Assembly: GCF_017161425.1 (NCBI RefSeq)
Contig: NZ_CP071057.1
Span: forward strand, 868,001 to 932,000
Length of the DNA: 64,000 nucleotides
Reading direction: 5' to 3'
DNA from: Marinicauda algicola
GTDB lineage: Bacteria; Pseudomonadota; Alphaproteobacteria; Caulobacterales; Maricaulaceae
Made by a program: the position numbers and the translations under genes. The notes below the pieces were generated by a model, which saw only the letters and a program-made list of their open reading frames with translations, was not told where the DNA came from and made no database searches. Below are positions 1 through 64,000 of this stretch, in pieces. Numbering within the stretch: position 1 is the stretch's first letter; the number at the start of each line of letters is the position of its first letter.

Positions 1-137
1 GACCGGCCCGGCGAGGCTCAATGAGGGTCCGGTTGTTCGTCTAAAGAACGTGGTGCTGGGCCTCGCCGGCTGACCGCGCGCCCGCGCTTCCCACTGGCTG
101 GCGCCAGAGGGGTCGCGGACGCTGATGGTTCAGGTCA

Positions 138-2474
138 TCAGGCTGCGTCGCCTTTGACCTCACGAAGCGCCCGGTTGAAAAAGAAGCGGATCAGCTTGTC
201 CCGGGCTGCCGGATCGGTGAGCACGATATCGCGCATGTCATTGTCACGCTGGAACATGCGGATCGCGCCCTGAAAGAACGCTTGCGAGAAAGCGGAATAG
301 ACTACATCAGGTGCATTGTTCCGAAGCATGTCTGTCATGTCGTCGTCGAGCGTGGCCTGATAGGTCGGCTCATAACGAATAAAGTCATTCTCGGTGAATT
401 CCGTACCATGACGGTCGTTGAAAGCCTTCACGATTTCCGAGAGCTCGCGCTGTTCATCTTCGGTATAGGGCTTGGCACCAAACTCGCTGATCGCCTTTAG
501 CGCTTCCTTGTCCCCCGGCGAGAGGGAAGCGCTGCCCTGTTCCTTCTGCACGACCTTGAAGGCCTGCAGGCGGAGCATGTCCTGTGTGATTTCTATGTCG
601 GGCGGCACTTCACGGTTCGGCAATAAACGCGAAAGCCAGGACGCATAGCTGTAGAGCTTTTCGAGCGAGGTATCCTCGAGCCGGATAACCTGCGCAACGA
701 AGCCGTAGAAGCGCATATAGCTTTTCAGAAGCTGACGGAATTCTTCCTGGCGGCCTTCATCCTCATCGGCTTCGAAGCGCTGCACCGCTTCTCGGACAAG
801 GCCCTCAAGACGCGCCCGGTCGCTGCCGCTGAGTGCGCCTGAATAGAATGTCTCTGCGAAGCGGTCGATCTCACCGCGATCGAGATAGCCGAATTTGAAA
901 AGGCGGCCTTCGAGTTCGTAGACCTGATTGGGGTCCGACATCGCCTCAAGCGAGGTCGCTTCATAAAAAGGCCGGAACGCGGTCTGGATATCCTCCATCG
1001 TGTTCTGGAAATCGAGAATATAGGTGTTCTCCTTGCCAGCTTTCGTCCTGTTGAGGCGCGATAGTGTCTGTACCGCCTGCAATCCGGCAAGTTTGCGATC
1101 AATATACATGGCGCAGAGCTTTGGCTGGTCGAACCCAGTCTGGTACTTTTCCGCGACGATCAGGATTTGGTACGTGTCAGGATAAGGCGTGCCGTCCGGC
1201 TTGAACCCGTCAAACCGTCCCGGTAGCTCTGTTTCACTAAATCCGTTCAGGTCGGCTTCGGTATAGGTTTCGCCCTCATGGGTGAGTTCGCCGGAGAAGG
1301 CGACAAGCGCGCGAAGGTCGCCATAGTTCTCAGCATCGAGATAGGCCTTGATCCCGAAATAATAGCGCAGTGCATGCTCGCGGCTTTGGGTGACAATCAT
1401 GGCCTTTGCCTGACCGCCAAGTTCGCCCATCACATGGCGGCGGAAATGTTCGACAATGATTTCGACCTTCTGGCCGATCGCGGTCGGATGCAGGGATGCA
1501 AACCGCGCCACTTTCCGCTGCCCGCGCCGGCCGCTCAGTTCCGGATCGTCTTCAATCGTCTTCTCGAGTTGGTAATAGGCCTTGTACGTCATGTAGTTCT
1601 GGAGGACGTCCAGAATGAAGCCTTCCTCGATGGCCTGACGCATCGAATACTCATGGAAAGCGACCGGCAACCCGTCCGAACCTTTGACGCCGAATCGCTC
1701 AAGCGTCACGTTTCGCGGCGTCGCGGTGAAGGCGAAGAAGCTGAGATTGGCCTGCGGTCCGCGGGACTTCTGATAGTCGAGGATCAGATCCTCGATATCT
1801 TCGCTTGAGGTTTCATCGCGGGTCAGCGCATCCGTCATCGCCTGGGCCGATTTGCCGGACTGGCTGGAATGGGCTTCGTCGATGATGACGGCGAAGGTGC
1901 GCGCGCCCTGACCGGAGATCGCCTTGAGATGATCGGTTGAGAATTTCTGGATCGTCGTAACGATGATCCGTGCCCCCTTGGCGATCGCCTCTTTCAGCTG
2001 CTTCAAGGTCCCGTCGATGGTTTTGACAAGGCCCTTGGTTTGTTCGAACTGGGCGACAGTTTCCTGAAGCTGGCGGTCGAGAACAACGCGGTCGGTCACG
2101 ATGATCGCTGTGTTGAACACCGGGGTGTTCGACCCGTCATGCAGATTGATGGCCTGATGGGCCAGCCAGCCAATCGTATTCGATTTGCCCGAACCCGCCG
2201 AGTGCTGGATCAGATAGTTCCGGCGAGGACCATTTGCGCCCGCATGGGAGATCAACCGGCGCACCGCGTCCAGTTGCTGGAAGCGCGGGAAGATCATCAC
2301 AACGTCTTTGCCTGTCTTTTCGACATGCATAAACTGGCCGACAATCTCGAGAAGGACGCGCCGCGAGAAGATCGCCTCGCCCCAATCGCCGGGGCGGTAG
2401 AGATAGGCAACCCGGAATTCGTCCGCGACATCGGGATTGCCTGCGCCCCGTTCGCGCCCGCGATTGAATGGCAG
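138..2474 (-). pseudogene. hsdR: hsdR, type I restriction endonuclease subunit, 5'-truncated by IS
   Basis: This is the ATP-dependent translocase/restriction subunit of a type I restriction-modification system. The remaining frame (about 778 codons) starts inside the protein with LPFNRGRERGAGNPDVADE, the conserved stretch between the nuclease and helicase domains. It continues with a Walker A motif (SAGSGKSNT), a DEAH-like box (VIIDEAHSSQSGK), helicase motifs and the C-terminal region, ending with a normal stop. HsdR proteins are usually about 1,000 residues, so the N-terminal PD-(D/E)xK nuclease domain is missing. The frame runs open into the IS fragment at 2475. An internal ATG at 2330 exists but would give only a helicase fragment. 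The missing part is not elsewhere in the window, so restriction activity should be lost. Confidence 0.93.
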
Positions 2475-2698
2475 TGTCCGTCGTCAGGTAATTTGAGACT
2501 TCAGGCTGCCTGACTTAAGGAGGGTCTGGCGCATCTGGTTTGAGTTAAGCAGCGGATTGGGCGTGCTGCAAGCGCCGTAGTTTCATCGTCCTCCTTTTGA
2601 TTTTCTCACGTTCGAGCAGGATGGTCTGGCCGCGGCCCGTATAGACATCTGCCGGAGTGAGATTGTTCAGGCTCTCGTGATAGCGCTGATGGTTGTAG
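2475..2698 (-). mobile_element. 224-bp fragment of the IS3-family element (orfB end)
   Basis: These 224 bases repeat the first 224 bases of the complete IS that starts at 2699, including the terminal TGTCCGTCGTCAGG and the 3' end of orfB. The copy stops abruptly where the next complete IS begins. It is therefore the stub of an earlier insertion into hsdR, later invaded or rearranged by a second copy. Confidence 0.95.
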
Positions 2699-2768
2699 TG
2701 TCCGTCGTCAGGTAATTTGAGACTTCAGGCTGCCTGACTTAAGGAGGGTCTGGCGCATCTGGTTTGAG

Positions 2769-3749
2769 TTAAGCAGCGGATTGGGCGTGCTGCAAGCGCC
2801 GTAGTTTCATCGTCCTCCTTTTGATTTTCTCACGTTCGAGCAGGATGGTCTGGCCGCGGCCCGTATAGACATCTGCCGGAGTGAGATTGTTCAGGCTCTC
2901 GTGATAGCGCTGATGGTTGTAGTAGCCAACGAACGCGTCGATCTGCGCTTCAAGGTCTCCGGGCAGGAAGTAGTTTTCCAACAGGATGCGGTTCTTCAGC
3001 GTCTGATGCCAGCGCTCGATCTTTCCTTGCGTCTGGGGATGATACGGCGCGCCGCGCGTATGCTTCATTCCCTTGTCGGCAAGATACTCAGCCAGATCGC
3101 CAGAGATGTAGGAAGGTCCGTTGTCTGAGAGTAGTCTTGGGCGATGGATCACGTTTACTTCATCGAGTCCGGAAGCCTCAAGCGCCAGGTTCAGCGTATC
3201 CTGCACATCGCTCGTCGCCATGCCGGTACAGAGCTTCCAGGCAATGATGTAGCGGGAGAAGTCGTCAAGCACGGTGGAGAGATAGAACCATCCCCAGCCG
3301 ATCACTTTCAGATAGGTGAAGTCGGTCTGCCAGAGCTGGTTCGGCCCGGTGGTCTTCTCCCTGAACTCATCAGCCGCTTTCATCACGATGAAAGCCGGGC
3401 TCGTGATCAGGTTGTGCGCCCTCAAAAGCCTGTAAACACTGGCCTCGGAGACGAAGTAGTGCTTCTCATCGGTGAACGTCACCGCCAATTCCCGGGGAGA
3501 TAGTTCCGGTTGATCCAGGGCCATTTCCAGTACCTGCTGACGCACCTCGTTCGGGATGCGGTTCCAGACCCGGCCGGAGCCGCTGCGCCGATCCTCAAGC
3601 CCGGCTTCACCGAACCGCCGGTAAAGGTCATACCAGCGATAGAAGGTCGGACGTGACACGCCGATCTGTTCCAGCGTTCTTTTCACGGGCTGATGCGATT
3701 GCTCCACCAGCCGGATGATCTCCAGCTTCTCGGACGCGGGGTATCTCAT
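2769..3749 (-). CDS. IS3-family transposase OrfB (rve integrase domain), copy 1
   Basis: This 326-residue transposase catalyses cut and strand transfer of the IS. An N-terminal helix-turn-helix region (residues about 1-55) is followed by an HTH_21-like region and an rve core. The catalytic triad is D143 (WQTDF), D209 (LLSDNG) and E245 (GKIERW), giving the DD(35)E spacing. Its ATG overlaps the orfA stop by ATGA, so it can be made by coupling or, as a fusion, by -1 frameshifting at the A7 run upstream. The sequence is intact and identical to the copy at 27911-28891. Confidence 0.95.
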   Translation of the reverse strand: MRYPASEKLEIIRLVEQSHQPVKRTLEQIGVSRPTFYRWYDLYRRFGEAGLEDRRSGSGRVWNRIPNEVRQQVLEMALDQPELSPRELAVTFTDEKHYFVSEASVYRLLRAHNLITSPAFIVMKAADEFREKTTGPNQLWQTDFTYLKVIGWGWFYLSTVLDDFSRYIIAWKLCTGMATSDVQDTLNLALEASGLDEVNVIHRPRLLSDNGPSYISGDLAEYLADKGMKHTRGAPYHPQTQGKIERWHQTLKNRILLENYFLPGDLEAQIDAFVGYYNHQRYHESLNNLTPADVYTGRGQTILLEREKIKRRTMKLRRLQHAQSAA

Positions 3750-4117
3750 TCGATATCCTCCCCATCCCCGATCACGCTTTTTTTGAGGATGCGGTTTTCC
3801 AGCGTCAGGTCGGCAACGACCTCCTTCAGATCGCGCATCTCACGCTTCAGGCCACTCACCTCGCCGGATGTCGCCTGCCGCTCCGTGTCGCCCGACAAGC
3901 GCTTCTTGCCAGCTTCGAGAAACTCCTTCGACCAGGTGTAGTACAGCCCCTGAGCGATCCCCTCACGCCGACACAGTTCGGCAATCGAATACTCGCCGCG
4001 CAGGCCTTCCAGTACGATGCGGATCTTCTCTTCGGCGGAGAATTTACGCCGGGTCTTGCGGCGGATTTCCTTCACATGTTTTTCGGCCGATCCCTCCGGC
4101 CCGGATTTCTGTCTCAT
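3746..4117 (-). CDS. IS3-family OrfA (HTH transposase subunit), copy 1
   Basis: This 123-residue OrfA has a Lys/Arg-rich start, an IS3/IS911-type helix-turn-helix (RRKFSAEEKIRIVLEGLRGE, about residues 22-41, then SIAELCRREGI) and a C-terminal leucine-zipper-like coiled coil (residues about 85-112). OrfA usually binds the IS ends and oligomerises with OrfAB. Close to its 3' end lies a run of seven A residues that could feed ribosomes into the orfB frame. It is identical to 28888-29259. Confidence 0.92.
   Translation of the reverse strand: MRQKSGPEGSAEKHVKEIRRKTRRKFSAEEKIRIVLEGLRGEYSIAELCRREGIAQGLYYTWSKEFLEAGKKRLSGDTERQATSGEVSGLKREMRDLKEVVADLTLENRILKKSVIGDGEDIE
3777..3784 (-). promoter_or_regulatory. 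Candidate -1 frameshift site (A7G) between orfA and orfB
   Basis: Read on the minus strand this is AAAAAAAG inside orfA codons CTC AAA AAA AGC. The orfB frame is the -1 frame here and is open back past this run, so a slip would give an OrfAB fusion joined through about a dozen residues ahead of the orfB ATG. IS3-family elements commonly use such A-rich slippery runs. The codon phase is a P-site AAA slip rather than the textbook A-AAA-AAG phase, so efficiency is uncertain. Confidence 0.5.
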
Positions 4118-4203
4118 CTTCGTCCCCTTGGCGGGCTACGATGTGCCAGAAATCCTCCTTAAGCAATTTTCCCGATCTGTCTCATGGTCGCTGACGGGGG
4201 ACA

Positions 4204-4607
4204 ATTTCGTTGATTAGGCTTGCGAGCGCCTTCGCGTAATGATCCTGGCGTCCATACAGGGTGCCATCGATATAGCCATGCGGCCCGTACTTGGTGGCGA
4301 GGTGATGCGCCCAGGCGCCGCGCAGCGAGACCTCGATCCGCTCTACGGCGTCCATGACATGCAGGCGCAGCTGGCGGTCGAAAACATAGAGGGCGACGGC
4401 GTCGTCAAAGCTCGCGCCATTTCTGAACGCATGGTCGCCATCGGCCTCGGCGGCGGTTTCAAAGGGCAGCCAATAGGCCCGCAGCCTGTAATAGCTGATA
4501 TGGCGCAGATAGTGCTCTGCCCGCGCGCGGTCCGGCACAGCCATGCCGCGTCGCTCGATCAGCGCGATCTGGTCAGCGATGGAAAGGGCGGGTTTGGTGA
4601 ACTTCAT
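4204..4607 (-). pseudogene. Abi-family (AbiD/AbiF-like) protein, 3'-truncated by IS
   Basis: The frame starts MKFTKPALSIADQIALIERR and contains HYLRHISYYRLRAYWLPFE and the LYVFDRQLRLHVMDAVERIE block typical of the N-terminal half of Abi_2 (AbiD/AbiF) proteins, which are linked to abortive phage infection. About 134 residues remain of the roughly 300 usual. The frame then enters the IS end and stops at 4182. It lies between hsdM and hsdR, where extra defence genes often sit in type I loci. It is predicted to be non-functional. Confidence 0.85.
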
Positions 4608-4773
4608 GCACGCCCCGCTTTCAATGAAAACAAGGCGCTAAAACGAAGAAACCCGCCAGGGTGCGCAGTGCGAAGCCGAAACTTCGTCCGAGGCGTGGCG
4701 GGTCTTATTACGTCGATATATGGCCCAGCCCGGTTAACATGGCAATAAGCTCGAGCATCAAAATTCTGCGACC

Positions 4774-6804
4774 TCATGCCACCACCTCCTTCAGGAGTGC
4801 GGCGATGTCGGCCTCGAGGGTCTTCAGCTCAGCGTCGATCTCCTCGAGCGGGCGCGGCGGGGTATAGGTGTAGAAATATCGGTTGAAATTGATCTCATAG
4901 CCGACCCGGCCAACCTGTTTGTCACTGTCGTCGGTATAGCTCTGATCGACCCAGGCGTCGGGCGCGAAGGGTTTGACCTCGCGCGCGAAATAATCCCGCC
5001 AGTCTTCTTTGAGCGGCACAAGCTCATGGTCGCGCAGCTGCGTGTCCGGCTCCGGATTACCGTCCTTGTCGCGGCAGATTTCGGCCGTCTCATCCCGCGC
5101 GCCAAGCGCCTCGACTATGGCCTTCATCACCGGCGAGCCGACTTTGATGCCCTTGGCTTTCAGCGCCTTGTTCAGCGCTTTGAGGAAGACAGCGCGGTCG
5201 GTGAAACTCTGACCGGAAAAGGCGCTGGCGATGGTGCTGCGGATGGCGTCCTGCTCGGCAGCGTCCAGCTTCTCGAACGCTTTCTGGCCGCTGAGGGCAT
5301 TGAGCGTTTCTTCGGTCACATCGAATCGCAGGCGCAGGGGCCGCTCGACGCGGATTTCGCGATAGCCGAAATCGCTGGTGTCGAAGATCTTGGCGACGTC
5401 GCCTTCGCCGCTCTCGCCATTGAGGAAATCGGCATAGAGCCGGACAATCTGGTCGCGCGCCGTTTCGGGGATTTCCCGTCGCTTGGAGCCAAGCGACTTG
5501 CGCATGCCGGTCCAGAAGCGTTCGCCCGACGCGTCGATCAGCTGGACCTTGCCCTCGCGCGCCTTCGGCTTGCGATTGGTCAGGAGCCATACATAGGTCT
5601 GGATGCCGGTATTGTAGAAAAGGTCTGTCGGCAGGGCGACAATCGCCTCGACCCAGTCATTCTCCAGCATCCAGCGGCGGATTTCGCTTTCCCCCGAGCC
5701 GGCGCCGCCCGTGAAGAGCGGCGATCCATTCATGACGATGCCGATGCGCGAGCCGTCCTCGTCGTCACGCATCTTGGAAATCATGTGTTGCAGGAAGAGG
5801 AGCTGGCCGTCGGAAATACGCGGCGTGCCCGCGCCGAACCGCCCGGCATGGCCCTGATTGGCGGCTTCCGCCTTGATCGGGTCCTGATACTTCTTCCAGT
5901 CCACGCCATAGGGCGGATTGGACAGCATGTAGTGGAACTTGCGGTTCCCGTGCGCATCATCGGTAAGCGTATTGCCGAAGGCGATCTGTTCGGGGTTGTG
6001 GCCCGTGACCAGCATATCGGACTTGCAGATGCCGAAGGATTCGCCGTTGAGCTCCTGCCCGAATAGCTCGACGCGGATCGAATCGTTGAACCGCTTCAAG
6101 GCTTCCTCGGCGAGGGCCAGCATGCCGCCCGTGCCGCAGGCCGGGTCGTAAATCTGCCTGATGATGCCGCGCCGGGTGAGCTTGGTGTCGTCATTGGCGA
6201 TCAGAAGTTCGACAATCAGCCGGATCACCTCGCGCGGCGTGAAATGCTCCCCCGCCGTCTCATTGGAGATTTCCGAGAAGCGCCGGATCAGTTCCTCGAA
6301 CAGATAGCCCATCTCGATATTGGTGACGGCGGATGGGTGCAGGTCGATCTCACAGAACCGCTCGAACACTTGCCAGAGAATCTTGCCGTCATTCAGCCAT
6401 TTGAGCTGTTCGGTGAACAGGAACTTCTCAAGGAAGATGTCACGCACATTGGGCGAGAAACAGCGGATATAGTCGATGAGGTTGGCATGCAGCTGCCGGG
6501 CGTCCTGCCCGCGCAGCTTGTCGAAGGTGAGCTCTGACGTGTTGTAGACCTTGATCCCGTCGCCGGCCGCTCCAAACAGGATCATGTCCTGCGTCTCTTC
6601 ATCGACGCCTTTGGGCAGCGATTTGTGAGCGGCGAGCACCGCCGTCTTGGTCGGCTCCAGGATGCAGTCCAGTCGCCGCATGACCACGAAGGGCAGGATC
6701 ACCTTGCCATATTCCGATTGCTTGAAATCCCCACGCAGGATTTCAGCGATCGACCAGACGAACCCGCTGAGCGATTTGATGTCGGGTGTTGCACTGGCCG
6801 TCAT
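4774..6804 (-). CDS. hsdM: HsdM, type I restriction-modification N6-adenine methyltransferase subunit
   Basis: This 676-residue protein is the modification subunit that methylates adenine in HsdM2-HsdS complexes. Its N-terminal helical HsdM domain (about residues 10-150) is followed by the SAM-binding motif DPACGTGGM (220-228) and the catalytic NPPYG (296-300) of the gamma-class N6-adenine methylases. A long C-terminal tail ends in a coiled-coil-like segment. The start overlaps the upstream HTH gene stop by 4 bp. HsdS, which supplies DNA specificity, is absent from the window and was probably in the region deleted at the IS. The protein looks intact but would lack its partner unless HsdS is supplied in trans. 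Confidence 0.95.
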   Translation of the reverse strand: MTASATPDIKSLSGFVWSIAEILRGDFKQSEYGKVILPFVVMRRLDCILEPTKTAVLAAHKSLPKGVDEETQDMILFGAAGDGIKVYNTSELTFDKLRGQDARQLHANLIDYIRCFSPNVRDIFLEKFLFTEQLKWLNDGKILWQVFERFCEIDLHPSAVTNIEMGYLFEELIRRFSEISNETAGEHFTPREVIRLIVELLIANDDTKLTRRGIIRQIYDPACGTGGMLALAEEALKRFNDSIRVELFGQELNGESFGICKSDMLVTGHNPEQIAFGNTLTDDAHGNRKFHYMLSNPPYGVDWKKYQDPIKAEAANQGHAGRFGAGTPRISDGQLLFLQHMISKMRDDEDGSRIGIVMNGSPLFTGGAGSGESEIRRWMLENDWVEAIVALPTDLFYNTGIQTYVWLLTNRKPKAREGKVQLIDASGERFWTGMRKSLGSKRREIPETARDQIVRLYADFLNGESGEGDVAKIFDTSDFGYREIRVERPLRLRFDVTEETLNALSGQKAFEKLDAAEQDAIRSTIASAFSGQSFTDRAVFLKALNKALKAKGIKVGSPVMKAIVEALGARDETAEICRDKDGNPEPDTQLRDHELVPLKEDWRDYFAREVKPFAPDAWVDQSYTDDSDKQVGRVGYEINFNRYFYTYTPPRPLEEIDAELKTLEADIAALLKEVVA

Positions 6805-6998
6805 GTATCCTTGTCCCCCTTGGCGCGCTTGCGCGCATCTTCGTCAATCCAGGCATCGATCTCACCCTTGCGGAACCGCCAGGAGCCGCCGACCTTGAAG
6901 CCTGGTATCTTGCGCTCGGAGGCCAGCCGGTAGGCGGTTTTCTCCGTAATGCGCAGATATTCCGCCACTTCCTTGATGGTCAGAATGTCGGTTTCCAT
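6801..6998 (-). CDS. Small excisionase/AlpA-like helix-turn-helix protein upstream of hsdM
   Basis: This is a 65-residue DNA-binding protein of the excisionase/MerR-like HTH_17 type: TIKEVAEYLRITEKTAYRLA followed by the wing KIPGFKVGGSWRFRKGEIDAWI. Such proteins are often placed ahead of type I hsdM genes. I chose the ATG at 6998, just upstream of the conserved helix; longer frames reach 7148 without family similarity. It overlaps hsdM by 4 bp, so the two are probably co-transcribed and the protein may regulate the locus. Confidence 0.8.
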   Translation of the reverse strand: METDILTIKEVAEYLRITEKTAYRLASERKIPGFKVGGSWRFRKGEIDAWIDEDARKRAKGDKDT

Positions 6999-7345
6999 GA
7001 CCGCCCCTTGAGCCGAAATCAGCCTGTTTGAGAAAATTAGGCAGAATCGGGAAATAGCACAACCGGGAAACGGCGTTGGGGTGTCGCTCGCGTTCAGCGT
7101 GCTCACATGGCCACCCCAGCCTCCCTCCGCCTCAATATCTGTTCCCATCAGTCAGGTGGGCGGACGGTGCGTCTGCCAGAGCGCGGTCGTCGCGCAAGGG
7201 GGCGGGACTTTGTCATCTCTCATCGTCTTTTGGCGTCATACCTACAGCTTCCCCTTGCGCGCCGCCCTGATGCGCTCCGGCTGAGCACCTCCTCGCCGCC
7301 CACCCGACTGTCGGGAAAAGAACGAGGGCGGGGAAGGAGACTGAC
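6999..7345. other. Divergent intergenic region between the hsdM operon and ardA
   Basis: This stretch of about 350 bp should hold the back-to-back promoters of the restriction operon and ardA. I see a good ribosome-binding site (GGAAGGAG) ahead of ardA and a short dyad CCGACTGTCGG near 7303, but no convincing gene, RNA or promoter pair. Confidence 0.4.
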
Positions 7346-7912
7346 ATGACTGACCAACTCGCAAACGCTGCACCTCTTGCAGCCAGCGCTGCACCCGCGC
7401 GACCCGATAGCCCGCGCATCTACGTGGCATGCCTTGCAGCCTACAATTCCGGCTGCCTGCATGGCCGATGGATCGAGGCGACCACCCCTGACGAGATTTG
7501 GGAACAGGTTCGCGCCATGCTGGCGGACTCACCGGAGCCCGACGCCGAAGAATGGGCGATCCACGATTATGAAGGCTTCGAGGGCGCGAACCTTTCCGAA
7601 TACGCCTCATTCGAAACCGTGTGCGCGCTTGCCGATTTCATCGAGGAACATGGCGAGCTTGGCGCGAAACTCATGAGTCATTTCGGCGACGATCTCGCCG
7701 AGGCGCGCGCCGCCTTCGAGGACTATGCGGGCAAGTATCGCAGCGCGGCGGACTTTGCCGAACAGCTGCACGAGGACACGGGAACCGAGATTCCCGAAAG
7801 CCTTCGCTACTATATCGACTGGCAGGCCCTTGCCCGCGACATGGCGCTGAATGGCGAGATCATGGTGTTCCAGACGGGCTTCGATGAAGTCCACATTTTC
7901 TGGTCACGATAG
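7346..7912 (+). CDS. ardA: Antirestriction protein ArdA
   Basis: This 188-residue acidic DNA mimic inhibits type I restriction-modification enzymes during entry of mobile DNA. The ArdA signature is clear: RIYVACLAAYNSGCLHGRWI at about residues 24-43, then EIWEQVRAML, PDAEEWAIHDYEGF and an Asp/Glu-rich body. It has a strong Shine-Dalgarno GGAAGGAG upstream. It heads a same-strand run with two small genes and the ParB-like gene, an arrangement common in the leading region of conjugative elements. It lies directly next to a (broken) type I restriction locus, the kind of enzyme it blocks. Confidence 0.95.
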   Translation: MTDQLANAAPLAASAAPARPDSPRIYVACLAAYNSGCLHGRWIEATTPDEIWEQVRAMLADSPEPDAEEWAIHDYEGFEGANLSEYASFETVCALADFIEEHGELGAKLMSHFGDDLAEARAAFEDYAGKYRSAADFAEQLHEDTGTEIPESLRYYIDWQALARDMALNGEIMVFQTGFDEVHIFWSR

Positions 7913-7926
7913 CGGAGGGCTTGGAC

Positions 7927-8139
7927 ATGACTCCCGAAACCACCCGCTATCGCTTCACTTTGGAAGAACTGCAGCAGGCTGACGACTGGTCAGAAGGCTT
8001 CTGCTTGGCCTGCCGCGCCCCGCGCGAGTGCTGCGAACCCGATGCGAGCGCTTATCCATGCGACGAATGCGGCGAACATGCCGTCTACGGCCCGCACTGG
8101 ATCGCGATTGCCGGACTCTTCACGGAGGGCGCACGATGA
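7927..8139 (+). CDS. Cysteine-rich small protein, unknown function
   Basis: This is a 70-residue protein with paired cysteines (CLAC, ECC, CDEC) that look like a small zinc-binding fold. The ATG at 7927 is preferred over a TTG at 7921 because GGAGGG at 7914-7919 gives proper spacing. It is 14 bp downstream of ardA and overlaps the next gene, so it is probably in one operon with them. I do not recognise a family; comparable short genes sit beside ardA on alphaproteobacterial plasmids, which suggests a role in establishment or gene control. Confidence 0.65.
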   Translation: MTPETTRYRFTLEELQQADDWSEGFCLACRAPRECCEPDASAYPCDECGEHAVYGPHWIAIAGLFTEGAR

Positions 8140-8612
8140 CCTTCACGCAACGCTTCCAGAACTTTGTCTGCGAGGGCGACAGCATCTCTTGCGAGGTCGC
8201 AGGCTTCGAGATCACCGCGCGGATTGTGCGCGATGATTGTCCCGATGCGCCCGACGAGCGCCAGGACGGATTCTGGCCATCACTCTACAAGGACGCACCG
8301 GGATTTATCGGTCCCGGTCCGAACCATCGCCAGCGCTTCGCCGAGGCGCAGGCCCGCGCCGAAGCCGTCATGGAAGCATGGCGCACGGATGAATGGTTCT
8401 ATTGCGGGATCGTTCTGTCCGTGGCGCTGGAGGGTGTCACGCTGGACGCCCATGCCGCCAGCCTTTGGGGCATCGAAGCGAACTATCCGGGTAGCGACAA
8501 TGCCTATCTCACCAAGGTCGCGCAGGAGCTTCTGCCCGAAGCCTTGGACGCAGGGCGCGCCGCCGCCCGCCGCCTTTGCGCGGCGCTGGAAACCAGCGGG
8601 GTGCGCGCGTGA
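8136..8612 (+). CDS. Hypothetical protein in ardA-parB cluster
   Basis: This 158-residue protein starts at the ATG overlapping the previous stop (ATGA), which fixes the start despite a longer open frame upstream. It is acidic and aromatic, with FVCEGDSISCEVAGFEITAR near the start and a conserved-looking central block (GFWPSLYKDAPGFIGPGPN). No transmembrane segment or signal peptide is visible. I do not recognise the family. Its overlap with the Cys-rich gene, and the parB-like gene 48 bp downstream, imply co-expression in the ArdA/ParB module. Confidence 0.65.
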   Translation: MTFTQRFQNFVCEGDSISCEVAGFEITARIVRDDCPDAPDERQDGFWPSLYKDAPGFIGPGPNHRQRFAEAQARAEAVMEAWRTDEWFYCGIVLSVALEGVTLDAHAASLWGIEANYPGSDNAYLTKVAQELLPEALDAGRAAARRLCAALETSGVRA

Positions 8613-8660
8613 CGGCGCGCCCCCAATCCACAAACCCCTCAATCGAAAAGGAGCCAGATC

Positions 8661-10433
8661 ATGGCCCAGCCCATTCTCAAAACTATCCCCCTGTCCGAGC
8701 TTCGGATTTCCAAACTCAACATGCGCCACAGCCGCAAGAAGCCGGACGTCTCCGACATCCTGCCGTCGATCCGCGAGAGTGGAGTCCGGCAAACGCTCTT
8801 GGTGCGCAAGGAAGGCGATCACTATGGCGTCGTCGCCGGACGGCGGCGCTATTTTGCCCTCAAGGAGATCGAGAAGGAGACGGGTGAAACCCCGCAAGTC
8901 CCCTGCGCGATCATGACCGAGGAAGACGCCGCGAGCGCCATTGCCGCGTCCGTCATCGAGAATGTCGGACGCTTGCCAGCGTCGGAAATGGAGCAGTACA
9001 CCGCCTTTAAGCGCCTGCACGATGAGGGGCGCAGCGTGGACGAGATCGCTGGCTTCTTTGGCGTCACCGAGCTTCTGGTGCGCCGCGTTCTGGCGCTGGC
9101 TTCACTCGCTGAACCGATCCGAAAACTCTACGCCGAGGACGAGATCGACCGCGAGACGATCCGCGTCCTGACACTCGCCACGCCAGACCAGCAGGCCGAA
9201 TGGTTGCGGCTTTACGAGAGCGAGGACGAACGCGCGCCTCGTGGCCGGAACTGTAAGGCATGGATCACGGGCGGGGCGATCATCACGACCGACAAGGCGC
9301 TGTTCGACATTGCAGACTATGAGGGCCAGATCACCGCCGACCTGTTCGGCGAGCATGGCGTGTTTGCCGATCCCGACGCCTTCTGGAAGGCGCAGTCAGC
9401 CGCTGTGGCGCACCGCGTCGAGACTTACATTGCAGACGGCTGGAAGGATGTCATTTGCCTTGAGCGCGGGGCCTTCTTCCATCGCTGGGATCACCAGACG
9501 CGCACCAAACGCCAGGGCGGCAAGGTCTATGTCGAGCTACGCCATGACGGCACAGTGACCTTCCATGAGGGCTTCATTTCACAGGCCGAGGCGCGGCGAC
9601 AGGAGACGGCAAAGACAGGCAAGGACGATGCGCCTGCCGCGCCCGTCAAACCCGAAATGTCCGGCCCGCTGGCGGAATACATTCTCCTGCATCGTCATGG
9701 CGCAGCGACGGCAAGCCTTGCGGGCCAGCCTGCCATCGCGCTGCGCCTGATGGTGGCCCACGCCATGACCGGCAGCGCGCTCTGGCAAGTCCGCGCCCAT
9801 GAATGCACAAGCCGCAAGGAGGACACGCGCGCGAGCCTTGAGGCATCAAAAGCCGCTGCCGAGATAGAGGAAAAGCGCGCCCGCATCGCTTCCCTGTTTG
9901 AGGCGCGGGGCGTGTCGGCCGAGGCGCGGCGCAATGGCGACGCCTACCGGCTCTGCGAAATCTTCGCCGCCTTGCTCGCCATGTCGGACGAGAAAGTCAT
10001 GGAGGTTCTGGCCTTCACCATGGCGCAGACGCTGGAAGCAGGTGGGCCGGTTGTCGAGGCCGTGCTGCATGTCTGCGAGACGGACCTATCCGCCTACTGG
10101 AAACCAGACGCAGCCTTCTTCGACTTGTTGCGCGACAAGCGCGCGATCAATGCCATGGTCGCTGACATCGGCTCGAAGTCACTCGCGGAGAGTTGCGCCA
10201 GCGACACTGCAAAGGTCCAGAAAGCAATCATCGGCAACCGGATCATGGGTCATGGATGCGAGCCCAATCCCGACTGGCGGCCCGCATGGATGCAGGTGCC
10301 GCCCGCCCGCCTTGTCGAGGGGGCAGGTTCACCGCCCGCAGACGCATGGGCACGGGTCGCGGGGCTGTTCGAGCGCGGCGAAGACATTGATGGAGCCGCG
10401 ACGCAAGCCTTCGATCGGCCACACGCCGCCTGA
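8661..10433 (+). CDS. ParB/RepB/Spo0J-family protein
   Basis: This 590-residue protein has an N-terminal ParB domain: LSELRISKLNMRHS, SDILPSIRESGVRQTLLVR and GVVAGRRRYFAL, within about residues 10-75. A KorB-like helix-turn-helix region (DEIAGFFGVTELLVRRVLAL, about 127-146) and a long C-terminal part follow. ParB proteins bind DNA sites and often use CTP; large versions like this one are found on conjugative elements near ardA. There is no ParA ATPase gene and no parS cluster that I can recognise, so a classical partition role is not assured; regulation or a nuclease-like role is possible. A terminator follows at 10467. Confidence 0.85.
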   Translation: MAQPILKTIPLSELRISKLNMRHSRKKPDVSDILPSIRESGVRQTLLVRKEGDHYGVVAGRRRYFALKEIEKETGETPQVPCAIMTEEDAASAIAASVIENVGRLPASEMEQYTAFKRLHDEGRSVDEIAGFFGVTELLVRRVLALASLAEPIRKLYAEDEIDRETIRVLTLATPDQQAEWLRLYESEDERAPRGRNCKAWITGGAIITTDKALFDIADYEGQITADLFGEHGVFADPDAFWKAQSAAVAHRVETYIADGWKDVICLERGAFFHRWDHQTRTKRQGGKVYVELRHDGTVTFHEGFISQAEARRQETAKTGKDDAPAAPVKPEMSGPLAEYILLHRHGAATASLAGQPAIALRLMVAHAMTGSALWQVRAHECTSRKEDTRASLEASKAAAEIEEKRARIASLFEARGVSAEARRNGDAYRLCEIFAALLAMSDEKVMEVLAFTMAQTLEAGGPVVEAVLHVCETDLSAYWKPDAAFFDLLRDKRAINAMVADIGSKSLAESCASDTAKVQKAIIGNRIMGHGCEPNPDWRPAWMQVPPARLVEGAGSPPADAWARVAGLFERGEDIDGAATQAFDRPHAA

Positions 10434-10466
10434 CGGTTCAGTCTCCTCGTCAGGCGGATGACGGAG

Positions 10467-10495
10467 CCGCCCGGTGACAGTCGCCGGGCGGTTTT
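10467..10495 (+). terminator. Rho-independent terminator after the ParB-like gene
   Basis: There is a perfect 8-bp stem (CCGCCCGG / CCGGGCGG) with a 9-nt loop followed by TTTT. It sits about 35 bp beyond the stop codon and should end the ardA-parB transcript. Confidence 0.8.
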
Positions 10496-10618
10496 ACGCG
10501 CACTGATTGATGCTGCCTAGGCACAGGCAGAGGGTTCATTGATTGAACCGCGCCGAAAAAAATCGCTCGTCTTTGGGTCTCGCTTGGCTTTCCGAAATGG
10601 CGGCCAGCTTCGGTTCAT

Positions 10619-10646
10619 CCGTTTCCAACTGATGCGCTCCGAACCC
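10619..10646 (+). repeat. 28-bp direct repeat, left copy, flanking the mer cassette
   Basis: The core is TGATGCGCTCCGAACCC. The copy at 11777-11804 matches it at 27 of 28 positions and in the same orientation. The pair brackets merR, merT and the GDCCVxC gene exactly, suggesting the edges of a unit that was inserted or duplicated. Confidence 0.85.
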
Positions 10647-10662
10647 GACCTCTGAACGCCCA

Positions 10663-10893
10663 TTACCCGCCGCAGCAATCACCCATCTGGATCGGCGGGC
10701 ATTTCACATCGCCGAAGGAACAATAGACGCAGCAGTCTCCTGGAAGCGGTTTCAGCAGCGCCCCGCATCCCTTACAGTCATAGAAATACTGGCAGGCGTC
10801 AGTGGGCATAAGGTCCTTGGACCGATGTCCGCATTGGGGACAGGTCAGCGTCGAAGAGGGCTCAAAGCCATCGCTCATCTGAGGTTCAGCCAT
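10663..10893 (-). CDS. GDCCVxC-domain metal-resistance-associated small protein
   Basis: This 76-residue protein has eleven cysteines: CPQCG (18-22), C34, CKGCG (40-44), then GDCCVYCSFGDVKCPP (52-67) and a final GDCCGG. The GDCCVxC signature is found in small proteins next to mercury-resistance genes; in some relatives a cysteine is replaced by selenocysteine, but here it is an ordinary Cys codon. The fold is probably a metal- or thiolate-binding ribbon; no reaction is established. It overlaps the 3' end of merT by 19 bp, so the two are co-transcribed from the MerR-type promoter. Confidence 0.8.
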   Translation of the reverse strand: MAEPQMSDGFEPSSTLTCPQCGHRSKDLMPTDACQYFYDCKGCGALLKPLPGDCCVYCSFGDVKCPPIQMGDCCGG

Positions 10894-11252
10894 CGCAGCA
10901 ACGCTCCTTCATAAGACGGCAATATCCATGCGCCCACGAGCAGCAGGACAGCCACCGAGACACTGATCCAGAACCGCGTCTTCGGACGCCGACCGCCGCG
11001 CAAGGCGAAAACAATGGCACCTGCAAGCAGGAGCATTGCAACGATCATGAAGGCGTTCTTGTAGCGGGCGAAGAAGCCAAGATTGGCGACAAGCGCGCTG
11101 CTGACGCCAAGGTTTACAAGCAGGATTGGCAGCACGCAGCACGAGGCCCCAAGGAAGGCGAAAAAGCCGCCGAGGACGCCGCCGCCCGCCAGCCAGCCAT
11201 TGGCGCGGGACGCCTTGGTCACAGTCACATCGTTGTCAGTTTCAGCGGTCAT
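10875..11252 (-). CDS. merT: MerT-like mercuric ion transporter
   Basis: This 125-residue inner-membrane protein has three predicted membrane segments and the vicinal cysteine pair GASCCVLP (C38-C39) in the first one, as in MerT, which takes Hg(II) from periplasm to cytoplasm. The second cytosolic Cys pair of classical Tn501 MerT is not visible, so it is closer to the shorter MerT variants. It is divergent from merR and first in a two-gene unit with the GDCCVxC gene. No merP and no merA are in the window, which leaves the fate of imported mercury unexplained. Confidence 0.8.
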   Translation of the reverse strand: MTAETDNDVTVTKASRANGWLAGGGVLGGFFAFLGASCCVLPILLVNLGVSSALVANLGFFARYKNAFMIVAMLLLAGAIVFALRGGRRPKTRFWISVSVAVLLLVGAWILPSYEGALLRWLNLR

Positions 11253-11258
11253 CTTTAT

Positions 11259-11289
11259 GGCCTACAATCTGTAGCCGCTACAGAAGCAA
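11259..11289 (-). promoter_or_regulatory. MerR-type promoter for merT (19-bp spacer with dyad)
   Basis: Reading leftwards, -35 TTGCTT (11284-11289) and -10 TAGGCC (11259-11264) are separated by exactly 19 bp. The spacer contains the dyad CTGTAG-CGG-CTACAG. An over-long 19-bp spacer with a central dyad is the hallmark of MerR-activated promoters. It lies between the merT and merR starts and so can also repress merR. Confidence 0.8.
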
Positions 11290-11300
11290 GAGGCAATTTC

Positions 11301-11696
11301 ATGACCGGGTTCAGAATCGGGCGATTGAGCGAGGAAACGGGCGTCCATATCGAGACGATCCGCTACTATGAAAAGATCGGTCTTGTTCCGAAACCTCCCC
11401 GCAGCGATGGCGGTAGGCGGCTCTATGACGGTGGTGCAATCCAGCGCCTGCGCTTCATCCGGCGGGCGCGCGACCTTGGCTTTCCTCTCGATGATGTGCG
11501 TTCGTTGATGGGCCTTGCGACCGAACCTGGATGCTGCGCGGACGCTTTTGAGATTGCAGAACGTCACCGATCGGATGTGCGAAACCGCATCGCCGATCTG
11601 CGTCGTCTGGAACGGCGTCTGGCGGAGCTGACAAAGGCCTGCCAAAGCGATGGCGATCTCGAATGCGGACTTATCGATGCGCTCTCACGGAGCTGA
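11301..11696 (+). CDS. merR: MerR-family mercury-responsive regulator
   Basis: This 131-residue regulator has the MerR winged-helix start (FRIGRLSEETGVHIETIRYY), a coiled-coil dimer helix and cysteines C79, C114 and C122. Their spacing (35 and 8) closely follows the Hg-binding triad of MerR (C82, C117, C126). It is divergent from merT and abuts the 19-bp-spacer promoter. Known MerR proteins untwist such promoters when Hg(II) binds across the dimer. An arsenic or lead specificity cannot be excluded, but the Cys pattern and neighbours favour mercury. Confidence 0.85.
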   Translation: MTGFRIGRLSEETGVHIETIRYYEKIGLVPKPPRSDGGRRLYDGGAIQRLRFIRRARDLGFPLDDVRSLMGLATEPGCCADAFEIAERHRSDVRNRIADLRRLERRLAELTKACQSDGDLECGLIDALSRS

Positions 11697-11776
11697 GAAT
11701 GGCATTGGCCGAGCCAGTTTCCGTGCCGGTCGATGTTCGCTGATACAATGACGACTGGCAGGTAGCGCAGTTCCTT

Positions 11777-11804
11777 CCGTTTCCACCTGATGCGCTCCGA
11801 ACCC
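11777..11804 (+). repeat. 28-bp direct repeat, right copy, flanking the mer cassette
   Basis: This differs from the 10619-10646 copy at one base (C for A in the TTCCACCTG part). It lies about 80 bp after merR. The surrounding 350 bp (11697-12046) holds no gene; it contains this repeat, the nested inverted repeat at 11869 and the DUF736 leader. Confidence 0.85.
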
Positions 11805-11868
11805 CTTGTTCCCGTCTCATGCCGTGTGACCTGGACGACGCCTGTCGGGCCTTGAAACCGGCCCATGC

Positions 11869-11917
11869 GAAGAATTTTCCCCGCCGCTTTGCGGCTCCTC
11901 GCCGATCAAAATTCTTC
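11869..11917. repeat. Nested inverted repeat upstream of the DUF736 gene
   Basis: The outer arms GAAGAATTTT (11869-11878) and AAAATTCTTC (11908-11917) are perfect 10-bp complements. Between them is a second hairpin, GCCGC-TTT-GCGGC (11883-11895). It resembles a structured origin, recombination or RNA element rather than a simple terminator. Its function is unknown. Confidence 0.6.
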
Positions 11918-12046
11918 TCCGGGCCGGTGCTCCACTGCGTTTCGCCCGCGAGCGGTTCAGGCCCGCCCTGCGCCGTCCTTTCGGTCCGGCGTCGACGGGG
12001 ACAAGGGGTCTCCGGGACACGATCAGAAACGAAAGGAACTATCACC

Positions 12047-12370
12047 ATGGCCAACGCACTCGGATATGTCAGCGAAACCAAAACCGGCTTCGAAGGCGCT
12101 CTTGCAATGATGAACCTCACCGCTGCCATCCGCATCGAGAAGAACGCGGAGAAAGCCGCCGACGGACAGCCCGACTACCGCATCTTCGCCGGAGAAACCT
12201 CGACCGAAATCGGCGGCGGATGGCTTCGCAAAGCCAAGGCATCAGGGCGCGAATATGTCTCGATCACCCTCGCAGACCCGCAGATCGGCCCGCGCAAGAT
12301 CTACGCGAACCTCGCCCCTGTGAAAGGCAAGAAAGGCCGCCACGTGATCCTCTGGAACCCGCGGGACTAG
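12047..12370 (+). CDS. DUF736-family protein
   Basis: This 107-residue protein matches the DUF736 pattern: an N-terminal strand region with a Gly/Phe core, FAGETSTEIGGGWLRKAKA and the C-terminal KKGRHVILWNPRD. The family is nearly confined to plasmids and integrative elements of Alphaproteobacteria and is usually found beside relaxase genes; its function is not established. I chose the ATG at 12047, which has GAAAGGA upstream; the open frame extends further 5' but without similarity. A terminator follows at 12394. Confidence 0.85.
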   Translation: MANALGYVSETKTGFEGALAMMNLTAAIRIEKNAEKAADGQPDYRIFAGETSTEIGGGWLRKAKASGREYVSITLADPQIGPRKIYANLAPVKGKKGRHVILWNPRD

Positions 12371-12393
12371 GGGGCAGATCCATCGCAAGCGAG

Positions 12394-12425
12394 CCGCTCC
12401 GGAGATCAGCTCCGGGGCGGTTTTT
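12394..12425 (+). terminator. Rho-independent terminator after DUF736 gene
   Basis: The 11-bp stem (CCGCTCCGGAG / CTCCGGGGCGG, one T-G pair) has a 5-nt loop and is followed by TTTTT. It lies 24 bp past the DUF736 stop. Confidence 0.8.
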
Positions 12426-12489
12426 GCGTGTAGAAACAATGGTAAACAGGCAGGTGAAAAATTGCGCATGCGCTTTTTGCGGCTACAAA

Positions 12490-12506
12490 TGGCGGCGTCT
12501 GGCGGC
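12490..12506 (+). repeat. TGGCGGC iterons, site A (two units, 10-bp period)
   Basis: TGGCGGC at 12490-12496 and again at 12500-12506, separated by 3 bp, lie 45-60 bp before the HTH gene at 12551. The pattern is the same as at 13295-13341 and, inverted, at 23215-23231. The 10-bp period places the units on one face of the helix, as for a bound regulator. Confidence 0.6.
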
Positions 12507-12550
12507 ATCCTTTTCGTGGACTTTACAGCCACGAGAAGGAGCCTGACATC

Positions 12551-12787
12551 ATGGCCAAAGATAACCGGAAACCGCCACAGCGTGAGGAGCTGCCCGAGCT
12601 TCTGACCGCTATCGAGGCGGCAGAATTTCTGAACCTGTCGCCCATCACCCTCAGCCATTACCGCTATCAGGGACGCGGGCCGATCTACCGCAAGCATGGC
12701 TGGCGCGTCTACTACACGAGAGCTGATCTGGTGGACTGGTCTAACCGCCAGAGATGGGCCTCGACCGGCGAGCCACTGCGGTCATGA
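12551..12787 (+). CDS. Helix-turn-helix regulator of the transfer cluster
   Basis: This 78-residue DNA-binding protein is of the excisionase/HTH_17 type: LLTAIEAAEFLNLSPITLSH, then RGPIYRKHGWRVYYTRADLV as the wing. It overlaps the traF start by ATGA, so it heads the traF operon; the relaxase gene follows 232 bp after traF. An 11-bp imperfect inverted repeat (12509-12519 / 12529-12539) and the TGGCGGC units lie just upstream. It may regulate its own operon and the relaxase through these sites; that link is inference. Confidence 0.75.
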   Translation: MAKDNRKPPQREELPELLTAIEAAEFLNLSPITLSHYRYQGRGPIYRKHGWRVYYTRADLVDWSNRQRWASTGEPLRS

Positions 12788-13287
12788 GACGGCGGAAACG
12801 TGTGATCGGCGTTGGCCTTCTGGGCATCGGGCTCGCCCTGTTCGGCGCAGTTTTTACGCCTCAGGATCGGCTGATCTGGAACCGGACCGGCAGCGCGCCG
12901 CAAGGGCTGTACTGGCTGAGCGACGAGCCATTCACCCTTGGCCGATGGGTCGTCGTCTCAGCCAGAAGCGATGACGCGCAGTGGGCTCAGACCCAAGGAT
13001 TTGTCGGGCGGGATTGGCCTTTATTGAAGCAGATTGCAGGGCTGCCCGGCGATGAAATCTGCCGTTGGGACACGCAGCTTCTGATCAATGGAAAAGTCGG
13101 GGGAGAGGCGCGATTGCGAGACTCTTCGGGGCGGGATTTGCCGTCCTGGGAGGGCTGTATGGTGCTTGGGCAAGACCAGCTCTTCCTGATGAATGCGCAC
13201 CCGGACTCCCTCGATGGACGCTATTTCGGACCCGTTGAAATCCATGATCTCGTTGGCGTGGCGCGTCTGATCCTTGCTTGGCGGTGA
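12784..13287 (+). CDS. traF: TraF-like S26-family signal peptidase (conjugative transfer)
   Basis: This 167-residue membrane protein has one N-terminal transmembrane helix (residues 6-25) and the S26 protease motifs: catalytic Ser in TGSAPQGLYWL and the general-base Lys in LLKQIAGLPGD. TraF proteins of the IncP type process and cyclise the pilin TrbC in conjugative systems. The ATG at 12784 is coupled to the preceding HTH gene (ATGA). No trbC pilin is in the window, so its substrate would have to come from genes outside. Confidence 0.85.
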   Translation: MRRRKRVIGVGLLGIGLALFGAVFTPQDRLIWNRTGSAPQGLYWLSDEPFTLGRWVVVSARSDDAQWAQTQGFVGRDWPLLKQIAGLPGDEICRWDTQLLINGKVGGEARLRDSSGRDLPSWEGCMVLGQDQLFLMNAHPDSLDGRYFGPVEIHDLVGVARLILAWR

Positions 13288-13294
13288 TCAGAGA

Positions 13295-13341
13295 TGGCGG
13301 CGTATTCCGGCATATGGCGGCAATTTGCGGCGAAAGGTGGC
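13295..13341 (+). repeat. TGGCGGC iterons, site B (five units, 10-bp period)
   Basis: The units are TGGCGGC, TTCCGGC, TGGCGGC, TTGCGGC and AGGTGGC, at 13295, 13305, 13315, 13325 and 13335, each separated by 3 bp. They begin 8 bp after traF and lie ahead of the relaxase gene. The remaining intergenic DNA up to 13519 also holds a TGCACC/GGTGCA dyad near 13385. The region is the most likely place for an oriT or a relaxase-operon control site. Confidence 0.65.
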
Positions 13342-13519
13342 ATGGGATGGGCCAGCGAACCCGAACGGGCAAGATTGAAGCTCATGCACCAGGGGGTGCA
13401 CAAGCCATTGTCTGCACATCTCTTTTTTGGCGTCTCATGCCGGAAAGTGTGGCGCCCGGTTTTCATGGGTTTTGTTGAATTCATTGAGGTTTTTTGGCGC
13501 CTGTGGGCGGAGACGCGCC

Positions 13520-15454
13520 ATGGTCGATGACACGGACTTCACCCCCCGGCTCGGCAAGCTGCGCGATGTCGGTGCGGGGTCTTCAAAGCGGTTTCGCGCG
13601 CGGGTTCTGAAGGTGGCCAAGGGCCTTCATCGAAAGCCGACGCGGCCCGGCTTTACCGGGGCGCGGATCGGACGCGGGAGCGCAGCGGGAATCCATGCCT
13701 TGTCACGCGCCGGACACATTGAGCGCTTCCGGATGCGGCGGGTCGTCGTCAAAGTGCACATTGCGCGCGCCCGAACCGGTATCGGAGTGGCGGCTTATGG
13801 AAGGCACCTTGACTACATCCAGCGCGACGGGGTGGACCGCGAGGGAAGGGGCGGCGAGCTTTATGGGCGCGAAGGTGAGCGCGTGGACGGGCGGGACTTC
13901 GCAGATCGCAGCCAGGATGACCGTCACCAGTTTCGCATCATTGTCTCGCCGGAAGATGCGGGCGAGATGGGTGATCTGAAAGAGACGACGCGGCGGCTGA
14001 TGAACGAGATGGAACGCGACCTTGGCACGCGGCTCGACTGGGTCGCCGTCGATCACCACAATACAGGCCATCCGCACACGCATATTGTCATTCGTGGCAA
14101 GGACGCGATGGGACAGGACCTTGTCATCGCGCGCGACTATCTGATGAAGGGCCTCCGCGCGCGGGCCGAAGAACGCCTCACCCAGGAACTGGGGCCGCGC
14201 CGTGATGTCGAGATCGCGAAAGCCCGGCAGCGTGAAGTGACCATGGATCGGTTCACCGGGCTCGACCGGGAGCTTGCATCACTAGCGGTGAATGACCGGG
14301 TTGAACTGCCTCCGGCCTCCGGGGCTCAGGCGAGGTTCACGCGGAGCCTGCAGCGCCAGAGGCTGGCGCATCTGGAAGGGCTGCATCTGGCGGCACCCTC
14401 CGGGACTGATGTCTGGCAGCTCAAGCCGAACTGGCAGCGCGCCCTGACGGCCATGGGGCGGCGCGGCGACATCATCCGCGCGCTGGCGGCCGGTGTCGAA
14501 CATGGCCCGCATCTGACAAAGGTGCACTTCTTCGATGAGCGCCTCGATGATGCGCCGCCTCTTCGCGGGACCGTCATCCAGAACGGACCAGAGGATGAAC
14601 TCACCGACAAAAGATTCCTGCTCCTTCAGGACTTCGAGGGCACGCCCTGGTATGTGCCGGCCGGAGATGATCCTGTGCCGCCCAGGGGCGCGGTTGTGGA
14701 GGTCTCCCGCAAGCAGGGGTCTCCCTCGCGTTCAGACCGGGTCATTACGCAGATCGCTGAGCGCAACGGCGGGTTTTATTCCGACGCGCTGCATGCCGAG
14801 GCTGATCCGTCAGCATCGAGCGCCTACCGGCTCGCGCACAAGCGCAGGCTGGAAGCGCTTCGCCGCGCCGGGATTGTGACGCGTGGCATGGACGGCGTCT
14901 GGCAAATCGGCGAGCGCTACCTTGAGCAGGCTGCGGAATATGAGGCGGCGCGGGGCGGCGGCATTCGTGTTCGGGTGCGCTCCTGGATGGCCATGGAGGC
15001 GCAGATCGAAGCGCGCGCGGAGACCTGGCTCGATCAGGTCAGTCCTACAGAGATCGGTGAAGGCGAAAAGCGGCTGCATGAGGCGCGCCTTTTGCGGCTT
15101 GGGTTTCTGCGCCGCGAGGGCTTGCTGGTGGATGAGCAGGACCGGCTCAGCGAAGAGGTTCGCCGTCGCATGCGGCTTGAAGAGCTGCGGCGAGCGGCAG
15201 CGGGCGAGACGAACCAGTCTGGTCGGAAGTATGCAGCGCTGGAAACGGGCGAGCGGTTCGAGGGCGTGTTCGAAAGGACAGCTGACCTTGCACAGGGCCG
15301 AATGGCGATCATCGGCAATGAGAAAGCCTTCGCCATGGTGCCGTGGCGGCCTGACCTAGAGCGTCAGCGCGGACGCTCGCTGGTGATTGAGGCGCGGGAA
15401 CACGGGATCAGCTGGACACTGCCCGGTGGGCGGCAGCGGGGGCTGGGGCGTTGA
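13520..15454 (+). CDS. Relaxase/mobilization nuclease with DUF3363 domain
   Basis: This 644-residue relaxase is expected to nick oriT and pilot DNA in conjugation. The N-terminal part contains a VirD2/TraI-like relaxase domain with the metal-binding histidine motif DHHNTGHPHTHIVIRG (about residues 175-190). An upstream HRQFRI-type strand and a long C-terminal DUF3363 region ending at GRQRGLGR are also present. I chose the ATG at 13520; the frame is open further upstream but the family starts near here. The usual neighbours traG and copG are displaced 7.8 kb downstream by metal-resistance cargo. Confidence 0.88.
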   Translation: MVDDTDFTPRLGKLRDVGAGSSKRFRARVLKVAKGLHRKPTRPGFTGARIGRGSAAGIHALSRAGHIERFRMRRVVVKVHIARARTGIGVAAYGRHLDYIQRDGVDREGRGGELYGREGERVDGRDFADRSQDDRHQFRIIVSPEDAGEMGDLKETTRRLMNEMERDLGTRLDWVAVDHHNTGHPHTHIVIRGKDAMGQDLVIARDYLMKGLRARAEERLTQELGPRRDVEIAKARQREVTMDRFTGLDRELASLAVNDRVELPPASGAQARFTRSLQRQRLAHLEGLHLAAPSGTDVWQLKPNWQRALTAMGRRGDIIRALAAGVEHGPHLTKVHFFDERLDDAPPLRGTVIQNGPEDELTDKRFLLLQDFEGTPWYVPAGDDPVPPRGAVVEVSRKQGSPSRSDRVITQIAERNGGFYSDALHAEADPSASSAYRLAHKRRLEALRRAGIVTRGMDGVWQIGERYLEQAAEYEAARGGGIRVRVRSWMAMEAQIEARAETWLDQVSPTEIGEGEKRLHEARLLRLGFLRREGLLVDEQDRLSEEVRRRMRLEELRRAAAGETNQSGRKYAALETGERFEGVFERTADLAQGRMAIIGNEKAFAMVPWRPDLERQRGRSLVIEAREHGISWTLPGGRQRGLGR

Positions 15455-15502
15455 CAGTCCTTGCGACTGGTCAGTTTCGCCGAAGCAGACCAGAAGACGA
15501 GC

Positions 15503-15841
15503 ATGGACATTCGCGCGACCTTTCTGATCTATCTTTTCGCGGCGGTGGCCGAGATTGCCGGGTGTTTTGCTTTCTGGGCCTGGCTGCGGCTTGGCAAGTC
15601 GGTGCTCTGGGTTGTTCCGGGCCTTCTGAGCCTGGCAATATTCGCCTGGCTTCTGACGCTCGTGGACATCGCTGCTGCCGGGCGCGCCTATGCCGCTTAT
15701 GGCGGGGTCTACATCCTGAGTTCGCTGATCTGGCTGTGGTCTGTCGAAGGTGTGCGCCCCGACCGCTGGGATGCGATCGGGGCGATGATCTGTCTTGCAG
15801 GTGCGGCGGTGATCCTGTTTGCGCCGCGCGCGGCAAGTTGA
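15503..15841 (+). CDS. ynfA: YnfA-family (UPF0060) small membrane protein
   Basis: This 112-residue protein has four predicted membrane helices and the YnfA core: [20 protein letters not shown], then AFAWLLTL-like and [20 protein letters not shown]. YnfA resembles small multidrug exporters and is often found in metal-resistance islands, but its substrate is not firmly known. The ATG at 15503 fits the family start; the longer frame from 15461 overlaps the relaxase tail region. It converges on czcA with 4 bp between stop codons. Confidence 0.85.
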
Positions 15842-15845
15842 GGCG

Positions 15846-18800
15846 TCAAGCGTCGGATAGGTGTTCGTGCCGGGCCTCGATCAGGGAGTGATGCCCCTCC
15901 GGTTTTGGCGCAAACCAGCGATGCAGGGCGGGCACCACCAGGAGCGTCAGCACGGTGGATGAGATGAGACCGCCGGTGACCACCGTCGCCAGTGGCCGCT
16001 GGACCTCTGCACCGACGCCCGTTGCAAAGAGCAATGGGGCAAGCCCCAAAGCCGTCGTCAGCGCGGTCATCAGGACGGGAAGGGCCCGAAGGCCTGCTGC
16101 CTCGATGGCAAGCTCATCGCGGCCCCGTCCGGCTCTTGCGAAGTCATCCATGAAGCTGACCAGCACCATGCCGTTGCCGAGCGCGATTCCGAACAGGGCG
16201 ATGAAGCCCACCGTCGCGGGTACCGAAACCGGCAGGCCCGCGACCCAGAGCGCGAGCGCCCCGCCTGTCAGCGCCAGCGGAATGTTCAGAAGGATCAGAA
16301 CCGCTGACATCAGGCGCCCAAACGTGAGGAGCAGGATGAGGAAGACGATGCCGAGCGTGATCGGGATGACCACGGCGAAGCGGGCATTGGCCTGCTGCTG
16401 CAGTTCATACTGCCCGCCCCATTCGACCCGGTATCCGGGTGGCAGGTCGAGCCCTGCCTCCACCGCAGCCTGTGCATCGGCGACATAGCTGCCAATGTCA
16501 CGATCGCGAACATTGAGCTGCACGGTGATGAACCGCTCGCCATTCTCGCGCGTGATCTGCCGGGGACCGACGACTTGGCTGATCTCCGCGACGCTTTCCA
16601 GCGGAATGCGCGCACCACTTGAGGATTCAAGGATGATGCGTCCGATGGCGGCGGGCGTGTTGCGATCGGCCTCATCGAAGCGCACGACGACCGGGAATTG
16701 CCGCACGCCCTCGAAGACCACACCGGCCTCTGCCCCGCCGACGCCAGAGCGCAGCGCGTCCAGTGCCTCTTCGACGCTGAGCCCATATCGCCCCAGCGCC
16801 GCACGGTCGAGCGAGACGACGAGTTGCGGCGCGCCGGTAATCTGGTCGGCCTGGACGTCGCTCGCGCCGGGCACCTCCTGAAGGATGGATTGAAGCGCCT
16901 GTGAGCCTTCGAGCAGGACCTGCGTGTCCGGCCCGAATATCTTCACCGCGAGCTGCGCCTTCGTTCCGGTCAGGAGTTCATCGACCGACATGGCGATGGG
17001 CTGGCCGATATTGACGCGAATGCCCGGAAAGCTGGCGAGATTGTCTGATATCGCGTCGCGCAGATCTTCCGGACTGAGCCCCGCCCGCCATTCGCTGCGC
17101 GGTTTGAGCGCCACAAAGGCCTCGATACTGTTGACCGGATCGGCATGGGCGCCGACCTCGCCGCGCCCGATCCGGCTGACGATGGAGTCAATTTCGGGGA
17201 AGGTGTCGAGGAGTCGCCTTTCGACGCGGGTCGCTGTCGCGCTGGCTTCTGTCAGTGAGATTGATGGGGCCATGGTGACCCGCAGGAGAATATCGCCTTC
17301 CTCAAGGGCAGGCGTGAACTCCGAGCCGAGCCGTGTCGCGGCAAACCCGCCAGCGACCAGAAGCAGCGTGGCAAGGGCGAGGGCTGCGCTCCGCCTGTGA
17401 ACGAAGAAGGCTGCCAGCGGGCGCACCATCCGCGTGATCCGGCTTTCCTTAACTGTATCGCCGTTTGAGCGCGGCGGCCTCATCAGGCCGAGCGCCAAGG
17501 CAGGCGCAATAAGCATGGCATAAATCAGCGATCCGGTCATGGCGAGCGCGGCGGAGGCTGCCAGCGGGCGGAATATCTTGCCTTCGGTCCCCTGCAACGA
17601 GAAGAGCGGCAGGAACACGATGATGACGACGGCGACCGCGGCCACCAGTGGCGCAATCACTTCGGCGCTGGAGCGGGCGACGGTCGTGCGATTATCCTCG
17701 CCTGCGCCGCGTTCACGAAACCCGCGCGCGACATTCTCGGCGATCACGATGGCCCCGTCGACCATCATGCCGATGGCGATGGCGACGCCGCCAAGCGTCA
17801 TCAGATTTGCCCCGATGCCGAGCGCATTCATGGCGATGAAGGCAAACCCGACGGAGAACGGGATCGACATCACCACGACGAGGCTCGGACGCCAGCCGCC
17901 AAGGAACAGGAACACGACGATGGCCACCAGCAGGCCGCCCTGCCAGAGCGCCGTCGTGACCGTTGCCGCAGCTTTCTCCACCAGCGTGCCCTGATCGTAA
18001 TAGGGGATCACGCGCACGCCATCGGGTAATGAGGCGTTGATCTCTTCGAAGCGGGCCTTGGCGTTGGCGATCACGTCTGAGGTATTGCTGCCATAGAGTT
18101 TGAGCACCAGCCCGGCGACAGTTTCGCCTTCGCCATTGGCGGTCGCCATGCCCTGACGGACCGCCCCGCCGATCACGACCTGGCCGAGATCGCCGACTCG
18201 GATCGTGCGCCCGTCAACGGTCTTGACCGGGGTTTCCTCAAGATCCGCGATTGTTGTCGCAAGCCCGACGCCGCGCACGGTGTATTGCTCGGCGCCGATC
18301 TCGATATACTGCGCGCCGGCTGTGCGGTTGGCGCTTTCGAGGGCGGCGATCACGTCGCTGACCTGAAGGTCCTGCGCCAGCAGGGCGTCAGGATCGAGCT
18401 GCACCTGGTATTGCTTCTCAAATCCTCCAAGTGCGAGCACTTCGGTGACGCCTTCGACCGACTGGAGCGGATATTTGATCATCCAGTCGGCGATCTCGCG
18501 CAGTTCGATCAGCGAGCGCGTGCCCGTTTCATCGACGAGGCGGAAATACATGATGATGCCAAGGCCGGTGGAGATGGGGCCCATTTTCGGCGTGCCGAAT
18601 CCTGCCGGGATGGCGTCGGCGGCCTCGCCGAGGCGTTCGCCGACCACCTGACGGGCGAAATAGACGTCCGTGCCGTCCTCGAAATAGATATTGACCACGG
18701 AGAGCCCGAAATTGGAGGTGGAGCGCATCTCCCTGACCTTTGGCAGGCCGGACATGGCGGTCTCGATCGGGAAGGTGACATAACGCTCAACCTCTTCGGG

Positions 18801-18968
18801 CGAGAGGCCTTCGGTCTCGGTGAAGACCTGAACGAGCGCGGGGGACGGATCGGGGAAGGCATCGACCGGAAGGCTGCGGAAGGCAAACAGGCCACCGAGC
18901 GTCATGGCGATGACGGCAATCGCCGCCAGCAGGCGTCCACCTGCAATTCTGTGCATGAAATTGAGCAT
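15846..18968 (-). CDS. czcA: CzcA-type heavy-metal RND efflux pump
   Basis: This inner-membrane proton/metal antiporter of the HME-RND family has 1,040 residues from the ATG at 18968 (AAGGAT upstream, 13 bp after czcB). It shows twelve membrane segments, the start MLNFMHRIAGGRL and two large periplasmic loops. The TM4 signature reads AIGMMVDGAIVIAEN: the second Asp (D404) and Glu (E411) of the CzcA proton-relay motif are kept, but the first Asp is Ala (A398), as in CusA-like pumps. Zn/Co/Cd specificity is therefore likely from the operon but not proven. With CzcB and CzcC it forms a trans-envelope exporter. Confidence 0.9.
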   Translation of the reverse strand: MLNFMHRIAGGRLLAAIAVIAMTLGGLFAFRSLPVDAFPDPSPALVQVFTETEGLSPEEVERYVTFPIETAMSGLPKVREMRSTSNFGLSVVNIYFEDGTDVYFARQVVGERLGEAADAIPAGFGTPKMGPISTGLGIIMYFRLVDETGTRSLIELREIADWMIKYPLQSVEGVTEVLALGGFEKQYQVQLDPDALLAQDLQVSDVIAALESANRTAGAQYIEIGAEQYTVRGVGLATTIADLEETPVKTVDGRTIRVGDLGQVVIGGAVRQGMATANGEGETVAGLVLKLYGSNTSDVIANAKARFEEINASLPDGVRVIPYYDQGTLVEKAAATVTTALWQGGLLVAIVVFLFLGGWRPSLVVVMSIPFSVGFAFIAMNALGIGANLMTLGGVAIAIGMMVDGAIVIAENVARGFRERGAGEDNRTTVARSSAEVIAPLVAAVAVVIIVFLPLFSLQGTEGKIFRPLAASAALAMTGSLIYAMLIAPALALGLMRPPRSNGDTVKESRITRMVRPLAAFFVHRRSAALALATLLLVAGGFAATRLGSEFTPALEEGDILLRVTMAPSISLTEASATATRVERRLLDTFPEIDSIVSRIGRGEVGAHADPVNSIEAFVALKPRSEWRAGLSPEDLRDAISDNLASFPGIRVNIGQPIAMSVDELLTGTKAQLAVKIFGPDTQVLLEGSQALQSILQEVPGASDVQADQITGAPQLVVSLDRAALGRYGLSVEEALDALRSGVGGAEAGVVFEGVRQFPVVVRFDEADRNTPAAIGRIILESSSGARIPLESVAEISQVVGPRQITRENGERFITVQLNVRDRDIGSYVADAQAAVEAGLDLPPGYRVEWGGQYELQQQANARFAVVIPITLGIVFLILLLTFGRLMSAVLILLNIPLALTGGALALWVAGLPVSVPATVGFIALFGIALGNGMVLVSFMDDFARAGRGRDELAIEAAGLRALPVLMTALTTALGLAPLLFATGVGAEVQRPLATVVTGGLISSTVLTLLVVPALHRWFAPKPEGHHSLIEARHEHLSDA

Positions 18969-18981
18969 GATGATCGGATCC

Positions 18982-20226
18982 TTAGTGTGCGTGGCCGTCG
19001 CCGAACGCGTCTTTTTCAAGCTGCGCTTTCAGCGTGAAGGCGCCTTCGGAGACGAAACGGTCGCCCTCTGTCAGCCCTTGACGAATTTCAGTGAGCTCGC
19101 CCCGGGACGATCCCGTCTCGACGGGGCGCGGGGCAAAACCGCCTTCGACCGGCACGAAAACAGATGCGCGTCCCTCGACCTCGACGACGGCATCGGATGG
19201 CACGTGCAAAATGCGGCCCCCTTCGCCAATCGCGATTTCGGCGGTGACAAACTGGCCGGGCCTGAGACGGCTATCCGGATTGTCGATGATGACCCGCGCT
19301 GTACCGGTGCGGGTGGCCTCGTCAATGACCGGCAGGATGAGGGCGATCTCTCCGCGTGCGGCATCAGCGCCGTCACGGGTGCGCAGAATGACCAACTGAC
19401 CCGGCGCAATTTTGTCGGCATCGGCCTTGTAGATGGCGATATCCGCCCACAGCCTGGACTCGTCCACGATCACGAACAGCGCCTCGCCGCCGGCTTCCAC
19501 GCTCGATCCCAGCGACACGCTGCGCGAAATCACCGTTCCGGCGATCGGCGCGAGGATGGCTGCATTCGCGAGGGCGCCGTCGGGCGCATCAGAGAGGCTG
19601 TCGAGGACAGCGTCGCTGACCCCGACGGCATGGAGCTTGTTCTCCACCGCCTCACGGGCAACGCGCGCGCTCACAAGAGCGGCGCGGGCCGCATCGAGGT
19701 CTGCCTCCGAGGTGATCTTGTCGTCGAACAGGCGCTCCTCGCGCGCGAGATTGGACGCTGCGAGATTTTCAGCAGATTTGGCGGTCAGGAAGTCCGCCTT
19801 CAGTTCGGCGAGTTCCCGGCTCGACAGGAGTGCAAGGCGCTCGCCGCGCCGGACGATATCGCCTTCACCCTTGTCGAGGCGCGAGACGAGGCCGCTGACC
19901 GGGGCAGCGACCCGCGCCACGCGATCCGCATCGAAGCGAAGCTCCGCAGGCAGGGAGAGCGTTTCGGCGATGCGCCCCAGTTCAGCGGTCGCGATGACAA
20001 TGCCCGCTTCAGCGGCGCTCGCGGCATCCAGCCGAACGACATCACCTTCGTGCTCGCCGCCATGCGCGTCATGATCCTCATCTCCGTCTTCATGAGCATG
20101 GTCGCCATGATCGTCATGGGCTTCAGCGCCGCCAACCTGGCGCGTGGACGGCGTGTCAGTTGCACCGCATCCAGCGAGGGTGAGAACGAGCGCAAGCGCC
20201 AGCCCGGTCAGTTTTGTGTCGGTCAT
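18982..20226 (-). CDS. czcB: CzcB-type membrane-fusion protein of metal efflux pump
   Basis: This 414-residue periplasmic adaptor connects CzcA to CzcC. It has a lipoprotein signal with lipobox LAGC (Cys about 20) and a long His/Asp-rich stretch (about residues 35-62) likely to bind metal. Lipoyl/barrel-sandwich motifs follow (RVAAPVSGLVSRLDKGEGD and ILAPIAGTVISRSVSLG), then a coiled-coil hairpin between them. Its ATG overlaps the czcC stop by 4 bp, supporting one operon. Confidence 0.9.
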   Translation of the reverse strand: MTDTKLTGLALALVLTLAGCGATDTPSTRQVGGAEAHDDHGDHAHEDGDEDHDAHGGEHEGDVVRLDAASAAEAGIVIATAELGRIAETLSLPAELRFDADRVARVAAPVSGLVSRLDKGEGDIVRRGERLALLSSRELAELKADFLTAKSAENLAASNLAREERLFDDKITSEADLDAARAALVSARVAREAVENKLHAVGVSDAVLDSLSDAPDGALANAAILAPIAGTVISRSVSLGSSVEAGGEALFVIVDESRLWADIAIYKADADKIAPGQLVILRTRDGADAARGEIALILPVIDEATRTGTARVIIDNPDSRLRPGQFVTAEIAIGEGGRILHVPSDAVVEVEGRASVFVPVEGGFAPRPVETGSSRGELTEIRQGLTEGDRFVSEGAFTLKAQLEKDAFGDGHAH

Positions 20227-21521
20227 TGGGTGTCTCCGTCGAATGGGGCCGCGCCGATCAGGCTGCGGAGGATGAGGTCTGCGACGCGCGCATCCCGGCG
20301 CGCGGCGATGACGGCGCGCCGGGTCTCGATGAGCACCGCGCGGGCCTGAAGTGTGGTGGTGAGGTCGAACCGGCCGATGGCGTAGCCCTGAAGGGCGGCG
20401 GCATAGGCGGCCTCCGCTTCCGGAAGCGCCTCGTCGGTGAGGATCGATAGTCTCGAATTTGACGCCCGGACGCTGGCGGTCGCGGCGAGCTGTTCGGCGC
20501 GCAGGCGCGCATCGACCGCACGTGCTGACACCGCTGCGGCCTCGCCGCGAAGACTGGTGGCGCGGGCGGCGTCGCCTCCGCGATCGAAGATGGGCAAGGG
20601 TACGCTGATACCGGCGACAAAGGCGCTGTCGCCCGTCTCCTCAAAGCGCCGAAAGCCGCCCGAGAGCGTGACATCCGGTATCGCTTCTGCGCGGGCGCGG
20701 GCCAGCTCGGCTTCGCGCGCGCGCACCGCCGCCTCGGCAGCGGCAAGGCGTGGGTGGCTGCCGGGTTCGCCTGCTGCCAGCGATGGCGCGATCTCAAACG
20801 CGGTCGGCAGACCGAAGACGGGTTCTGCCGCCCCCCACAGGCTGGCGAGCGCATAGGCGCGCGTCTCGACCTCGCCTGCGGCAAAGGCTGCCTCAGCGCG
20901 CAGGCTGGCGGCATCGGCCTGGGCGCGGGAGAGTTCCGGCGGCGCTGCAGCGCCCGCATCGACCCGCTTTGCGACTGTCTCAGCGAGTTCGGTCGCAAGC
21001 TCTGCGGCCTCGGTAGCCAGCGCCGCCGTCTCAATGGCGGCGACGAGATCGGCATAGGCAAGTGCGGCCTCGCGTTCAGCTTCGCGCAGGATGACGCTGC
21101 ATTCAGCCGTGCCAAGCGCCGCGCGGGCGCGGGCGGCGCGTTCGGAAAGGACCCGCTTATTGCCAAGGCGGAAGGTCTGCTCGACAGCGAAGGTCGATTC
21201 GGTGCGGTCGAAGCCGGACAGCGCGCCATTTCCGGAGAAATTCTCAAGCTCGACACTGACGGACGGGTTGAGACGACGCCCGGCCTGATCGGCCTCTGCG
21301 CTGAGCGCGCGGGCTTCAAGACCGGCGGCGCGGATATCCGGCGAGGCGCGCCGGATTTCGGTGATCACGGCGTCAAGACTTGCCGGTATCTCGGGCGAAA
21401 GGGCGCCGGGTTCGGTTGAACCACCCGGCGTGCAGGGGCTTGCAGACGCGCTGCCTGCCGCAAGGAGTGCGGCCAGGGCAAGCGCCGGGACGGCGAGTGC
21501 GCCCCGAAACAGAAATGACAT
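20223..21521 (-). CDS. czcC: CzcC-type outer-membrane efflux protein
   Basis: This 432-residue TolC-family outer-membrane factor has an N-terminal signal peptide (about residues 1-27, ending SASA-S) and two repeated OEP domains rich in Ala/Arg heptads (for example RLNPSVSVELENFSGNGALS and the second-half VTLSGGFRRFEETGDSAFV). It completes the czcCBA tripartite pump. It is the first pump gene, 81 bp after the small His/Cys-rich gene, and overlaps czcB. Confidence 0.88.
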   Translation of the reverse strand: MSFLFRGALAVPALALAALLAAGSASASPCTPGGSTEPGALSPEIPASLDAVITEIRRASPDIRAAGLEARALSAEADQAGRRLNPSVSVELENFSGNGALSGFDRTESTFAVEQTFRLGNKRVLSERAARARAALGTAECSVILREAEREAALAYADLVAAIETAALATEAAELATELAETVAKRVDAGAAAPPELSRAQADAASLRAEAAFAAGEVETRAYALASLWGAAEPVFGLPTAFEIAPSLAAGEPGSHPRLAAAEAAVRAREAELARARAEAIPDVTLSGGFRRFEETGDSAFVAGISVPLPIFDRGGDAARATSLRGEAAAVSARAVDARLRAEQLAATASVRASNSRLSILTDEALPEAEAAYAAALQGYAIGRFDLTTTLQARAVLIETRRAVIAARRDARVADLILRSLIGAAPFDGDTQ

Positions 21522-21602
21522 TAGGGGAGTGTCCTCGTGCTGATATCTCGAAACGCATGCCGGAGGCTATAAGAGCGGCCCGGCATGATGGCGGTTGAGA
21601 TT

Positions 21603-21947
21603 TCAGGCGCGGGGAGGACGGAGCATTTCGTAAGGCGGCGCGTCGAGCATCGCGGCGTCCGGCAGGAATCGGTACCGGCAGGTCGCCGGAGTGAGCGTAA
21701 ATGGCTCGGCTTCGCCCGAACGCCAGACATGGTGATGGCAACTGCCGCAATGGTGGGCTCTGTGATCGTGCGCAGGTCCCTGCTGGTCATCCGCCGGCGG
21801 GGCCGCTTCTCTCTGATGATCTGTCAGGCAGACTTCAGTCGGTTCAGATGCATGTGCCGTCTCCGCCAGCGGCGCAGCGATGAAGGCCAGCGCCAGAAGC
21901 GCAGCCAGCATCAAACGCAGTGAGGAAAAGACAGATCCGAAACTCAT
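21603..21947 (-). CDS. Small periplasmic His/Cys-rich protein upstream of czcCBA (CzcI-like)
   Basis: This 114-residue protein has a signal peptide (hydrophobic residues about 10-30, cleavage near AHA-S) and a metal-binding centre with DHRAHHCGSCHHHVW (about residues 61-75). Position and features match the small czcI/cnr-type accessory proteins that accompany HME-RND operons and are thought to sense or buffer metal. The sequence is not close enough for me to name it czcI. It is the first gene downstream of the MerR-type promoter at 22007-22037. Confidence 0.65.
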   Translation of the reverse strand: MSFGSVFSSLRLMLAALLALAFIAAPLAETAHASEPTEVCLTDHQREAAPPADDQQGPAHDHRAHHCGSCHHHVWRSGEAEPFTLTPATCRYRFLPDAAMLDAPPYEMLRPPRA

Positions 21948-22006
21948 GCTTGACCCTTAACAGAAAATGATTGCCAAAACATGAGGCAAATTCGCGTTGA
22001 TCATTT

Positions 22007-22037
22007 TGTCTAATACCTGCAGTCGCTGGAGGGTCAA
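22007..22037 (-). promoter_or_regulatory. MerR-type promoter for the czc operon
   Basis: Reading leftwards, -35 TTGACC (22032-22037) and -10 TAGACA (22007-22012) are separated by 19 bp, with the dyad CTCCAG-CGA-CTGCAG in the spacer. It is 60 bp upstream of the small His/Cys-rich gene and starts 17 bp after the stop of the regulator gene. Control by that MerR-like regulator is the simplest reading. Confidence 0.75.
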
Positions 22038-22053
22038 GCGCTTAACAGAAAAA

Positions 22054-22503
22054 TTACAGGGCAATGTCGCGGGGACCATGGTCGTCGCTCGCGCACTGAT
22101 CATGATCCGCCAGACTGGCCAGTACCGCGCAGGTCGCGACTGCGCCGCCTTCACAGGACCGAACCATGCGTTCAAGTTCGCCTTCAAGGGCGCGCAACCT
22201 TGCGATGCGCTCTCCGACATTGGCGAGTTGACGACGGGCAGCGGCGTCAATGGCGGCGCAATCGGCCTGAGGCGTCGTCTGCAGCGCAATCAGGTCACGG
22301 ATGCTGTCCACGGAAAAACCGAGATCGCGGGCGTGTCGGATGAAGGACAGGCGTTCGACTGCGTCGGGTCCGTAAAGTCGTTGGCCGCTTTCGCTGCGGT
22401 CGGGCGTGCCCATCAGCCCAATGGATTCGTAATACCGGATCGTCGTCACTTTTACCCCGGCCGCTTTGGAGATCCGGCCGATCGTCATCGGTTTGCCGCG
22501 CAT
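22054..22503 (-). CDS. MerR-family regulator (CadR/PbrR/ZntR group)
   Basis: This 149-residue regulator has a MerR winged helix (IGRISKAAGVKVTTIRYYES), a dimer coiled coil and cysteines C82, C117 and C125, the pattern of Cd/Pb/Zn-sensing members. An extra Cys/His/Asp tail (DHDQCASDDHG, 134-144) recalls the metal-binding tail of CadR. The start at 22503 has GAGGG upstream; an in-frame ATG at 22488 would match CadR numbering better. A MerR-type promoter lies on each side of it, serving the czc operon and the divergent methyltransferase-like gene. Confidence 0.88.
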   Translation of the reverse strand: MRGKPMTIGRISKAAGVKVTTIRYYESIGLMGTPDRSESGQRLYGPDAVERLSFIRHARDLGFSVDSIRDLIALQTTPQADCAAIDAAARRQLANVGERIARLRALEGELERMVRSCEGGAVATCAVLASLADHDQCASDDHGPRDIAL

Positions 22504-22515
22504 GAAAATTCCCTC

Positions 22516-22546
22516 TTGTCTCTACAGTCGCTGTAGACTGTAGGGC
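22516..22546 (+). promoter_or_regulatory. MerR-type promoter for the methyltransferase-like gene
   Basis: -35 TTGTCT (22516-22521), 19-bp spacer with the dyad CTACAG-TCG-CTGTAG, -10 TAGGGC (22541-22546). It begins 13 bp from the regulator's start codon, so it is also placed for autoregulation. Confidence 0.8.
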
Positions 22547-22581
22547 ATGCGTCTTGTCAAATTCTGAAGAAAGATCGCCGC

Positions 22582-23154
22582 ATGTCTGCCTTACCCAATG
22601 ACCCCGCCCAGTGGCTCGTCGCCGCAATGATCGCGAACGCCGTTCTGGCCCTGCCCATGGCTCTGCTTGTGCGGCGCGACTTTGTCCGCCTTGGCCGGGT
22701 GTCCTGGCCAATGGCGATCTGGACCGGTGCCGCCATGCACGGCCACGCCCTAGCGAGTTTTGCGCTCGCCTTTGTTGACCGTGGCGGGCTCTATACGCCC
22801 GGACCGTTGTCACTGACGGGGGGCACCGGCGTTTTCCTTCTGGGGGCTTTTGTCATCTATCTCGGTCGTCGCGCCTATGGCGATCAGGCCCGGGTCTATG
22901 GACTGAAGGAAGATGTGCTGATCGAACAGGGCATTTATCGCCGGTCGCGCAATCCCCAGTATCTCGGTTACGGGCTGATGTTTCTGGGCGCTGCGCTTGC
23001 GGGCGGATCAGGCCTTGCGCTGGTCTTCACGCTCGTCTTTGCGGGGCTTGTCCATCTCTATATCCGCTATGTGGAAGAGCCGCACCTGACCCGCATCTTC
23101 GGTGGGGCCTATACCGAGTATTGCCAGCGCGTAGGGCGATATTTTCGCGTGTAA
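22582..23154 (+). CDS. Isoprenylcysteine methyltransferase-like membrane protein
   Basis: This 190-residue integral membrane protein has five predicted helices and the C-terminal SAM-binding signature of the ICMT/PEMT superfamily: RRSRNPQYLGYGLMFLG (about 138-154) and YVEEPHLTRIFGGAYTEYCQ (about 163-182). In eukaryotes ICMT methylates prenylated proteins; bacterial members in metal operons have no defined substrate. It is divergent from the CadR-like gene and has its own 19-bp-spacer promoter, so metal induction is expected. Confidence 0.85.
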   Translation: MSALPNDPAQWLVAAMIANAVLALPMALLVRRDFVRLGRVSWPMAIWTGAAMHGHALASFALAFVDRGGLYTPGPLSLTGGTGVFLLGAFVIYLGRRAYGDQARVYGLKEDVLIEQGIYRRSRNPQYLGYGLMFLGAALAGGSGLALVFTLVFAGLVHLYIRYVEEPHLTRIFGGAYTEYCQRVGRYFRV

Positions 23155-23214
23155 TGCGACATGGCCTGCGAGGCGGACGCTCTGAATTGAGGAGACTGTC
23201 CTGCGCATTCTGAT

Positions 23215-23231
23215 GCCGCCATTTGCCGCCA
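23215..23231 (-). repeat. TGGCGGC iterons, site C (two units, inverted)
   Basis: Read on the minus strand, TGGCGGC-AAA-TGGCGGC followed by AT, with the same 10-bp period as sites A and B. It lies 68 bp before the traG start, in the short gap after the metal cargo, so it marks the third transfer-gene leader carrying this motif. Confidence 0.6.
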
Positions 23232-23298
23232 TTCACACTGGGCAGGGCGGTGCGTGTGCGGAACATTGGAGGGGTTTTCTGTTTGGGAGCCCTTGTCC

Positions 23299-25260
23299 AT
23301 GTCGCCGTCGAAAATTCTTATTGGTCAGTTTCTCATTGTCCTGACCATCATCGTGGCGACCCTTTGGGGCGCGACGCAATGGGTGGCGCATACGTTTGGC
23401 TACCAGCCTGCGCTTGGGCGGCCATGGTTCATCTGGGGTGAGGTGCCGGTCTACCGGCCCTGGCGGCTCTTCCAGTGGTGGTATGCCTATGAGGCCTATG
23501 CGCCGGATGTGTTTGCGCGAGGCGGCGCGATCGCTGCCAGTGGCGGACTGCTCGGCATTCTGGCGGCGGTTGTCGGATCGGTTTGGCGCTCGCGCTGGGA
23601 AAAGCGCGTCACGACCTATGGCTCGGCACGCTGGGCTGAGAAGCGTGATCTTGTGCGCGCGAAACTGCTGGGCGGCGATGGCGTGTTTCTGGGGCGCTGG
23701 AAGGGCCAATATCTGCGCCATGACGGGCCGGAACATGTGCTCGCCTTTGCGCCGACCCGGTCCGGCAAGGGGGTGGGGCTGGTTGTGCCGACCTTGTTGT
23801 CCTGGACCGGCAGCGCCGTGGTGCATGACATCAAGGGCGAAAACTGGGACCTGACATCGGGGTGGCGCTCAGGCTTCGGAACCTGCCTGCGCTTTGATCC
23901 GACCGATGCCCGTTCGCCGCGCTTCAATCCGCTGATGGAAGTGCGCAAGGGCGCGGGCGAGGTCCGCGATGTGCAGAACATCGCCGACATTCTGGTTGAT
24001 CCGGAAGGCTCGCTGGAACGCCGCAATCATTGGGAAAAGACAGGGCATGCGCTGCTGGTCGGTGTAATCCTGCATGTCCTTTATGCGGACGAAGACAAGA
24101 CGCTGGCCGGATGCGCGCGTTTCCTGTCCGACCCGTCGCGGACCTTCGAGAAGACGCTGCAGGTCATGCTGAAGACAAAGCATGTGCGCGAAGGCGATGG
24201 GACGCGCACGGTGCATCCTGTGGTCGCCCAGGCGGCGCGGGAACTGTTGAACAAATCGGAGAATGAGCGCTCTGGCGTCCTGTCCACGGCGCTCAGCTTC
24301 CTGTCGCTTTACCGCGACCCGGTCGTGGCGGCGGTGACCTCGGCGAGCGACTGGCGGATCAGCGATCTGGTCGAGGGGGAGCGGCCCGTTTCGCTCTACC
24401 TCGTTGTGCCGCCGTCGGACCTGTCGCGGACCAAGCCTCTGGTGCGGCTCATACTTAATCAGATCGGACGCAGACTGACCGAATCATTGCCCGATCCGGG
24501 ACGTCGCAAACTGCTCCTGATGCTGGACGAGTTTCCGGCGCTCGGACGGCTCGACTTCTTCGAGAGCGCGCTCGCTTTCATGGCGGGCTATGGCGTGCGG
24601 GCCTATCTCATCGCCCAGTCGCTGAACCAGATCGAGAAGGCTTATGGGCCGAACAATGCGATCCTCGACAATTGCCATGTCCGCATCGCCTTTGCGACCA
24701 ATGATGAGCGCACCGCCAAGCGGATATCCGAGGCGCTGGGCGCCAAGACGGAGCTCCGGTCGCAGAAGAATTATACGGGCCACCGCCTCGCGCCCTGGCT
24801 CTCGCACATGATGGTCTCCCGGCAGGAAACCCAGCGCGCATTGATGACGCCCGGCGAGGTCATGCAGATGGCGCCCACCGACGAAGTGGTCATGGTATCG
24901 GGCACGCCGCCCATTCTGGCGAAGAAGCTGCGCTATTTCGAGGATCGCAATTTTACAGGGCGGGTTCTGCCTGCGGCTTCGGTCGCGGCGATTGCGTCGC
25001 ACATCGTGACTGTATGGACTGAGATGATTGAGGGCAGACCAGCCACGGTCGTCCCCGTCCGGAATGCCGCTGATGAGGGCGGGCGCGATATCGCCCCGGT
25101 GCTCGATCCGCCGGAACGGGTGGCGACACCGGAGCACGATCAGACGCCCGAACCGGAACTCGACGACACCGGAGACGCACCCGGCGATCAGGCGCTTGAG
25201 ACGATCCGGCGCGCTGCCGCGCTCGACCTTGCCGATGACGATACCTTGCCGGAGTTCTGA
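23299..25260 (+). CDS. traG: TraG/VirD4-type conjugative coupling protein
   Basis: This 653-residue ATPase brings the relaxase-DNA complex to the mating pore. It has two N-terminal membrane helices (about residues 6-28 and 75-100), Walker A APTRSGKGVGLVVPTLLSW (about 150-170), Walker B KLLLMLDEFPALGRL and the TraG C-terminal region. The ATG at 23299 is preferred over the longer frame from 23254. The CopG-like gene starts 1 bp after its stop. Normally trbB and the other trb genes follow; here copper genes do. Confidence 0.93.
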   Translation: MSPSKILIGQFLIVLTIIVATLWGATQWVAHTFGYQPALGRPWFIWGEVPVYRPWRLFQWWYAYEAYAPDVFARGGAIAASGGLLGILAAVVGSVWRSRWEKRVTTYGSARWAEKRDLVRAKLLGGDGVFLGRWKGQYLRHDGPEHVLAFAPTRSGKGVGLVVPTLLSWTGSAVVHDIKGENWDLTSGWRSGFGTCLRFDPTDARSPRFNPLMEVRKGAGEVRDVQNIADILVDPEGSLERRNHWEKTGHALLVGVILHVLYADEDKTLAGCARFLSDPSRTFEKTLQVMLKTKHVREGDGTRTVHPVVAQAARELLNKSENERSGVLSTALSFLSLYRDPVVAAVTSASDWRISDLVEGERPVSLYLVVPPSDLSRTKPLVRLILNQIGRRLTESLPDPGRRKLLLMLDEFPALGRLDFFESALAFMAGYGVRAYLIAQSLNQIEKAYGPNNAILDNCHVRIAFATNDERTAKRISEALGAKTELRSQKNYTGHRLAPWLSHMMVSRQETQRALMTPGEVMQMAPTDEVVMVSGTPPILAKKLRYFEDRNFTGRVLPAASVAAIASHIVTVWTEMIEGRPATVVPVRNAADEGGRDIAPVLDPPERVATPEHDQTPEPELDDTGDAPGDQALETIRRAAALDLADDDTLPEF

Positions 25261-25261
25261 G

Positions 25262-25699
25262 ATGCCCAAACCACGCGTGAACCTGCGACTGCCCCACAAG
25301 CTGCATGCCGAGCTCGAACGGCGCACATCCATGCCGGGCGTGACCAAGGCCAAAGTCGTGGAAGACGCGCTTAACCGTTATTTCGACCCGGAAGCTAATT
25401 TGGTGCTGGAGGAACGGCTTCTTCGCCGCATGGATGCCTTCGACCGGCGGCAGGGCGAGATTGAGCGGGACACAGCGCTCTGCCTCGAAACGCTCGCCCA
25501 TTTTGTCTTCTACTGGCTGACGCGCACCGAACCGATCCCGGAAGGTGAGCGCGACGCCGCCCACGCCCTTGGCCAGAGGCGCTTCGATCATTTCATCCAG
25601 CAGGTGGCGAAGAAGCTCGGCAATGCGCGCAGTGTGGCCGCAAGGCTGGACGGAATTGATGCGTCAACCGGTGACGTCGGCGGTCCTGATTCTGATTGA
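25262..25699 (+). CDS. CopG-like ribbon-helix-helix protein downstream of traG
   Basis: This 145-residue protein begins with a ribbon-helix-helix-like segment (PRVNLRLPHKLHAELERR, then TKAKVVEDALNRYF, residues 3-40). A helical region follows. Proteins of this kind sit between traG and trbB in alphaproteobacterial conjugative elements and probably regulate transfer. Translation is coupled to traG. A GCAGGCT/AGCCTGC hairpin at 25705-25727 closes the unit. Confidence 0.8.
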   Translation: MPKPRVNLRLPHKLHAELERRTSMPGVTKAKVVEDALNRYFDPEANLVLEERLLRRMDAFDRRQGEIERDTALCLETLAHFVFYWLTRTEPIPEGERDAAHALGQRRFDHFIQQVAKKLGNARSVAARLDGIDASTGDVGGPDSD

Positions 25700-25789
25700 T
25701 ACCGGCAGGCTCGTGGGGGCAGCCTGCTGCGATGCCTGGATCGGCTGACCAGAACGCGCATCAGATTTTCGATGATTCTAAACGGGCCC

Positions 25790-26224
25790 TCAGGGATCCA
25801 TCATGCCGTCAAGACAGTCCGCGCCCTCTTCGGCCGTATTGCAGATAGCCATGATCCGGTACGAGCCATCACGGCCCTGCTTGACCATGAAGGCGACTTC
25901 GTCACCCTCGGCGAACCCCGAGAGATCGACCTCGCCCATGATGTCAAAGCCCATCGTCATGGCACCCATCTGGATGTCGCCTGCGAATTCGCCGTGCTCA
26001 ATGGTCAGAAAATCGCCCTGGCTGCCGACCGATCGGATGGTGCCGGTGGCACGACCGATGCCATCGCCCATGGCGTGATCGGCTTGGTCCATGGCGCCCT
26101 CTTCGACCATCTCCGTTGGCATTTCGGCCGCACGTTCTGAGCCAGGCGGTGTCTCGTCGGCATTGCCGCACGCGGCCACGCTGAGGGCGAACAGGCTTGC
26201 TGTGATCGGGATAAGAGATTTCAT
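25790..26224 (-). CDS. CusF-like copper-binding lipoprotein
   Basis: This 144-residue protein has a lipoprotein signal (LFALSVAAC, Cys19) and a C-terminal CusF-type OB fold: GTIRSVGSQGDFLTIEHGE, then the methionine signature GAMTMGFDI and a closing strand DGSYRIMAI. CusF binds Cu(I)/Ag(I) in the periplasm and hands it to CusCBA. It overlaps the 3' end of the cusA remnant by 4 bp, as expected for one copper operon that is now headless because of the IS. Confidence 0.8.
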   Translation of the reverse strand: MKSLIPITASLFALSVAACGNADETPPGSERAAEMPTEMVEEGAMDQADHAMGDGIGRATGTIRSVGSQGDFLTIEHGEFAGDIQMGAMTMGFDIMGEVDLSGFAEGDEVAFMVKQGRDGSYRIMAICNTAEEGADCLDGMMDP

Positions 26225-27840
26225 TGTGTGTCTCCTTCGAGGCTAGGTTTGAGTGAAATTGAGCTGTCTTCATTGTTTTCGGCGCGCGCGGAAAGCTGGA
26301 ACCCTGTGCGGATATAATAGATTGCCGGGATGACGATCAGGGTGAGGAGAAGGGTGGACGCCATGCCGCCGATCATTGGCAGGGCGATCCGCCTCATGAC
26401 ATCTGAGCCGAGGCCATCGGTCAGGAAGATCGGCGCGAGGCCCGCAAAGATTGTCAGTACGGTCATGAGTTTCGGACGCACGCGCATGGCGGCGCCCCGG
26501 CTGATGGCGGCAAAGAGTTCAGTGCGGGTTTGCGGCTGCGCCTTGCGCACTTCGCTGTCGATATAGAGCAGCATGATGACGGCGGTCTCAACGGCGATCC
26601 CGCCGAGCGCGATGAAGCCGACGGCCACGGCGACGGAGAGATTGTATCCCGCGAGCCATACCGCCCAGAGCCCGCCGATCAGCCCGAAGGGCAGACTCGC
26701 CATGATGATCAGCGTCCGATCCAGCCGCCCGAAATGCAGCATCAGCAAAAGGAATATCAGAGCGACCGCTGCCGGGATGGCGATGGCGAGCCGGGCGTTG
26801 GCCTCTTCCAGCTGTTCATATTGCCCCGCAAATTCCACCGCATAGCCAGCCGGCAGGTCGACCGCCTCAGCCACAGCGGCGCGCGCTTCAGCAACATAGC
26901 CGCCCATGTCGCGGCCTTCGATATCGACGAAGACCCAGCCTGTCAGCCGGGCATTTTCGGAGCGGATCATGGGCGGGCCCTCGGCATAGGCAATCGTCGC
27001 CAGTTCGCCGAGCGGGATGTGTGCGCCGGCGGGCGTTGGCACGAGGATCTGTTCGAAGTCTTCCGGGCTTTCGCGGAACGGCCGGTCATAGCGCGCGATG
27101 ATGTCATAGCGCTCGCGGCCCTCAACCGATTGCGCCAGCGGCATGCCGCCAAGCGCGGTTTGTACGACGCCCTGGAACACGCCCATGTCGATATTGCGCC
27201 GGGCAAGCTCGGCGCGGTCGGGCGTGATGTCGAGATAGCGCCCGCCGAGAACCCGGTCGGCAAAAGCCGAGCGGGTGCCGGGAATGCCTGTTACCACCGC
27301 CTCGATGTCGCGGGCCAGCGCCTCGATTTCTGTCAGGTCGTCGCCGGTCACCTTGATCCCGAGGGGCGTGCGGATGCCGGTCGAGACCATGTCCATGCGG
27401 ATCTTGATCGGATATCCCCAGCTATTCACAAGGCCGGGCATATTGAGGCGCTGGTCAAGCTCGGCAGTGATGTCGTCTACCGTTATGCCGGACCGCCACT
27501 GGTCCTTCGGCTTCAGGGCGATCCAGCTTTCGATCATGGTGAGCGGCGCGGGGTCTGTCGCGGTGTCGGCGCGGCCGGCCTTACCGAAGACGCGCTCGAC
27601 TTCGGGCACGGTCATGATGACGCGATTGGTCTGGCCGAGAATTTCCCGCATCTTCGTGGCCGATGCGCCCGGCAGGGTTGTTGGCATGTACAAAAGTTCG
27701 CCCTCATAGAGCGCCGGCATGAATTCAGAACCGATACGCTTTATGGGCACGATCACGCTGGCCGTGAGTGCGACGGCTATGGCTACCGTCACCCACTTGA
27801 ACCGTAAGGCAAGATGCAGGACGGGCTTGTACGCCCAGAC
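26221..27840 (-). pseudogene. cusA: cusA, copper/silver RND pump, 5'-truncated by IS copy 2
   Basis: The frame is open from the IS end at 27840 (VWAYKPVLHLALRFKWVTVA) to a normal stop, 539 codons, which is the C-terminal half of a roughly 1,050-residue HME-RND pump. CusA-type features include IGSEFMPALYEGELLYMP, YPIKIRMDMVSTGIRTPLG and the second set of membrane helices. A GTG at 27792 could start translation, but the protein would lack TM1-TM6 and the proton-relay segment. cusB and cusC are absent. Predicted non-functional. Confidence 0.92.
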
Positions 27841-27910
27841 TGTCCGTCGTCAGGTAATTTGAGACTTCAGGCTGCCTGACTTAAGGAGGGTCTGGCGCAT
27901 CTGGTTTGAG

Positions 27911-28891
27911 TTAAGCAGCGGATTGGGCGTGCTGCAAGCGCCGTAGTTTCATCGTCCTCCTTTTGATTTTCTCACGTTCGAGCAGGATGGTCTGGCCGCG
28001 GCCCGTATAGACATCTGCCGGAGTGAGATTGTTCAGGCTCTCGTGATAGCGCTGATGGTTGTAGTAGCCAACGAACGCGTCGATCTGCGCTTCAAGGTCT
28101 CCGGGCAGGAAGTAGTTTTCCAACAGGATGCGGTTCTTCAGCGTCTGATGCCAGCGCTCGATCTTTCCTTGCGTCTGGGGATGATACGGCGCGCCGCGCG
28201 TATGCTTCATTCCCTTGTCGGCAAGATACTCAGCCAGATCGCCAGAGATGTAGGAAGGTCCGTTGTCTGAGAGTAGTCTTGGGCGATGGATCACGTTTAC
28301 TTCATCGAGTCCGGAAGCCTCAAGCGCCAGGTTCAGCGTATCCTGCACATCGCTCGTCGCCATGCCGGTACAGAGCTTCCAGGCAATGATGTAGCGGGAG
28401 AAGTCGTCAAGCACGGTGGAGAGATAGAACCATCCCCAGCCGATCACTTTCAGATAGGTGAAGTCGGTCTGCCAGAGCTGGTTCGGCCCGGTGGTCTTCT
28501 CCCTGAACTCATCAGCCGCTTTCATCACGATGAAAGCCGGGCTCGTGATCAGGTTGTGCGCCCTCAAAAGCCTGTAAACACTGGCCTCGGAGACGAAGTA
28601 GTGCTTCTCATCGGTGAACGTCACCGCCAATTCCCGGGGAGATAGTTCCGGTTGATCCAGGGCCATTTCCAGTACCTGCTGACGCACCTCGTTCGGGATG
28701 CGGTTCCAGACCCGGCCGGAGCCGCTGCGCCGATCCTCAAGCCCGGCTTCACCGAACCGCCGGTAAAGGTCATACCAGCGATAGAAGGTCGGACGTGACA
28801 CGCCGATCTGTTCCAGCGTTCTTTTCACGGGCTGATGCGATTGCTCCACCAGCCGGATGATCTCCAGCTTCTCGGACGCGGGGTATCTCAT
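27911..28891 (-). CDS. IS3-family transposase OrfB, copy 2
   Basis: 326 residues, identical to the OrfB of copy 1: HTH region, rve core and catalytic D143, D209, E245. It is intact, so the element is potentially active. It overlaps the upstream orfA by ATGA. Confidence 0.95.
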   Translation of the reverse strand: MRYPASEKLEIIRLVEQSHQPVKRTLEQIGVSRPTFYRWYDLYRRFGEAGLEDRRSGSGRVWNRIPNEVRQQVLEMALDQPELSPRELAVTFTDEKHYFVSEASVYRLLRAHNLITSPAFIVMKAADEFREKTTGPNQLWQTDFTYLKVIGWGWFYLSTVLDDFSRYIIAWKLCTGMATSDVQDTLNLALEASGLDEVNVIHRPRLLSDNGPSYISGDLAEYLADKGMKHTRGAPYHPQTQGKIERWHQTLKNRILLENYFLPGDLEAQIDAFVGYYNHQRYHESLNNLTPADVYTGRGQTILLEREKIKRRTMKLRRLQHAQSAA

Positions 28892-29259
28892 TCGATATCC
28901 TCCCCATCCCCGATCACGCTTTTTTTGAGGATGCGGTTTTCCAGCGTCAGGTCGGCAACGACCTCCTTCAGATCGCGCATCTCACGCTTCAGGCCACTCA
29001 CCTCGCCGGATGTCGCCTGCCGCTCCGTGTCGCCCGACAAGCGCTTCTTGCCAGCTTCGAGAAACTCCTTCGACCAGGTGTAGTACAGCCCCTGAGCGAT
29101 CCCCTCACGCCGACACAGTTCGGCAATCGAATACTCGCCGCGCAGGCCTTCCAGTACGATGCGGATCTTCTCTTCGGCGGAGAATTTACGCCGGGTCTTG
29201 CGGCGGATTTCCTTCACATGTTTTTCGGCCGATCCCTCCGGCCCGGATTTCTGTCTCAT
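28888..29259 (-). CDS. IS3-family OrfA, copy 2
   Basis: 123 residues, identical to OrfA of copy 1, with the N-terminal helix-turn-helix and C-terminal leucine-zipper-like helix. The A7 run near its end (28919-28926 region) is also kept, so the frameshift option applies here too. Confidence 0.92.
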   Translation of the reverse strand: MRQKSGPEGSAEKHVKEIRRKTRRKFSAEEKIRIVLEGLRGEYSIAELCRREGIAQGLYYTWSKEFLEAGKKRLSGDTERQATSGEVSGLKREMRDLKEVVADLTLENRILKKSVIGDGEDIE

Positions 29260-29345
29260 CTTCGTCCCCTTGGCGGGCTACGATGTGCCAGAAATCCTCC
29301 TTAAGCAATTTTCCCGATCTGTCTCATGGTCGCTGACGGGGGACA

Positions 29346-29574
29346 GTTTCACGTACATGATGTCCAATTCAGAATTTTGGACCGCAATGGTAGGCCCCCT
29401 GCTCAGCACGAAACCGGCTTAAAGGATACTGTACTGCTAGCGCCGCGCGAGCGCGTGCGGTTGCTGTTGTCATTTAAAGATTATGCAGACCCGGATACAC
29501 CTTACATGTACCATTGTCATATACTCGAACATGAAGATGCCGGGATGATGGGGCAGTTCGTCGTCGAAACATAA
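29346..29574 (+). pseudogene. Multicopper oxidase (CueO/CopA-like), 3' fragment
   Basis: The frame right of the IS end encodes about 75 residues of a C-terminal cupredoxin domain: FHVHDVQFRILDRNG (HxH copper ligands), the WKDTV-like LKDTVLLAP and the terminal copper cluster HCHILEHEDAGMMG. CueO-type oxidases convert Cu(I) to Cu(II) in the periplasm. All of the N-terminal part is missing and the only start codons upstream lie in the IS. Base composition is more AT-rich than in the cusA side. Confidence 0.88.
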
Positions 29575-29662
29575 TCCATACAATACCTAACAGACCGAGT
29601 GGTTATCCCGATCTCCTATCCTGTTTGATTGGAAGCTTCATATGAGCGCTCACCCAACCTAT

Positions 29663-30166
29663 TCAACCGATAGTATCTTGATTTGCAACTATCTGTTTCT
29701 CTGAAGGTCTCATACCTTTCAACATCACTATTGCTAAACCAAGAACAATGGCGATGTCAGCGAGATTGAAGGTTGGCCAGTGAAATCCTAAAACATGAAT
29801 ATCAATGAAATCTGTAACAACGCCGTCAATCAGACGGTCAATGGCGTTGCCCAGAGCGCCGCCGATGATCAATCCGGCCCAGATTGCATCATGCTTATAC
29901 GTGGCGCGCCACAACCGCATCGCCAAATAAGCAGACACGATGAACGCGATGAAAGCCAGTGCCCATGGCGCCCACTCGCTGTTTGAACTTAGCAGACCGA
30001 AGCTGACGCCGCGATTATACCCCAGTCTCAAATCTACAAACGGGAGCAGCTCAACCAAGCCGCCGGACTCGGTCAAATAGGGTATCATAGTGGCTTTTGT
30101 GGATAGGTCGGCGATCAGGATCACTACCGCGATAGAGGTTCCCAGCCAACGAACGTGCTGCGTCAT
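29663..30166 (-). CDS. lspA: Signal peptidase II (LspA), accessory copy in metal module
   Basis: This 167-residue aspartic protease cleaves lipoprotein signal peptides at the inner membrane. It has four membrane helices, GYNRGVSFGLL (49-59) and the two catalytic aspartates D119 (VTDFIDIH) and D137 (FNLADIAI). Extra lspA genes are repeatedly found beside cation-diffusion genes in Gram-negative metal islands; why is unclear. It overlaps the CDF gene stop by 4 bp and is co-transcribed with it. Confidence 0.92.
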   Translation of the reverse strand: MTQHVRWLGTSIAVVILIADLSTKATMIPYLTESGGLVELLPFVDLRLGYNRGVSFGLLSSNSEWAPWALAFIAFIVSAYLAMRLWRATYKHDAIWAGLIIGGALGNAIDRLIDGVVTDFIDIHVLGFHWPTFNLADIAIVLGLAIVMLKGMRPSEKQIVANQDTIG

Positions 30167-30822
30167 TCTGGGTTTGCCTCACTCGCCAACGGGTCTGTCT
30201 TGCGGGACGTGACGACACTTAGATCGCGACGCGCATCGCGCAAAATGTTCCACGCCGAATGAAGAAACAAAGCCGCAATCAGGAAGGCCACGATGAGGTC
30301 GGGCCAGCGAGTAGACGTCAAGGCAACCAGACCTGCGGCGATGATAACAGCCACATTGCCGATCGCATCATTGCGTGAAAAAAGCCACACAGCGCGCATA
30401 TTGGCGTCACCGTCGCGATAAGGCAGCAAAGGCAGGACAGCGATGAGATTCACGATCAAGGCAACTAACGCGAAAAGTCCCATTAAGCCGGCTTCAACAG
30501 GTGTGTCCGTGAGGGTCTTGAGAACGGTAGAGGCGAGCACCCAAAGCCCGAGCAGGCCGAGAAAGATGCCTTGAATGAATGCAGACCGCGCCCGCCAGGC
30601 CAGCGACCAACCGATCGCAAGTAGCCCGAGAAATGTGATCGACCCGTCGCCTAAAAAATCGAGGGCATCTGCTTTCAGCGCCTGAGAATTGGCCATGAAG
30701 CCCCCGAAAAGCTCTATGACGCCGTAGCCCACATTCAAGGCAACAACGATCCATAGGGCTCGGCGATAACCGGGTGAACGGATCTGTTCTTCATCAACTC
30801 CGCAGCAATCATCATCCGCCAT
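30163..30822 (-). CDS. Cation diffusion facilitator (CDF) efflux protein, short type
   Basis: This 219-residue protein has six predicted membrane helices. The metal sites of CDF proteins are visible as ADALDFLGD (TM2, residues 51-59) and SRNDAIGN (TM5). The N-terminus starts MADDDCCGVDEE, with a Cys pair, and the cytoplasmic C-terminal domain of larger CDF proteins is absent. It probably exports Zn/Cd/Co or Pb from the cytoplasm. It is divergent from the MerR-like gene and preceded by a 19-bp-spacer operator. Confidence 0.88.
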   Translation of the reverse strand: MADDDCCGVDEEQIRSPGYRRALWIVVALNVGYGVIELFGGFMANSQALKADALDFLGDGSITFLGLLAIGWSLAWRARSAFIQGIFLGLLGLWVLASTVLKTLTDTPVEAGLMGLFALVALIVNLIAVLPLLPYRDGDANMRAVWLFSRNDAIGNVAVIIAAGLVALTSTRWPDLIVAFLIAALFLHSAWNILRDARRDLSVVTSRKTDPLASEANPE

Positions 30823-30915
30823 AGCCTATCCTCTCCTCCTAACATTTGAGCGAAAACAGCTTCATGGAACGGCGTTACGACCGTCAAACTTGTCTGTTTC
30901 ATTCATTGATTTAGT

Positions 30916-30946
30916 TCGTTGCACCCTATAGCTGCTATAGGTTCAA
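30916..30946 (-). promoter_or_regulatory. MerR-type operator/promoter for CDF-lspA
   Basis: Reading leftwards, -35 TTGAAC (30941-30946) is followed by a 19-bp spacer with the dyad CTATAG-CAG-CTATAG and GGGTG, very like PbrR/CadR operators. The -10 position (CAACGA) is weak, so the exact -10 is uncertain. It lies 14 bp before the MerR gene start. Confidence 0.65.
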
Positions 30947-30959
30947 GGGGAAAAATGAA

Positions 30960-31370
30960 ATGCCAGACCAAAACCGTTCAATTGGGCAGTTATCAAAACT
31001 CTCCGGGGTAAAAATCACGACAATACGGTATTATGAGTCTATCGGACTGCTCCCTGAACCGGGACGCACATCAGGTGGACAGCGAGTTTATGACGAAGCG
31101 TCGTCCAATAGGCTGCTCTTTATTCGGCAATGCCGTGATCTCGGCTTTCCAATCGAAGCCATTAGGGAACTCATTGACCTTCAATTGACTCCTAATGCAG
31201 ATTGCCTGGAAGTAGACCGAGTTGCCCGTCACCATCTTGGAGAAGTGGACAAGCGTCTGAAGCAATTGCGCGCCCTTAAAAAGGAATTGAAAGATATGAT
31301 TGTGTCCTGTGCCGGAGGCGAAGTAGCGACGTGCACGATAATGGAGAGCATCACCAAAGCAACACGTTGA
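30960..31370 (+). CDS. MerR-family regulator (CadR/PbrR/ZntR group), second copy
   Basis: This 136-residue regulator has IGQLSKLSGVKITTIRYYES, the MerR DNA-binding start, a long dimer helix and cysteines C82, C117 and C125 as in Cd/Pb/Zn sensors, plus C58. It is related to the regulator at 22054 but diverged and more AT-rich, so it came with this module rather than by local duplication. It most likely controls the divergent CDF-lspA genes. Confidence 0.88.
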   Translation: MPDQNRSIGQLSKLSGVKITTIRYYESIGLLPEPGRTSGGQRVYDEASSNRLLFIRQCRDLGFPIEAIRELIDLQLTPNADCLEVDRVARHHLGEVDKRLKQLRALKKELKDMIVSCAGGEVATCTIMESITKATR

Positions 31371-31401
31371 TCGCTCAATGGGTTAAAGTAGGAATGTAAT
31401 A

Positions 31402-32386
31402 TGGACCAATCAGCGAGACACCTGACGGTAGGATTATAGCCGTTCCCGGAGCGCCTCGTAAGGTGTTTTTCCTCCAAAGGCTCCATGTGGTCTGGCGAAG
31501 TTATAGAAGCGCTCCCATTCGTCGAGCTTGGCTTCCAGATCGACATCGTCTTTGTACGACAACAACTGGTAGAACTCCTGCTGGTCTGATCGATGTGAGC
31601 GCTCCACTTTGCCGTTGAGCTGAGGGCTGCTCGGCTTGATGTAAACGTGGCGGATACCCTTGTCCTCGACATGCCAATGGAACTTGGCCTGGAACTCATG
31701 ACCATTGTCGGTGCGTATCTGTTGGATGCGGAATGGAAACTTCTCGACGATGTGATCCACGAAATCGATGGCGCTCGCCTGAGTGTGGCGCTTGTAAACT
31801 TTCAAGGCGCGCACCCGCGTGGCGTCGTCAATCGCTGTGTACTGGTAACGCTTGACCTTCTGGCCCTGTTTTCCTCTGAAGATCAGGAACTTGACATCCA
31901 TCTGGATATGATGGCCCGGCACCTGCTTGTTGTAGCGCTGGGTGTGCACCTTTCTCAATCGGGTCCCCCGAGGCAGGCGGTTCAGTCCATGACGCTTGAG
32001 GGTGCGATAGACTCCTGCGTCGGATACTTTGATGGCGTGATAGCGCTCAAGGTACCAGACGATCCGGATCGGTCCGAGATGATACGTTCGTCGAAGATGA
32101 AGGATCTTGTCTTCGACCTCAGGTGGCATCTTGTTGGGATGATTATGTGGCACAGAACGGGCGACAAGCAGGCCGGCATCACCCTTGTCTGCATAGGCTT
32201 TGCGCCATCGATAAAAGCTCGCACGCCCGATCCCGAAATACCGACATGTCTTGCTCACATCACCGTTTCTGTCGGCATGCTGCAAAACCCGAAGTTTGCG
32301 TTGAATCTCTCGCTGATCGCTGTTCATTGAAACCACCTTCCTTCCCCAGCGGGGATATTAAAGAAGGTGTCTCGCTGAATTGTACA
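31402..32386 (-). mobile_element. IS481-family insertion sequence (about 985 bp)
   Basis: It contains one full transposase gene. The ends share an inverted repeat with the core TCAGCGAGACACCT (31411-31424 on the left, complementary near 32362-32379 on the right) and begin with TG. Exact ends are uncertain by a few bases and no target duplication is obvious. It separates the CDF/merR module from the next genes and may have cut the 5' region of the gene at 32438. Confidence 0.85.
31434..32336 (-). CDS. IS481-family transposase
   Basis: This 300-residue single-ORF transposase has an N-terminal helix-turn-helix (DVSKTCRYFGIGRASFYRWR, 26-45) and an rve core with D147 (IQMDVKF), D210 (IRTDNGHEF) and E245 (NGKVERSHR). 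It is intact. An in-frame ATG three codons in is an equally good start. Confidence 0.92.
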   Translation of the reverse strand: MVSMNSDQREIQRKLRVLQHADRNGDVSKTCRYFGIGRASFYRWRKAYADKGDAGLLVARSVPHNHPNKMPPEVEDKILHLRRTYHLGPIRIVWYLERYHAIKVSDAGVYRTLKRHGLNRLPRGTRLRKVHTQRYNKQVPGHHIQMDVKFLIFRGKQGQKVKRYQYTAIDDATRVRALKVYKRHTQASAIDFVDHIVEKFPFRIQQIRTDNGHEFQAKFHWHVEDKGIRHVYIKPSSPQLNGKVERSHRSDQQEFYQLLSYKDDVDLEAKLDEWERFYNFARPHGAFGGKTPYEALRERL

Positions 32387-32437
32387 TATCTACAGTCGTT
32401 ACCCTGTTTGGCGAACAAGCCTGACGATGAATTTGCG

Positions 32438-33163
32438 ATGACGTTCCTGCTCCAGCCCGTGAAGAATGATGAGCCTGCACTTGCCGGTGCGCCCATGATT
32501 GGCGCAGCGCAAAAGCTTCTGGCCTATCTGGCCGAACATGATGCGATCGGCCTGACGAAGGGTAAGGCGTTTCAACGCAAGTTCGTGCACTGGGCGGCTG
32601 CCGAGTTCGACTGGCCAGGCTGGGAAGAGGACAAGCTGTTCCTCGTCGACAAGGTGCTGAATGAGTACGATTTCCCGCCGCTCGAAGCCCTGCATTTCGT
32701 TTTGCTGAAACTGAAGCTGATCCGGCATTACAAGCTGACCTGTCGGCTCACCAAGGCGGGCAGGGAGGTTGCTGGCAAGTCCGGCGATCTCTTCAACCTG
32801 ATGGCGCCGTTCTGGCTGTTCGAAATCGATCATGCCGCCTCGTCCCGGATGCCCGAGCCGAGGCTTGGCAACTGGGATGTGTTTCTCGGTGTACTGAATA
32901 CGGAGGCGGCGAACGGCGTGACATGCGGCGCGCTTCGGGAAATCCTCTATGGTCCACCGGACGCCGGACAGCCCTATGACCGCACGCCGGGAATGATCTG
33001 GTCACAGGTGCTTCAGCCGCTGTGCTGGATGGGCTTACTGGCCGAGACAATGTCAGACGATCGACAACATTTCGCTGAACGCGTCTACACGACGACCAGT
33101 CTTTGGTCGGAGGCCTTTCTGTTCCCGCTTGATGGTCAGGTCGGTTTGGTGACGCTGCATTGA
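32438..33163 (+). CDS. Hypothetical protein downstream of IS481 element, possibly 5'-truncated
   Basis: From the ATG at 32438 the protein has 241 residues; the frame is open upstream into the IS, so the native start may have been cut away. It reads LLAYLAEHDAIGLTKGKAFQ, RKFVHWAAAEFDWPGWEEDK and FPPLEALHFVLLKLKLIRHY, a helical, winged-helix-like pattern; I do not recognise a named family. It lies between the IS and the convergent AbiE genes. It may be a mobile-element passenger gene. Confidence 0.6.
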   Translation: MTFLLQPVKNDEPALAGAPMIGAAQKLLAYLAEHDAIGLTKGKAFQRKFVHWAAAEFDWPGWEEDKLFLVDKVLNEYDFPPLEALHFVLLKLKLIRHYKLTCRLTKAGREVAGKSGDLFNLMAPFWLFEIDHAASSRMPEPRLGNWDVFLGVLNTEAANGVTCGALREILYGPPDAGQPYDRTPGMIWSQVLQPLCWMGLLAETMSDDRQHFAERVYTTTSLWSEAFLFPLDGQVGLVTLH

Positions 33164-33304
33164 ATGCGTGCTTCGACCGGAGACCGACTAAGGCCTGCTC
33201 GACGAGGGGCGGGTGGAGTGTAACCTTCGTAACCCTCAAGGGTGCTTTAGCGGGCCACGAAGAGGACACTGAGGAATCTTTACACCGACGCTGAGCCATC
33301 GACT

Positions 33305-34159
33305 TCAGTTTATGTCGAGGGCTGCTCTCAGATAGGTCCAGATATCGGCCAAGACCGTGCCTAGCGGGACGCCTTTGAGTTCCGTACCTTCAGCGTAGGT
33401 CAGCCATTGCCTGGCCTTCGCCGCATCTTCAGCGAATGCAACGGAGAGACCTTGGGGCGCCTCCGTCGGGACAGGTGTGTTTCGGCGTTCGAACGTGGCC
33501 GCGATGGCTGCACGCAGGTCTGCCGGATCAATTTCGGTCGCCTTCGGGATGGCCCAGAGATCGTAGAAGTCTTTCATGCGGCCGTTGATGAGACCGAGCG
33601 CGACGACCGCCTGGAACTTCTCGGCGATCACCGTGGCAGGTGAATAGGCGCGTATGCGTGCGGCTTCGAAATCGAGGATCGATCCGTATTCGATCTCATA
33701 GTGTGGATCGGGCAGGGCGTCACCGAAGCCAAGATCAATGGTGATCGGAATTTCTGTCTTGCCGAGATGGGCCACCGTTCGCAGTCGTTTGCCGCCATAG
33801 ACCTGATCTTCGCGTATGTCTGTCGTGGTGATGGTGTCGATGCTGAACTCAAGACCGTCGCCGGCGTCGAGTGCCAAGATTTCCGCAAAAATGGTGGTCA
33901 GCGCTGCATCGCCGGTTTCGCCGAACGCGAGGAAATCAATGTCGCGTGTGAAGCGGCCGGGATCGGTGGTCCAGAGGGTGACCAGCATTCCGCCCTTCAG
34001 GACAAACTTGTCACGGTGCGGAGATTTGGAGAGGCGAAAGATCAGCCGTTCCAGGCCAAACGCCACAAGCAGCGTCTGGAAGTCGCGGCCCTCTGACCGG
34101 GCAAGGTTCAGGAGGCGCTGGCGAACCGAAGTTGCGATGTTCGTTGGTGACTTAGCCAT
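33305..34159 (-). CDS. abiEii: AbiEii nucleotidyltransferase toxin (type IV toxin-antitoxin)
   Basis: This 284-residue protein belongs to the AbiEii/AbiGii nucleotidyltransferase family: KFVLKGGMLVTLW (about 51-63), the metal-binding RFTRDIDFLAFG (about 69-80), the Asp strand PITIDLGFGD and the later IAEKFQAVV and RMKDFYDLW motifs. AbiE toxins transfer nucleotides to tRNA or other targets and cause growth arrest on phage infection. It starts inside the antitoxin gene (8-bp overlap). All core motifs appear intact. Confidence 0.92.
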   Translation of the reverse strand: MAKSPTNIATSVRQRLLNLARSEGRDFQTLLVAFGLERLIFRLSKSPHRDKFVLKGGMLVTLWTTDPGRFTRDIDFLAFGETGDAALTTIFAEILALDAGDGLEFSIDTITTTDIREDQVYGGKRLRTVAHLGKTEIPITIDLGFGDALPDPHYEIEYGSILDFEAARIRAYSPATVIAEKFQAVVALGLINGRMKDFYDLWAIPKATEIDPADLRAAIAATFERRNTPVPTEAPQGLSVAFAEDAAKARQWLTYAEGTELKGVPLGTVLADIWTYLRAALDIN

Positions 34160-34781
34160 TCGAGGTCAGCGCCTCCAGATAGGGGCGCATGATCCTGGCG
34201 GCGCCATAGTCCGCAGCGGCCTGCATCAGGACGGCCGGCGTGGCCTTGCGTTGATCGAGGGCCGCCTTGAGCGCCTCGATCGCAACCGACCGATCGACCA
34301 GTTTCGGATTGCGGAAAGCATCTGCAATCGATTTTGGCACGGAATAGATGCGCACCTGCGTTCCGCCGATCCTGTGTGTCTCGATGCCGTCCGAAAAATA
34401 GGGCTCGCGGAACCTGACGACGCGCACGGGCGGATAGGCGATCGACGGCTCCCAGTCCTTCGCGCCAATCGCAAACCAGACCTTGCGGGGGAGTTGGTCT
34501 GTTAGACCATGAAAGGCCAGTGCGGAGAGAAGGCAGATGACCGACCGCGGTGCCCGCTTGGCGACTTCCGCCAGATTGGTGTTGAGGTCTGCTTCCGCAT
34601 CGGCTGCCTGATAGAGGCCGCGACCAATCCGGACCACGTTGCCGGCTTCCACCGCCCTTGAGATCGCGGTGGCGCTGACGCCGATCTCCCGCAGCTCGAA
34701 AGCGCGGGCGATGTCGTGATCGCGGAGATAGGCGAGGAGCCTGTCCTGCTGGGTGACGGGGTGTGAAGAGGCGTGTTTCAT
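34152..34781 (-). CDS. abiEi: AbiEi-like antitoxin
   Basis: This 209-residue protein has an N-terminal winged helix (RLLAYLRDHDIARAFELREI, then AISRAVEAGNVVRIGRGLYQ, within about residues 13-56) and the AbiEi C-terminal domain (LSALAFHGLTDQLPRKVWFA and RIYSVPKSIADAFR). AbiEi represses its promoter and neutralises AbiEii. I chose the ATG at 34781; the frame continues upstream but without similarity. It is the last clear island gene before chromosomal genes begin. Confidence 0.9.
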   Translation of the reverse strand: MKHASSHPVTQQDRLLAYLRDHDIARAFELREIGVSATAISRAVEAGNVVRIGRGLYQAADAEADLNTNLAEVAKRAPRSVICLLSALAFHGLTDQLPRKVWFAIGAKDWEPSIAYPPVRVVRFREPYFSDGIETHRIGGTQVRIYSVPKSIADAFRNPKLVDRSVAIEALKAALDQRKATPAVLMQAAADYGAARIMRPYLEALTSNG

Positions 34782-35088
34782 ATTCTCGGACAAGATGCAT
34801 TTCTGTCCGAGGTTATGTAACACATTGATTGGCATTCGTCGAGCCGGTGATAAGAGCAGTCCGGCCATGATGCGATCGCAAGCTGGAGCCGACACCGTAA
34901 TTCGGCTAAGGTCAGGCTGTGCACTGGAATCGTGGCAACTGCAACGACGCGTCATGCGTGCATCATTCAATTTGCCTACGGAACGATATTGCCGGAATCG
35001 GCGACGGTAGTTTTCCACAGGTTTTTTTGCAAAGCGTTGATTCAAAACTATAATTTCAGTTCTTTCATCATCGAGTGGGAGTAGGGAA
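34782..35088. other. Intergenic region at the island-chromosome boundary
   Basis: About 300 bp, more AT-rich than its surroundings, between divergent abiEi and the serine hydrolase gene. I see the promoter at 35026 but no tRNA, no obvious attachment repeat and no open frame with family resemblance. The island edge is probably in or near this stretch, but it cannot be fixed from one side. Confidence 0.4.
35026..35054 (+). promoter_or_regulatory. Sigma-70-like promoter for the serine hydrolase gene
   Basis: -35 TTTGCA (35026-35031), 17-bp spacer, perfect -10 TATAAT (35049-35054), 34 bp before the GTG start. A consensus -10 is unusual in this GC-rich background. Confidence 0.45.
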
Positions 35089-36519
35089 GTGAGGTTGCCG
35101 GGCATCGTCACCGGGCTGTTTGCCGTTCTGGCCGGAATTCTCGCGGGACCATTCGTCGAGAAGGCGATCGCTGATGAGCCTGTGAGCCTGGACGAAGCCC
35201 TCGTGATCGTTCCCGCTGTCGAACTTGACGGCGACCCGGGACCGACGCTGGAAATGCGCATGCGACGCTACGGTGTCGTGGCAGTTAGTCTGGCGCGGAT
35301 CGAGGATTTCGAGCTCGTGGAGCGCTCCGTGGTCGGGACGCTTGCAAATGGTGGCTCGACACCCGCGACGCCGGACACGCAGTTTCAGGCAGCCTCGATC
35401 AGCAAACCCGTCGCTGCGTTCGCGGTGATGAGCCTGGTGGACGACGGCTTGGTCGACCTGGACGCACCAGCGAACAGCTATCTCGAAAGTTGGCGCATTC
35501 CTGAATTGAATCCCGGCGAGCCGGTAACGGTCAGGGACTTGCTTTCCCACACGTCCGGTCTTGGTCCACGATCCTATCCGGGGCTGGAGCGTGGAACGCC
35601 GCCGCCCTCGTTGACGCAGATCCTCGACGGCGCACCGGAGTCCTACGGCGACCCGGTGTCACCCGTTTCGCCAAAGGGGGCCTATGCGTACTCCGGCGGC
35701 GGCTACATGGTGCTGCAAGCCTTGATCCAGGACGTGACCGGCCAGCCGTTCGAGTCATATTTGCGCCAGCGCGTGTTCGACCCTGCCGGCATGACGGATT
35801 CCAGCTATGCGTTGCGCGAGCATGCCGACGGCGCGTCGTTCGGCCATGACTGGACCGGCGCGCCAGTTGAAGGCGGATGGGCGGAGTACCCCCAGGCGGC
35901 AGCCGCCGGCCTGTGGTCTTCGCCGACCGAGCTTGCGAACCTGCTCCTGTCCTACATGCGCAGTTATCGAGGAGAGGCCGGGGGTGTGGTATCGCCGGAA
36001 TCTGCGCGCCTGATGGCACAGCCCGTGGTCCAGGGCATGGGACTGGGCTTCGGCGTCGACGGCGAGGGCGAGGCCCGCCGCCTGTCCCACGCCGGATGGT
36101 CGCTCGGCTACCGGGCCTACCTTGTCGCTTACCCGGAAACGGGTGATGGGATCGTCATCATGACCAACGGACAGGCTGGCCATCATCTCATCGACGATGT
36201 CCTGCGCACCTATGGGCGCAGTTACGGCTGGCCCGGCTTCGGGGAGTCGCCCCGCCTGTCGGCGGCCGCCTGGAGCGAAGCACGGCTCGAGGCGACTGCC
36301 GGGCGATACGGTGTGGCGCCGGCCGGTTTCGAAATCGAATTGAAACGCCGAGGGTCGGAATTCGAGTTGATCACTGCACGCGGCTCTCGGTATCGCGTCG
36401 TGCCGACCAGCACCGATCGTATGAGCCTTGTTGAGACCGGAGACGCAGTCCAGGTGGACTGGAACACGGGAACACTCACGATCTGGGGCATGAGCGCTGC
36501 GCCCCTCCAGGCCGATTAG
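35089..36519 (+). CDS. Serine hydrolase, beta-lactamase/class C family
   Basis: This 476-residue exported serine hydrolase has a signal peptide (about 1-29), the SxxK motif S103-I-S-K106, Y201-S-G in place of the usual YxN and a late HAGWSLGY block in the KTG position. Family members include class C beta-lactamases, D-aminopeptidases and esterases; the altered second motif and C-terminal lipocalin-like region argue against a true beta-lactamase. It uses a GTG start with GAGTAGGGA upstream. Confidence 0.85.
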   Translation: MRLPGIVTGLFAVLAGILAGPFVEKAIADEPVSLDEALVIVPAVELDGDPGPTLEMRMRRYGVVAVSLARIEDFELVERSVVGTLANGGSTPATPDTQFQAASISKPVAAFAVMSLVDDGLVDLDAPANSYLESWRIPELNPGEPVTVRDLLSHTSGLGPRSYPGLERGTPPPSLTQILDGAPESYGDPVSPVSPKGAYAYSGGGYMVLQALIQDVTGQPFESYLRQRVFDPAGMTDSSYALREHADGASFGHDWTGAPVEGGWAEYPQAAAAGLWSSPTELANLLLSYMRSYRGEAGGVVSPESARLMAQPVVQGMGLGFGVDGEGEARRLSHAGWSLGYRAYLVAYPETGDGIVIMTNGQAGHHLIDDVLRTYGRSYGWPGFGESPRLSAAAWSEARLEATAGRYGVAPAGFEIELKRRGSEFELITARGSRYRVVPTSTDRMSLVETGDAVQVDWNTGTLTIWGMSAAPLQAD

Positions 36520-36564
36520 CCCGGCTCCGGCCTAACTGCGGCAAGGCAGCGAGAGAGAAATCCC

Positions 36565-36765
36565 ATGACCGAACCCCGCCTCGACCGGATCGAAGCCCAT
36601 CTCGCCGAACAGGAGCGCGTGATCGAGGACCTGTCCGAGGCGCTGGCACTGCAGCAGAAGGATATCGAGCGGCTGAAGGCGCGGCTTCAGGCCTCGGACT
36701 CGCGCATCGCCGAGCTGGAAGCGGGGCTTCCCGGTCCGGCCAGCGAGAAGCCGCCGCATTATTAG
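36565..36765 (+). CDS. slyX: SlyX-family coiled-coil protein
   Basis: This 66-residue SlyX homologue is almost entirely a coiled coil (RLDRIEAHLAEQERVIEDLS onward) and ends with a Pro-rich PPHY, as in the family. The function of SlyX is unknown. It lies 45 bp after the hydrolase gene and its stop overlaps the convergent desaturase stop region by 4 bp. Confidence 0.88.
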   Translation: MTEPRLDRIEAHLAEQERVIEDLSEALALQQKDIERLKARLQASDSRIAELEAGLPGPASEKPPHY

Positions 36766-37796
36766 TTAAGACGCGGAGCGTTCCTTGGCTCGCAACTGTG
36801 GGGCGACCCGTTGCGCTGCCAAGCACCTGAAAGCTCGGCCTGTCCCGGTGCCGCAATGCTCAACGCCCGGTCGGTAAGCGGTGTGATTGCCGACCGCGGC
36901 GGTAGGTTGGCAGGCAGCTGAATGTTTTTCGCGAGCCCCAGCCATGCAAGCACCCGGACGAAGTCGTAGCCCCAATCGATCTGACCCGGGTAGAGTCCGT
37001 GACGCGCCGAGGCCGGGAAAGCATGATGGTTGCAGTGCCAGCTCTCGCCCATTGTCGGAATTGCCAGCCAGGCGATGTTATAGCCCTGCACCGACGCGTC
37101 CTCGACAAACCAGTCCTGTTGCCCGTGCCGATGTGCGACGTGGGCGATGTACCAGTGCATGGTGAAGCAGACCGCAACCCGTACGACCACGCCCCACACC
37201 ACCCAAGACCATCCGCCCAGCCAGAAGAGTAGGAGGGCGACCGGGATCTGGTGCAACATCCATGTCTTCTCCAGAAAGCGGTAGAAGGGATCGTCGCTGA
37301 TACCGGGCCCGGCATCGAATTTCGGCGGCTTGTCAAAGATCAGCCGAAAGTTGAGGTAGTAGAAGCCGTCCGCCAATGCTGGCTTTCCATGTCGCAGGAA
37401 CCAGTGGCAATTCTCCTGCCGTTGCGCCCAGTCGCGGATGTCGTGGAGGCCCACGGTCCACAATGGTCCGCCCATGCCCACCAAAACGCCAACATAGACC
37501 ATCACCCGTTCGAGCCATTTGGGACAGTCGAAGGTGTGATGGATCAGGCGGCGGTGGAATCCGACCGAGTGGCCGACGCACAAGGTGAATCCGGACAGGA
37601 CCAGGAAGACCGCGAAGGCGCTCCAGGTGAAGAAGAGCGGTCCCAGAACCATCGCCGCCAGGATGAAGGACATGTTCCAGATAGAACGGGGCGTGTCCCA
37701 CACTAGCCGGCCGCTTCCTGCATCGGCTTCGTCGAGGCCGGAAAGCGAATTGACCTTGAAGGCCCCGCTGGCCGCTTCGCCTTGCGTTGCACTCAC
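36762..37796 (-). CDS. Fatty-acid (acyl-CoA/acyl-lipid) desaturase
   Basis: This 344-residue membrane di-iron desaturase has the histidine boxes H76xxxxH81 plus HH (HSVGFHRRLIHH), H118D..H131 (GLHDIRDWAQRQENCHW) and HCNHHAF near the C-terminus, with four membrane segments. It probably introduces a double bond into membrane acyl chains. It is translationally coupled to the ArsR-type gene upstream (ATGA), so it is most likely controlled by that repressor. Confidence 0.9.
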   Translation of the reverse strand: MSATQGEAASGAFKVNSLSGLDEADAGSGRLVWDTPRSIWNMSFILAAMVLGPLFFTWSAFAVFLVLSGFTLCVGHSVGFHRRLIHHTFDCPKWLERVMVYVGVLVGMGGPLWTVGLHDIRDWAQRQENCHWFLRHGKPALADGFYYLNFRLIFDKPPKFDAGPGISDDPFYRFLEKTWMLHQIPVALLLFWLGGWSWVVWGVVVRVAVCFTMHWYIAHVAHRHGQQDWFVEDASVQGYNIAWLAIPTMGESWHCNHHAFPASARHGLYPGQIDWGYDFVRVLAWLGLAKNIQLPANLPPRSAITPLTDRALSIAAPGQAELSGAWQRNGSPHSCEPRNAPRLN

Positions 37797-38110
37797 GGCG
37801 CGTCCTCCTCCTCGAGGTTTTTCAGCTTGCGTTCGGCGGCCAGCGCACGCGCCTCGGGGCAGAACGGGGTCAGGAAGGCATAAAGACTGTTTGCCAGGCT
37901 ATCGGCCGCGATCGAGTAGATCACTTCCTGTCCGCGCTTCTGACGGTGCAGCAGTCCCGCATCGTGCAGGACCGAAATGTGCTTGGAAATCGACGGCATC
38001 GCCATGTCGAATTTGGCGGCGATTTCGCTCACCGTCATCGGTCCAGCGGCGAGGTGGTTGAGAATCCGCCGACGGGGCGTGGACGCCAGAGCTTTAAACG
38101 CCTTTTCCAT
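37793..38110 (-). CDS. ArsR-family winged-helix repressor
   Basis: This 105-residue winged-helix regulator contains KALASTPRRRILNHLAAG, MTVSEIAAKFDMAMPSISKH and the wing LHRQKRGQEVIYSIAAD. No metal-binding CxC or His cluster typical of ArsR/SmtB sensors is evident, so the signal may be something else, such as lipid or redox state. It is the first gene of an operon with the desaturase and has a 26-bp palindrome just upstream. Confidence 0.88.
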   Translation of the reverse strand: MEKAFKALASTPRRRILNHLAAGPMTVSEIAAKFDMAMPSISKHISVLHDAGLLHRQKRGQEVIYSIAADSLANSLYAFLTPFCPEARALAAERKLKNLEEEDAP

Positions 38111-38111
38111 T

Positions 38112-38137
38112 CATACTTTCCTAAATAGGAAAATATG
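38112..38137. promoter_or_regulatory. 26-bp palindromic operator before the ArsR-desaturase operon
   Basis: The inner perfect dyad TTTCCTA-AA-TAGGAAA (38117-38132) is extended by CATA/TATG on the outside with one unmatched pair. It is 1-2 bp upstream of the ArsR start codon region, overlapping the place of the ribosome-binding site and promoter, which fits autorepression. Confidence 0.7.
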
Positions 38138-38521
38138 AAAGCGCAACCCTTAAGCGATCTGGAAGCGAAAATCCGGTACCGCCCGCGTGCTCACGAGCGT
38201 GGAGTGCATGACGGCCCAACACTCCCCGCGGCTTCCCCCGCCGCGTCGCCACGCGCATCATCAGCAAGGTGCGGGGCGCAAACGGCCTCGTCGACGAGGT
38301 CCCGTCCAAGCGGCCAGGGCCCAATCCGCGGCGGAACCGCGAGGAGAACGGCCCCGACCGCGAACCCGGCCGGCGCGTGGCGCAGCAGGAAGAGCGCCGG
38401 TGCGGACGCGAAGCCACCACCTGCCGGAAAATCGCACCGCTTCCCCGTTGCACGCCCCGGCTGCCCATCGCCACGCGGGGCAGAGTCGCTCTAGACTGCG
38501 CGCGAGGTGAAGGAGGGCTTC
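38138..38521. other. Gene-poor intergenic region
   Basis: About 380 bp of very GC-rich DNA between the ArsR operator and nnrU. Long frames cross it on both strands, as expected at this GC content, but none shows family resemblance. One minus-strand frame contains a short run that looks like a decayed small membrane protein (FLLRHAPAGFAVGAVLLAV), which I do not annotate as a gene. Confidence 0.4.
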
Positions 38522-39106
38522 ATGGGCGTACTCATCGTCGGACTTGCGATCTTTCTCGGGGTGCACTCGATCCGTCTGGTGGGACTGCGCGGCGTCGTGG
38601 CGCGCGCGATGGGCGAGGGGATGTTCGCGATCCTCTACTCCATCCTCTCCGCGGTCGGGCTCGCGCTCATCGTCTACGGCCACATCCTCTCCCATCCCAG
38701 CGAGACGGTCTGGACCCCGCCGGCCTGGACGCGCACGCTGGCGCTGTTCGCGATTCCGGTCTCGCTCGTGCTGGTGGTCTCGGCCTACGTGCCGAGCCAT
38801 ATCCGCGCGATCGTGCGCCATCCCATGACGCTGGGCATACTCGTCTGGTCGGGCACGCACCTCCTGGCCAACGGCGAGCTTGCCAATATCGTCCTGTTCG
38901 GAAGCTTCGCGGTCTGGTCGCTCGTCACCCTGATCGAGGCCTATGTGCGCGGCGGCGAGTTCGAGAACCCGGGCACCTGGCGCGCGGACATGACGGCCGT
39001 GCTCGTCGGTCTCGCCTTCGCGGCCGGCCTCGCCTGGTTCCACATGCAGCTCTTCGGCGTCGCGGTGATCGGGTTTGCATCCGAAGCCCCGCCGCCCGGC
39101 ATCTGA
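38522..39106 (+). CDS. NnrU-family membrane protein
   Basis: This 194-residue protein has six to seven predicted membrane helices. NnrU hallmarks include the N-terminal LGVHSIRL, GRxxVxRxG-like segment, ILSAVGLALIVYG and HPMTLGILVWSGTHLLANGE. NnrU proteins are linked to denitrification or heme-related processes in Alphaproteobacteria, but no biochemical role is fixed. The ATG at 38522 is used because GGAGG at 38512-38516 gives good spacing; an upstream GTG is unlikely. Confidence 0.85.
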   Translation: MGVLIVGLAIFLGVHSIRLVGLRGVVARAMGEGMFAILYSILSAVGLALIVYGHILSHPSETVWTPPAWTRTLALFAIPVSLVLVVSAYVPSHIRAIVRHPMTLGILVWSGTHLLANGELANIVLFGSFAVWSLVTLIEAYVRGGEFENPGTWRADMTAVLVGLAFAAGLAWFHMQLFGVAVIGFASEAPPPGI

Positions 39107-39167
39107 CTGTTCGAGCGTCTGAAAAATCGGTTGGTCGGACGCGACGGCAAGAAGATGGAGACTCAAA

Positions 39168-39557
39168 ATGGATGAAGGTTTGCTCGTGCCGCTCGGCCTG
39201 TTCGCGATGGTCGTCGCGATCGTCTGGCTGACGATGCATTTCGGATCGAAGAACCGCCGCGCGGTGCTCGATACTGTTCAGGAGGCCGCCAGGAGCGGCC
39301 AGCAGCTGACGCCGGAGACGATCCGCGCGCTCGGCATGCCCCGCAAGACCGGCGGCGGCGATCTGAAGGCCGGGGCGATCATGCTCGCGATCGCGCTGTC
39401 CTTCGTGGTTCTGGGATGGGCGATCGGCTCGGTCGAGCCGGGCGAGGCCGACGAGGTGTTCCCGATCATGACGGCGGTGGCCTCCTTCCCGGGATTCATC
39501 GGCCTGGTCCTGCTGGCGTTCGGCTGGTTCAATCGCGAGAAGCGGCGGGCCGAGTAG
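39168..39557 (+). CDS. DUF6249-type small membrane protein
   Basis: This 129-residue protein has one N-terminal helix (about 5-25) and two C-terminal helices (about 70-90 and 100-120), separated by a cytoplasmic KNRRAVLDTVQEAARSGQQL segment and ETIRALG. Such DUF6249 proteins often precede an ECF sigma factor gene. The next gene starts 22 bp downstream, so they likely form one unit. Confidence 0.75.
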   Translation: MDEGLLVPLGLFAMVVAIVWLTMHFGSKNRRAVLDTVQEAARSGQQLTPETIRALGMPRKTGGGDLKAGAIMLAIALSFVVLGWAIGSVEPGEADEVFPIMTAVASFPGFIGLVLLAFGWFNREKRRAE

Positions 39558-39579
39558 TGCCGCGAGCCGGGGGCGCATC

Positions 39580-40122
39580 GTGAAGGCATCGGACGAAGAC
39601 CTTGTGGCCCTGGTCCTGGCGGCGCGCGATCGCGACGCGTTCGGCGAACTCGTGCGCCGCCACCAGGCCCTGGTCCGGGCGATGCTGATGCGCATGTGCC
39701 GCAACGCGGCCCTCGCCGACGATCTCGCCCAGGACGCGTTCATCAGGGCGTTCAACAAGATCGACGGATTCAAGGGCGATGGCAGTTTCAAGGCCTGGCT
39801 CTGCCGCATCGCCTACACCGAGTTCCTGATGCATGCGCGCAAGCAGCGCTCCGCGGCGCGCACCGCCGAGGCGCTGGCGCGCGAACCGGAGGAGACGGGC
39901 GCGCCGCCGGCCATGGCCGGCCAGTCGCTCGATCTCGACCGGGCGCTCGCGACGCTGAAGGAGGACGAGCGGGTCTGCGTGGTGTTGTGCTATGCCAACG
40001 GCCTGACCCATTCCGAAGCGGCGGAGATCACCGGCCTTCCGCTCGGCACGGTGAAGTCCCACGTCAATCGCGGGCGCGACAAGCTGAAGGCCTGGTTCGA
40101 GCATAGAGAGATGGCGGCATGA
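39580..40122 (+). CDS. RNA polymerase sigma factor, ECF (RpoE-like) type
   Basis: This 180-residue sigma-70 factor shows region 2 (ARDRDAFGELVRRHQALVRA and the -10 element part QDAFIRAFNKIDGFKGDGSF) and region 4 (LTHSEAAEITGLPLGTVKSH, about residues 146-165). It is made from a GTG start. It is 22 bp downstream of the DUF6249 gene and overlaps the next gene by ATGA, which suggests that gene encodes its anti-sigma partner. Confidence 0.9.
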   Translation: MKASDEDLVALVLAARDRDAFGELVRRHQALVRAMLMRMCRNAALADDLAQDAFIRAFNKIDGFKGDGSFKAWLCRIAYTEFLMHARKQRSAARTAEALAREPEETGAPPAMAGQSLDLDRALATLKEDERVCVVLCYANGLTHSEAAEITGLPLGTVKSHVNRGRDKLKAWFEHREMAA

Positions 40123-40472
40123 GCAAGACCCATCACGATCCCTTCGACGATCGCCTGAGCGCGATGTTCGACGAAGCGGCCCGGCCCTATCGCCATGCCG
40201 GCGAGGTCGAGCGCTTCACACGGGAGGTCACGGCGCGCCTGTCGCGTCCGGAGCGGTTTCGCGTCCTCGCGCTCGGTGCCGCGGGCGCGGCGGGAGCCCT
40301 GATCGCGGGCAGCCAGCTGCAGCGCCTTCTCGGTCCGCAGGCCGATGCCGCCGTCTCGATGTTCGCCCAGCTGCCCGGCGCCTCGCTCGCACCCGAGCTG
40401 CTCGTGAGCCTCATCATGGCCGCGATGGCGCTCGGCTTCGCCGCCGTGCTGCCGCGACGGTCCTCGCTCTAG
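40119..40472 (+). CDS. Putative membrane-bound anti-sigma or sigma-linked protein
   Basis: This 117-residue protein has a cytoplasmic N-terminal part (about 1-48, with RFTREVTARLSRPERFRVLA) and two membrane helices (about 49-65 and 90-110). It is translationally coupled to the ECF sigma gene. The layout is typical of anti-sigma partners, but there is no zinc-finger (HxxxCxxC) motif, so the role is an inference from position. Confidence 0.6.
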   Translation: MSKTHHDPFDDRLSAMFDEAARPYRHAGEVERFTREVTARLSRPERFRVLALGAAGAAGALIAGSQLQRLLGPQADAAVSMFAQLPGASLAPELLVSLIMAAMALGFAAVLPRRSSL

Positions 40473-40558
40473 CCTGCGCGCGGCCGGCGCGCATTTGTGC
40501 AGTTGCGAAATGGCGCTAAGGTGCGGGCGAATTTCCAGCCCCAGCCAAGGCCCGCCCC

Positions 40559-41386
40559 ATGTCAGCCCAGTCGCAAAGCCCGGCCCAGCGCCAGACCCCG
40601 CCCTCGATCCGCGCCCGCAAGGGCGGCGAGCCGCTCGTCTGCCTCACGGCCTATGACGCGCCGACCGCGGCGCTGCTCGATCCCCATTGCGACCTGCTGC
40701 TGGTGGGCGATTCGCTCGGCATGGTCGTGCACGGGCTTCCCAACACGATCGGGGTGACGCTGGAGATGATGATCCTGCACGGCCGCGCGGTGATGCGCGG
40801 TTCGAGCCGGGCGCTGGTCGCCATCGACATGCCCTTCGGCAGCTACGAGAAGAGCCGCGAGCAGGCGTTCGAGAACGCGGCCCGCGTGCTCGCCGAGACC
40901 GGGGCGCAGGCGGTGAAGCTGGAGAGCGGGGTCTATGCCGGCGACACGATCCGTTTCCTCGCCGAACGCGGCATCCCGGTGATCGGCCATGTCGGTCTTC
41001 GCCCGCAGGCCGCGCTCGCCGATGGCGGGTTCAAGGCGAAGGGCAAGACCGAGGCCGAGCGCGCGCGCGTGCTCGATGAGGCCCGCGCCGCCGACGCGGC
41101 GGGCGCCTTCGCCATCGTGGTCGAGGGCGTCGCCCAGGATCTCGCCGAGGAAATCACCGACACGGTGAGCGCTCCGACCATCGGCATCGGCGCCTCGGCC
41201 CGGTGCGACGGGCAGATCCTCGTCACCAACGACATGCTCGGGCAGACCGGCCGCGTGCCGAAATTCGTCAGGAAATTCGCCGACATGCGCGCTCTCACCG
41301 AGGACGCGGTCAAGGCCTATGCCGAGGCGGTGCGCGCGCGCACCTTCCCCGGCGGCGATCATGTCTACGGCGCGAAGCGCGGTTGA
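40559..41386 (+). CDS. panB: Ketopantoate hydroxymethyltransferase
   Basis: This 275-residue enzyme makes ketopantoate from 2-oxoisovalerate and methylene-tetrahydrofolate in pantothenate/CoA synthesis. It shows [39 protein letters not shown] and VKLESG, with the C-terminal [20 protein letters not shown]. Length and motifs are normal. The ATG at 40559 is the chosen start; no panC is adjacent. Confidence 0.95.
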
Positions 41387-41468
41387 GCAGCACGCCCGTA
41401 TTGCCCGGCCCGTCCGGCGCGGCTAGGGTCGCGCCACGTTTGAGGTATTGAAGTTTCGGAGCGCCGAT

Positions 41469-42194
41469 TTGGCCGACGTTTTCGACGAAGTCGAAGAAGA
41501 ACTCCGCAAGGAACGCTATCAGGAGATCTTCCGTAAGTGGGGGCCGTGGGTGCTCGGCGCCGCGGTCGCCGTGATCGCCGGCGTGGCCGGCTATCAGTGG
41601 TACAGCGCGGCGCAGACGCGCTCTGCGGAGGCAGCAGGCGGGCGCATGCTCGAGGCGGCAGCGGCCTATGGCAATGGCGAACTGGCCACCGCGCAGGCGC
41701 ACCTGGAAACCCTCGCTGCGGAGTCCCCTCGCGGGTACGAGACGCTGGCGCTCATGCAGCAGGGGGCCATCGCCCTCGAACAGGGTGAGCGCACGGAGGC
41801 CGCGCGCCTCTATTCCCAGGCCGCCTCGACCGCGCCGGACCGGCTCACGCGCGACGTCGCCCGCTACAAGGCCCTGCTGGTCGAGTTCGGGCAGCTCTCC
41901 TACGACGACGTCGTCCTGCGCGCCGAGCCGCTGATCGAGAATGGCGGCCCGCTCGCCCCGCTGGCACGCGAACTCATGGGCGCTGCCGCCCTTGAGGCGG
42001 AGCGCTGGGACGACGCAAGGCGCCATTACGAGCAGATCAGCTTCGCGCTCGACGCCCCGCCGGCCCTGCAGGCGCGCACCGCGGAGGCGCTCGCCCTGAT
42101 CGAACAGCATGCGCCGCAGCGCGAGGGCGCGGCGGCGGGGACAGCGGACGAGACCGGGGCTGCCGAAGGCGCGCCGGCACAGGAGGGGAATTGA
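41469..42194 (+). CDS. YfgM-like TPR membrane protein
   Basis: This protein of about 241 residues has a cytoplasmic start (ADVFDEVEEELRKERYQEIF), one membrane helix (WVLGAAVAVIAGVAGYQWYS) and a periplasmic tetratricopeptide-repeat domain. The family (YfgM/TPR_21) acts at the Sec translocon and outer-membrane assembly. The TTG at 41469 matches the family start; a TTG at 41448 is an alternative. It overlaps bamB (coupled), as in many Proteobacteria. Confidence 0.85.
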   Translation: MADVFDEVEEELRKERYQEIFRKWGPWVLGAAVAVIAGVAGYQWYSAAQTRSAEAAGGRMLEAAAAYGNGELATAQAHLETLAAESPRGYETLALMQQGAIALEQGERTEAARLYSQAASTAPDRLTRDVARYKALLVEFGQLSYDDVVLRAEPLIENGGPLAPLARELMGAAALEAERWDDARRHYEQISFALDAPPALQARTAEALALIEQHAPQREGAAAGTADETGAAEGAPAQEGN

Positions 42195-43621
42195 TGGCAT
42201 ACGCGAGCCGCTATGGCCTTGTGGCGGCACTTGCCGTCTGCGCGCTCACCCTTTCGGGCTGCGGGGCGGGTGAACGCCTGCAGCGTCTGAACCCGTTCGC
42301 CGGGGAGGAAACCGACGATCCCGATGCGCCGGCCCAGTCCGAGCGCGTCTCGGTGCTCGCCTTCGAGCAGACGCTGGAGCACTCGCCGGATTTCGGCCAG
42401 CCCATCGACCTGCCCACGAGCTACGTCAACGACCGCTGGTCGCAGCCGGACGGCTATCCGAGCCATGCGATGCAGCACACCGGGGCGAGCGGCGACCTGA
42501 ACCGGGTCTGGCGCACGCGCATCGGCGAGGGATCGGGCCACAGTCAGCGTCTCAATGCCCGCCCCGTGGTCCTCGACGGTGTGATCTACACCGTCGGCGG
42601 CGACGGACGGGTGGCTGCCCACGACGCCTCGAACGGCAACGAGATCTGGGCCCGCACGATCCGGCGGCGCACCGATGACGGCGACGGCGGCGGCTTCTTC
42701 GTGCCGATCCCGTTCATCGGGGGCGGCGATGCTTCGCCCGACCGGATGAGCTTCGGCGGCGGCATCGCGGTCGATGGCGGACGGGTCTATGTTCACCGGG
42801 GCGCCGAGTTCATCGCCGCGCTCGATGCCTCGACCGGCGAGGAAGTCTGGCGCCAGACCGCCTTCACGCCCTTCCACTCCGCACCGACGGTGACCGACGG
42901 GCGCGTGTTCGTCACGACCGACGACAACGAGCTGATGGCGATCGACGCGACGACCGGCGATGTGCTCTGGACCCATCGCGGCATTTCCGAGAGCGCGCGC
43001 CTGCTGACCGCGCCGAGCCCGGCCGTGTTCGGCGAGGTCGTGATCGTGCCCTACACCTCCGGCGAAATCGTCGCGCTGCGTGTCCAGAACGGCACCGTGC
43101 TCTGGTCGGATTCGCTCACCCGCGCCGGCGGGCTCACGCCGCTCTCCACGATCAACGACATTGCCGGCAGCCCGGTCGTGGTCAATGACCGCGTCTACGC
43201 GGCGAGCCATTCGGGACTTTTCGCGGCTTTCGACCTGCGCACCGGCGAGCGTGTCTGGACGCAGGAGATCGGCACGCTGCATACGCCGTGGGTGGCCGGC
43301 GACTTCCTCTTCATCGTCAGTACCGATGGCGAGGTCGTGGCGCTCGACCGCGAGAGCGGGCAGATCCGCTGGATCACGCCGCTGCAGGCGTTCCGCAATC
43401 CTGACAAGCGCCGGAACCGCATCGCCTGGGCGGGGCCGATCATGGCCGGAGGCCGGCTGGTGCTCGCCTCCTCGCGAGGCGAGCTCGTCCTGCTCGACGC
43501 CTCGACGGGAGAGCGCATCGGTGATCGCGACCTTGACGGACCGGTCTATGTGGCGCCGATCATCGCGGACGAGACGGTCTATGTCGTCACCGACGAAGGC
43601 CGGCTCTCCGCCTACCGCTAG
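42194..43621 (+). CDS. bamB: BamB-like outer-membrane assembly lipoprotein
   Basis: This 475-residue lipoprotein has a signal peptide ending in the lipobox LSGC and a PQQ-like beta-propeller with repeated blades of the kind GDGRVAAHDASNGNEIWART and AALDASTGEEVWRQ. BamB helps BamA fold outer-membrane proteins. It overlaps the TPR gene; AGGAGGGG precedes the ATG at 42194. It is longer than E. coli BamB by an N-terminal segment. Confidence 0.9.
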   Translation: MAYASRYGLVAALAVCALTLSGCGAGERLQRLNPFAGEETDDPDAPAQSERVSVLAFEQTLEHSPDFGQPIDLPTSYVNDRWSQPDGYPSHAMQHTGASGDLNRVWRTRIGEGSGHSQRLNARPVVLDGVIYTVGGDGRVAAHDASNGNEIWARTIRRRTDDGDGGGFFVPIPFIGGGDASPDRMSFGGGIAVDGGRVYVHRGAEFIAALDASTGEEVWRQTAFTPFHSAPTVTDGRVFVTTDDNELMAIDATTGDVLWTHRGISESARLLTAPSPAVFGEVVIVPYTSGEIVALRVQNGTVLWSDSLTRAGGLTPLSTINDIAGSPVVVNDRVYAASHSGLFAAFDLRTGERVWTQEIGTLHTPWVAGDFLFIVSTDGEVVALDRESGQIRWITPLQAFRNPDKRRNRIAWAGPIMAGGRLVLASSRGELVLLDASTGERIGDRDLDGPVYVAPIIADETVYVVTDEGRLSAYR

Positions 43622-43633
43622 AGCGTGGCCGAG

Positions 43634-43656
43634 GGTGAAATGGGCACCATTTCACC
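43634..43656. repeat. Perfect 10-bp inverted repeat between bamB and der
   Basis: GGTGAAATGG-GCA-CCATTTCACC lies 13 bp after bamB. There is no following T-run, so it may be a protein-binding dyad or a weak terminator. A second, weaker stem (GCGGGA...TCCCGC) follows near 43689. Confidence 0.6.
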
Positions 43657-43747
43657 GGTTCGATCACGCATCCATAGATAAACCCGCAGCGGGAGCGCCT
43701 CGAAGCGAAGCGATCCCGCCGCGGAGCCTGTAAGGGCAGGGAAATCC

Positions 43748-45139
43748 ATGACCAGACCGCCGACGATCGCGGTGGTCGGCCGGCCCAATGTCGGCAAGTC
43801 CACCCTCTTCAACCGCCTCGCGGGCAAGCCGCTCGCGATCGTCGACGATCGCCCGGGCGTCACCCGCGACCGGCGCGAGGCGCGCGGGCGCCTCGGCGAT
43901 CTCGACCTGCGCCTGATCGACACGGCCGGCTACGAGGATGCCAAAGACGGTATCGAGGCCCGCATGCGCGCCCAGACCGAGGCGGCGCTGAAGCATGCCG
44001 ATGTCTGCATCTTCCTGATTGACGGGCGCGAGGGCGTGACGGCGCTCGACGAACGCTTCGCCGCATTGCTGCGCAAGTCCGACAGGCCGGTGATCCTCGC
44101 GGTCAACAAGTGCGAGGGCAAGCAGGGCGATGCCGGCGCGCTCGAGGCATGGAATCTGGGACTCGGCGAGCCGGTGCCGATCTCGGCCGCGCACGGGGAG
44201 GGCATGGCCGATCTCTACCGCGCGGTGCTCGACGCGCTCGAGGATGCCGGAATCGCCGGGGAGGGCCCGGGCGAGGACCTGGTTCTCGATGACGAGGATC
44301 CCAATCTCGATGAGGAGGAGGACGACAACCCGCCCCTGCGCATCGCCGTCGTCGGCCGCCCGAACGTGGGCAAGTCGACGCTCGTGAACGCGCTGATCGG
44401 CGAGGAGCGTCTGATCACAGGCCCGGAGGCGGGCCTGACGCGCGACGCGATCGCGGTCGAATGGGAGTGGAACGGGCGCCGCGTGCGCCTGCACGACACG
44501 GCGGGCCTGCGCAAGCGCGGCAAGGTCGAGGACCGGCTGGAACGCATGAGCGCGGCCGACACGCTGCGCGCTATCAAGTTCGCCGAGGTGGTGCTGCTGC
44601 TCGTCGATGCCGAGCGCCCGTTCGAGAAGCAGGACCTGACCATTGCCAGCCGCGTCGCAGACGAGGGCCGCGGTCTCATCGTGCTCCTGTCGAAATGGGA
44701 CACGGTGACCGACAAGCAGAAGACGCTTCAGGTGATGCGCGAGGAGTTCGAACGCCTCCTGCCCCAGGTCAAGGGTGCACCGCTATTGCCGGTCTCCGGC
44801 CTCACCGGACGCGGGCTCGACCAGATCATGCCGGCGGTCGACCAGCTGCACCGCAACTGGCGCGCCAAGGTGAAGACGCGCGACCTCAACGACTGGCTTA
44901 AGGAGATGACCCAGCGTCACCCCCCGCCCGCCGTCGACGGGCGCCGCGTCAAGCCGCGCTACATGGCCCAGACCAAGGGCCGCCCGCCGACCTTCGTCCT
45001 GATGTGCTCGCGCGCCGCCCACATGCCCGACAGCTACAAGCGCTATCTGATCAACGGCCTGCGCGAGGCCTTCGACCTTCCCGGCGTGCCGATCAGGCTG
45101 ATCGTGAAGGGCGGCAAGAACCCGTACGCGAAGGACTGA
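43748..45139 (+). CDS. der: Der (EngA), double-domain ribosome-assembly GTPase
   Basis: This 463-residue essential GTPase acts in 50S subunit maturation. It has two G domains, each with GRPNVGKS (P-loops at about residues 11-18 and 204-211), DTAGY/DTAG G3 motifs, NKCE and SKWD G4 motifs and the KH-like C-terminal domain (PPAVDGRRVKPRYMAQ). An acidic linker (DEDPNLDEEEDDN) joins the domains. Confidence 0.96.
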   Translation: MTRPPTIAVVGRPNVGKSTLFNRLAGKPLAIVDDRPGVTRDRREARGRLGDLDLRLIDTAGYEDAKDGIEARMRAQTEAALKHADVCIFLIDGREGVTALDERFAALLRKSDRPVILAVNKCEGKQGDAGALEAWNLGLGEPVPISAAHGEGMADLYRAVLDALEDAGIAGEGPGEDLVLDDEDPNLDEEEDDNPPLRIAVVGRPNVGKSTLVNALIGEERLITGPEAGLTRDAIAVEWEWNGRRVRLHDTAGLRKRGKVEDRLERMSAADTLRAIKFAEVVLLLVDAERPFEKQDLTIASRVADEGRGLIVLLSKWDTVTDKQKTLQVMREEFERLLPQVKGAPLLPVSGLTGRGLDQIMPAVDQLHRNWRAKVKTRDLNDWLKEMTQRHPPPAVDGRRVKPRYMAQTKGRPPTFVLMCSRAAHMPDSYKRYLINGLREAFDLPGVPIRLIVKGGKNPYAKD

Positions 45140-45147
45140 AACGAATA

Positions 45148-45171
45148 CGCCCCGGCGGATCGGCCGGGGCG
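45148..45171. terminator. Bidirectional hairpin after der and SDR genes
   Basis: A perfect 9-bp stem CGCCCCGGC / GCCGGGGCG with a 6-nt loop sits between the convergent der and SDR stops. There is no clear T-run on the plus side, so it may act as a weak terminator for either strand. Confidence 0.6.
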
Positions 45172-45197
45172 CTCCGGTCTCGGATGGCGTTCGACCT

Positions 45198-45914
45198 TTA
45201 GCGCCCGAAGCGCACGATTTCCCCGTTGCGCGTCTCGCCCGGCAGAGCGAGTTCGACGAACAGCGGCGCGACCTCGTCGGGATGGGGCAGCGTCTCGGGA
45301 TCCTCGCCGGGGGCGGCCTTGGCGCGCATGCGGGTGCGCGTCGGCCCCGGATCGAGCAGATTGGCGCGCATGTCGCTGTCGGCGAGTTCCTTCGCCCAGC
45401 TCTGCACCAGGTTGTCGAGCGCGGCCTTCGAGGCGCCGTAGGCGGCCCAGTAGATCTTCGCGCGCTGGCTGCCGACTCCGGATGTGACGAAGATCGCCCG
45501 CCCGGCGTCGGATTTCCTCAGCAGCGGTTCGAAGGCGCGGATGAAGCGCGCAGGCGCGATCGTGTTCACGCCCAGCACCTCGTTCCAGGTCTTCGCCGTG
45601 ATCTGGTGGGCCGGAGTGATCTGGCCGAGCACGCCGGCATTGCAGACGAGTATGTCGAGCCTGCCCCAGCGGTTCGCGACGATCTCGGCGAGCTTCTCGA
45701 TGCCTTCAGGATCCATCAGGTCGAGCGGAACGAGCGTGCACTGGCCGCCCGCCTCGCGGATCTCGTCGTCGAGCTGTTCCAGCCCGCCCGTTGTGCGGGC
45801 GGTGGCGATGATCTGCGCGCCCTCGGCGGCGAGCGCCTTGGCGGCGGCAAAGCCGAGGCCCCGCGAGGCCCCGGTCACGAGGGCCACGCGGCCATCCAGT
45901 CGTTTTTCGCTCAT
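45198..45914 (-). CDS. Short-chain dehydrogenase/reductase
   Basis: This 238-residue Rossmann enzyme has TGASRGLGFA (glycine-rich cofactor motif, about 15-24), NAGVLGQ and the catalytic YGASK (Y-x-x-x-K). The substrate is unknown. It begins inside the 3' end of purF (4-bp overlap), an order also seen in other Caulobacterales, so it is the last gene of the radA-cvpA-purF-SDR group. Confidence 0.9.
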   Translation of the reverse strand: MSEKRLDGRVALVTGASRGLGFAAAKALAAEGAQIIATARTTGGLEQLDDEIREAGGQCTLVPLDLMDPEGIEKLAEIVANRWGRLDILVCNAGVLGQITPAHQITAKTWNEVLGVNTIAPARFIRAFEPLLRKSDAGRAIFVTSGVGSQRAKIYWAAYGASKAALDNLVQSWAKELADSDMRANLLDPGPTRTRMRAKAAPGEDPETLPHPDEVAPLFVELALPGETRNGEIVRFGR

Positions 45915-47377
45915 GCGTCCACCAGGAGGGAAAGTTGGTGATCCTTCGCCGAGATCGCGCGGTCGCGGTCGATCAGGCGCGTCGGGTATTCGCCGGTGAA
46001 GTAGTGATCGGCGAGCTGGGGCTGCGCGTCATTGCGCTTCTCGTTGCAGATCGCCCAGTAGAGGCCTTCCACCGAGAGGAAGCCGAGCGAGTCGCATTCC
46101 AGCATCTCGCGCATGCGTTCGGGATCGTGGCTCGCCGCCATCAGCTCCTCGCGCATCGGCATGTCGATGCCGTAGAAGTCCGGGTGCGTGATCGCCGGGC
46201 AGGCGGAGCGGAAATGGACTTCCTTGGCGCCAGCTTCGCGCACCATGCGCACGATCTTCTTCGAGGTCGTGCCGCGCACGATGGAATCGTCGACCAGCAG
46301 CACCCGCTTGCCTTTCAGCACGGCCGGGTTGGCGGCGTGCTTCCTGCGCACCGAGAGGTCGCGCTTGGCCTGCGTGGGCTGGATGAAGGTGCGGCCCACG
46401 AAGTGGGAGCGGATGATCCCGAGATCGAAGGGCTTGCCGATCTCCTCGGCATAGCCGAGCGCGCTCGTCATGCCGGAATCGGGCACGGGCACGACCACGT
46501 CGATGTCGGCCGGGGTCTCCTGGGCGAGGCGGATGCCCATGCGCTTCCTCGCCTCGTACACCGAGCGTCCGGCGATGAGGGAGTCGGGCCGGGCGAAATA
46601 GATGTACTCGAAGGCGCAGGGGCGCGGCTTCTGGTGGGGCGCGTAGCGCCGGCTCTCGATGCCGTTGTCCGACACGATGATCGCTTCGCCCGGCTCGACC
46701 TCGCGGATGAAGCGCGCCCCGATCATGTCGAGCGCGCAGGTCTCGCTGGCGAAGATCACCGCGCCGTCGAGCTCGCCCATGACGAGGGGCCGGATGCCCA
46801 GCGGGTCGCGCGCGCCGATCAGCTTGTCGTTGGTCAGCGCCACGAGCGCGAAGGCGCCCTCGATCTGGCGCAGCGCCTGCAGGAGGCGGTCGGCCGAATT
46901 GGTCTTCCGCGAGCGCGCGGCGAGCTGGATGATCACCTCGGTGTCCGAGGTCGACTGGAAGATCGCGCCGGAGGCCACGAGCTCCTCGCGGATCGCGCGG
47001 GCATTGGTCAGGTTGCCGTTGTGGGCGACCGCCACGCCGCCGCCCCTCACGTCGGCATAGAGCGGCTGGACGTTGCGGAGCGCGCCCGAGCCCGAGGTCG
47101 AATAGCGGTTGTGGCCGATGGCCATCGTGCCTTTCAGGCCCTGAAGCGTCTCCGGATCGGTGAAATGCTCCCCGACCAGGCCCAGGCGGCGCTCGGAATG
47201 GAAGCCGAGCCCGTCATAGCTGGTGATGCCGCACGCCTCCTGGCCGCGATGCTGCAGGGCGTGCAGGCCCAATGCGACGAGCACCGCCGCATCGTCGACG
47301 CCGCGTACGGCAAAGACGCCGCATTCCTCGACGGGCCTGTCCGTGGCCGCGTCGTAGGTGAGGGAGGGAAAATTCAT
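45911..47377 (-). CDS. purF: Amidophosphoribosyltransferase
   Basis: This 488-residue enzyme performs the first committed step of purine synthesis. It is a type II glutamine amidotransferase with an N-terminal nucleophile (VEECGVFAV, C19 after propeptide removal), followed by the PRPP-binding VLLVDDSIVRGTTSKKIV motif. It overlaps cvpA by 4 bp. A C-terminal truncation is not seen. Confidence 0.96.
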   Translation of the reverse strand: MNFPSLTYDAATDRPVEECGVFAVRGVDDAAVLVALGLHALQHRGQEACGITSYDGLGFHSERRLGLVGEHFTDPETLQGLKGTMAIGHNRYSTSGSGALRNVQPLYADVRGGGVAVAHNGNLTNARAIREELVASGAIFQSTSDTEVIIQLAARSRKTNSADRLLQALRQIEGAFALVALTNDKLIGARDPLGIRPLVMGELDGAVIFASETCALDMIGARFIREVEPGEAIIVSDNGIESRRYAPHQKPRPCAFEYIYFARPDSLIAGRSVYEARKRMGIRLAQETPADIDVVVPVPDSGMTSALGYAEEIGKPFDLGIIRSHFVGRTFIQPTQAKRDLSVRRKHAANPAVLKGKRVLLVDDSIVRGTTSKKIVRMVREAGAKEVHFRSACPAITHPDFYGIDMPMREELMAASHDPERMREMLECDSLGFLSVEGLYWAICNEKRNDAQPQLADHYFTGEYPTRLIDRDRAISAKDHQLSLLVDA

Positions 47378-47952
47378 CCGTTCGGGTCCTCGTTTGTGCG
47401 CTCGATAAGGCGACCGATGGGGTCGTCGTCAAGGTTCTCGCGCTGCTCGCCCGCAGTGCCGCCGGCCCAGGTTCCTTCCGGGGCGAGGGACTGCAGCAGG
47501 CGGGCGGTCGCTTCGGCGAGCGGATAGACCCGCGCCCCGCGCAGCCATTCGGGCTGGGCGCCGGGCAGGGTGTTCTTGAACACCAGCACGATGAGGCCGA
47601 GCAGGAGGATGCCGCGCACCACGCCGAAGACGAAGCCGAGCGTGCGGTCGATCGTGCTTACCTCCTCGCCCTCCTTCACGCTGCGCGACAGCGAGGAGGT
47701 CACGAAGGAGATGGCGAGATAGACGATGAGGAAGACGAGGGCCATCGCGATCAGGTTGGCGATCAGGGGCGACGCGATGAACTCGCGCGCCACCGCGCCC
47801 ATCACGGGCTGGCTCCACAGCGCGGCGAGGGCGGCTCCCACGAAGGCGGTGATCGTCAGCGCCTCGCGCACGAAGCCGCGCATCAGCGCCATGACGCCGG
47901 AGACGAACAGCACCATCAGGGCGAAGAGGTCGAAGCCGGCGAGACCTTCCAT
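47374..47952 (-). CDS. cvpA: CvpA-family membrane protein
   Basis: This 192-residue protein has four predicted helices and the CvpA pattern (FDLFALMVLFVSGVMALMRG, then REALTI, and the later DRTLGFVFGVVRGILLLGLI). CvpA is coupled to purF in many bacteria and linked to colicin V production and envelope homeostasis. The ATGA overlap with purF supports one operon. Confidence 0.93.
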   Translation of the reverse strand: MEGLAGFDLFALMVLFVSGVMALMRGFVREALTITAFVGAALAALWSQPVMGAVAREFIASPLIANLIAMALVFLIVYLAISFVTSSLSRSVKEGEEVSTIDRTLGFVFGVVRGILLLGLIVLVFKNTLPGAQPEWLRGARVYPLAEATARLLQSLAPEGTWAGGTAGEQRENLDDDPIGRLIERTNEDPNG

Positions 47953-47967
47953 GGTCGTTCCTCTGGT

Positions 47968-49341
47968 TCAGTGCGAATCCGGGTCGAGATGGCGCACCAG
48001 CGCCTGGACGGTCGAAAGACCGGTAACGGAAAGGGCGCCGCCCTCGCTGCCCGCCGGCGCGATCGCGCGCTTGAAGCCGAGCTTGGCGGCCTCCTTCAGG
48101 CGCGCCTCGGCGCGGCCGACCGGGCGCACGTCGCCGGACAGGGCGATCTCGCCGAACACCACGCCATCACCGGGCAGGGGGGTGTCGAAGTGTGAGGATA
48201 CCAAGGCCGCCGCCACCGCAAGGTCTGCCGCCGGCTCGGAGATCTTCAGCCCGCCGGCGACGTTGAGATAAACGTCGCGCCCGCCGAAGCCAAGCCCGCA
48301 TCGGGCCTCGAGCACGGCGAGCACCATGGCCAGGCGTCCCGAATCCCAGCCCACCACGGCGCGGCGCGGCGTGCCGAAGGCGGCCGGGGCCACGAGCGCC
48401 TGGATTTCGGTCAGCACCGGCCTCGACCCCTCCATGCCGGCGAACACCGCCGCGCCCGAGGCCGCTTCGCCCCGTCCGTCCAGGAACAGCGCGCTCGGAT
48501 TGGCGACCTCCTGCAGCCCCTTGTCGGCCATCTCGAACACGCCGATCTCGTCGGTCGGCCCGAAGCGGTTCTTCACCGCCCGGAGGATCCGGAACTGGTG
48601 GGCCCGCTCGCCCTCGAAATAGAGCACTGTGTCGACCATGTGCTCCACGACGCGCGGGCCGGCGATCTGGCCTTCCTTGGTGACGTGACCGACGAGGATC
48701 ACGGCCGTGTTGCGCTTCTTGGCGAAGCGCACGAGTTCCTGGGCGCAGGCGCGCACCTGGACGACCGTTCCCGGCGCCGCGGCGAGCTGGTCGCTCCACA
48801 TCGTCTGGATGGAATCGATGACGGCGATGTCGGGCTTTTCCGCCTTCAGCCCGTCCAGGATCACTTCCAGCGAGGTCTCCGCCGCGAGCGCCACCGCCGC
48901 ATCGGCGAGCCCCAGGCGCCTCGCGCGCCGGCGCACCTGGTCGGCCGCCTCCTCGCCGGAGACATAGACCGCCTTGGCGCCGCTCTTCGCAAGATTGGCC
49001 ACGGCCTGCAGCAGCAGCGTCGACTTGCCGATCCCCGGATCGCCGCCGACCAGCACCGCCGAGCCCGGCACCAGCCCGCCGCCCGCGACCCGGTCGAACT
49101 CCGCGATGGCGGACTGCAGCCGCGGCGGGTCGTCCGTCGCGCTGCCGAGATCGACGAGTTCGAGGCGCGAGCGCCGGGTCGCTGCACGCTTCCTCACCCC
49201 CGCCTGGGCCGAGAGCGGGGCCTCGGCGCCGGTCTCCTCGACCAGCGAGTTCCAGCTGCCGCACGCATCGCAGCGCCCCGCCCACTTGGCATGGACCGCC
49301 CCGCAGGACTGGCAGACATGGACGGTGTCGGAACGGGGCAA
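47968..49341 (-). CDS. radA: DNA repair protein RadA (Sms)
   Basis: This 457-residue RecA-like branch-migration helicase acts in recombinational repair. It has an N-terminal zinc finger (CQSCGAVHAKWAGRCDACG), Walker A GGDPGIGKSTLLLQ, the RadA motif KNRFGP and a C-terminal Lon-protease-like domain. It is the first gene of the radA-cvpA-purF-SDR group. Confidence 0.96.
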   Translation of the reverse strand: MPRSDTVHVCQSCGAVHAKWAGRCDACGSWNSLVEETGAEAPLSAQAGVRKRAATRRSRLELVDLGSATDDPPRLQSAIAEFDRVAGGGLVPGSAVLVGGDPGIGKSTLLLQAVANLAKSGAKAVYVSGEEAADQVRRRARRLGLADAAVALAAETSLEVILDGLKAEKPDIAVIDSIQTMWSDQLAAAPGTVVQVRACAQELVRFAKKRNTAVILVGHVTKEGQIAGPRVVEHMVDTVLYFEGERAHQFRILRAVKNRFGPTDEIGVFEMADKGLQEVANPSALFLDGRGEAASGAAVFAGMEGSRPVLTEIQALVAPAAFGTPRRAVVGWDSGRLAMVLAVLEARCGLGFGGRDVYLNVAGGLKISEPAADLAVAAALVSSHFDTPLPGDGVVFGEIALSGDVRPVGRAEARLKEAAKLGFKRAIAPAGSEGGALSVTGLSTVQALVRHLDPDSH

Positions 49342-49579
49342 GTCGGGCGTCCTCTTCGCACTCGTGCCGCACTATAGCGCCAAAGCGCGATTCGGGCTTC
49401 ACCCGGCGCCCGTCTCTCGCACCCGCGCGCCTTCACGCCGGGCCGGGACGGGGCTATATCCAGCGCCCGGCACACGACCCGCACCTCCCCGCCATCCGGC
49501 GCGGGAGGAAAACGGCGTTCGTGCGTTCGTCTGTGAGTCAGCGGCCCGCGCACCGGCCAGAGCCCCGAGGAAGCCCGCC

Positions 49580-52500
49580 TTGAACGATCTCGACCGCATC
49601 GCCCGCGCCAGAGGCGGCCTGACCGTCTGCGGCGCGCCGGAAGGCTTCGACGCGCTCGTCTTCTGCGACGCCGCGCGGATGCGCGGCGGGGTCAGCCTGT
49701 TCATCTGCTCCGACGACGCGCGCGCGAGCGAGTTCGCGTCGGCCTGCGCCTTCTTCGCGCCCGACATCGCGCGTCTGCGCCTGCCGGCCTGGGACTGCCA
49801 GCCCTATGACCGCATCTCTCCGAGCCCGCGCACCGCGGCGCGCCGGGCTGGGGCGCTGCACCGCCTCGCCGAGCGCGCGCCGGACGACACGAGCGCGCTC
49901 ATCGTCATCGCGACGATCAACGGCGTGATCCAGAAATGCGCCCCGCGCGAGGTCATGACCGGCGGCGGGATCCTTGCCAGATCCGGCGCCATGCTCGATG
50001 TCGAGGAGCTGAAGACCTATCTCACCCGCAACGGCTATACCCGCGCCACCACGGTGACCGAGCGCGGCGATTTCGCGATCCGCGGCGGGGTGGTGGACGT
50101 GTTTCCGGCCGATGCCGACGAGCCGATCCGGCTCGATTTCTTCGGCGACACGATCGAGAGCGTGCGCAGCTTCGATCCGGAGACCCAGCGCACCTCGAAG
50201 CAGCTCAAGCAGGCCCGCTTCACGCCGGTCAGCGAGATCCTCATCGACGAGGACAGCATTTCCCGCTTCCGCTCCGGCTTCCTGAAGCGGTTCGGCGGCG
50301 GGGTCTCGGGCGATCCGATCTATGACAGCGTCAGCGCCGGGGCGAGGCCGGTGGGCGCGGAGCACTGGCTGCCGCTCTTCCACCCCCGTCTCGATACCGT
50401 GTTCGACTATGTCGGGGAGGGGGCCCTGATCGGTCTCGACCCGCTCGTGAAGGACGCACGCGAGGAGCGTCTTGCGCAGATCGCGGACTATTACCAGGCC
50501 CGCGTCGATGCGCAGGAGAGCCGCGCCCCCGGTGCCCTCTCGGCCCCGGTCTATCGCGCGCTCGAACCCGATGCGCTCTACCTCACGCAGGCCGATTGGG
50601 ACGCCGCGCTGGAAACCCGCGCGTGGCGCCGCTTCACGCCCTTCCACGAGACCTCCGGCGAGGCGGTGACCCTGACCGGCAAGCAGGGCCGCACCTTCGC
50701 GGCCGAGCGCCAGGCCGACCGCAACGTGTTCGAGGCGGCCAAGGATCACATCGTCAACCGCCGCAAGGCGGGAAAGCGCGTCCTGCTGGCGAGCTGGTCG
50801 GAAGGCGCGAGCGAGCGCCTCGGCGGCGTGCTCGCCGAGCATGGTCTGAAACCGATCGAGGCCGCGAAGGACTGGCACGAGGCGGCGAAGCTTTCCTCCA
50901 ACACCGTCGTGCGCATCGTCCTGCCGCTCGAGCGCGGGTTCGAGAGCGAGGACTACTGCTTCGTCTCCGAGCAGGACATTCTCGGCGACCGCCTCGCGCG
51001 GCCGAAGAAGCGCCGCAAGTCCGCCGACGTCATCGCCGAGGCCGGCAGTCTCACGCCCGGCGATCTCGTCGTGCACGCCGATCACGGGCTCGGGCGCTAT
51101 CTCGGCCTGAAGACCCTGACCGTGCAGGATGCGCCCCACGACTGCCTGGAACTGGAATATGCCGGCGGCTCCAAGCTGTTCCTGCCGGTGGAGAATATCG
51201 AGCTGCTCTCGCGCTACGGCTCGGACGTGGAGACCGCCCAGCTCGACAGGCTCGGCGGCGCGGCCTGGCAGGCGCGCAAGGCCAAGGCCAAGAAGCGCCT
51301 GCGCGACATGGCCAATGAACTGATCAAGATCGCCGCGCAGCGCAATGCGCGCGAGGCCGACGTGCTCGATCCCCCGGCCGGCATCTTCGACGAGTTCTGC
51401 GCCAAGTTCCCCTATGCCGAGACCGAAGACCAGCTCTCTGCCATCGAGGACGTGCTGGAGGATTTCTCCAAGGGCCGTCCGATGGACCGGCTCATCGTCG
51501 GCGATGTCGGCTTCGGCAAGACCGAGGTCGCCCTGCGCGCCGCCTTCGTGGCCGCGATGAGCGGCAAGCAGGTCGCCGTCGTCGCGCCGACCACGCTGCT
51601 CGCGCGCCAGCACGTCAACACCTTCACCGAGCGTTTCAAGGGCTGGCCAGTGCAGATCCGCCAGCTCTCGCGCATGGTCACACCCAAGCAGGCGAGCGCG
51701 ACGAAGAAGGAGGTCGCCGACGGCACGTGCGACATCGTCATCGGGACCCACGCCATCCTCGCCAAGGGCGTCCGGTTCAAGGACCTCGGCCTTCTCATCG
51801 TCGACGAGGAGCAGCATTTCGGCGTGCGCCACAAGGAGCGCCTGAAGGAATTCCGCGCCGAGGTCCACGTGCTGACCCTGACCGCGACACCGATCCCGCG
51901 CACGCTCCAGCTCGCCATGAGCGGCATCCGCGATCTCTCCATCATCGCGACCCCGCCCGTCGACCGTCTCGCCGTGCGTACCTATGTCAGCCCGTTCGAC
52001 CCGGTCACCGTGCGCGAGGCGCTGCTGCGCGAGCGCTATCGCGGCGGGCAGAGCTTCTTCGTCGTGCCGCGCATCGCCGATCTGGAAGACACCGCCGAAT
52101 TCCTGCGCGAGCAGGTGCCCGAGGTGAGCTTCGTCACCGCCCACGGCCAGATGGCGGCCTCGAGTCTGGAAGACATCATGACCGCCTTCTACGAGGGCCG
52201 GTACGACGTGCTGCTGTCCACCACCATCGTGGAATCCGGCATCGACATCCCGACGGCGAACACGCTCATCGTCCACCGCGCCGACCGGTTCGGCCTGGCC
52301 CAGCTCTACCAGCTGCGCGGCCGGGTCGGGCGCTCCAAGGCACGCGCCTACGCCTATCTGACGACGCCGGCGCGCGAGAAGATCACCGAGGGCGCGACCA
52401 AGCGCCTGCAGGTCCTGCAATCGCTCGACAATCTGGGCGCGGGCTTCACCCTGGCCAGCCACGATCTCGATCTTCGCGGCGGCGGCAATCTCCTCGGCGA

Positions 52501-53077
52501 GGAGCAGTCCGGCCATATCCGCGATGTCGGGGTCGAGCTCTACCAGCAGATGCTCGAGGAGGCCGTCGCGAGCTTGCGCGGTGACCTCGCCGAGAACGAG
52601 AGCCGCGACTGGTCGCCCAACATCAATGTCGGCGCCGCCGTGCTCATCCCGGAGAGCTACGTGCCCGATCTCGACATGCGCCTGCAGCTCTACAAGCGCC
52701 TGTCCGGCATCGAGACCAAGGCCGAACGCGAGGGCTTCGCCGCCGAGCTCATCGACCGCTTCGGCAAGCTGCCCGAGGAAGTCGAGAGCCTCCTCGAGGT
52801 CGTGGCGATCAAGACCCTGTGCAAGCGCGCGGGCGTCGCCAAGCTCGACGCGGGTCCCAAGGGAGCCGTCGCCACCTTCCGCGACCACGCCTTTGCCGAC
52901 CCTGCCGCGCTCGTCGATCTCATGACCCGGCGCCCCGGCGACTACAAGCTCCGCCCGGACAGCACCATGGTCCTCAGGGGCGAGTTCCCCGAGGTCAAGG
53001 ACCGGCTGAAGGGCGTGCAGAAGCTGCTCGCCCCGCTGGCCGATGCGGCACAGAGGGCGAAGAGGGAGGCGGCTTAG
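49580..53077 (+). CDS. mfd: Transcription-repair coupling factor
   Basis: This protein of 1,165 residues from the TTG at 49580 is the ATPase that removes stalled RNA polymerase and recruits UvrA. It has the UvrB-like N-terminal domain, the RNA-polymerase-interacting region (VVHADHGLGRYLGL), helicase motifs with Walker A GDVGFGKTEVALRA and DEEQHFGV, and the TRCF C-terminal domain. The open frame extends 5' of 49580 but the family begins at MNDLDRIAR. The gene is divergent from radA. Confidence 0.96.
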   Translation: MNDLDRIARARGGLTVCGAPEGFDALVFCDAARMRGGVSLFICSDDARASEFASACAFFAPDIARLRLPAWDCQPYDRISPSPRTAARRAGALHRLAERAPDDTSALIVIATINGVIQKCAPREVMTGGGILARSGAMLDVEELKTYLTRNGYTRATTVTERGDFAIRGGVVDVFPADADEPIRLDFFGDTIESVRSFDPETQRTSKQLKQARFTPVSEILIDEDSISRFRSGFLKRFGGGVSGDPIYDSVSAGARPVGAEHWLPLFHPRLDTVFDYVGEGALIGLDPLVKDAREERLAQIADYYQARVDAQESRAPGALSAPVYRALEPDALYLTQADWDAALETRAWRRFTPFHETSGEAVTLTGKQGRTFAAERQADRNVFEAAKDHIVNRRKAGKRVLLASWSEGASERLGGVLAEHGLKPIEAAKDWHEAAKLSSNTVVRIVLPLERGFESEDYCFVSEQDILGDRLARPKKRRKSADVIAEAGSLTPGDLVVHADHGLGRYLGLKTLTVQDAPHDCLELEYAGGSKLFLPVENIELLSRYGSDVETAQLDRLGGAAWQARKAKAKKRLRDMANELIKIAAQRNAREADVLDPPAGIFDEFCAKFPYAETEDQLSAIEDVLEDFSKGRPMDRLIVGDVGFGKTEVALRAAFVAAMSGKQVAVVAPTTLLARQHVNTFTERFKGWPVQIRQLSRMVTPKQASATKKEVADGTCDIVIGTHAILAKGVRFKDLGLLIVDEEQHFGVRHKERLKEFRAEVHVLTLTATPIPRTLQLAMSGIRDLSIIATPPVDRLAVRTYVSPFDPVTVREALLRERYRGGQSFFVVPRIADLEDTAEFLREQVPEVSFVTAHGQMAASSLEDIMTAFYEGRYDVLLSTTIVESGIDIPTANTLIVHRADRFGLAQLYQLRGRVGRSKARAYAYLTTPAREKITEGATKRLQVLQSLDNLGAGFTLASHDLDLRGGGNLLGEEQSGHIRDVGVELYQQMLEEAVASLRGDLAENESRDWSPNINVGAAVLIPESYVPDLDMRLQLYKRLSGIETKAEREGFAAELIDRFGKLPEEVESLLEVVAIKTLCKRAGVAKLDAGPKGAVATFRDHAFADPAALVDLMTRRPGDYKLRPDSTMVLRGEFPEVKDRLKGVQKLLAPLADAAQRAKREAA

Positions 53078-53090
53078 GGGACCACCCCTG

Positions 53091-53215
53091 CCTCCCCTCG
53101 ATGGGGAGGGAGGCCTCGCCGAAGGCGAGGTCGGGTGGGGTGTGATTACGGCAAGGACCGGTTGCCGGCGTCTTCACCCCCTCCGTCCGGATTCGCCGGA
53201 CATCTCCCATCTAGG
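53091..53215. repeat. Interspersed palindromic repeat after mfd
   Basis: This region holds several short hairpins: CCTCCCC-GGGGAGG (53091-53109), CCTCGCC-GAA-GGCGAGG (53114-53130) and GTCCGG-ATTCG-CCGGAC (53185-53201), with GGGGAGG/CTCCCC-rich ends. Elements like this are dispersed through Caulobacterales-type genomes and often mark transcript ends. It lies between the mfd and PopA-like genes, whose stops are convergent. Confidence 0.6.
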
Positions 53216-53228
53216 GGGAGGAGAGACC

Positions 53229-54512
53229 TCAGCTCGCCACCAGCCGCAGCCGCCCGGTATCCAGCTGGGCGAAGGCGCGCTCGTGCAGGGCGTCGGCGCT
53301 TTCCCCGGCGCGCCATTCCTCCACCGCGTGGCGGACCTCGACGCGGAACGGGCTGAGCGGGTCAACGCCCTCGTAGGCGGTGCATTCCGCGATCGCCGCG
53401 ACGCGCGAGGCGACGTTTGCGGCCTCCTCGGCCGGCGTGCTCGGCAGGGCAAGGTAGAAGCGCGAGGCATCCAGGCGGACGGCGAGATCCTCCGCGCGCA
53501 CGCAGTGGCGCAGCATGGAGGCGAACTGGTCGAGCGCATGCAGCGCGGTCGCCCCGTCCGGATCGCCGGCGGCCGGCGGCGTCGCGACCGAGAGCGCGAC
53601 CAGGCACAGGCGCGAGCCGTGATCGGCGCTCGCCTGGACCAGCGAGCCGAGATGCGCGCGGCCGAATTCGGCGACGAACAGGTCAGAGCCCTCGTCGAGC
53701 AGGGCCGGCTGGCGGCAGGCTTCCAGCTGTGCCTTGGCGGCGCGCCGGCGCTGACGCTCGGTGGCCAGCGCCATGACCCGGGCGCGCAGTTCCGGCCCCT
53801 GCGCCTTGGCGGGCAGGATGTCGGACGCGCCGCGCGCGAAGGCCTCGTCGGCGCTGCCATAGACCTCGCTGCGGGTCAGCAGGAGCGCGGGCGTGTGATA
53901 GAGCCGGGTATTGCGCCGCATCGCCGAGCACACCGTGTGGGCGAGATCGGGATCGGGATGGGTGTTCAGCACCACCGCGTCGAAGGCGCGTTCGTGCAGG
54001 TAGTCGAAGGCGTTGAACGTGGAGAAGGCCGCGATGACCTCCGCGCCGGTTCCCGAAAGGGCGTGCTGCAGGCGCATGAAGGCGGGATCGGGCGCTCCGA
54101 CATAGAGGATCGAGGACCGCGCCTTGCCAGCCTTGCCCGGCTGGATCGGTGCGCCGGCCAGCTGAGCGTCGCGCCGGCGCAGCGCGGCGACCTGTTCGAT
54201 CACGGACAGGCGCAGCAGCGAGCGGGCGCGCGCCGCGATCTGGATCGGGTGGGCCGGAGGGCGAAGGATCGCGTCGGGCTTCGCCGGGCCGGGGTCGCCG
54301 ACATGGACGTGGACGACGCCGGGATGGGAGACCTCGCTCGTCAGCGTGCCGAGCGTGACCACCGCGTCATAGGGCTGGGCGGCAAGCTCCTCGCCGACGC
54401 GTCCGAGGCTGCAATGACGGGTGCGGAATCCGAGCCCGGACAGATGTCCGCCGAGCTCGGCGACCGGATCGAGATCTCCGGCTATCAAGAGATCGGCGGC
54501 GCGTCCCATCAT
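53229..54512 (-). CDS. PopA-like tandem receiver/GGDEF protein with degenerate domains
   Basis: From the ATG at 54512 this 427-residue protein reads as two receiver-like domains and a C-terminal GGDEF-like domain. The receivers (about residues 5-100 and 130-245) lack an obvious phosphorylatable Asp (the second has VLNTH). The GGDEF signature is replaced by LDASRFYLAL. Such an arrangement matches PopA, a Caulobacter-type c-di-GMP effector used in cell-cycle control of CtrA, rather than an active diguanylate cyclase. The match is from domain order only, so the name is tentative. Confidence 0.65.
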   Translation of the reverse strand: MMGRAADLLIAGDLDPVAELGGHLSGLGFRTRHCSLGRVGEELAAQPYDAVVTLGTLTSEVSHPGVVHVHVGDPGPAKPDAILRPPAHPIQIAARARSLLRLSVIEQVAALRRRDAQLAGAPIQPGKAGKARSSILYVGAPDPAFMRLQHALSGTGAEVIAAFSTFNAFDYLHERAFDAVVLNTHPDPDLAHTVCSAMRRNTRLYHTPALLLTRSEVYGSADEAFARGASDILPAKAQGPELRARVMALATERQRRRAAKAQLEACRQPALLDEGSDLFVAEFGRAHLGSLVQASADHGSRLCLVALSVATPPAAGDPDGATALHALDQFASMLRHCVRAEDLAVRLDASRFYLALPSTPAEEAANVASRVAAIAECTAYEGVDPLSPFRVEVRHAVEEWRAGESADALHERAFAQLDTGRLRLVAS

Positions 54513-54613
54513 CCCCCGCGTGCCAGACCGGAGGCATTGTGTCCTTGATATTTGAGTGTCACAACCCGGCTTCCCTATTTTTTTGATCCCACCACGAATC
54601 ATCCGGTACCGAC

Positions 54614-55756
54614 ATGAAAGCACAGGGGCCTTTGCGGGGCGTTAAAGTGGTCGAATTCGTCGGGCTCGGCCCGGCGCCCTTCGCGGCCATGCTGCTCTCC
54701 GATCTCGGCGCCGACGTGGTCCGCATCGACCGGCCCGGCGCCCAGGGCGGGGGGCCTTCCGAAGTCCTCGCGCGCGGACGCAGATCGCTCGGGGTGAACC
54801 TGAAAAAGCCCGAAGGCGTGGAGGCTTGTCTCAAACTTCTCGAGCAGGCCGATATCCTTCTCGAGGGCTATCGCCCGGGCGTCATGGAGCGGCTCGGCCT
54901 CGGGCCGGAAGTGGTGCTGAAACGCAATCCGGCCCTCGTCTACGGACGCATGACCGGCTGGGGCCAGCACGGCCCGCTCGCCCACGCGGCCGGCCACGAC
55001 ATCAACTACATCGCGCTCACCGGCGCGCTCCACGCCATCGGCACGAAGGACAAGCCCGTCCCGCCGCTCAACGTGGTGGGCGATTTCGGCGGCGGCTCGC
55101 TCTATCTCGTCTTCGGCGTGCTCGCCGCATTGCACCACGCCAAGCAGACCGGGGAAGGCCAGATCGTCGACGCCGCGATCGTGGACGGCACCGTCTCGCT
55201 GATGAGCGCGATCCACCAGCTCTCGGCCATGGGCATGTGGTCCGACGCGCGCGGGGAAAACCTGCTCGACGGCGGCGCGCCCTTCTACGGCTGCTACGAA
55301 TGCGCCGACGGCAGGTTCGTCTCGATCGGCCCGCTGGAGCCGGAATTCTACCAGCTCCTGTTCGAAACGCTCGGGATCGCCGACGATCCTGCGGCGAAAA
55401 ACCCCTACGATTCCAGAACCTGGCTGGAGCTCCGCACGCTTCTCGAAACGACCTTCCGGTCGAAGACGCGCGATGAGTGGTCGGAAATCCTGCAAGGCAC
55501 CGACGCCTGCTTCGCTCCCGTCATGAGCCCCGCCGAAGCCCCGGACCATCCCCATCTCGCCGCGCGCGGCGCGTTCGAGACCGTGGAGGGCGTGACCCAG
55601 GCCGCCCCCGCGCCGCGCTTCTCCAAGACGCCCGGCAGGATCCAGGGTCCGGCCCCGAAGCCCGGCGCGGACAGCGAGGCGGTGCTCGCCGCCTGGGGCT
55701 TCTCGGCGGACGAGATCGAGGCACTCAGGAAGGCCGGCGCGATCGGCGCGGGCTAG
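54614..55756 (+). CDS. CaiB/BaiF-family CoA-transferase (alpha-methylacyl-CoA racemase-like)
   Basis: This 380-residue class III CoA-transferase/racemase contains VVEFVGLGPAPFAAMLLSDL, the LGADVVRIDRPG strand, VNLKKPEG and GHDINYIALTGALHAIG with the catalytic Asp in HDINY. It probably acts in branched-chain or bile-acid-type acyl-CoA metabolism. It converges on the GNAT gene with a 4-bp overlap. Confidence 0.93.
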   Translation: MKAQGPLRGVKVVEFVGLGPAPFAAMLLSDLGADVVRIDRPGAQGGGPSEVLARGRRSLGVNLKKPEGVEACLKLLEQADILLEGYRPGVMERLGLGPEVVLKRNPALVYGRMTGWGQHGPLAHAAGHDINYIALTGALHAIGTKDKPVPPLNVVGDFGGGSLYLVFGVLAALHHAKQTGEGQIVDAAIVDGTVSLMSAIHQLSAMGMWSDARGENLLDGGAPFYGCYECADGRFVSIGPLEPEFYQLLFETLGIADDPAAKNPYDSRTWLELRTLLETTFRSKTRDEWSEILQGTDACFAPVMSPAEAPDHPHLAARGAFETVEGVTQAAPAPRFSKTPGRIQGPAPKPGADSEAVLAAWGFSADEIEALRKAGAIGAG

Positions 55757-56241
55757 GCGAGGCCGTCGAAGGCGGGCGCGTAGTCCACGCGGCCCGGCGC
55801 TGCGGGCAGGGCTTCGCCGTCGAGGGAAAGCGCCATCAGATAGCGACCGGCATAGGGTGACTCGAAGCCCGCCGCAGCCTCCGCGGAAAATCCGAACCTT
55901 GAATAATAGGCCGGATCGCCAAGCACGAAGACGCCGCGCCAGCCCCCCTCGCGCGCCCGGTCCAGCCCTGCCTCGATCAGGCGTGCTGCAATGGCGCGCC
56001 TGCGCCACGGCGCGGCCACGCTGACCGGCGCGAGGCCGAGGGCGGGGAAGGGCGCGCGCATCCGCGAGAACATGACGTGGCCGGCGACAGCGCCCTCGAT
56101 CTCCGCGACGAGCGAGATGACCGCGTCGCCGTCATCCCGCAGGCGATCGACGAGGTCGGCCTCCGCCCCGGTCTCGAAACACGCGGCGTGCAGGCGGTGG
56201 ACGGCGGGAAAATCGCTCGGAGTTTCAGGGCGCAGGATCAT
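55753..56241 (-). CDS. GNAT-family N-acetyltransferase
   Basis: This 162-residue acetyltransferase starts at the ATG 56241 (MILRPETPSDFPAVHRLH). It contains the GNAT beta-bulge region LAPVSVAAPWRRRAIAARLI, close to the acetyl-CoA P-loop, and the YYSRFGFS motif. The substrate is unknown (YhbS-like). Four bases overlap the CaiB stop. Confidence 0.88.
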   Translation of the reverse strand: MILRPETPSDFPAVHRLHAACFETGAEADLVDRLRDDGDAVISLVAEIEGAVAGHVMFSRMRAPFPALGLAPVSVAAPWRRRAIAARLIEAGLDRAREGGWRGVFVLGDPAYYSRFGFSAEAAAGFESPYAGRYLMALSLDGEALPAAPGRVDYAPAFDGLA

Positions 56242-56422
56242 CGCCGGATTCCTGCGCCCTCGCGCCGCAGGAGGCAAGAGGGATCTGCCCGGCACGCGCG
56301 CATCCGTTCAGCCCCGGTTCAGCCAGGCGCGCACAAGCTGCTTTGCGAAAACGCCGGCAACTCTTATGTCAGTCCCTCGCGCAGCCGGTGTTTTCGTTTC
56401 GAGGCGTGCCTGCCTCGGGCGA

Positions 56423-56451
56423 GACGCCGGCCGCGATCCGCGGCCGGCGTC
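56423..56451. repeat. Perfect 13-bp hairpin upstream of the YihY-type gene
   Basis: The arms GACGCCGGCCGCG and CGCGGCCGGCGTC are perfect complements with a 3-nt loop (ATC). It ends 15 bp before the chosen start of the next gene and has no T-run after it. The stem would be extremely stable at the 5' end of that mRNA. Confidence 0.7.
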
Positions 56452-56465
56452 TTCGTTCCGGTGCC

Positions 56466-57398
56466 ATGTCAGGCCATCCGTGCATGCACAAGTCCCTGGT
56501 CCAGAGAGTGCGCGCGCTGTCGTCGACCGCGATGGAGATCGGCCCGGTCGCCGTCACGGTGAAGGCGATCAACCGGATGATGGCGCGCGAGGTGATGCTG
56601 TTCGCCGGCGGCGCCAGCTTCTTCGCGCTGCTCGCCCTGATCCCGGCCGTCCTCGTCGGGGCCTCGATCTACGGCCTGATCTTCTCCGCCTCCGATGCGC
56701 TGAACCAGCTCTCCGCCCTGCAGGTGGCCGAGGTCCTTCCGCCTACGGCCTATGAATTCCTGCAGCGCCAGCTGGCCAATCTCACCGCCGCCCCGCGCCT
56801 TTCGCTGACGGTGCAGAGCCTCGTCGCCGTGGCGATCCTCCTGTTCGCCGCCGGGCGAGGGGCCAAGGCCCTGATCGCGGGGCTGAACCAGATCGCGCGC
56901 CGGGGCGATATCCGCAACATCCTGCACTTCAACCTTCTGGCCATGGGCGCGGTGCTCGCCGGGGGGATGCTCCTGGTCGGCGCGAACCTCCTGGTGCTGA
57001 CCGTGCCGGCGATCCTGCGCCCGCTCGCCGAACTGCTCGGCTTCGAGCGGCCGGACTTCTCGCCCGTGTTCAACGAGTGGACGACGGCGGGCGGCACGAT
57101 GGTGCTGGGTCTCGCCCTGCTCTACCGCTACCTCATGCAGCGCGCCGGGGAGACGAGCTGGAGGGCGAGCTTCACCGGGGCGGGGGTCGCGACGGGCGTG
57201 TGGCTGCTGATCTCCAAGGGGTTCACCCTTTATGTCTCCACCATCGTGAACCCCACGCTCTACGGCCCGCTCGGCGCGGTGGTCGTCTTCCTTCTGTGGA
57301 TCTACTGGGCGAGCTACGCGGTCTTCTTCGGCGGCGCGCTCGCGGTGGAGATCGACCGCCGGGCCGGGCGCAATATCGGGGATTCCAGCGAAGCCTGA
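56466..57398 (+). CDS. YihY/BrkB-family membrane protein
   Basis: This protein of about 310 residues has six predicted helices and the YihY/virulence-factor BrkB signature (LFAGGASFFALLALIPAVLV, KALIAGLNQIARRGDIR and SWRASFTGAGVATGVWLLIS). Some members were called RNase BN, but that activity is not supported. The start at 56466 follows the hairpin; 56484 is an alternative ATG. Confidence 0.85.
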   Translation: MSGHPCMHKSLVQRVRALSSTAMEIGPVAVTVKAINRMMAREVMLFAGGASFFALLALIPAVLVGASIYGLIFSASDALNQLSALQVAEVLPPTAYEFLQRQLANLTAAPRLSLTVQSLVAVAILLFAAGRGAKALIAGLNQIARRGDIRNILHFNLLAMGAVLAGGMLLVGANLLVLTVPAILRPLAELLGFERPDFSPVFNEWTTAGGTMVLGLALLYRYLMQRAGETSWRASFTGAGVATGVWLLISKGFTLYVSTIVNPTLYGPLGAVVVFLLWIYWASYAVFFGGALAVEIDRRAGRNIGDSSEA

Positions 57399-57499
57399 CC
57401 CACAAAGCCTCTGGAATTCGCCAATGAGCGCGATATAACGGCGGCGAGCTTCGATCTTCAACGCACGTTGAAAACCTGTTCGGCGAGGGAGAGCCTTCC

Positions 57500-58192
57500 T
57501 TGAAGAAAGTCCATTCCGACGCGGCCGCCGCACTCGACGGCCTCCTGTTCGACGGCATGACCATCATGGCCGGCGGCTTCGGCCTGTGCGGCATCCCGGA
57601 AAATCTCATCACCGCGCTGCGCGACAGCGGGGTGAAGGATCTCACCGTGATCTCCAACAATGCCGGGGTGGACGATTTCGGCCTCGGCCTCCTGCTGCAG
57701 ACCCGCCAGATCCGGAAGATGATCTCCTCCTACGTGGGCGAGAACAAGACGTTCGAGAAGCAGTATCTCTCCGGCGAGCTCGAGCTCGAGTTCAACCCCC
57801 AGGGCACGCTCGCCGAGCGCTGCCGGGCGGGCGGGGCCGGCATTCCCGGCTTCTACACCAAGACCGGCGTCGGCACGCTGGTCGCCGAGGGCAAGGAGCA
57901 CAAGGAGTTCAACGGGGAAACCTACATCCTCGAGACCGGGCTCACCGCCGACCTCGCGCTCGTCAAGGCGTGGAAGGGCGATACCGAGGGCAATCTCGTC
58001 TATCGCAAGACCGCCCGGAACTTCAATCCGATGATGGCCATGGCCGGCAAGGTCACGGTCGCCGAGGTCGAGGAACTCGTGAAGCCGGGCGAACTCGATC
58101 CGGACTGCATCCACACCCCCGCCATCTTCGTGCAGCGCCTCATCAAGGGCGAGCACGAGAAGCGCATCGAACAGCGCACCGTGCGCGCGTAA
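57500..58192 (+). CDS. scoA: Succinyl-CoA:3-oxoacid CoA-transferase subunit A
   Basis: This 230-residue alpha subunit has [13 protein letters not shown] (about 25-37), the [19 protein letters not shown] segment and [17 protein letters not shown]. With subunit B it activates acetoacetate to acetoacetyl-CoA for use in energy or PHA metabolism. A TTG start fits the family ([12 protein letters not shown]). It is 20 bp upstream of scoB. Confidence 0.94.
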
Positions 58193-58212
58193 GCGACAAG
58201 GAGACAGACATC

Positions 58213-58857
58213 ATGGCCTGGACCCGCGAACAACTCGCCGAGCGCGCCGCCAGGGAGCTCGAAGACGGCTTCTACGTCAATCTGGGGATCGGCATCCCGA
58301 CCCTCGTCGCCAACTACATCCCCGAGGACATGGACGTGACCCTGCAGTCGGAGAACGGCATGCTCGGCATGGGCCCGTTCCCGCGCGAGGACGAAGTCGA
58401 TCCCGATCTCATCAATGCCGGCAAGCAGACCATCACCGAGCTGAAGAAGACGAGCTATTTCAGCTCCGCCGACAGCTTCGCCATGATCCGCGGCGGGCAC
58501 ATCAACCTGTCCATCCTGGGCGCGATGGAGGTCTCGGAAAAGGGCGACATCGCCAACTGGATGATCCCCGGAAAGATGGTCAAGGGCATGGGCGGGGCAA
58601 TGGACCTCGTCGCCGGCGTGCAGCGCGTCGTCGTCATCATGGACCACACCAACAAGGCCGGCGAGAGCAAGCTCCTGAAGGAATGCACCCTGCCGCTGAC
58701 CGGCAAGGGATGCGTGGACCGCGTCATCACCACGCTCGGCGTGTTCGACGTCGTCGAGGACGGCCTCCTGCTCACCGAACTCGCCCCCGGCGTGACGCTG
58801 GAGGACATCGAGAAATCCACCGAGGCGAAGTTCAAGGTCGCCGAGGGGGTAGGGTAG
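58213..58857 (+). CDS. scoB: Succinyl-CoA:3-oxoacid CoA-transferase subunit B
   Basis: This 214-residue beta subunit has the catalytic glutamate in [12 protein letters not shown] (about 47), the [16 protein letters not shown] block and [20 protein letters not shown]. It completes the heterotetrameric CoA-transferase with scoA. The downstream phaC gene on the opposite strand fits acetoacetyl-CoA use in polyhydroxyalkanoate turnover. Confidence 0.95.
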
Positions 58858-58875
58858 GCCACGGTCCGAACCTCG

Positions 58876-58985
58876 TCGTTCCGGAAGCCGCGAAGCGGCT
58901 CTCCGGAACCCGGGCGCCCCCTGAAGACATCATCCCCGGGTTCCGGCTTTCACCGGAATGACGCGAGGGAGCGGCGGGGACGGGG
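58876..58985. repeat. Interspersed palindromic repeat after scoB
   Basis: AGCCGC-GAA-GCGGCT (58886-58900) is followed by a GGAACCCGGG...CCCGGGTTCC inverted pair (58905-58944) and the ending TTCACCGGAATGACG. The pattern is a common REP-like repeat of Alphaproteobacteria. It fills the gap between the convergent scoB and phaC stops and may act as a transcript end. Confidence 0.65.
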
Positions 58986-59004
58986 CAAGGCGCCTGCCCG
59001 CCGC

Positions 59005-61101
59005 CTAGCTCCTCACCTTCACATACTCGCCCGGCGCCGGGCAGATCGGCTTCAGCCTGCCACCGCCGGGCTCGCGCGCGTCGACCATCGTGTCGCTCTG
59101 GTCGAACAGCCAGGCGCGCCAGTGCGGCCACCAGGAGCCCGGATGCTCCTTGGCGCCGGCGAGCCACTCCTCGAGCGTGTCGGGCAGGGCCTCGTTGACC
59201 CAGTGCTGGTACTTCTTCGCGTCGGGATGGTTGACCACGCCCGCGATATGGCCTGATCCGGCCATCATGTACTGGGCCTTGCCGCCGAACAGCTTGACCG
59301 ACCTGTAGACCGAGGCGGCCGGAGCGATGTGGTCCTCACGGCTCGCCTGCATGAAGACCGGGATCGTCACCTTGGACAGGTCGAGCCTGTGGCCGGCCAT
59401 CTCCATCTCGCCGCGGGCGAGCCGGTTCTTCTTGTAGAAGTTTTCCAGGTAGGACAGGTGAAGCCGTTTCGGCATGCGCGTCTGGTCGGCGTTCCAGTAC
59501 AGGAGGTCGAAGGCCTGTGGCTGACGCCCGAGCAGGTAGTTGTTGATCACGAAGGACCAGACGAGGTCGTTCGAGCGCAGCATGTTGAACGTGTCCGCCA
59601 TGGTGCGCCCGTCCAGCACCCCGCCCTGGGCGTCCATCAGCCGGCCGATCTCCTTGAACCACTCGTCGTCGATGAAGACGAGCAGATCGCCCGCGAGCTC
59701 GAAATCGAGCTGGGCGGCGAAGAAGGTCGCGGACGCAATGCGCGTGTCGCCCTCGGCCGCCATCAGTGCGAGCGCGGTGCCGAGCATCGTGCCCCCGATG
59801 CAGTAGCCGACCGTGTCGATCTTCGTCTCGCCGGTGGCCTGCTCGACCTTTTCGAGCGCCGTGAAGAGACCTTTGCGGATATAGTCCTCGAAGCTCGCAT
59901 CCTTCAGCTCCGGGCCCGGATTGACCCAGCTGATGAGGAAGACGGTGAACCCCTGTTCCACGAGCCAGGCGATCATCGAGCTCTTGGCGCGCATGTCGAG
60001 GATGTAGAACTTGTTGATCCAGGGCGGCGCGATGAGCAGGGGGCGCTTTCGCACCTTCTCCGTCGCGGGCGCGTACTGGATCAGCTCCATCACCTCGTTC
60101 CTGAAGATCACCTGGCCCGGCGTGGCGGCGAGGTCCTTGCCGACCTCGAAGCCCTCCATGTCGGTCTGCGACAGGGCGAGCCGGCCCTGGCCGCGTTCGA
60201 GATCGCGCACCAGGTTCATGAGGCCGCGCGTGAGGTTCTCCCCGCGCGTCTCGTAGGTCTCGCGGATCACCTCGGGGTTGGTCAGCGCGAAATTCGTCGG
60301 CGCCATCGCGTCGACGATCTGACGGGTCACGAACTCGGCCTTGCGCTTGGTGGCCTCGTCCACGCCCTTCACGCCGGAGACGAGACCCATCAGGAAGCGC
60401 TGATTGAGCAGGTAGCTCTGCTTGATCGCGTCGAAGACCGGATGCTCGCTCCACTCCTTCGCGCGCCAGCGCTTGTCGCCCTTCTCCGGCTCGACGGCGG
60501 GCTTGGCCTCCCCGCTCATGAGCCGGCCCATCGTGCCCGACCACAGATCCATGTAGCCGCGATAGAGATCGGCCTGTGACTGCATCAGCAGCTCGGGATC
60601 GGACAGGATGTTCTCCCACACCTGCAGCATCTCCGGCCCGGCATGCAGCGGATCGGCCTGCGGGAGCATGGACTGGTCGCCCTCCAGCGACTTCCTCATC
60701 ACGTCGGAGAGCACCTTCTGGCTCTTCAGCGCCGATTGCATGAGATTGCGCGACAGCTCCTCGAGCCGCTTCACGTCCTCCACCGGGATCTCGGGCAGCG
60801 CGCCATAGGCGAAGGGCGAGGAGGCGATCTCCGCCCCCGGAGGCATCGCTCCGGTCTCGGGCGCCTCGGCTCTGGGCGAGACGGCGGCCTTGGGCGACTT
60901 CGTCGCCGTCTTGCGCCTGGCGGCCGGCTTCGTCCTGGCCTTGCTCGCGGACTTGGCACCGGATTTCGCGCCGGATTTCACGCCGGACTTCGCTGCGGAC
61001 TTCGCGGTGGCCCTGGCCTTGCCGGGTTGCTTGGAGGCAGAGGGTTTCCGGCGCGCCGGGCGGGCGGGGGAGTCTTTTTCCGGACGGTCGCTGTCTGCCA
61101 T
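59005..61101 (-). CDS. phaC: Class I poly(3-hydroxyalkanoate) synthase with Lys/Ala-rich N-terminal extension
   Basis: This 698-residue PHA polymerase has the alpha/beta-hydrolase core with the lipase-like box GYCIGG (catalytic Cys), a later Asp (SREDHIAP) and His (GSGHIAG), and the PhaC N-terminal domain (SLEGDQSMLPQADPLHAG, NQRFLMGLVSGV). The first 60 or so residues are a Lys/Ala/Ser-rich repeat (KSGVKSGAKSGAKSASK) like phasin or histone-H1 tails, beyond the usual class I start. The start at 61101 follows an AAIIM context with no better upstream candidate. Confidence 0.95.
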   Translation of the reverse strand: MADSDRPEKDSPARPARRKPSASKQPGKARATAKSAAKSGVKSGAKSGAKSASKARTKPAARRKTATKSPKAAVSPRAEAPETGAMPPGAEIASSPFAYGALPEIPVEDVKRLEELSRNLMQSALKSQKVLSDVMRKSLEGDQSMLPQADPLHAGPEMLQVWENILSDPELLMQSQADLYRGYMDLWSGTMGRLMSGEAKPAVEPEKGDKRWRAKEWSEHPVFDAIKQSYLLNQRFLMGLVSGVKGVDEATKRKAEFVTRQIVDAMAPTNFALTNPEVIRETYETRGENLTRGLMNLVRDLERGQGRLALSQTDMEGFEVGKDLAATPGQVIFRNEVMELIQYAPATEKVRKRPLLIAPPWINKFYILDMRAKSSMIAWLVEQGFTVFLISWVNPGPELKDASFEDYIRKGLFTALEKVEQATGETKIDTVGYCIGGTMLGTALALMAAEGDTRIASATFFAAQLDFELAGDLLVFIDDEWFKEIGRLMDAQGGVLDGRTMADTFNMLRSNDLVWSFVINNYLLGRQPQAFDLLYWNADQTRMPKRLHLSYLENFYKKNRLARGEMEMAGHRLDLSKVTIPVFMQASREDHIAPAASVYRSVKLFGGKAQYMMAGSGHIAGVVNHPDAKKYQHWVNEALPDTLEEWLAGAKEHPGSWWPHWRAWLFDQSDTMVDAREPGGGRLKPICPAPGEYVKVRS

Positions 61102-61188
61102 GATGATTGCCTTCTTCGGTGGAGGTGACAGGGCGCAGGTGCAGCGTATAGAAAGCTCAAAGCGCGTCCAATCGACGGGAGGCCGCAT

Positions 61189-61518
61189 TTGAGATTTTTT
61201 CACCGCGCCGGACTGGGCGCCGCGGCGCTCGCGGGGGCGGCGCTGTCGGCCTGCACGACCGATGAGGCTGCCGAGCCGGGCTGGCTCGACGTGCGCGCGG
61301 CCGAGGCCGCGGCGCACGCGCCCCCTGCCCATGTCCCGCTGCATCTGCTGCCCGCGGCCGAGATCATCGAGGTGCGCGCCACCACCCGCAGGCTGATGGA
61401 AGCCGGGGCTTACGTGCGCGGGCGCGCCGAGGAGATCGCGGAACGCGACGTGGACACCGGCGCGTTCGTGCGCGAGTCGCTGCAGCGCGGAACCCCGCCG
61501 GAGGGCGGCTCGCGCTAA
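61189..61518 (+). CDS. Small putative lipoprotein, unknown function
   Basis: This 109-residue protein has a signal with the lipobox LSAC (Cys about 22) and an Ala/Arg/Glu-rich helical remainder (VRATTRRLMEAGAYVRGRAE). It uses a TTG start. It is divergent from phaC and 67 bp upstream of glpX. I do not recognise the family. Confidence 0.6.
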   Translation: MRFFHRAGLGAAALAGAALSACTTDEAAEPGWLDVRAAEAAAHAPPAHVPLHLLPAAEIIEVRATTRRLMEAGAYVRGRAEEIAERDVDTGAFVRESLQRGTPPEGGSR

Positions 61519-61585
61519 GCAGCGGCAGAGAATCTTCGTATCATCGGCCCATTCGGGCTCCATCCGATCTGTAGAGGAACACGCC

Positions 61586-62539
61586 ATGTCCGACGGCCGC
61601 GCGCTCGACCGCCTCGCCTTCGAAGCCCTCAACGCCGCCGAGCTGGCCGCCATCGCCGCAGAGCGCCTGGCCGGCCGCGGCGACAAGACCGCCGCCGACC
61701 AGGCCGCGGTCGACGCCATGCGCAAGGGGCTCAATGCCATGTCCATGCGCGGACGCATCGTCATCGGCGAGGGCGAGCGCGACGAGGCGCCCATGCTCTA
61801 TATCGGCGAGGAGGTCGGCAGCGGGGAGGGCCCCGAGATCGACATCGCGCTCGATCCCCTCGAAGGCACCGGCCTGACGGCCCGCGGCATGCCCAATGCG
61901 CTCGCGGTGCTCGCGATCGCGCCGCGCGGCGGCCTGCTGCACGCGCCGGACACCTACATGGACAAGATCGCCATCGGCCCGGGCTATCCCGAAGGCGTCA
62001 TCGACCTCGACGCCTCGCCCTCCCAGAACGTCAAGGCGCTCGCGCGCGCAAAGGGCGTCGATGTACGCGACATCACGGCCTGCGTCCTGGAACGCGACCG
62101 TCACGAAGACATCATCGCCGACATCCGCAAGGCCGGCGCGCGCATCGAGCTGATCCCGGACGGCGACGTCGCCGGGGTCATTTCCTGCGCCGATCCCGAT
62201 GGCGGGCCGGACATCTATATCGGCCGCGGCGGCGCGCCCGAGGGGGTGCTCGCGGCCGCCGCGCTGCGCTGTCTCGGCGGCCAGATGCAGGCGCGCCTGC
62301 ATTTCCGCACCGACGAGGAACGCAAGCGGGCGGAGAAGACCGGCATTTCCGATCTCGACCGCAAGTACACCCACGCCGAGCTCGCCTCGAAGGACTGCGT
62401 CTTCATCGCGACCGGCGTGACCGAGGGGCTGATGCTCAACGGCGTGCGCCGCGGGCCGGATTACGTCGCCACCGAAAGCCTCGTGCTCTCCTCGGTCACC
62501 GGCTCGCGCCGGATCGTGGAAACGCGCCGGCCGCTGTGA
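61586..62539 (+). CDS. glpX: Class II fructose-1,6-bisphosphatase (GlpX)
   Basis: This 317-residue gluconeogenic phosphatase has the metal-binding GEGERDEAPMLYIGE (about 64-78), the DPLEGTG motif and PDTYMDKIAIGPGYP. Its stop overlaps the recJ start (GTGA), so the two are translated in tandem. Confidence 0.95.
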   Translation: MSDGRALDRLAFEALNAAELAAIAAERLAGRGDKTAADQAAVDAMRKGLNAMSMRGRIVIGEGERDEAPMLYIGEEVGSGEGPEIDIALDPLEGTGLTARGMPNALAVLAIAPRGGLLHAPDTYMDKIAIGPGYPEGVIDLDASPSQNVKALARAKGVDVRDITACVLERDRHEDIIADIRKAGARIELIPDGDVAGVISCADPDGGPDIYIGRGGAPEGVLAAAALRCLGGQMQARLHFRTDEERKRAEKTGISDLDRKYTHAELASKDCVFIATGVTEGLMLNGVRRGPDYVATESLVLSSVTGSRRIVETRRPL

Positions 62540-64000
62540 CCGGGCTGCTCGCACCCGCAGCGGCCGCCAGCGGCGCTCTGTTCGGGGTCGAGCGTTCGCT
62601 GGGCGGAAAGCGCTGGCAGCTCGCCGAGGCCGACGACCGGCTCGTCGGGGAGATCGTGCGTGCCACCGGCTGCCCGGACGCGCTCGCGCGTCTGATGGCC
62701 TCGCGCGGAATCGACGCGGCCGCCGCGCCCGGCTTTCTCGCCCCGCGCCTGCGCGACGCCTTCCCGGACCCGTCCCGCTTTGCCGACATGGACAAGGCGG
62801 CCGGCCTGATCTGGGATGCAGTCGAGGCGAAGCGGCGCATCGCCCTGTTTGCCGACTACGATGTCGACGGGGCAACCTCCGCCGCCCAGCTCGTGCGCTG
62901 GCTGCGCGCGGTCGGCCACGACCCGCTGGTCTACATCCCCGACCGGATCGAGGAGGGCTACGGCCCGAACGCGGCCGCCTTCGCCCGGCTGAAGGAGCAG
63001 GGGGCCGAACTCGTCGTCACGCTCGATTGCGGCGCGGCCGCGCTCGAACCGCTCGAGGCCGCCCGCTCGCTCGGCCTCGCCGTCGTCGTCGTGGACCACC
63101 ACATGATGAAGCAGGAGGTTCCGCCCGCCGCCGCCCTCGTCAATCCGAACCAGCCCGGCGACGAATCCGGCTGCGGGCACATGGCCGCGGCCGGCGTGAC
63201 CTTCGTCCTGCTCGCGGCGCTGAACCGGGAGGGGCGCCGGCGCGCCGCGTTCCGGGGCGACGAGCCGGACATCATCGCGCTCGCCGATCTCGCCGCGCTC
63301 GGCACGATCTGCGACGTGGTCCCGCTCACCGGCATCAACCGCGCGCTCGTGGCCCAGGGGCTCAAGGTGATGAGCGGCTGGGCCAAGCCCGGCCTGGCTG
63401 CGCTGGCCGAGGTCGCGGGCCTGGAAGGTCCCGCCTCGCCCTACCATGCCGGCTTCCTGATCGGCCCGCGGATCAATGCCGGCGGGCGCGTCGGCAAGTC
63501 CGATCTCGGCGTGCGGCTCCTGTCCACCGAGGATGCGGGCGAGGCGCGCCGCATCGCGCTCGAGCTCGACGCGCTCAATGCCGAGCGCCGCGCCATCGAG
63601 GCCGACGTGCTCGAGGCCGCGATCGCGCAGGTCGAGGCGGCCGGCGCCGGCGGGGACTCACCGCTCCTGCTCGCGGCCGGGCCGAACTGGCATCCCGGCG
63701 TCATCGGCATCGTCGCCGGCCGGCTGAAGGAGCGCTTCAACCGGCCCGCCCTGGTCGTCGGCCTCGACGAGGCCGGGCTCGGCAAGGGCTCGGGGCGCTC
63801 GGTCGCCGGGGTCAATCTCGGCGCCGCGGTCGCGGCGGCGCACGAGGCGGGACTTCTGATCGCCGGGGGCGGCCACCCCATGGCGGCCGGCCTCACCATC
63901 GCGGCCGACCGGCTGGAGGACTTCCGCGCCTTCATGACCGAGCGCCTCATGGGCGAATGGAAAAGCGCCGACGAGGCGCGCACCGCCCGCTTCGACGGCG
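62536..64000 (+). CDS. recJ: Single-stranded-DNA-specific exonuclease RecJ (incomplete, runs off the window)
   Basis: About 488 residues are present before the window ends with the frame still open. DHH-family motifs are clear: ADYDVDGATSAAQLVRWL, TLDCGAA, VVVDHHMM and the later DHHA1 region with GSGRSV and GGGHPMAAGLT. RecJ is a 5'-3' exonuclease in recombination and repair. The GTG at 62536 overlaps the glpX stop. Only the 3' end is missing because of the window edge. Confidence 0.93.
   Translation, partial: MTGLLAPAAAASGALFGVERSLGGKRWQLAEADDRLVGEIVRATGCPDALARLMASRGIDAAAAPGFLAPRLRDAFPDPSRFADMDKAAGLIWDAVEAKRRIALFADYDVDGATSAAQLVRWLRAVGHDPLVYIPDRIEEGYGPNAAAFARLKEQGAELVVTLDCGAAALEPLEAARSLGLAVVVVDHHMMKQEVPPAAALVNPNQPGDESGCGHMAAAGVTFVLLAALNREGRRRAAFRGDEPDIIALADLAALGTICDVVPLTGINRALVAQGLKVMSGWAKPGLAALAEVAGLEGPASPYHAGFLIGPRINAGGRVGKSDLGVRLLSTEDAGEARRIALELDALNAERRAIEADVLEAAIAQVEAAGAGGDSPLLLAAGPNWHPGVIGIVAGRLKERFNRPALVVGLDEAGLGKGSGRSVAGVNLGAAVAAAHEAGLLIAGGGHPMAAGLTIAADRLEDFRAFMTERLMGEWKSADEARTARFDG

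Follow-up and report, generated by a model that had tools for sequence, protein, structure and literature searches.

A MerR-type, probably divalent-metal regulator between two 19-bp-spacer operators, one directed at a czc operon and the other at a membrane methyltransferase gene

Why should a metal-sensing regulator face the gene for a membrane methyltransferase? The question arises from a 64-kb stretch of the Marinicauda algicola genome (the window), where a merR gene separates a czc operon from a methyltransferase (MT) gene of the PEMT/ICMT superfamily. ICMT-like proteins have been noted beside metal pumps since NccN in 1994 (cited in PMC5315480), and no established reaction for them is seen in the available portions of that literature. 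Judged from its sequence, the unit appears to be a MerR metal divergon with the membrane MT as its second arm. Its features are listed in Table 1.

Table 1. Features of the regulator locus and its flanks, in window coordinates
Feature	Position	Strand	Details
P1, MerR-type promoter/operator	22516..22546	+	TTGTCT-19 bp-TAGGGC; upstream of the MT gene; sequence read directly
P1 boxes	-35 TTGTCT 22516-22521; -10 TAGGGC 22541-22546	+	read directly
P1 dyad CTACAGTCGCTGTAG (operator core)	22522..22536	.	CTACAG-TCG-CTGTAG, read directly
P2, MerR-type promoter/operator	22007..22037	-	TTGACC-19 bp-TAGACA; directed at czcI-C-B-A
P2 boxes	-35 TTGACC 22037-22032; -10 TAGACA 22012-22007	-	read directly
P2 dyad CTCCAGCGACTGCAG on - strand	22017..22031	.	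CTCCAG-CGA-CTGCAG, read directly
MerR-family metal-sensing regulator, 149 aa	22054..22503	-	PF13411 / PF09278; C82, C117, C125, H134, C137
MT, PEMT/ICMT superfamily, 190 aa	22582..23154	+	PF04191; motifs RNPQYLGY and EEPHL
CzcI-like small His-rich protein, first gene after P2	21603..21947	-	weak DUF2946, 17.7 bits, under cut-off 23.7
CzcC-like outer membrane efflux protein	20223..21521	-	PF02321
CzcB-like periplasmic adaptor	18982..20226	-	PF16576; RND_mfp TIGR01730 167.2 vs 94.9
CzcA/CusA-family heavy-metal RND pump	15846..19019	-	TIGR00914 976.1 bits, cut-off 701.45
TraG/VirD4-type conjugation coupling protein, first gene past MT	23299..25260	+	PF02534 355 bits, PF12696

The earlier note had described a MerR-like gene lying between two promoters of MerR geometry, and direct reading of the sequence bears this out for the gene, the 19-bp spacers and the inverted repeats alike. 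In both P1 and P2 the center of the dyad lies 2 bp from the center of the spacer, on the -35 side. A comparative study of MerR regulons takes as its signal a palindrome within 19 or 20 bp (PMC1526738), and both sites have this layout. With an operator matrix trained on 12 operators from other loci, from which the window and near-identical sequences were excluded, P1 scores 34.6 bits and P2 29.1 bits, ranks 1 and 2 within the window; the top score in 200 first-order Markov simulated windows is 19.1. The core pattern without mismatch matches twice in the 3.42-Mb genome, at P1 and P2 only. Pairs 5, 6 and 7 of the P1 dyad are conserved in 18 of 18 distinct operators, pair 3 in 17 and pair 4 in 14; the dyad pairs of P2 were counted across seven loci.

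The regulator passes the Pfam cut-offs for PF13411 (67.4 bits, cut-off 21.6) and PF09278 (67.9 bits, cut-off 25.4), and its best PDB matches are 5gpe, of the MerR family, and CadR (6jgv). MerR_1-domain matches number eight in the whole genome. The five Cys and His residues of Table 1 are invariant in an alignment of 15 linked regulators. Aligned with PbrR-like and CadR chains, the protein has a cysteine (C82) at the position of PbrR C79 and two cysteines (C117, C125) in the C-terminal loop, and a cysteine at the first of these positions has been read as a mark of sensors of +2 ions (PMC3431237). The label 'CadR-like' used earlier is loose, for the score against the CadR/PbrR equivalog TIGR02047 is 109.1 bits, below the cut-off of 151.45; the curated cut-offs of the CueR, ZntR and MerR models are not reached either. 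The metal is most likely Zn/Cd, and possibly Pb, on account of the CDF and Czc partners of the system and of CdfX, a CDF zinc exporter of C. metallidurans that is compact, as the short CDF of the window (219 aa) is. CdfX has a much smaller cytoplasmic domain and is induced by Zn and Cd via a MerR-type regulator (PMC11580412, where the available main text does not contain the word methyltransferase).

Behind P2, the TIGR00914 pump and its OEP and HlyD_D23 neighbors identify a Czc/Cus heavy-metal RND system. Its adaptor scores 159.7 against the CzcB/NccB model, under the cut-off of 319.3, and the czcI-like gene holds the same place after P2 in relatives.

The protein behind P1 is recognized by Pfam PEMT PF04191 (70.2 bits, cut-off 25). 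It falls below Pfam ICMT PF04140 (17.7 bits, cut-off 24), which corrects the earlier label 'ICMT-like'. It also falls below NF040696, protein-S-isoprenylcysteine O-methyltransferase (28.6 against 160), and TIGR04571, the LmtA lipid A 1-phosphate methyltransferase (29.4 against 325); the LmtA, ICMT and MddA models are all far from their cut-offs and no curated model fixes the substrate. The C-terminal core of ICMT and PEMT enzymes is marked by R-x-P-x-Y and E-E, which the MT carries as RNPQYxGY and EEPH. These residues (R123, N124, P125, Q126, Y127, G129 and Y130; E165, E166, P167 and H168) are invariant across 20 aligned sequences, which makes enzymatic activity likely. The nearest solved structures are the ICMT enzymes 4a2n (E 2.9e-5) and 5v7p (E 2.9e-4), which share the C-terminal catalytic core; the window MT differs from them in being bacterial and metal-linked, and isoprenylcysteine is presumably not its substrate. 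A single-sequence AlphaFold model of the MT was poor (mean pLDDT 51.1).

Probably the MT uses SAM to methylate a membrane-borne group. Tentatively, our first choice for that group is a lipid or a lipid phosphate, which would bind less metal at the membrane once methylated. A thiol or small molecule is a weaker candidate, as is some substrate of another kind, and a protein carboxyl or regulatory target seems unlikely. Plasmids queried with the MT protein sequence (E 1e-5) gave no match, and a scan of viral contigs gave one remote relative. The subfamily looks narrow, since a search of 398 genomes of the phylum with the subfamily profile (E 1e-25, no more than 8 candidates scored for any genome) has the window genome alone among the matches listed.

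Two questions can be put to the genomes of related bacteria: (i) what accompanies the MT and (ii) what accompanies the operator. For the first, orthologues of the MT (about 50% identity or more) were searched for in samples of the family (137 genomes), the order (299) and the class (385), and 30 contexts of up to 19 kb each were retrieved; near-identical loci come from MAGs that bear the labels Hyphomonadaceae, Ponticaulis and Caulobacteraceae. One more near-identical locus, L002, stands outside the 30 and has a P1 of 34.6 bits and a P2 of 26.8 bits. The merR gene adjoins the MT in 25 of the 30 contexts, is cut off by a contig end in two (L042, L048) and is absent from three (L051, L072, L073); in 20 a CDF-type exporter adjoins the MT and shares its strand. 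Every one of the 28 evaluable relatives has a P1-type site ahead of the MT unit, in 26 of them at 29 bits at least, where 12 of the relatives' sites belong to the training set of the matrix. With a leave-one-lineage-out matrix the P1-type sites score 26-43 bits, except for those of L072 and L073 (13.9-14.5).

L072, L073 and L074 are MT orthologues from beyond the order, in other families of the class, and their operators miss the strict search pattern. L072 and L073 have only weak variants (18.2 bits) with a different dyad, and their 19-kb stretches contain no match to merR. This dyad, CTACAAGC(G/A)TTGTAG, has the 19-bp-spacer layout and lies some 90-100 bp before the MT, and these two MTs may be controlled from afar by another MerR-family sensor. 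In L036 and L074, merR and the MT are neighbors, and tblastn finds no match to CzcA/B/C, CDF or P-type ATPase in the 19-kb stretches. The Pfam families around them are SDR, GGDEF, PurE/PurK, TrcR, alcohol dehydrogenase and penicillin-binding protein for L036, and EamA, TRAP transporter, HMGL and methionine-synthase-like proteins, all non-metal families, for L074. The two genes are co-oriented in L074, with the operator still between them. The MT of L051 has a site of 29.2 bits, but no match to merR or CDF lies in its stretch. A constant tie of the MT to a different pathway, which would have spoken against metal control, does not emerge from this survey: the gene keeps company with merR and CDF or czc genes, and a few units are stand-alone merR-MT pairs or MTs. 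In one metagenome-assembled contig (L067, G364:C176) the MT is split over two frames, which points to an assembly error or else to a disrupted gene.

For the second question, the pattern TTGNNNCTACAGNNNCTGTAGNNNNTA was used, with its reverse as control. Of the 249 genomes in the order sample, 38 have the pattern, at 45 sites in all, and none has the reversed pattern. Thirty of the 45 were examined with their loci, 11 of these being shared with the MT survey, and a PEMT-like gene is part of the operator unit in 21; PF04191 confirmed all ten of the newly found, more distant MTs. The operator occurs without an MT in the remaining nine (L105, L114-L117, L123, L127, L130 and L133). In the class sample the pattern is present in 9 of 260 genomes, the window genome counted, and the ten non-window loci have no MT match (CDF in five, P-type ATPase in three, neither in two). 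Because the operator dispenses with the MT in these nine order loci and ten class loci, the MT looks like an optional addition to a regulator-exporter unit of wider distribution.

The P2-type site goes with czc. Among 40 operator loci, it is found in 14 of the 14 that have czc behind merR, at 13.5-35 bits. Twenty-one loci have no czc there, and 19 of them reach at best 1.9 bits for a P2-type site; the other two, L123 and L132, have a second operator, which in L132 faces the MT. The five loci that have no merR match were left unscored for P2. Among the contexts of the MT survey, P2-type sites with a 19-bp spacer occur in L037, L038, L039, L050, L058 and L067, plus L002. That one promoter would serve czc and the other the MT, as first proposed from the window alone, agrees with this conservation of each site with its target genes (28/28 for P1, 14/14 for P2).

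Two variants of the arrangement may be mentioned. In L123 (G050) merR lies between two near-consensus operators, of which one faces a CDF gene and the other no recognized metal gene. In L065, L066 and L068 the P2 in the merR-czcI gap has one base fewer, giving an 18-bp spacer with a partly altered dyad (8.3 bits with the ungapped matrix). An engineered 18-bp spacer in PpbrA and PmerT raised expression without metal (PMC3431237), and on this ground the three sites may represent naturally occurring czc variants that need no metal.

A tree of 40 proteins, from which CzcN and B_L132 were left out for their long branches, places the MerR-linked MTs in three groups, one of them among unlinked homologues. 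Linkage changes two to three times on the trees, and 0 of 500 shuffles gave as few changes. Independent recruitment of MT lineages to the operator is suggested by these trees, but the AU test does not reject one clade for all linked MTs (p 0.068), C_L031 (contig end, beside CDF), C_L027 and C_L033 (long branches) having been left out before the test. The unlinked control is weaker than planned because 4 of the 16 distant PEMT homologues chosen for it (L020-L035) have an operator-like site of at least 16 bits, three also having a match to merR in the stretch, and were relabelled as linked; a homologue counts here as 'unlinked' if about 1.5 kb on either side of it contains no site.

The explanation that we hold to be quite probable is a divalent-metal MerR regulon (most likely Zn/Cd, possibly Pb) with one regulator and two promoters. 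From two sites that share a geometry and are conserved with their targets in sequence comparisons, we infer binding, induction and the kind of metal. As in other members of the MerR family, a regulator dimer on the dyad in each 19-bp spacer would keep the promoter off. On induction, P2 would supply the CzcI-CBA envelope pump and P1 the membrane MT. In most relatives the P1 unit also includes a short CDF exporter next to the MT; in the mobile element of the window this CDF is absent and traG follows the MT.

It could instead be that P1-type promoters serve the CDF exporter or the regulator, with the MT merely carried along and its methylation unrelated to metals. The 20 contexts of 30 in which a CDF adjoins the MT on the same strand would fit, as would the class sample, where the same operator precedes a CDF or a P-type ATPase with no MT match. 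We nevertheless consider a passenger MT unlikely, given that in L036 and L074 it is the sole recognized operator target beside merR, that L037 and L132 have two operators, one directed at the MT and one at the CDF, that L051 has its 29.2-bit site with neither merR nor CDF matched in the stretch, and that MTs of three tree groups fill the operator slot. The enzyme might also be regulatory, tuning czc expression or metal specificity and not detoxifying, as has been proposed for CzcN. CzcN is labelled 'regulation' in PMC12029693, its role in czc regulation is stated in PMC3056050, and NccN is said to influence metal specificity and Ni resistance (PMC5315480). The window MT, however, is remote from CzcN (28% identity over 120 aa), and the merR-MT units of L036 and L074 have no czc match in their 19-kb stretches, and so a regulatory role of this sort strikes us as distinctly improbable.

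A further alternative concerns the window lineage itself (window, L002, L065-L068): P1 could be the autoregulatory operator of merR alone, its + strand promoter decaying and the MT not induced. The -10 box TAGGGC is weak; P1 sites of the lineage score 31-35 bits, whereas 20 of 24 evaluable relatives from outside it score 40-51, though 12 of these 24 sites are part of the matrix training set; in three near-identical members (L065, L066 and L068) one base of a P1 dyad arm is mismatched; and no member has a CDF beside the MT, a partner lost. Yet the -35 TTG, the 19-bp spacing and the -10 TAG of P1 are retained in all six members, and P1 is still the top-scoring site of the window. Imperfect -10 boxes do exist at working MerR promoters, as the TAAGGT of the Tn501 mer promoter illustrates (PMC3431237). 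We regard the decay of P1 as rather unlikely. Chance resemblance, with the two sites not operators at all, was rejected and retains a negligible probability, in view of the genome-unique core pattern, the simulated maximum, the empty control pattern and the way each site is conserved together with its genes.

More speculatively, and with fairly low confidence, membrane methylation could be a metal-resistance function in its own right in these alphaproteobacteria, with at least two PEMT/ICMT lineages separately captured by one Zn/Cd-type MerR operator and the MT as sole neighboring target in some species; metal would then switch on the enzyme as well as the pump, and P1 might reach traG. Units in which a metal sensor faces the MT alone would offer a clean genetic system for the substrate hunt, and the operator consensus is a way to gather such merR-MT units across genomes. 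The recurrence of the arrangement in related bacteria makes the role of the enzyme in metal resistance a testable question.

Several known systems come close to this arrangement. The PbrR/CadR/ZntR-type divergons (pbrR-PpbrA of pMOL30 and cadR-cadA) have a MerR regulator with the divalent-metal cysteine, a 19- or 20-bp spacer with a dyad and a divergent target (PMC1526738, PMC3431237); the words methyltransferase and isoprenylcysteine are absent from the available main text of PMC1526738. The window and its relatives differ from these divergons in the half-site CTACAG, in the operators on both sides of merR and in the targets, czc and CDF/MT, and the window regulator stays under the CadR-PbrR cut-off. 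The pairing of such methyltransferases with metal genes is itself already known. CzcN (from the czc cluster of C. metallidurans pMOL30) and NccN are membrane proteins of the PEMT/ICMT superfamily adjoining a czc pump, and two papers give CzcN as an isoprenylcysteine carboxyl methyltransferase (PMC12029693, PMC7563307). The window MT adjoins czc too, but at the identity given above it is no close relative of CzcN/NccN, and the czcN-czcE stretch, in an incomplete PLSDB table, has no merR among the genes listed, its regulators being CzcR and CzcS. In P. putida a czcN homologue is located between cusF and copF genes (PMC3056050).

Clusters of merR, copA, cupredoxin, DUF2933 and ICMT genes in Alteromonas and others, located on genomic islands of diverse species, also bring merR together with an ICMT-annotated gene, but they concern copper and the P-type ATPase copA, and no operator analysis of the ICMT gene is seen in the available text (PMC8478169). 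The arsR-czcD-STE14-ompR operon of Cellulomonas sp. Y8 has a CDF exporter beside an ICMT-annotated gene (PMC8832061). Its regulator differs in being of the ArsR family. Cellulomonas belongs to a different phylum from the window organism. In the open-licence literature we found neither the shared operator, nor stand-alone merR-MT units, nor several MT lineages under one operator.

The metal genes are cargo of a conjugative element, situated between a relaxase gene (DUF3363/Relaxase; 13427-15454) and traG (T4SS-DNA_transf; within 23155-25260). The traG gene forms the edge of this cargo: upstream of it, similarity to cargo-free relatives starts at about 23211, and in 10 of the 19 traG relatives no more than about 140 bp separates the end of the relaxase gene from traG, against about 1 kb in one more. 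The MT and traG are co-directional and no intrinsic terminator was called between them, which is weak evidence in GC-rich DNA; on these two grounds read-through from P1 into traG is possible.

Other parts of the window hold related genes. A MerR-family gene at 11301-11696 (+) adjoins a third MerR-type site (11289..11259, -; 20.5 bits), which faces a MerT-like small membrane protein at 10875-11252 (PF02411 28.2 bits, under the cut-off of 32.9). Another MerR gene, 30960-31370 (+), is divergent from the short CDF exporter and an lspA-like gene (29663-31370), and a dyad site of 14.4 bits is found at 30946..30916. This window CDF shares 72% identity with the CDF next to the MT in L058, as might result from the splitting of an ancestral unit. 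Finally, a CusA-like fragment at 26221-27792 matches only profile positions 531-1019 of 1021 and lies beside transposase genes (27911-28891 and 28888-29259); it is probably a pump gene cut by insertion.
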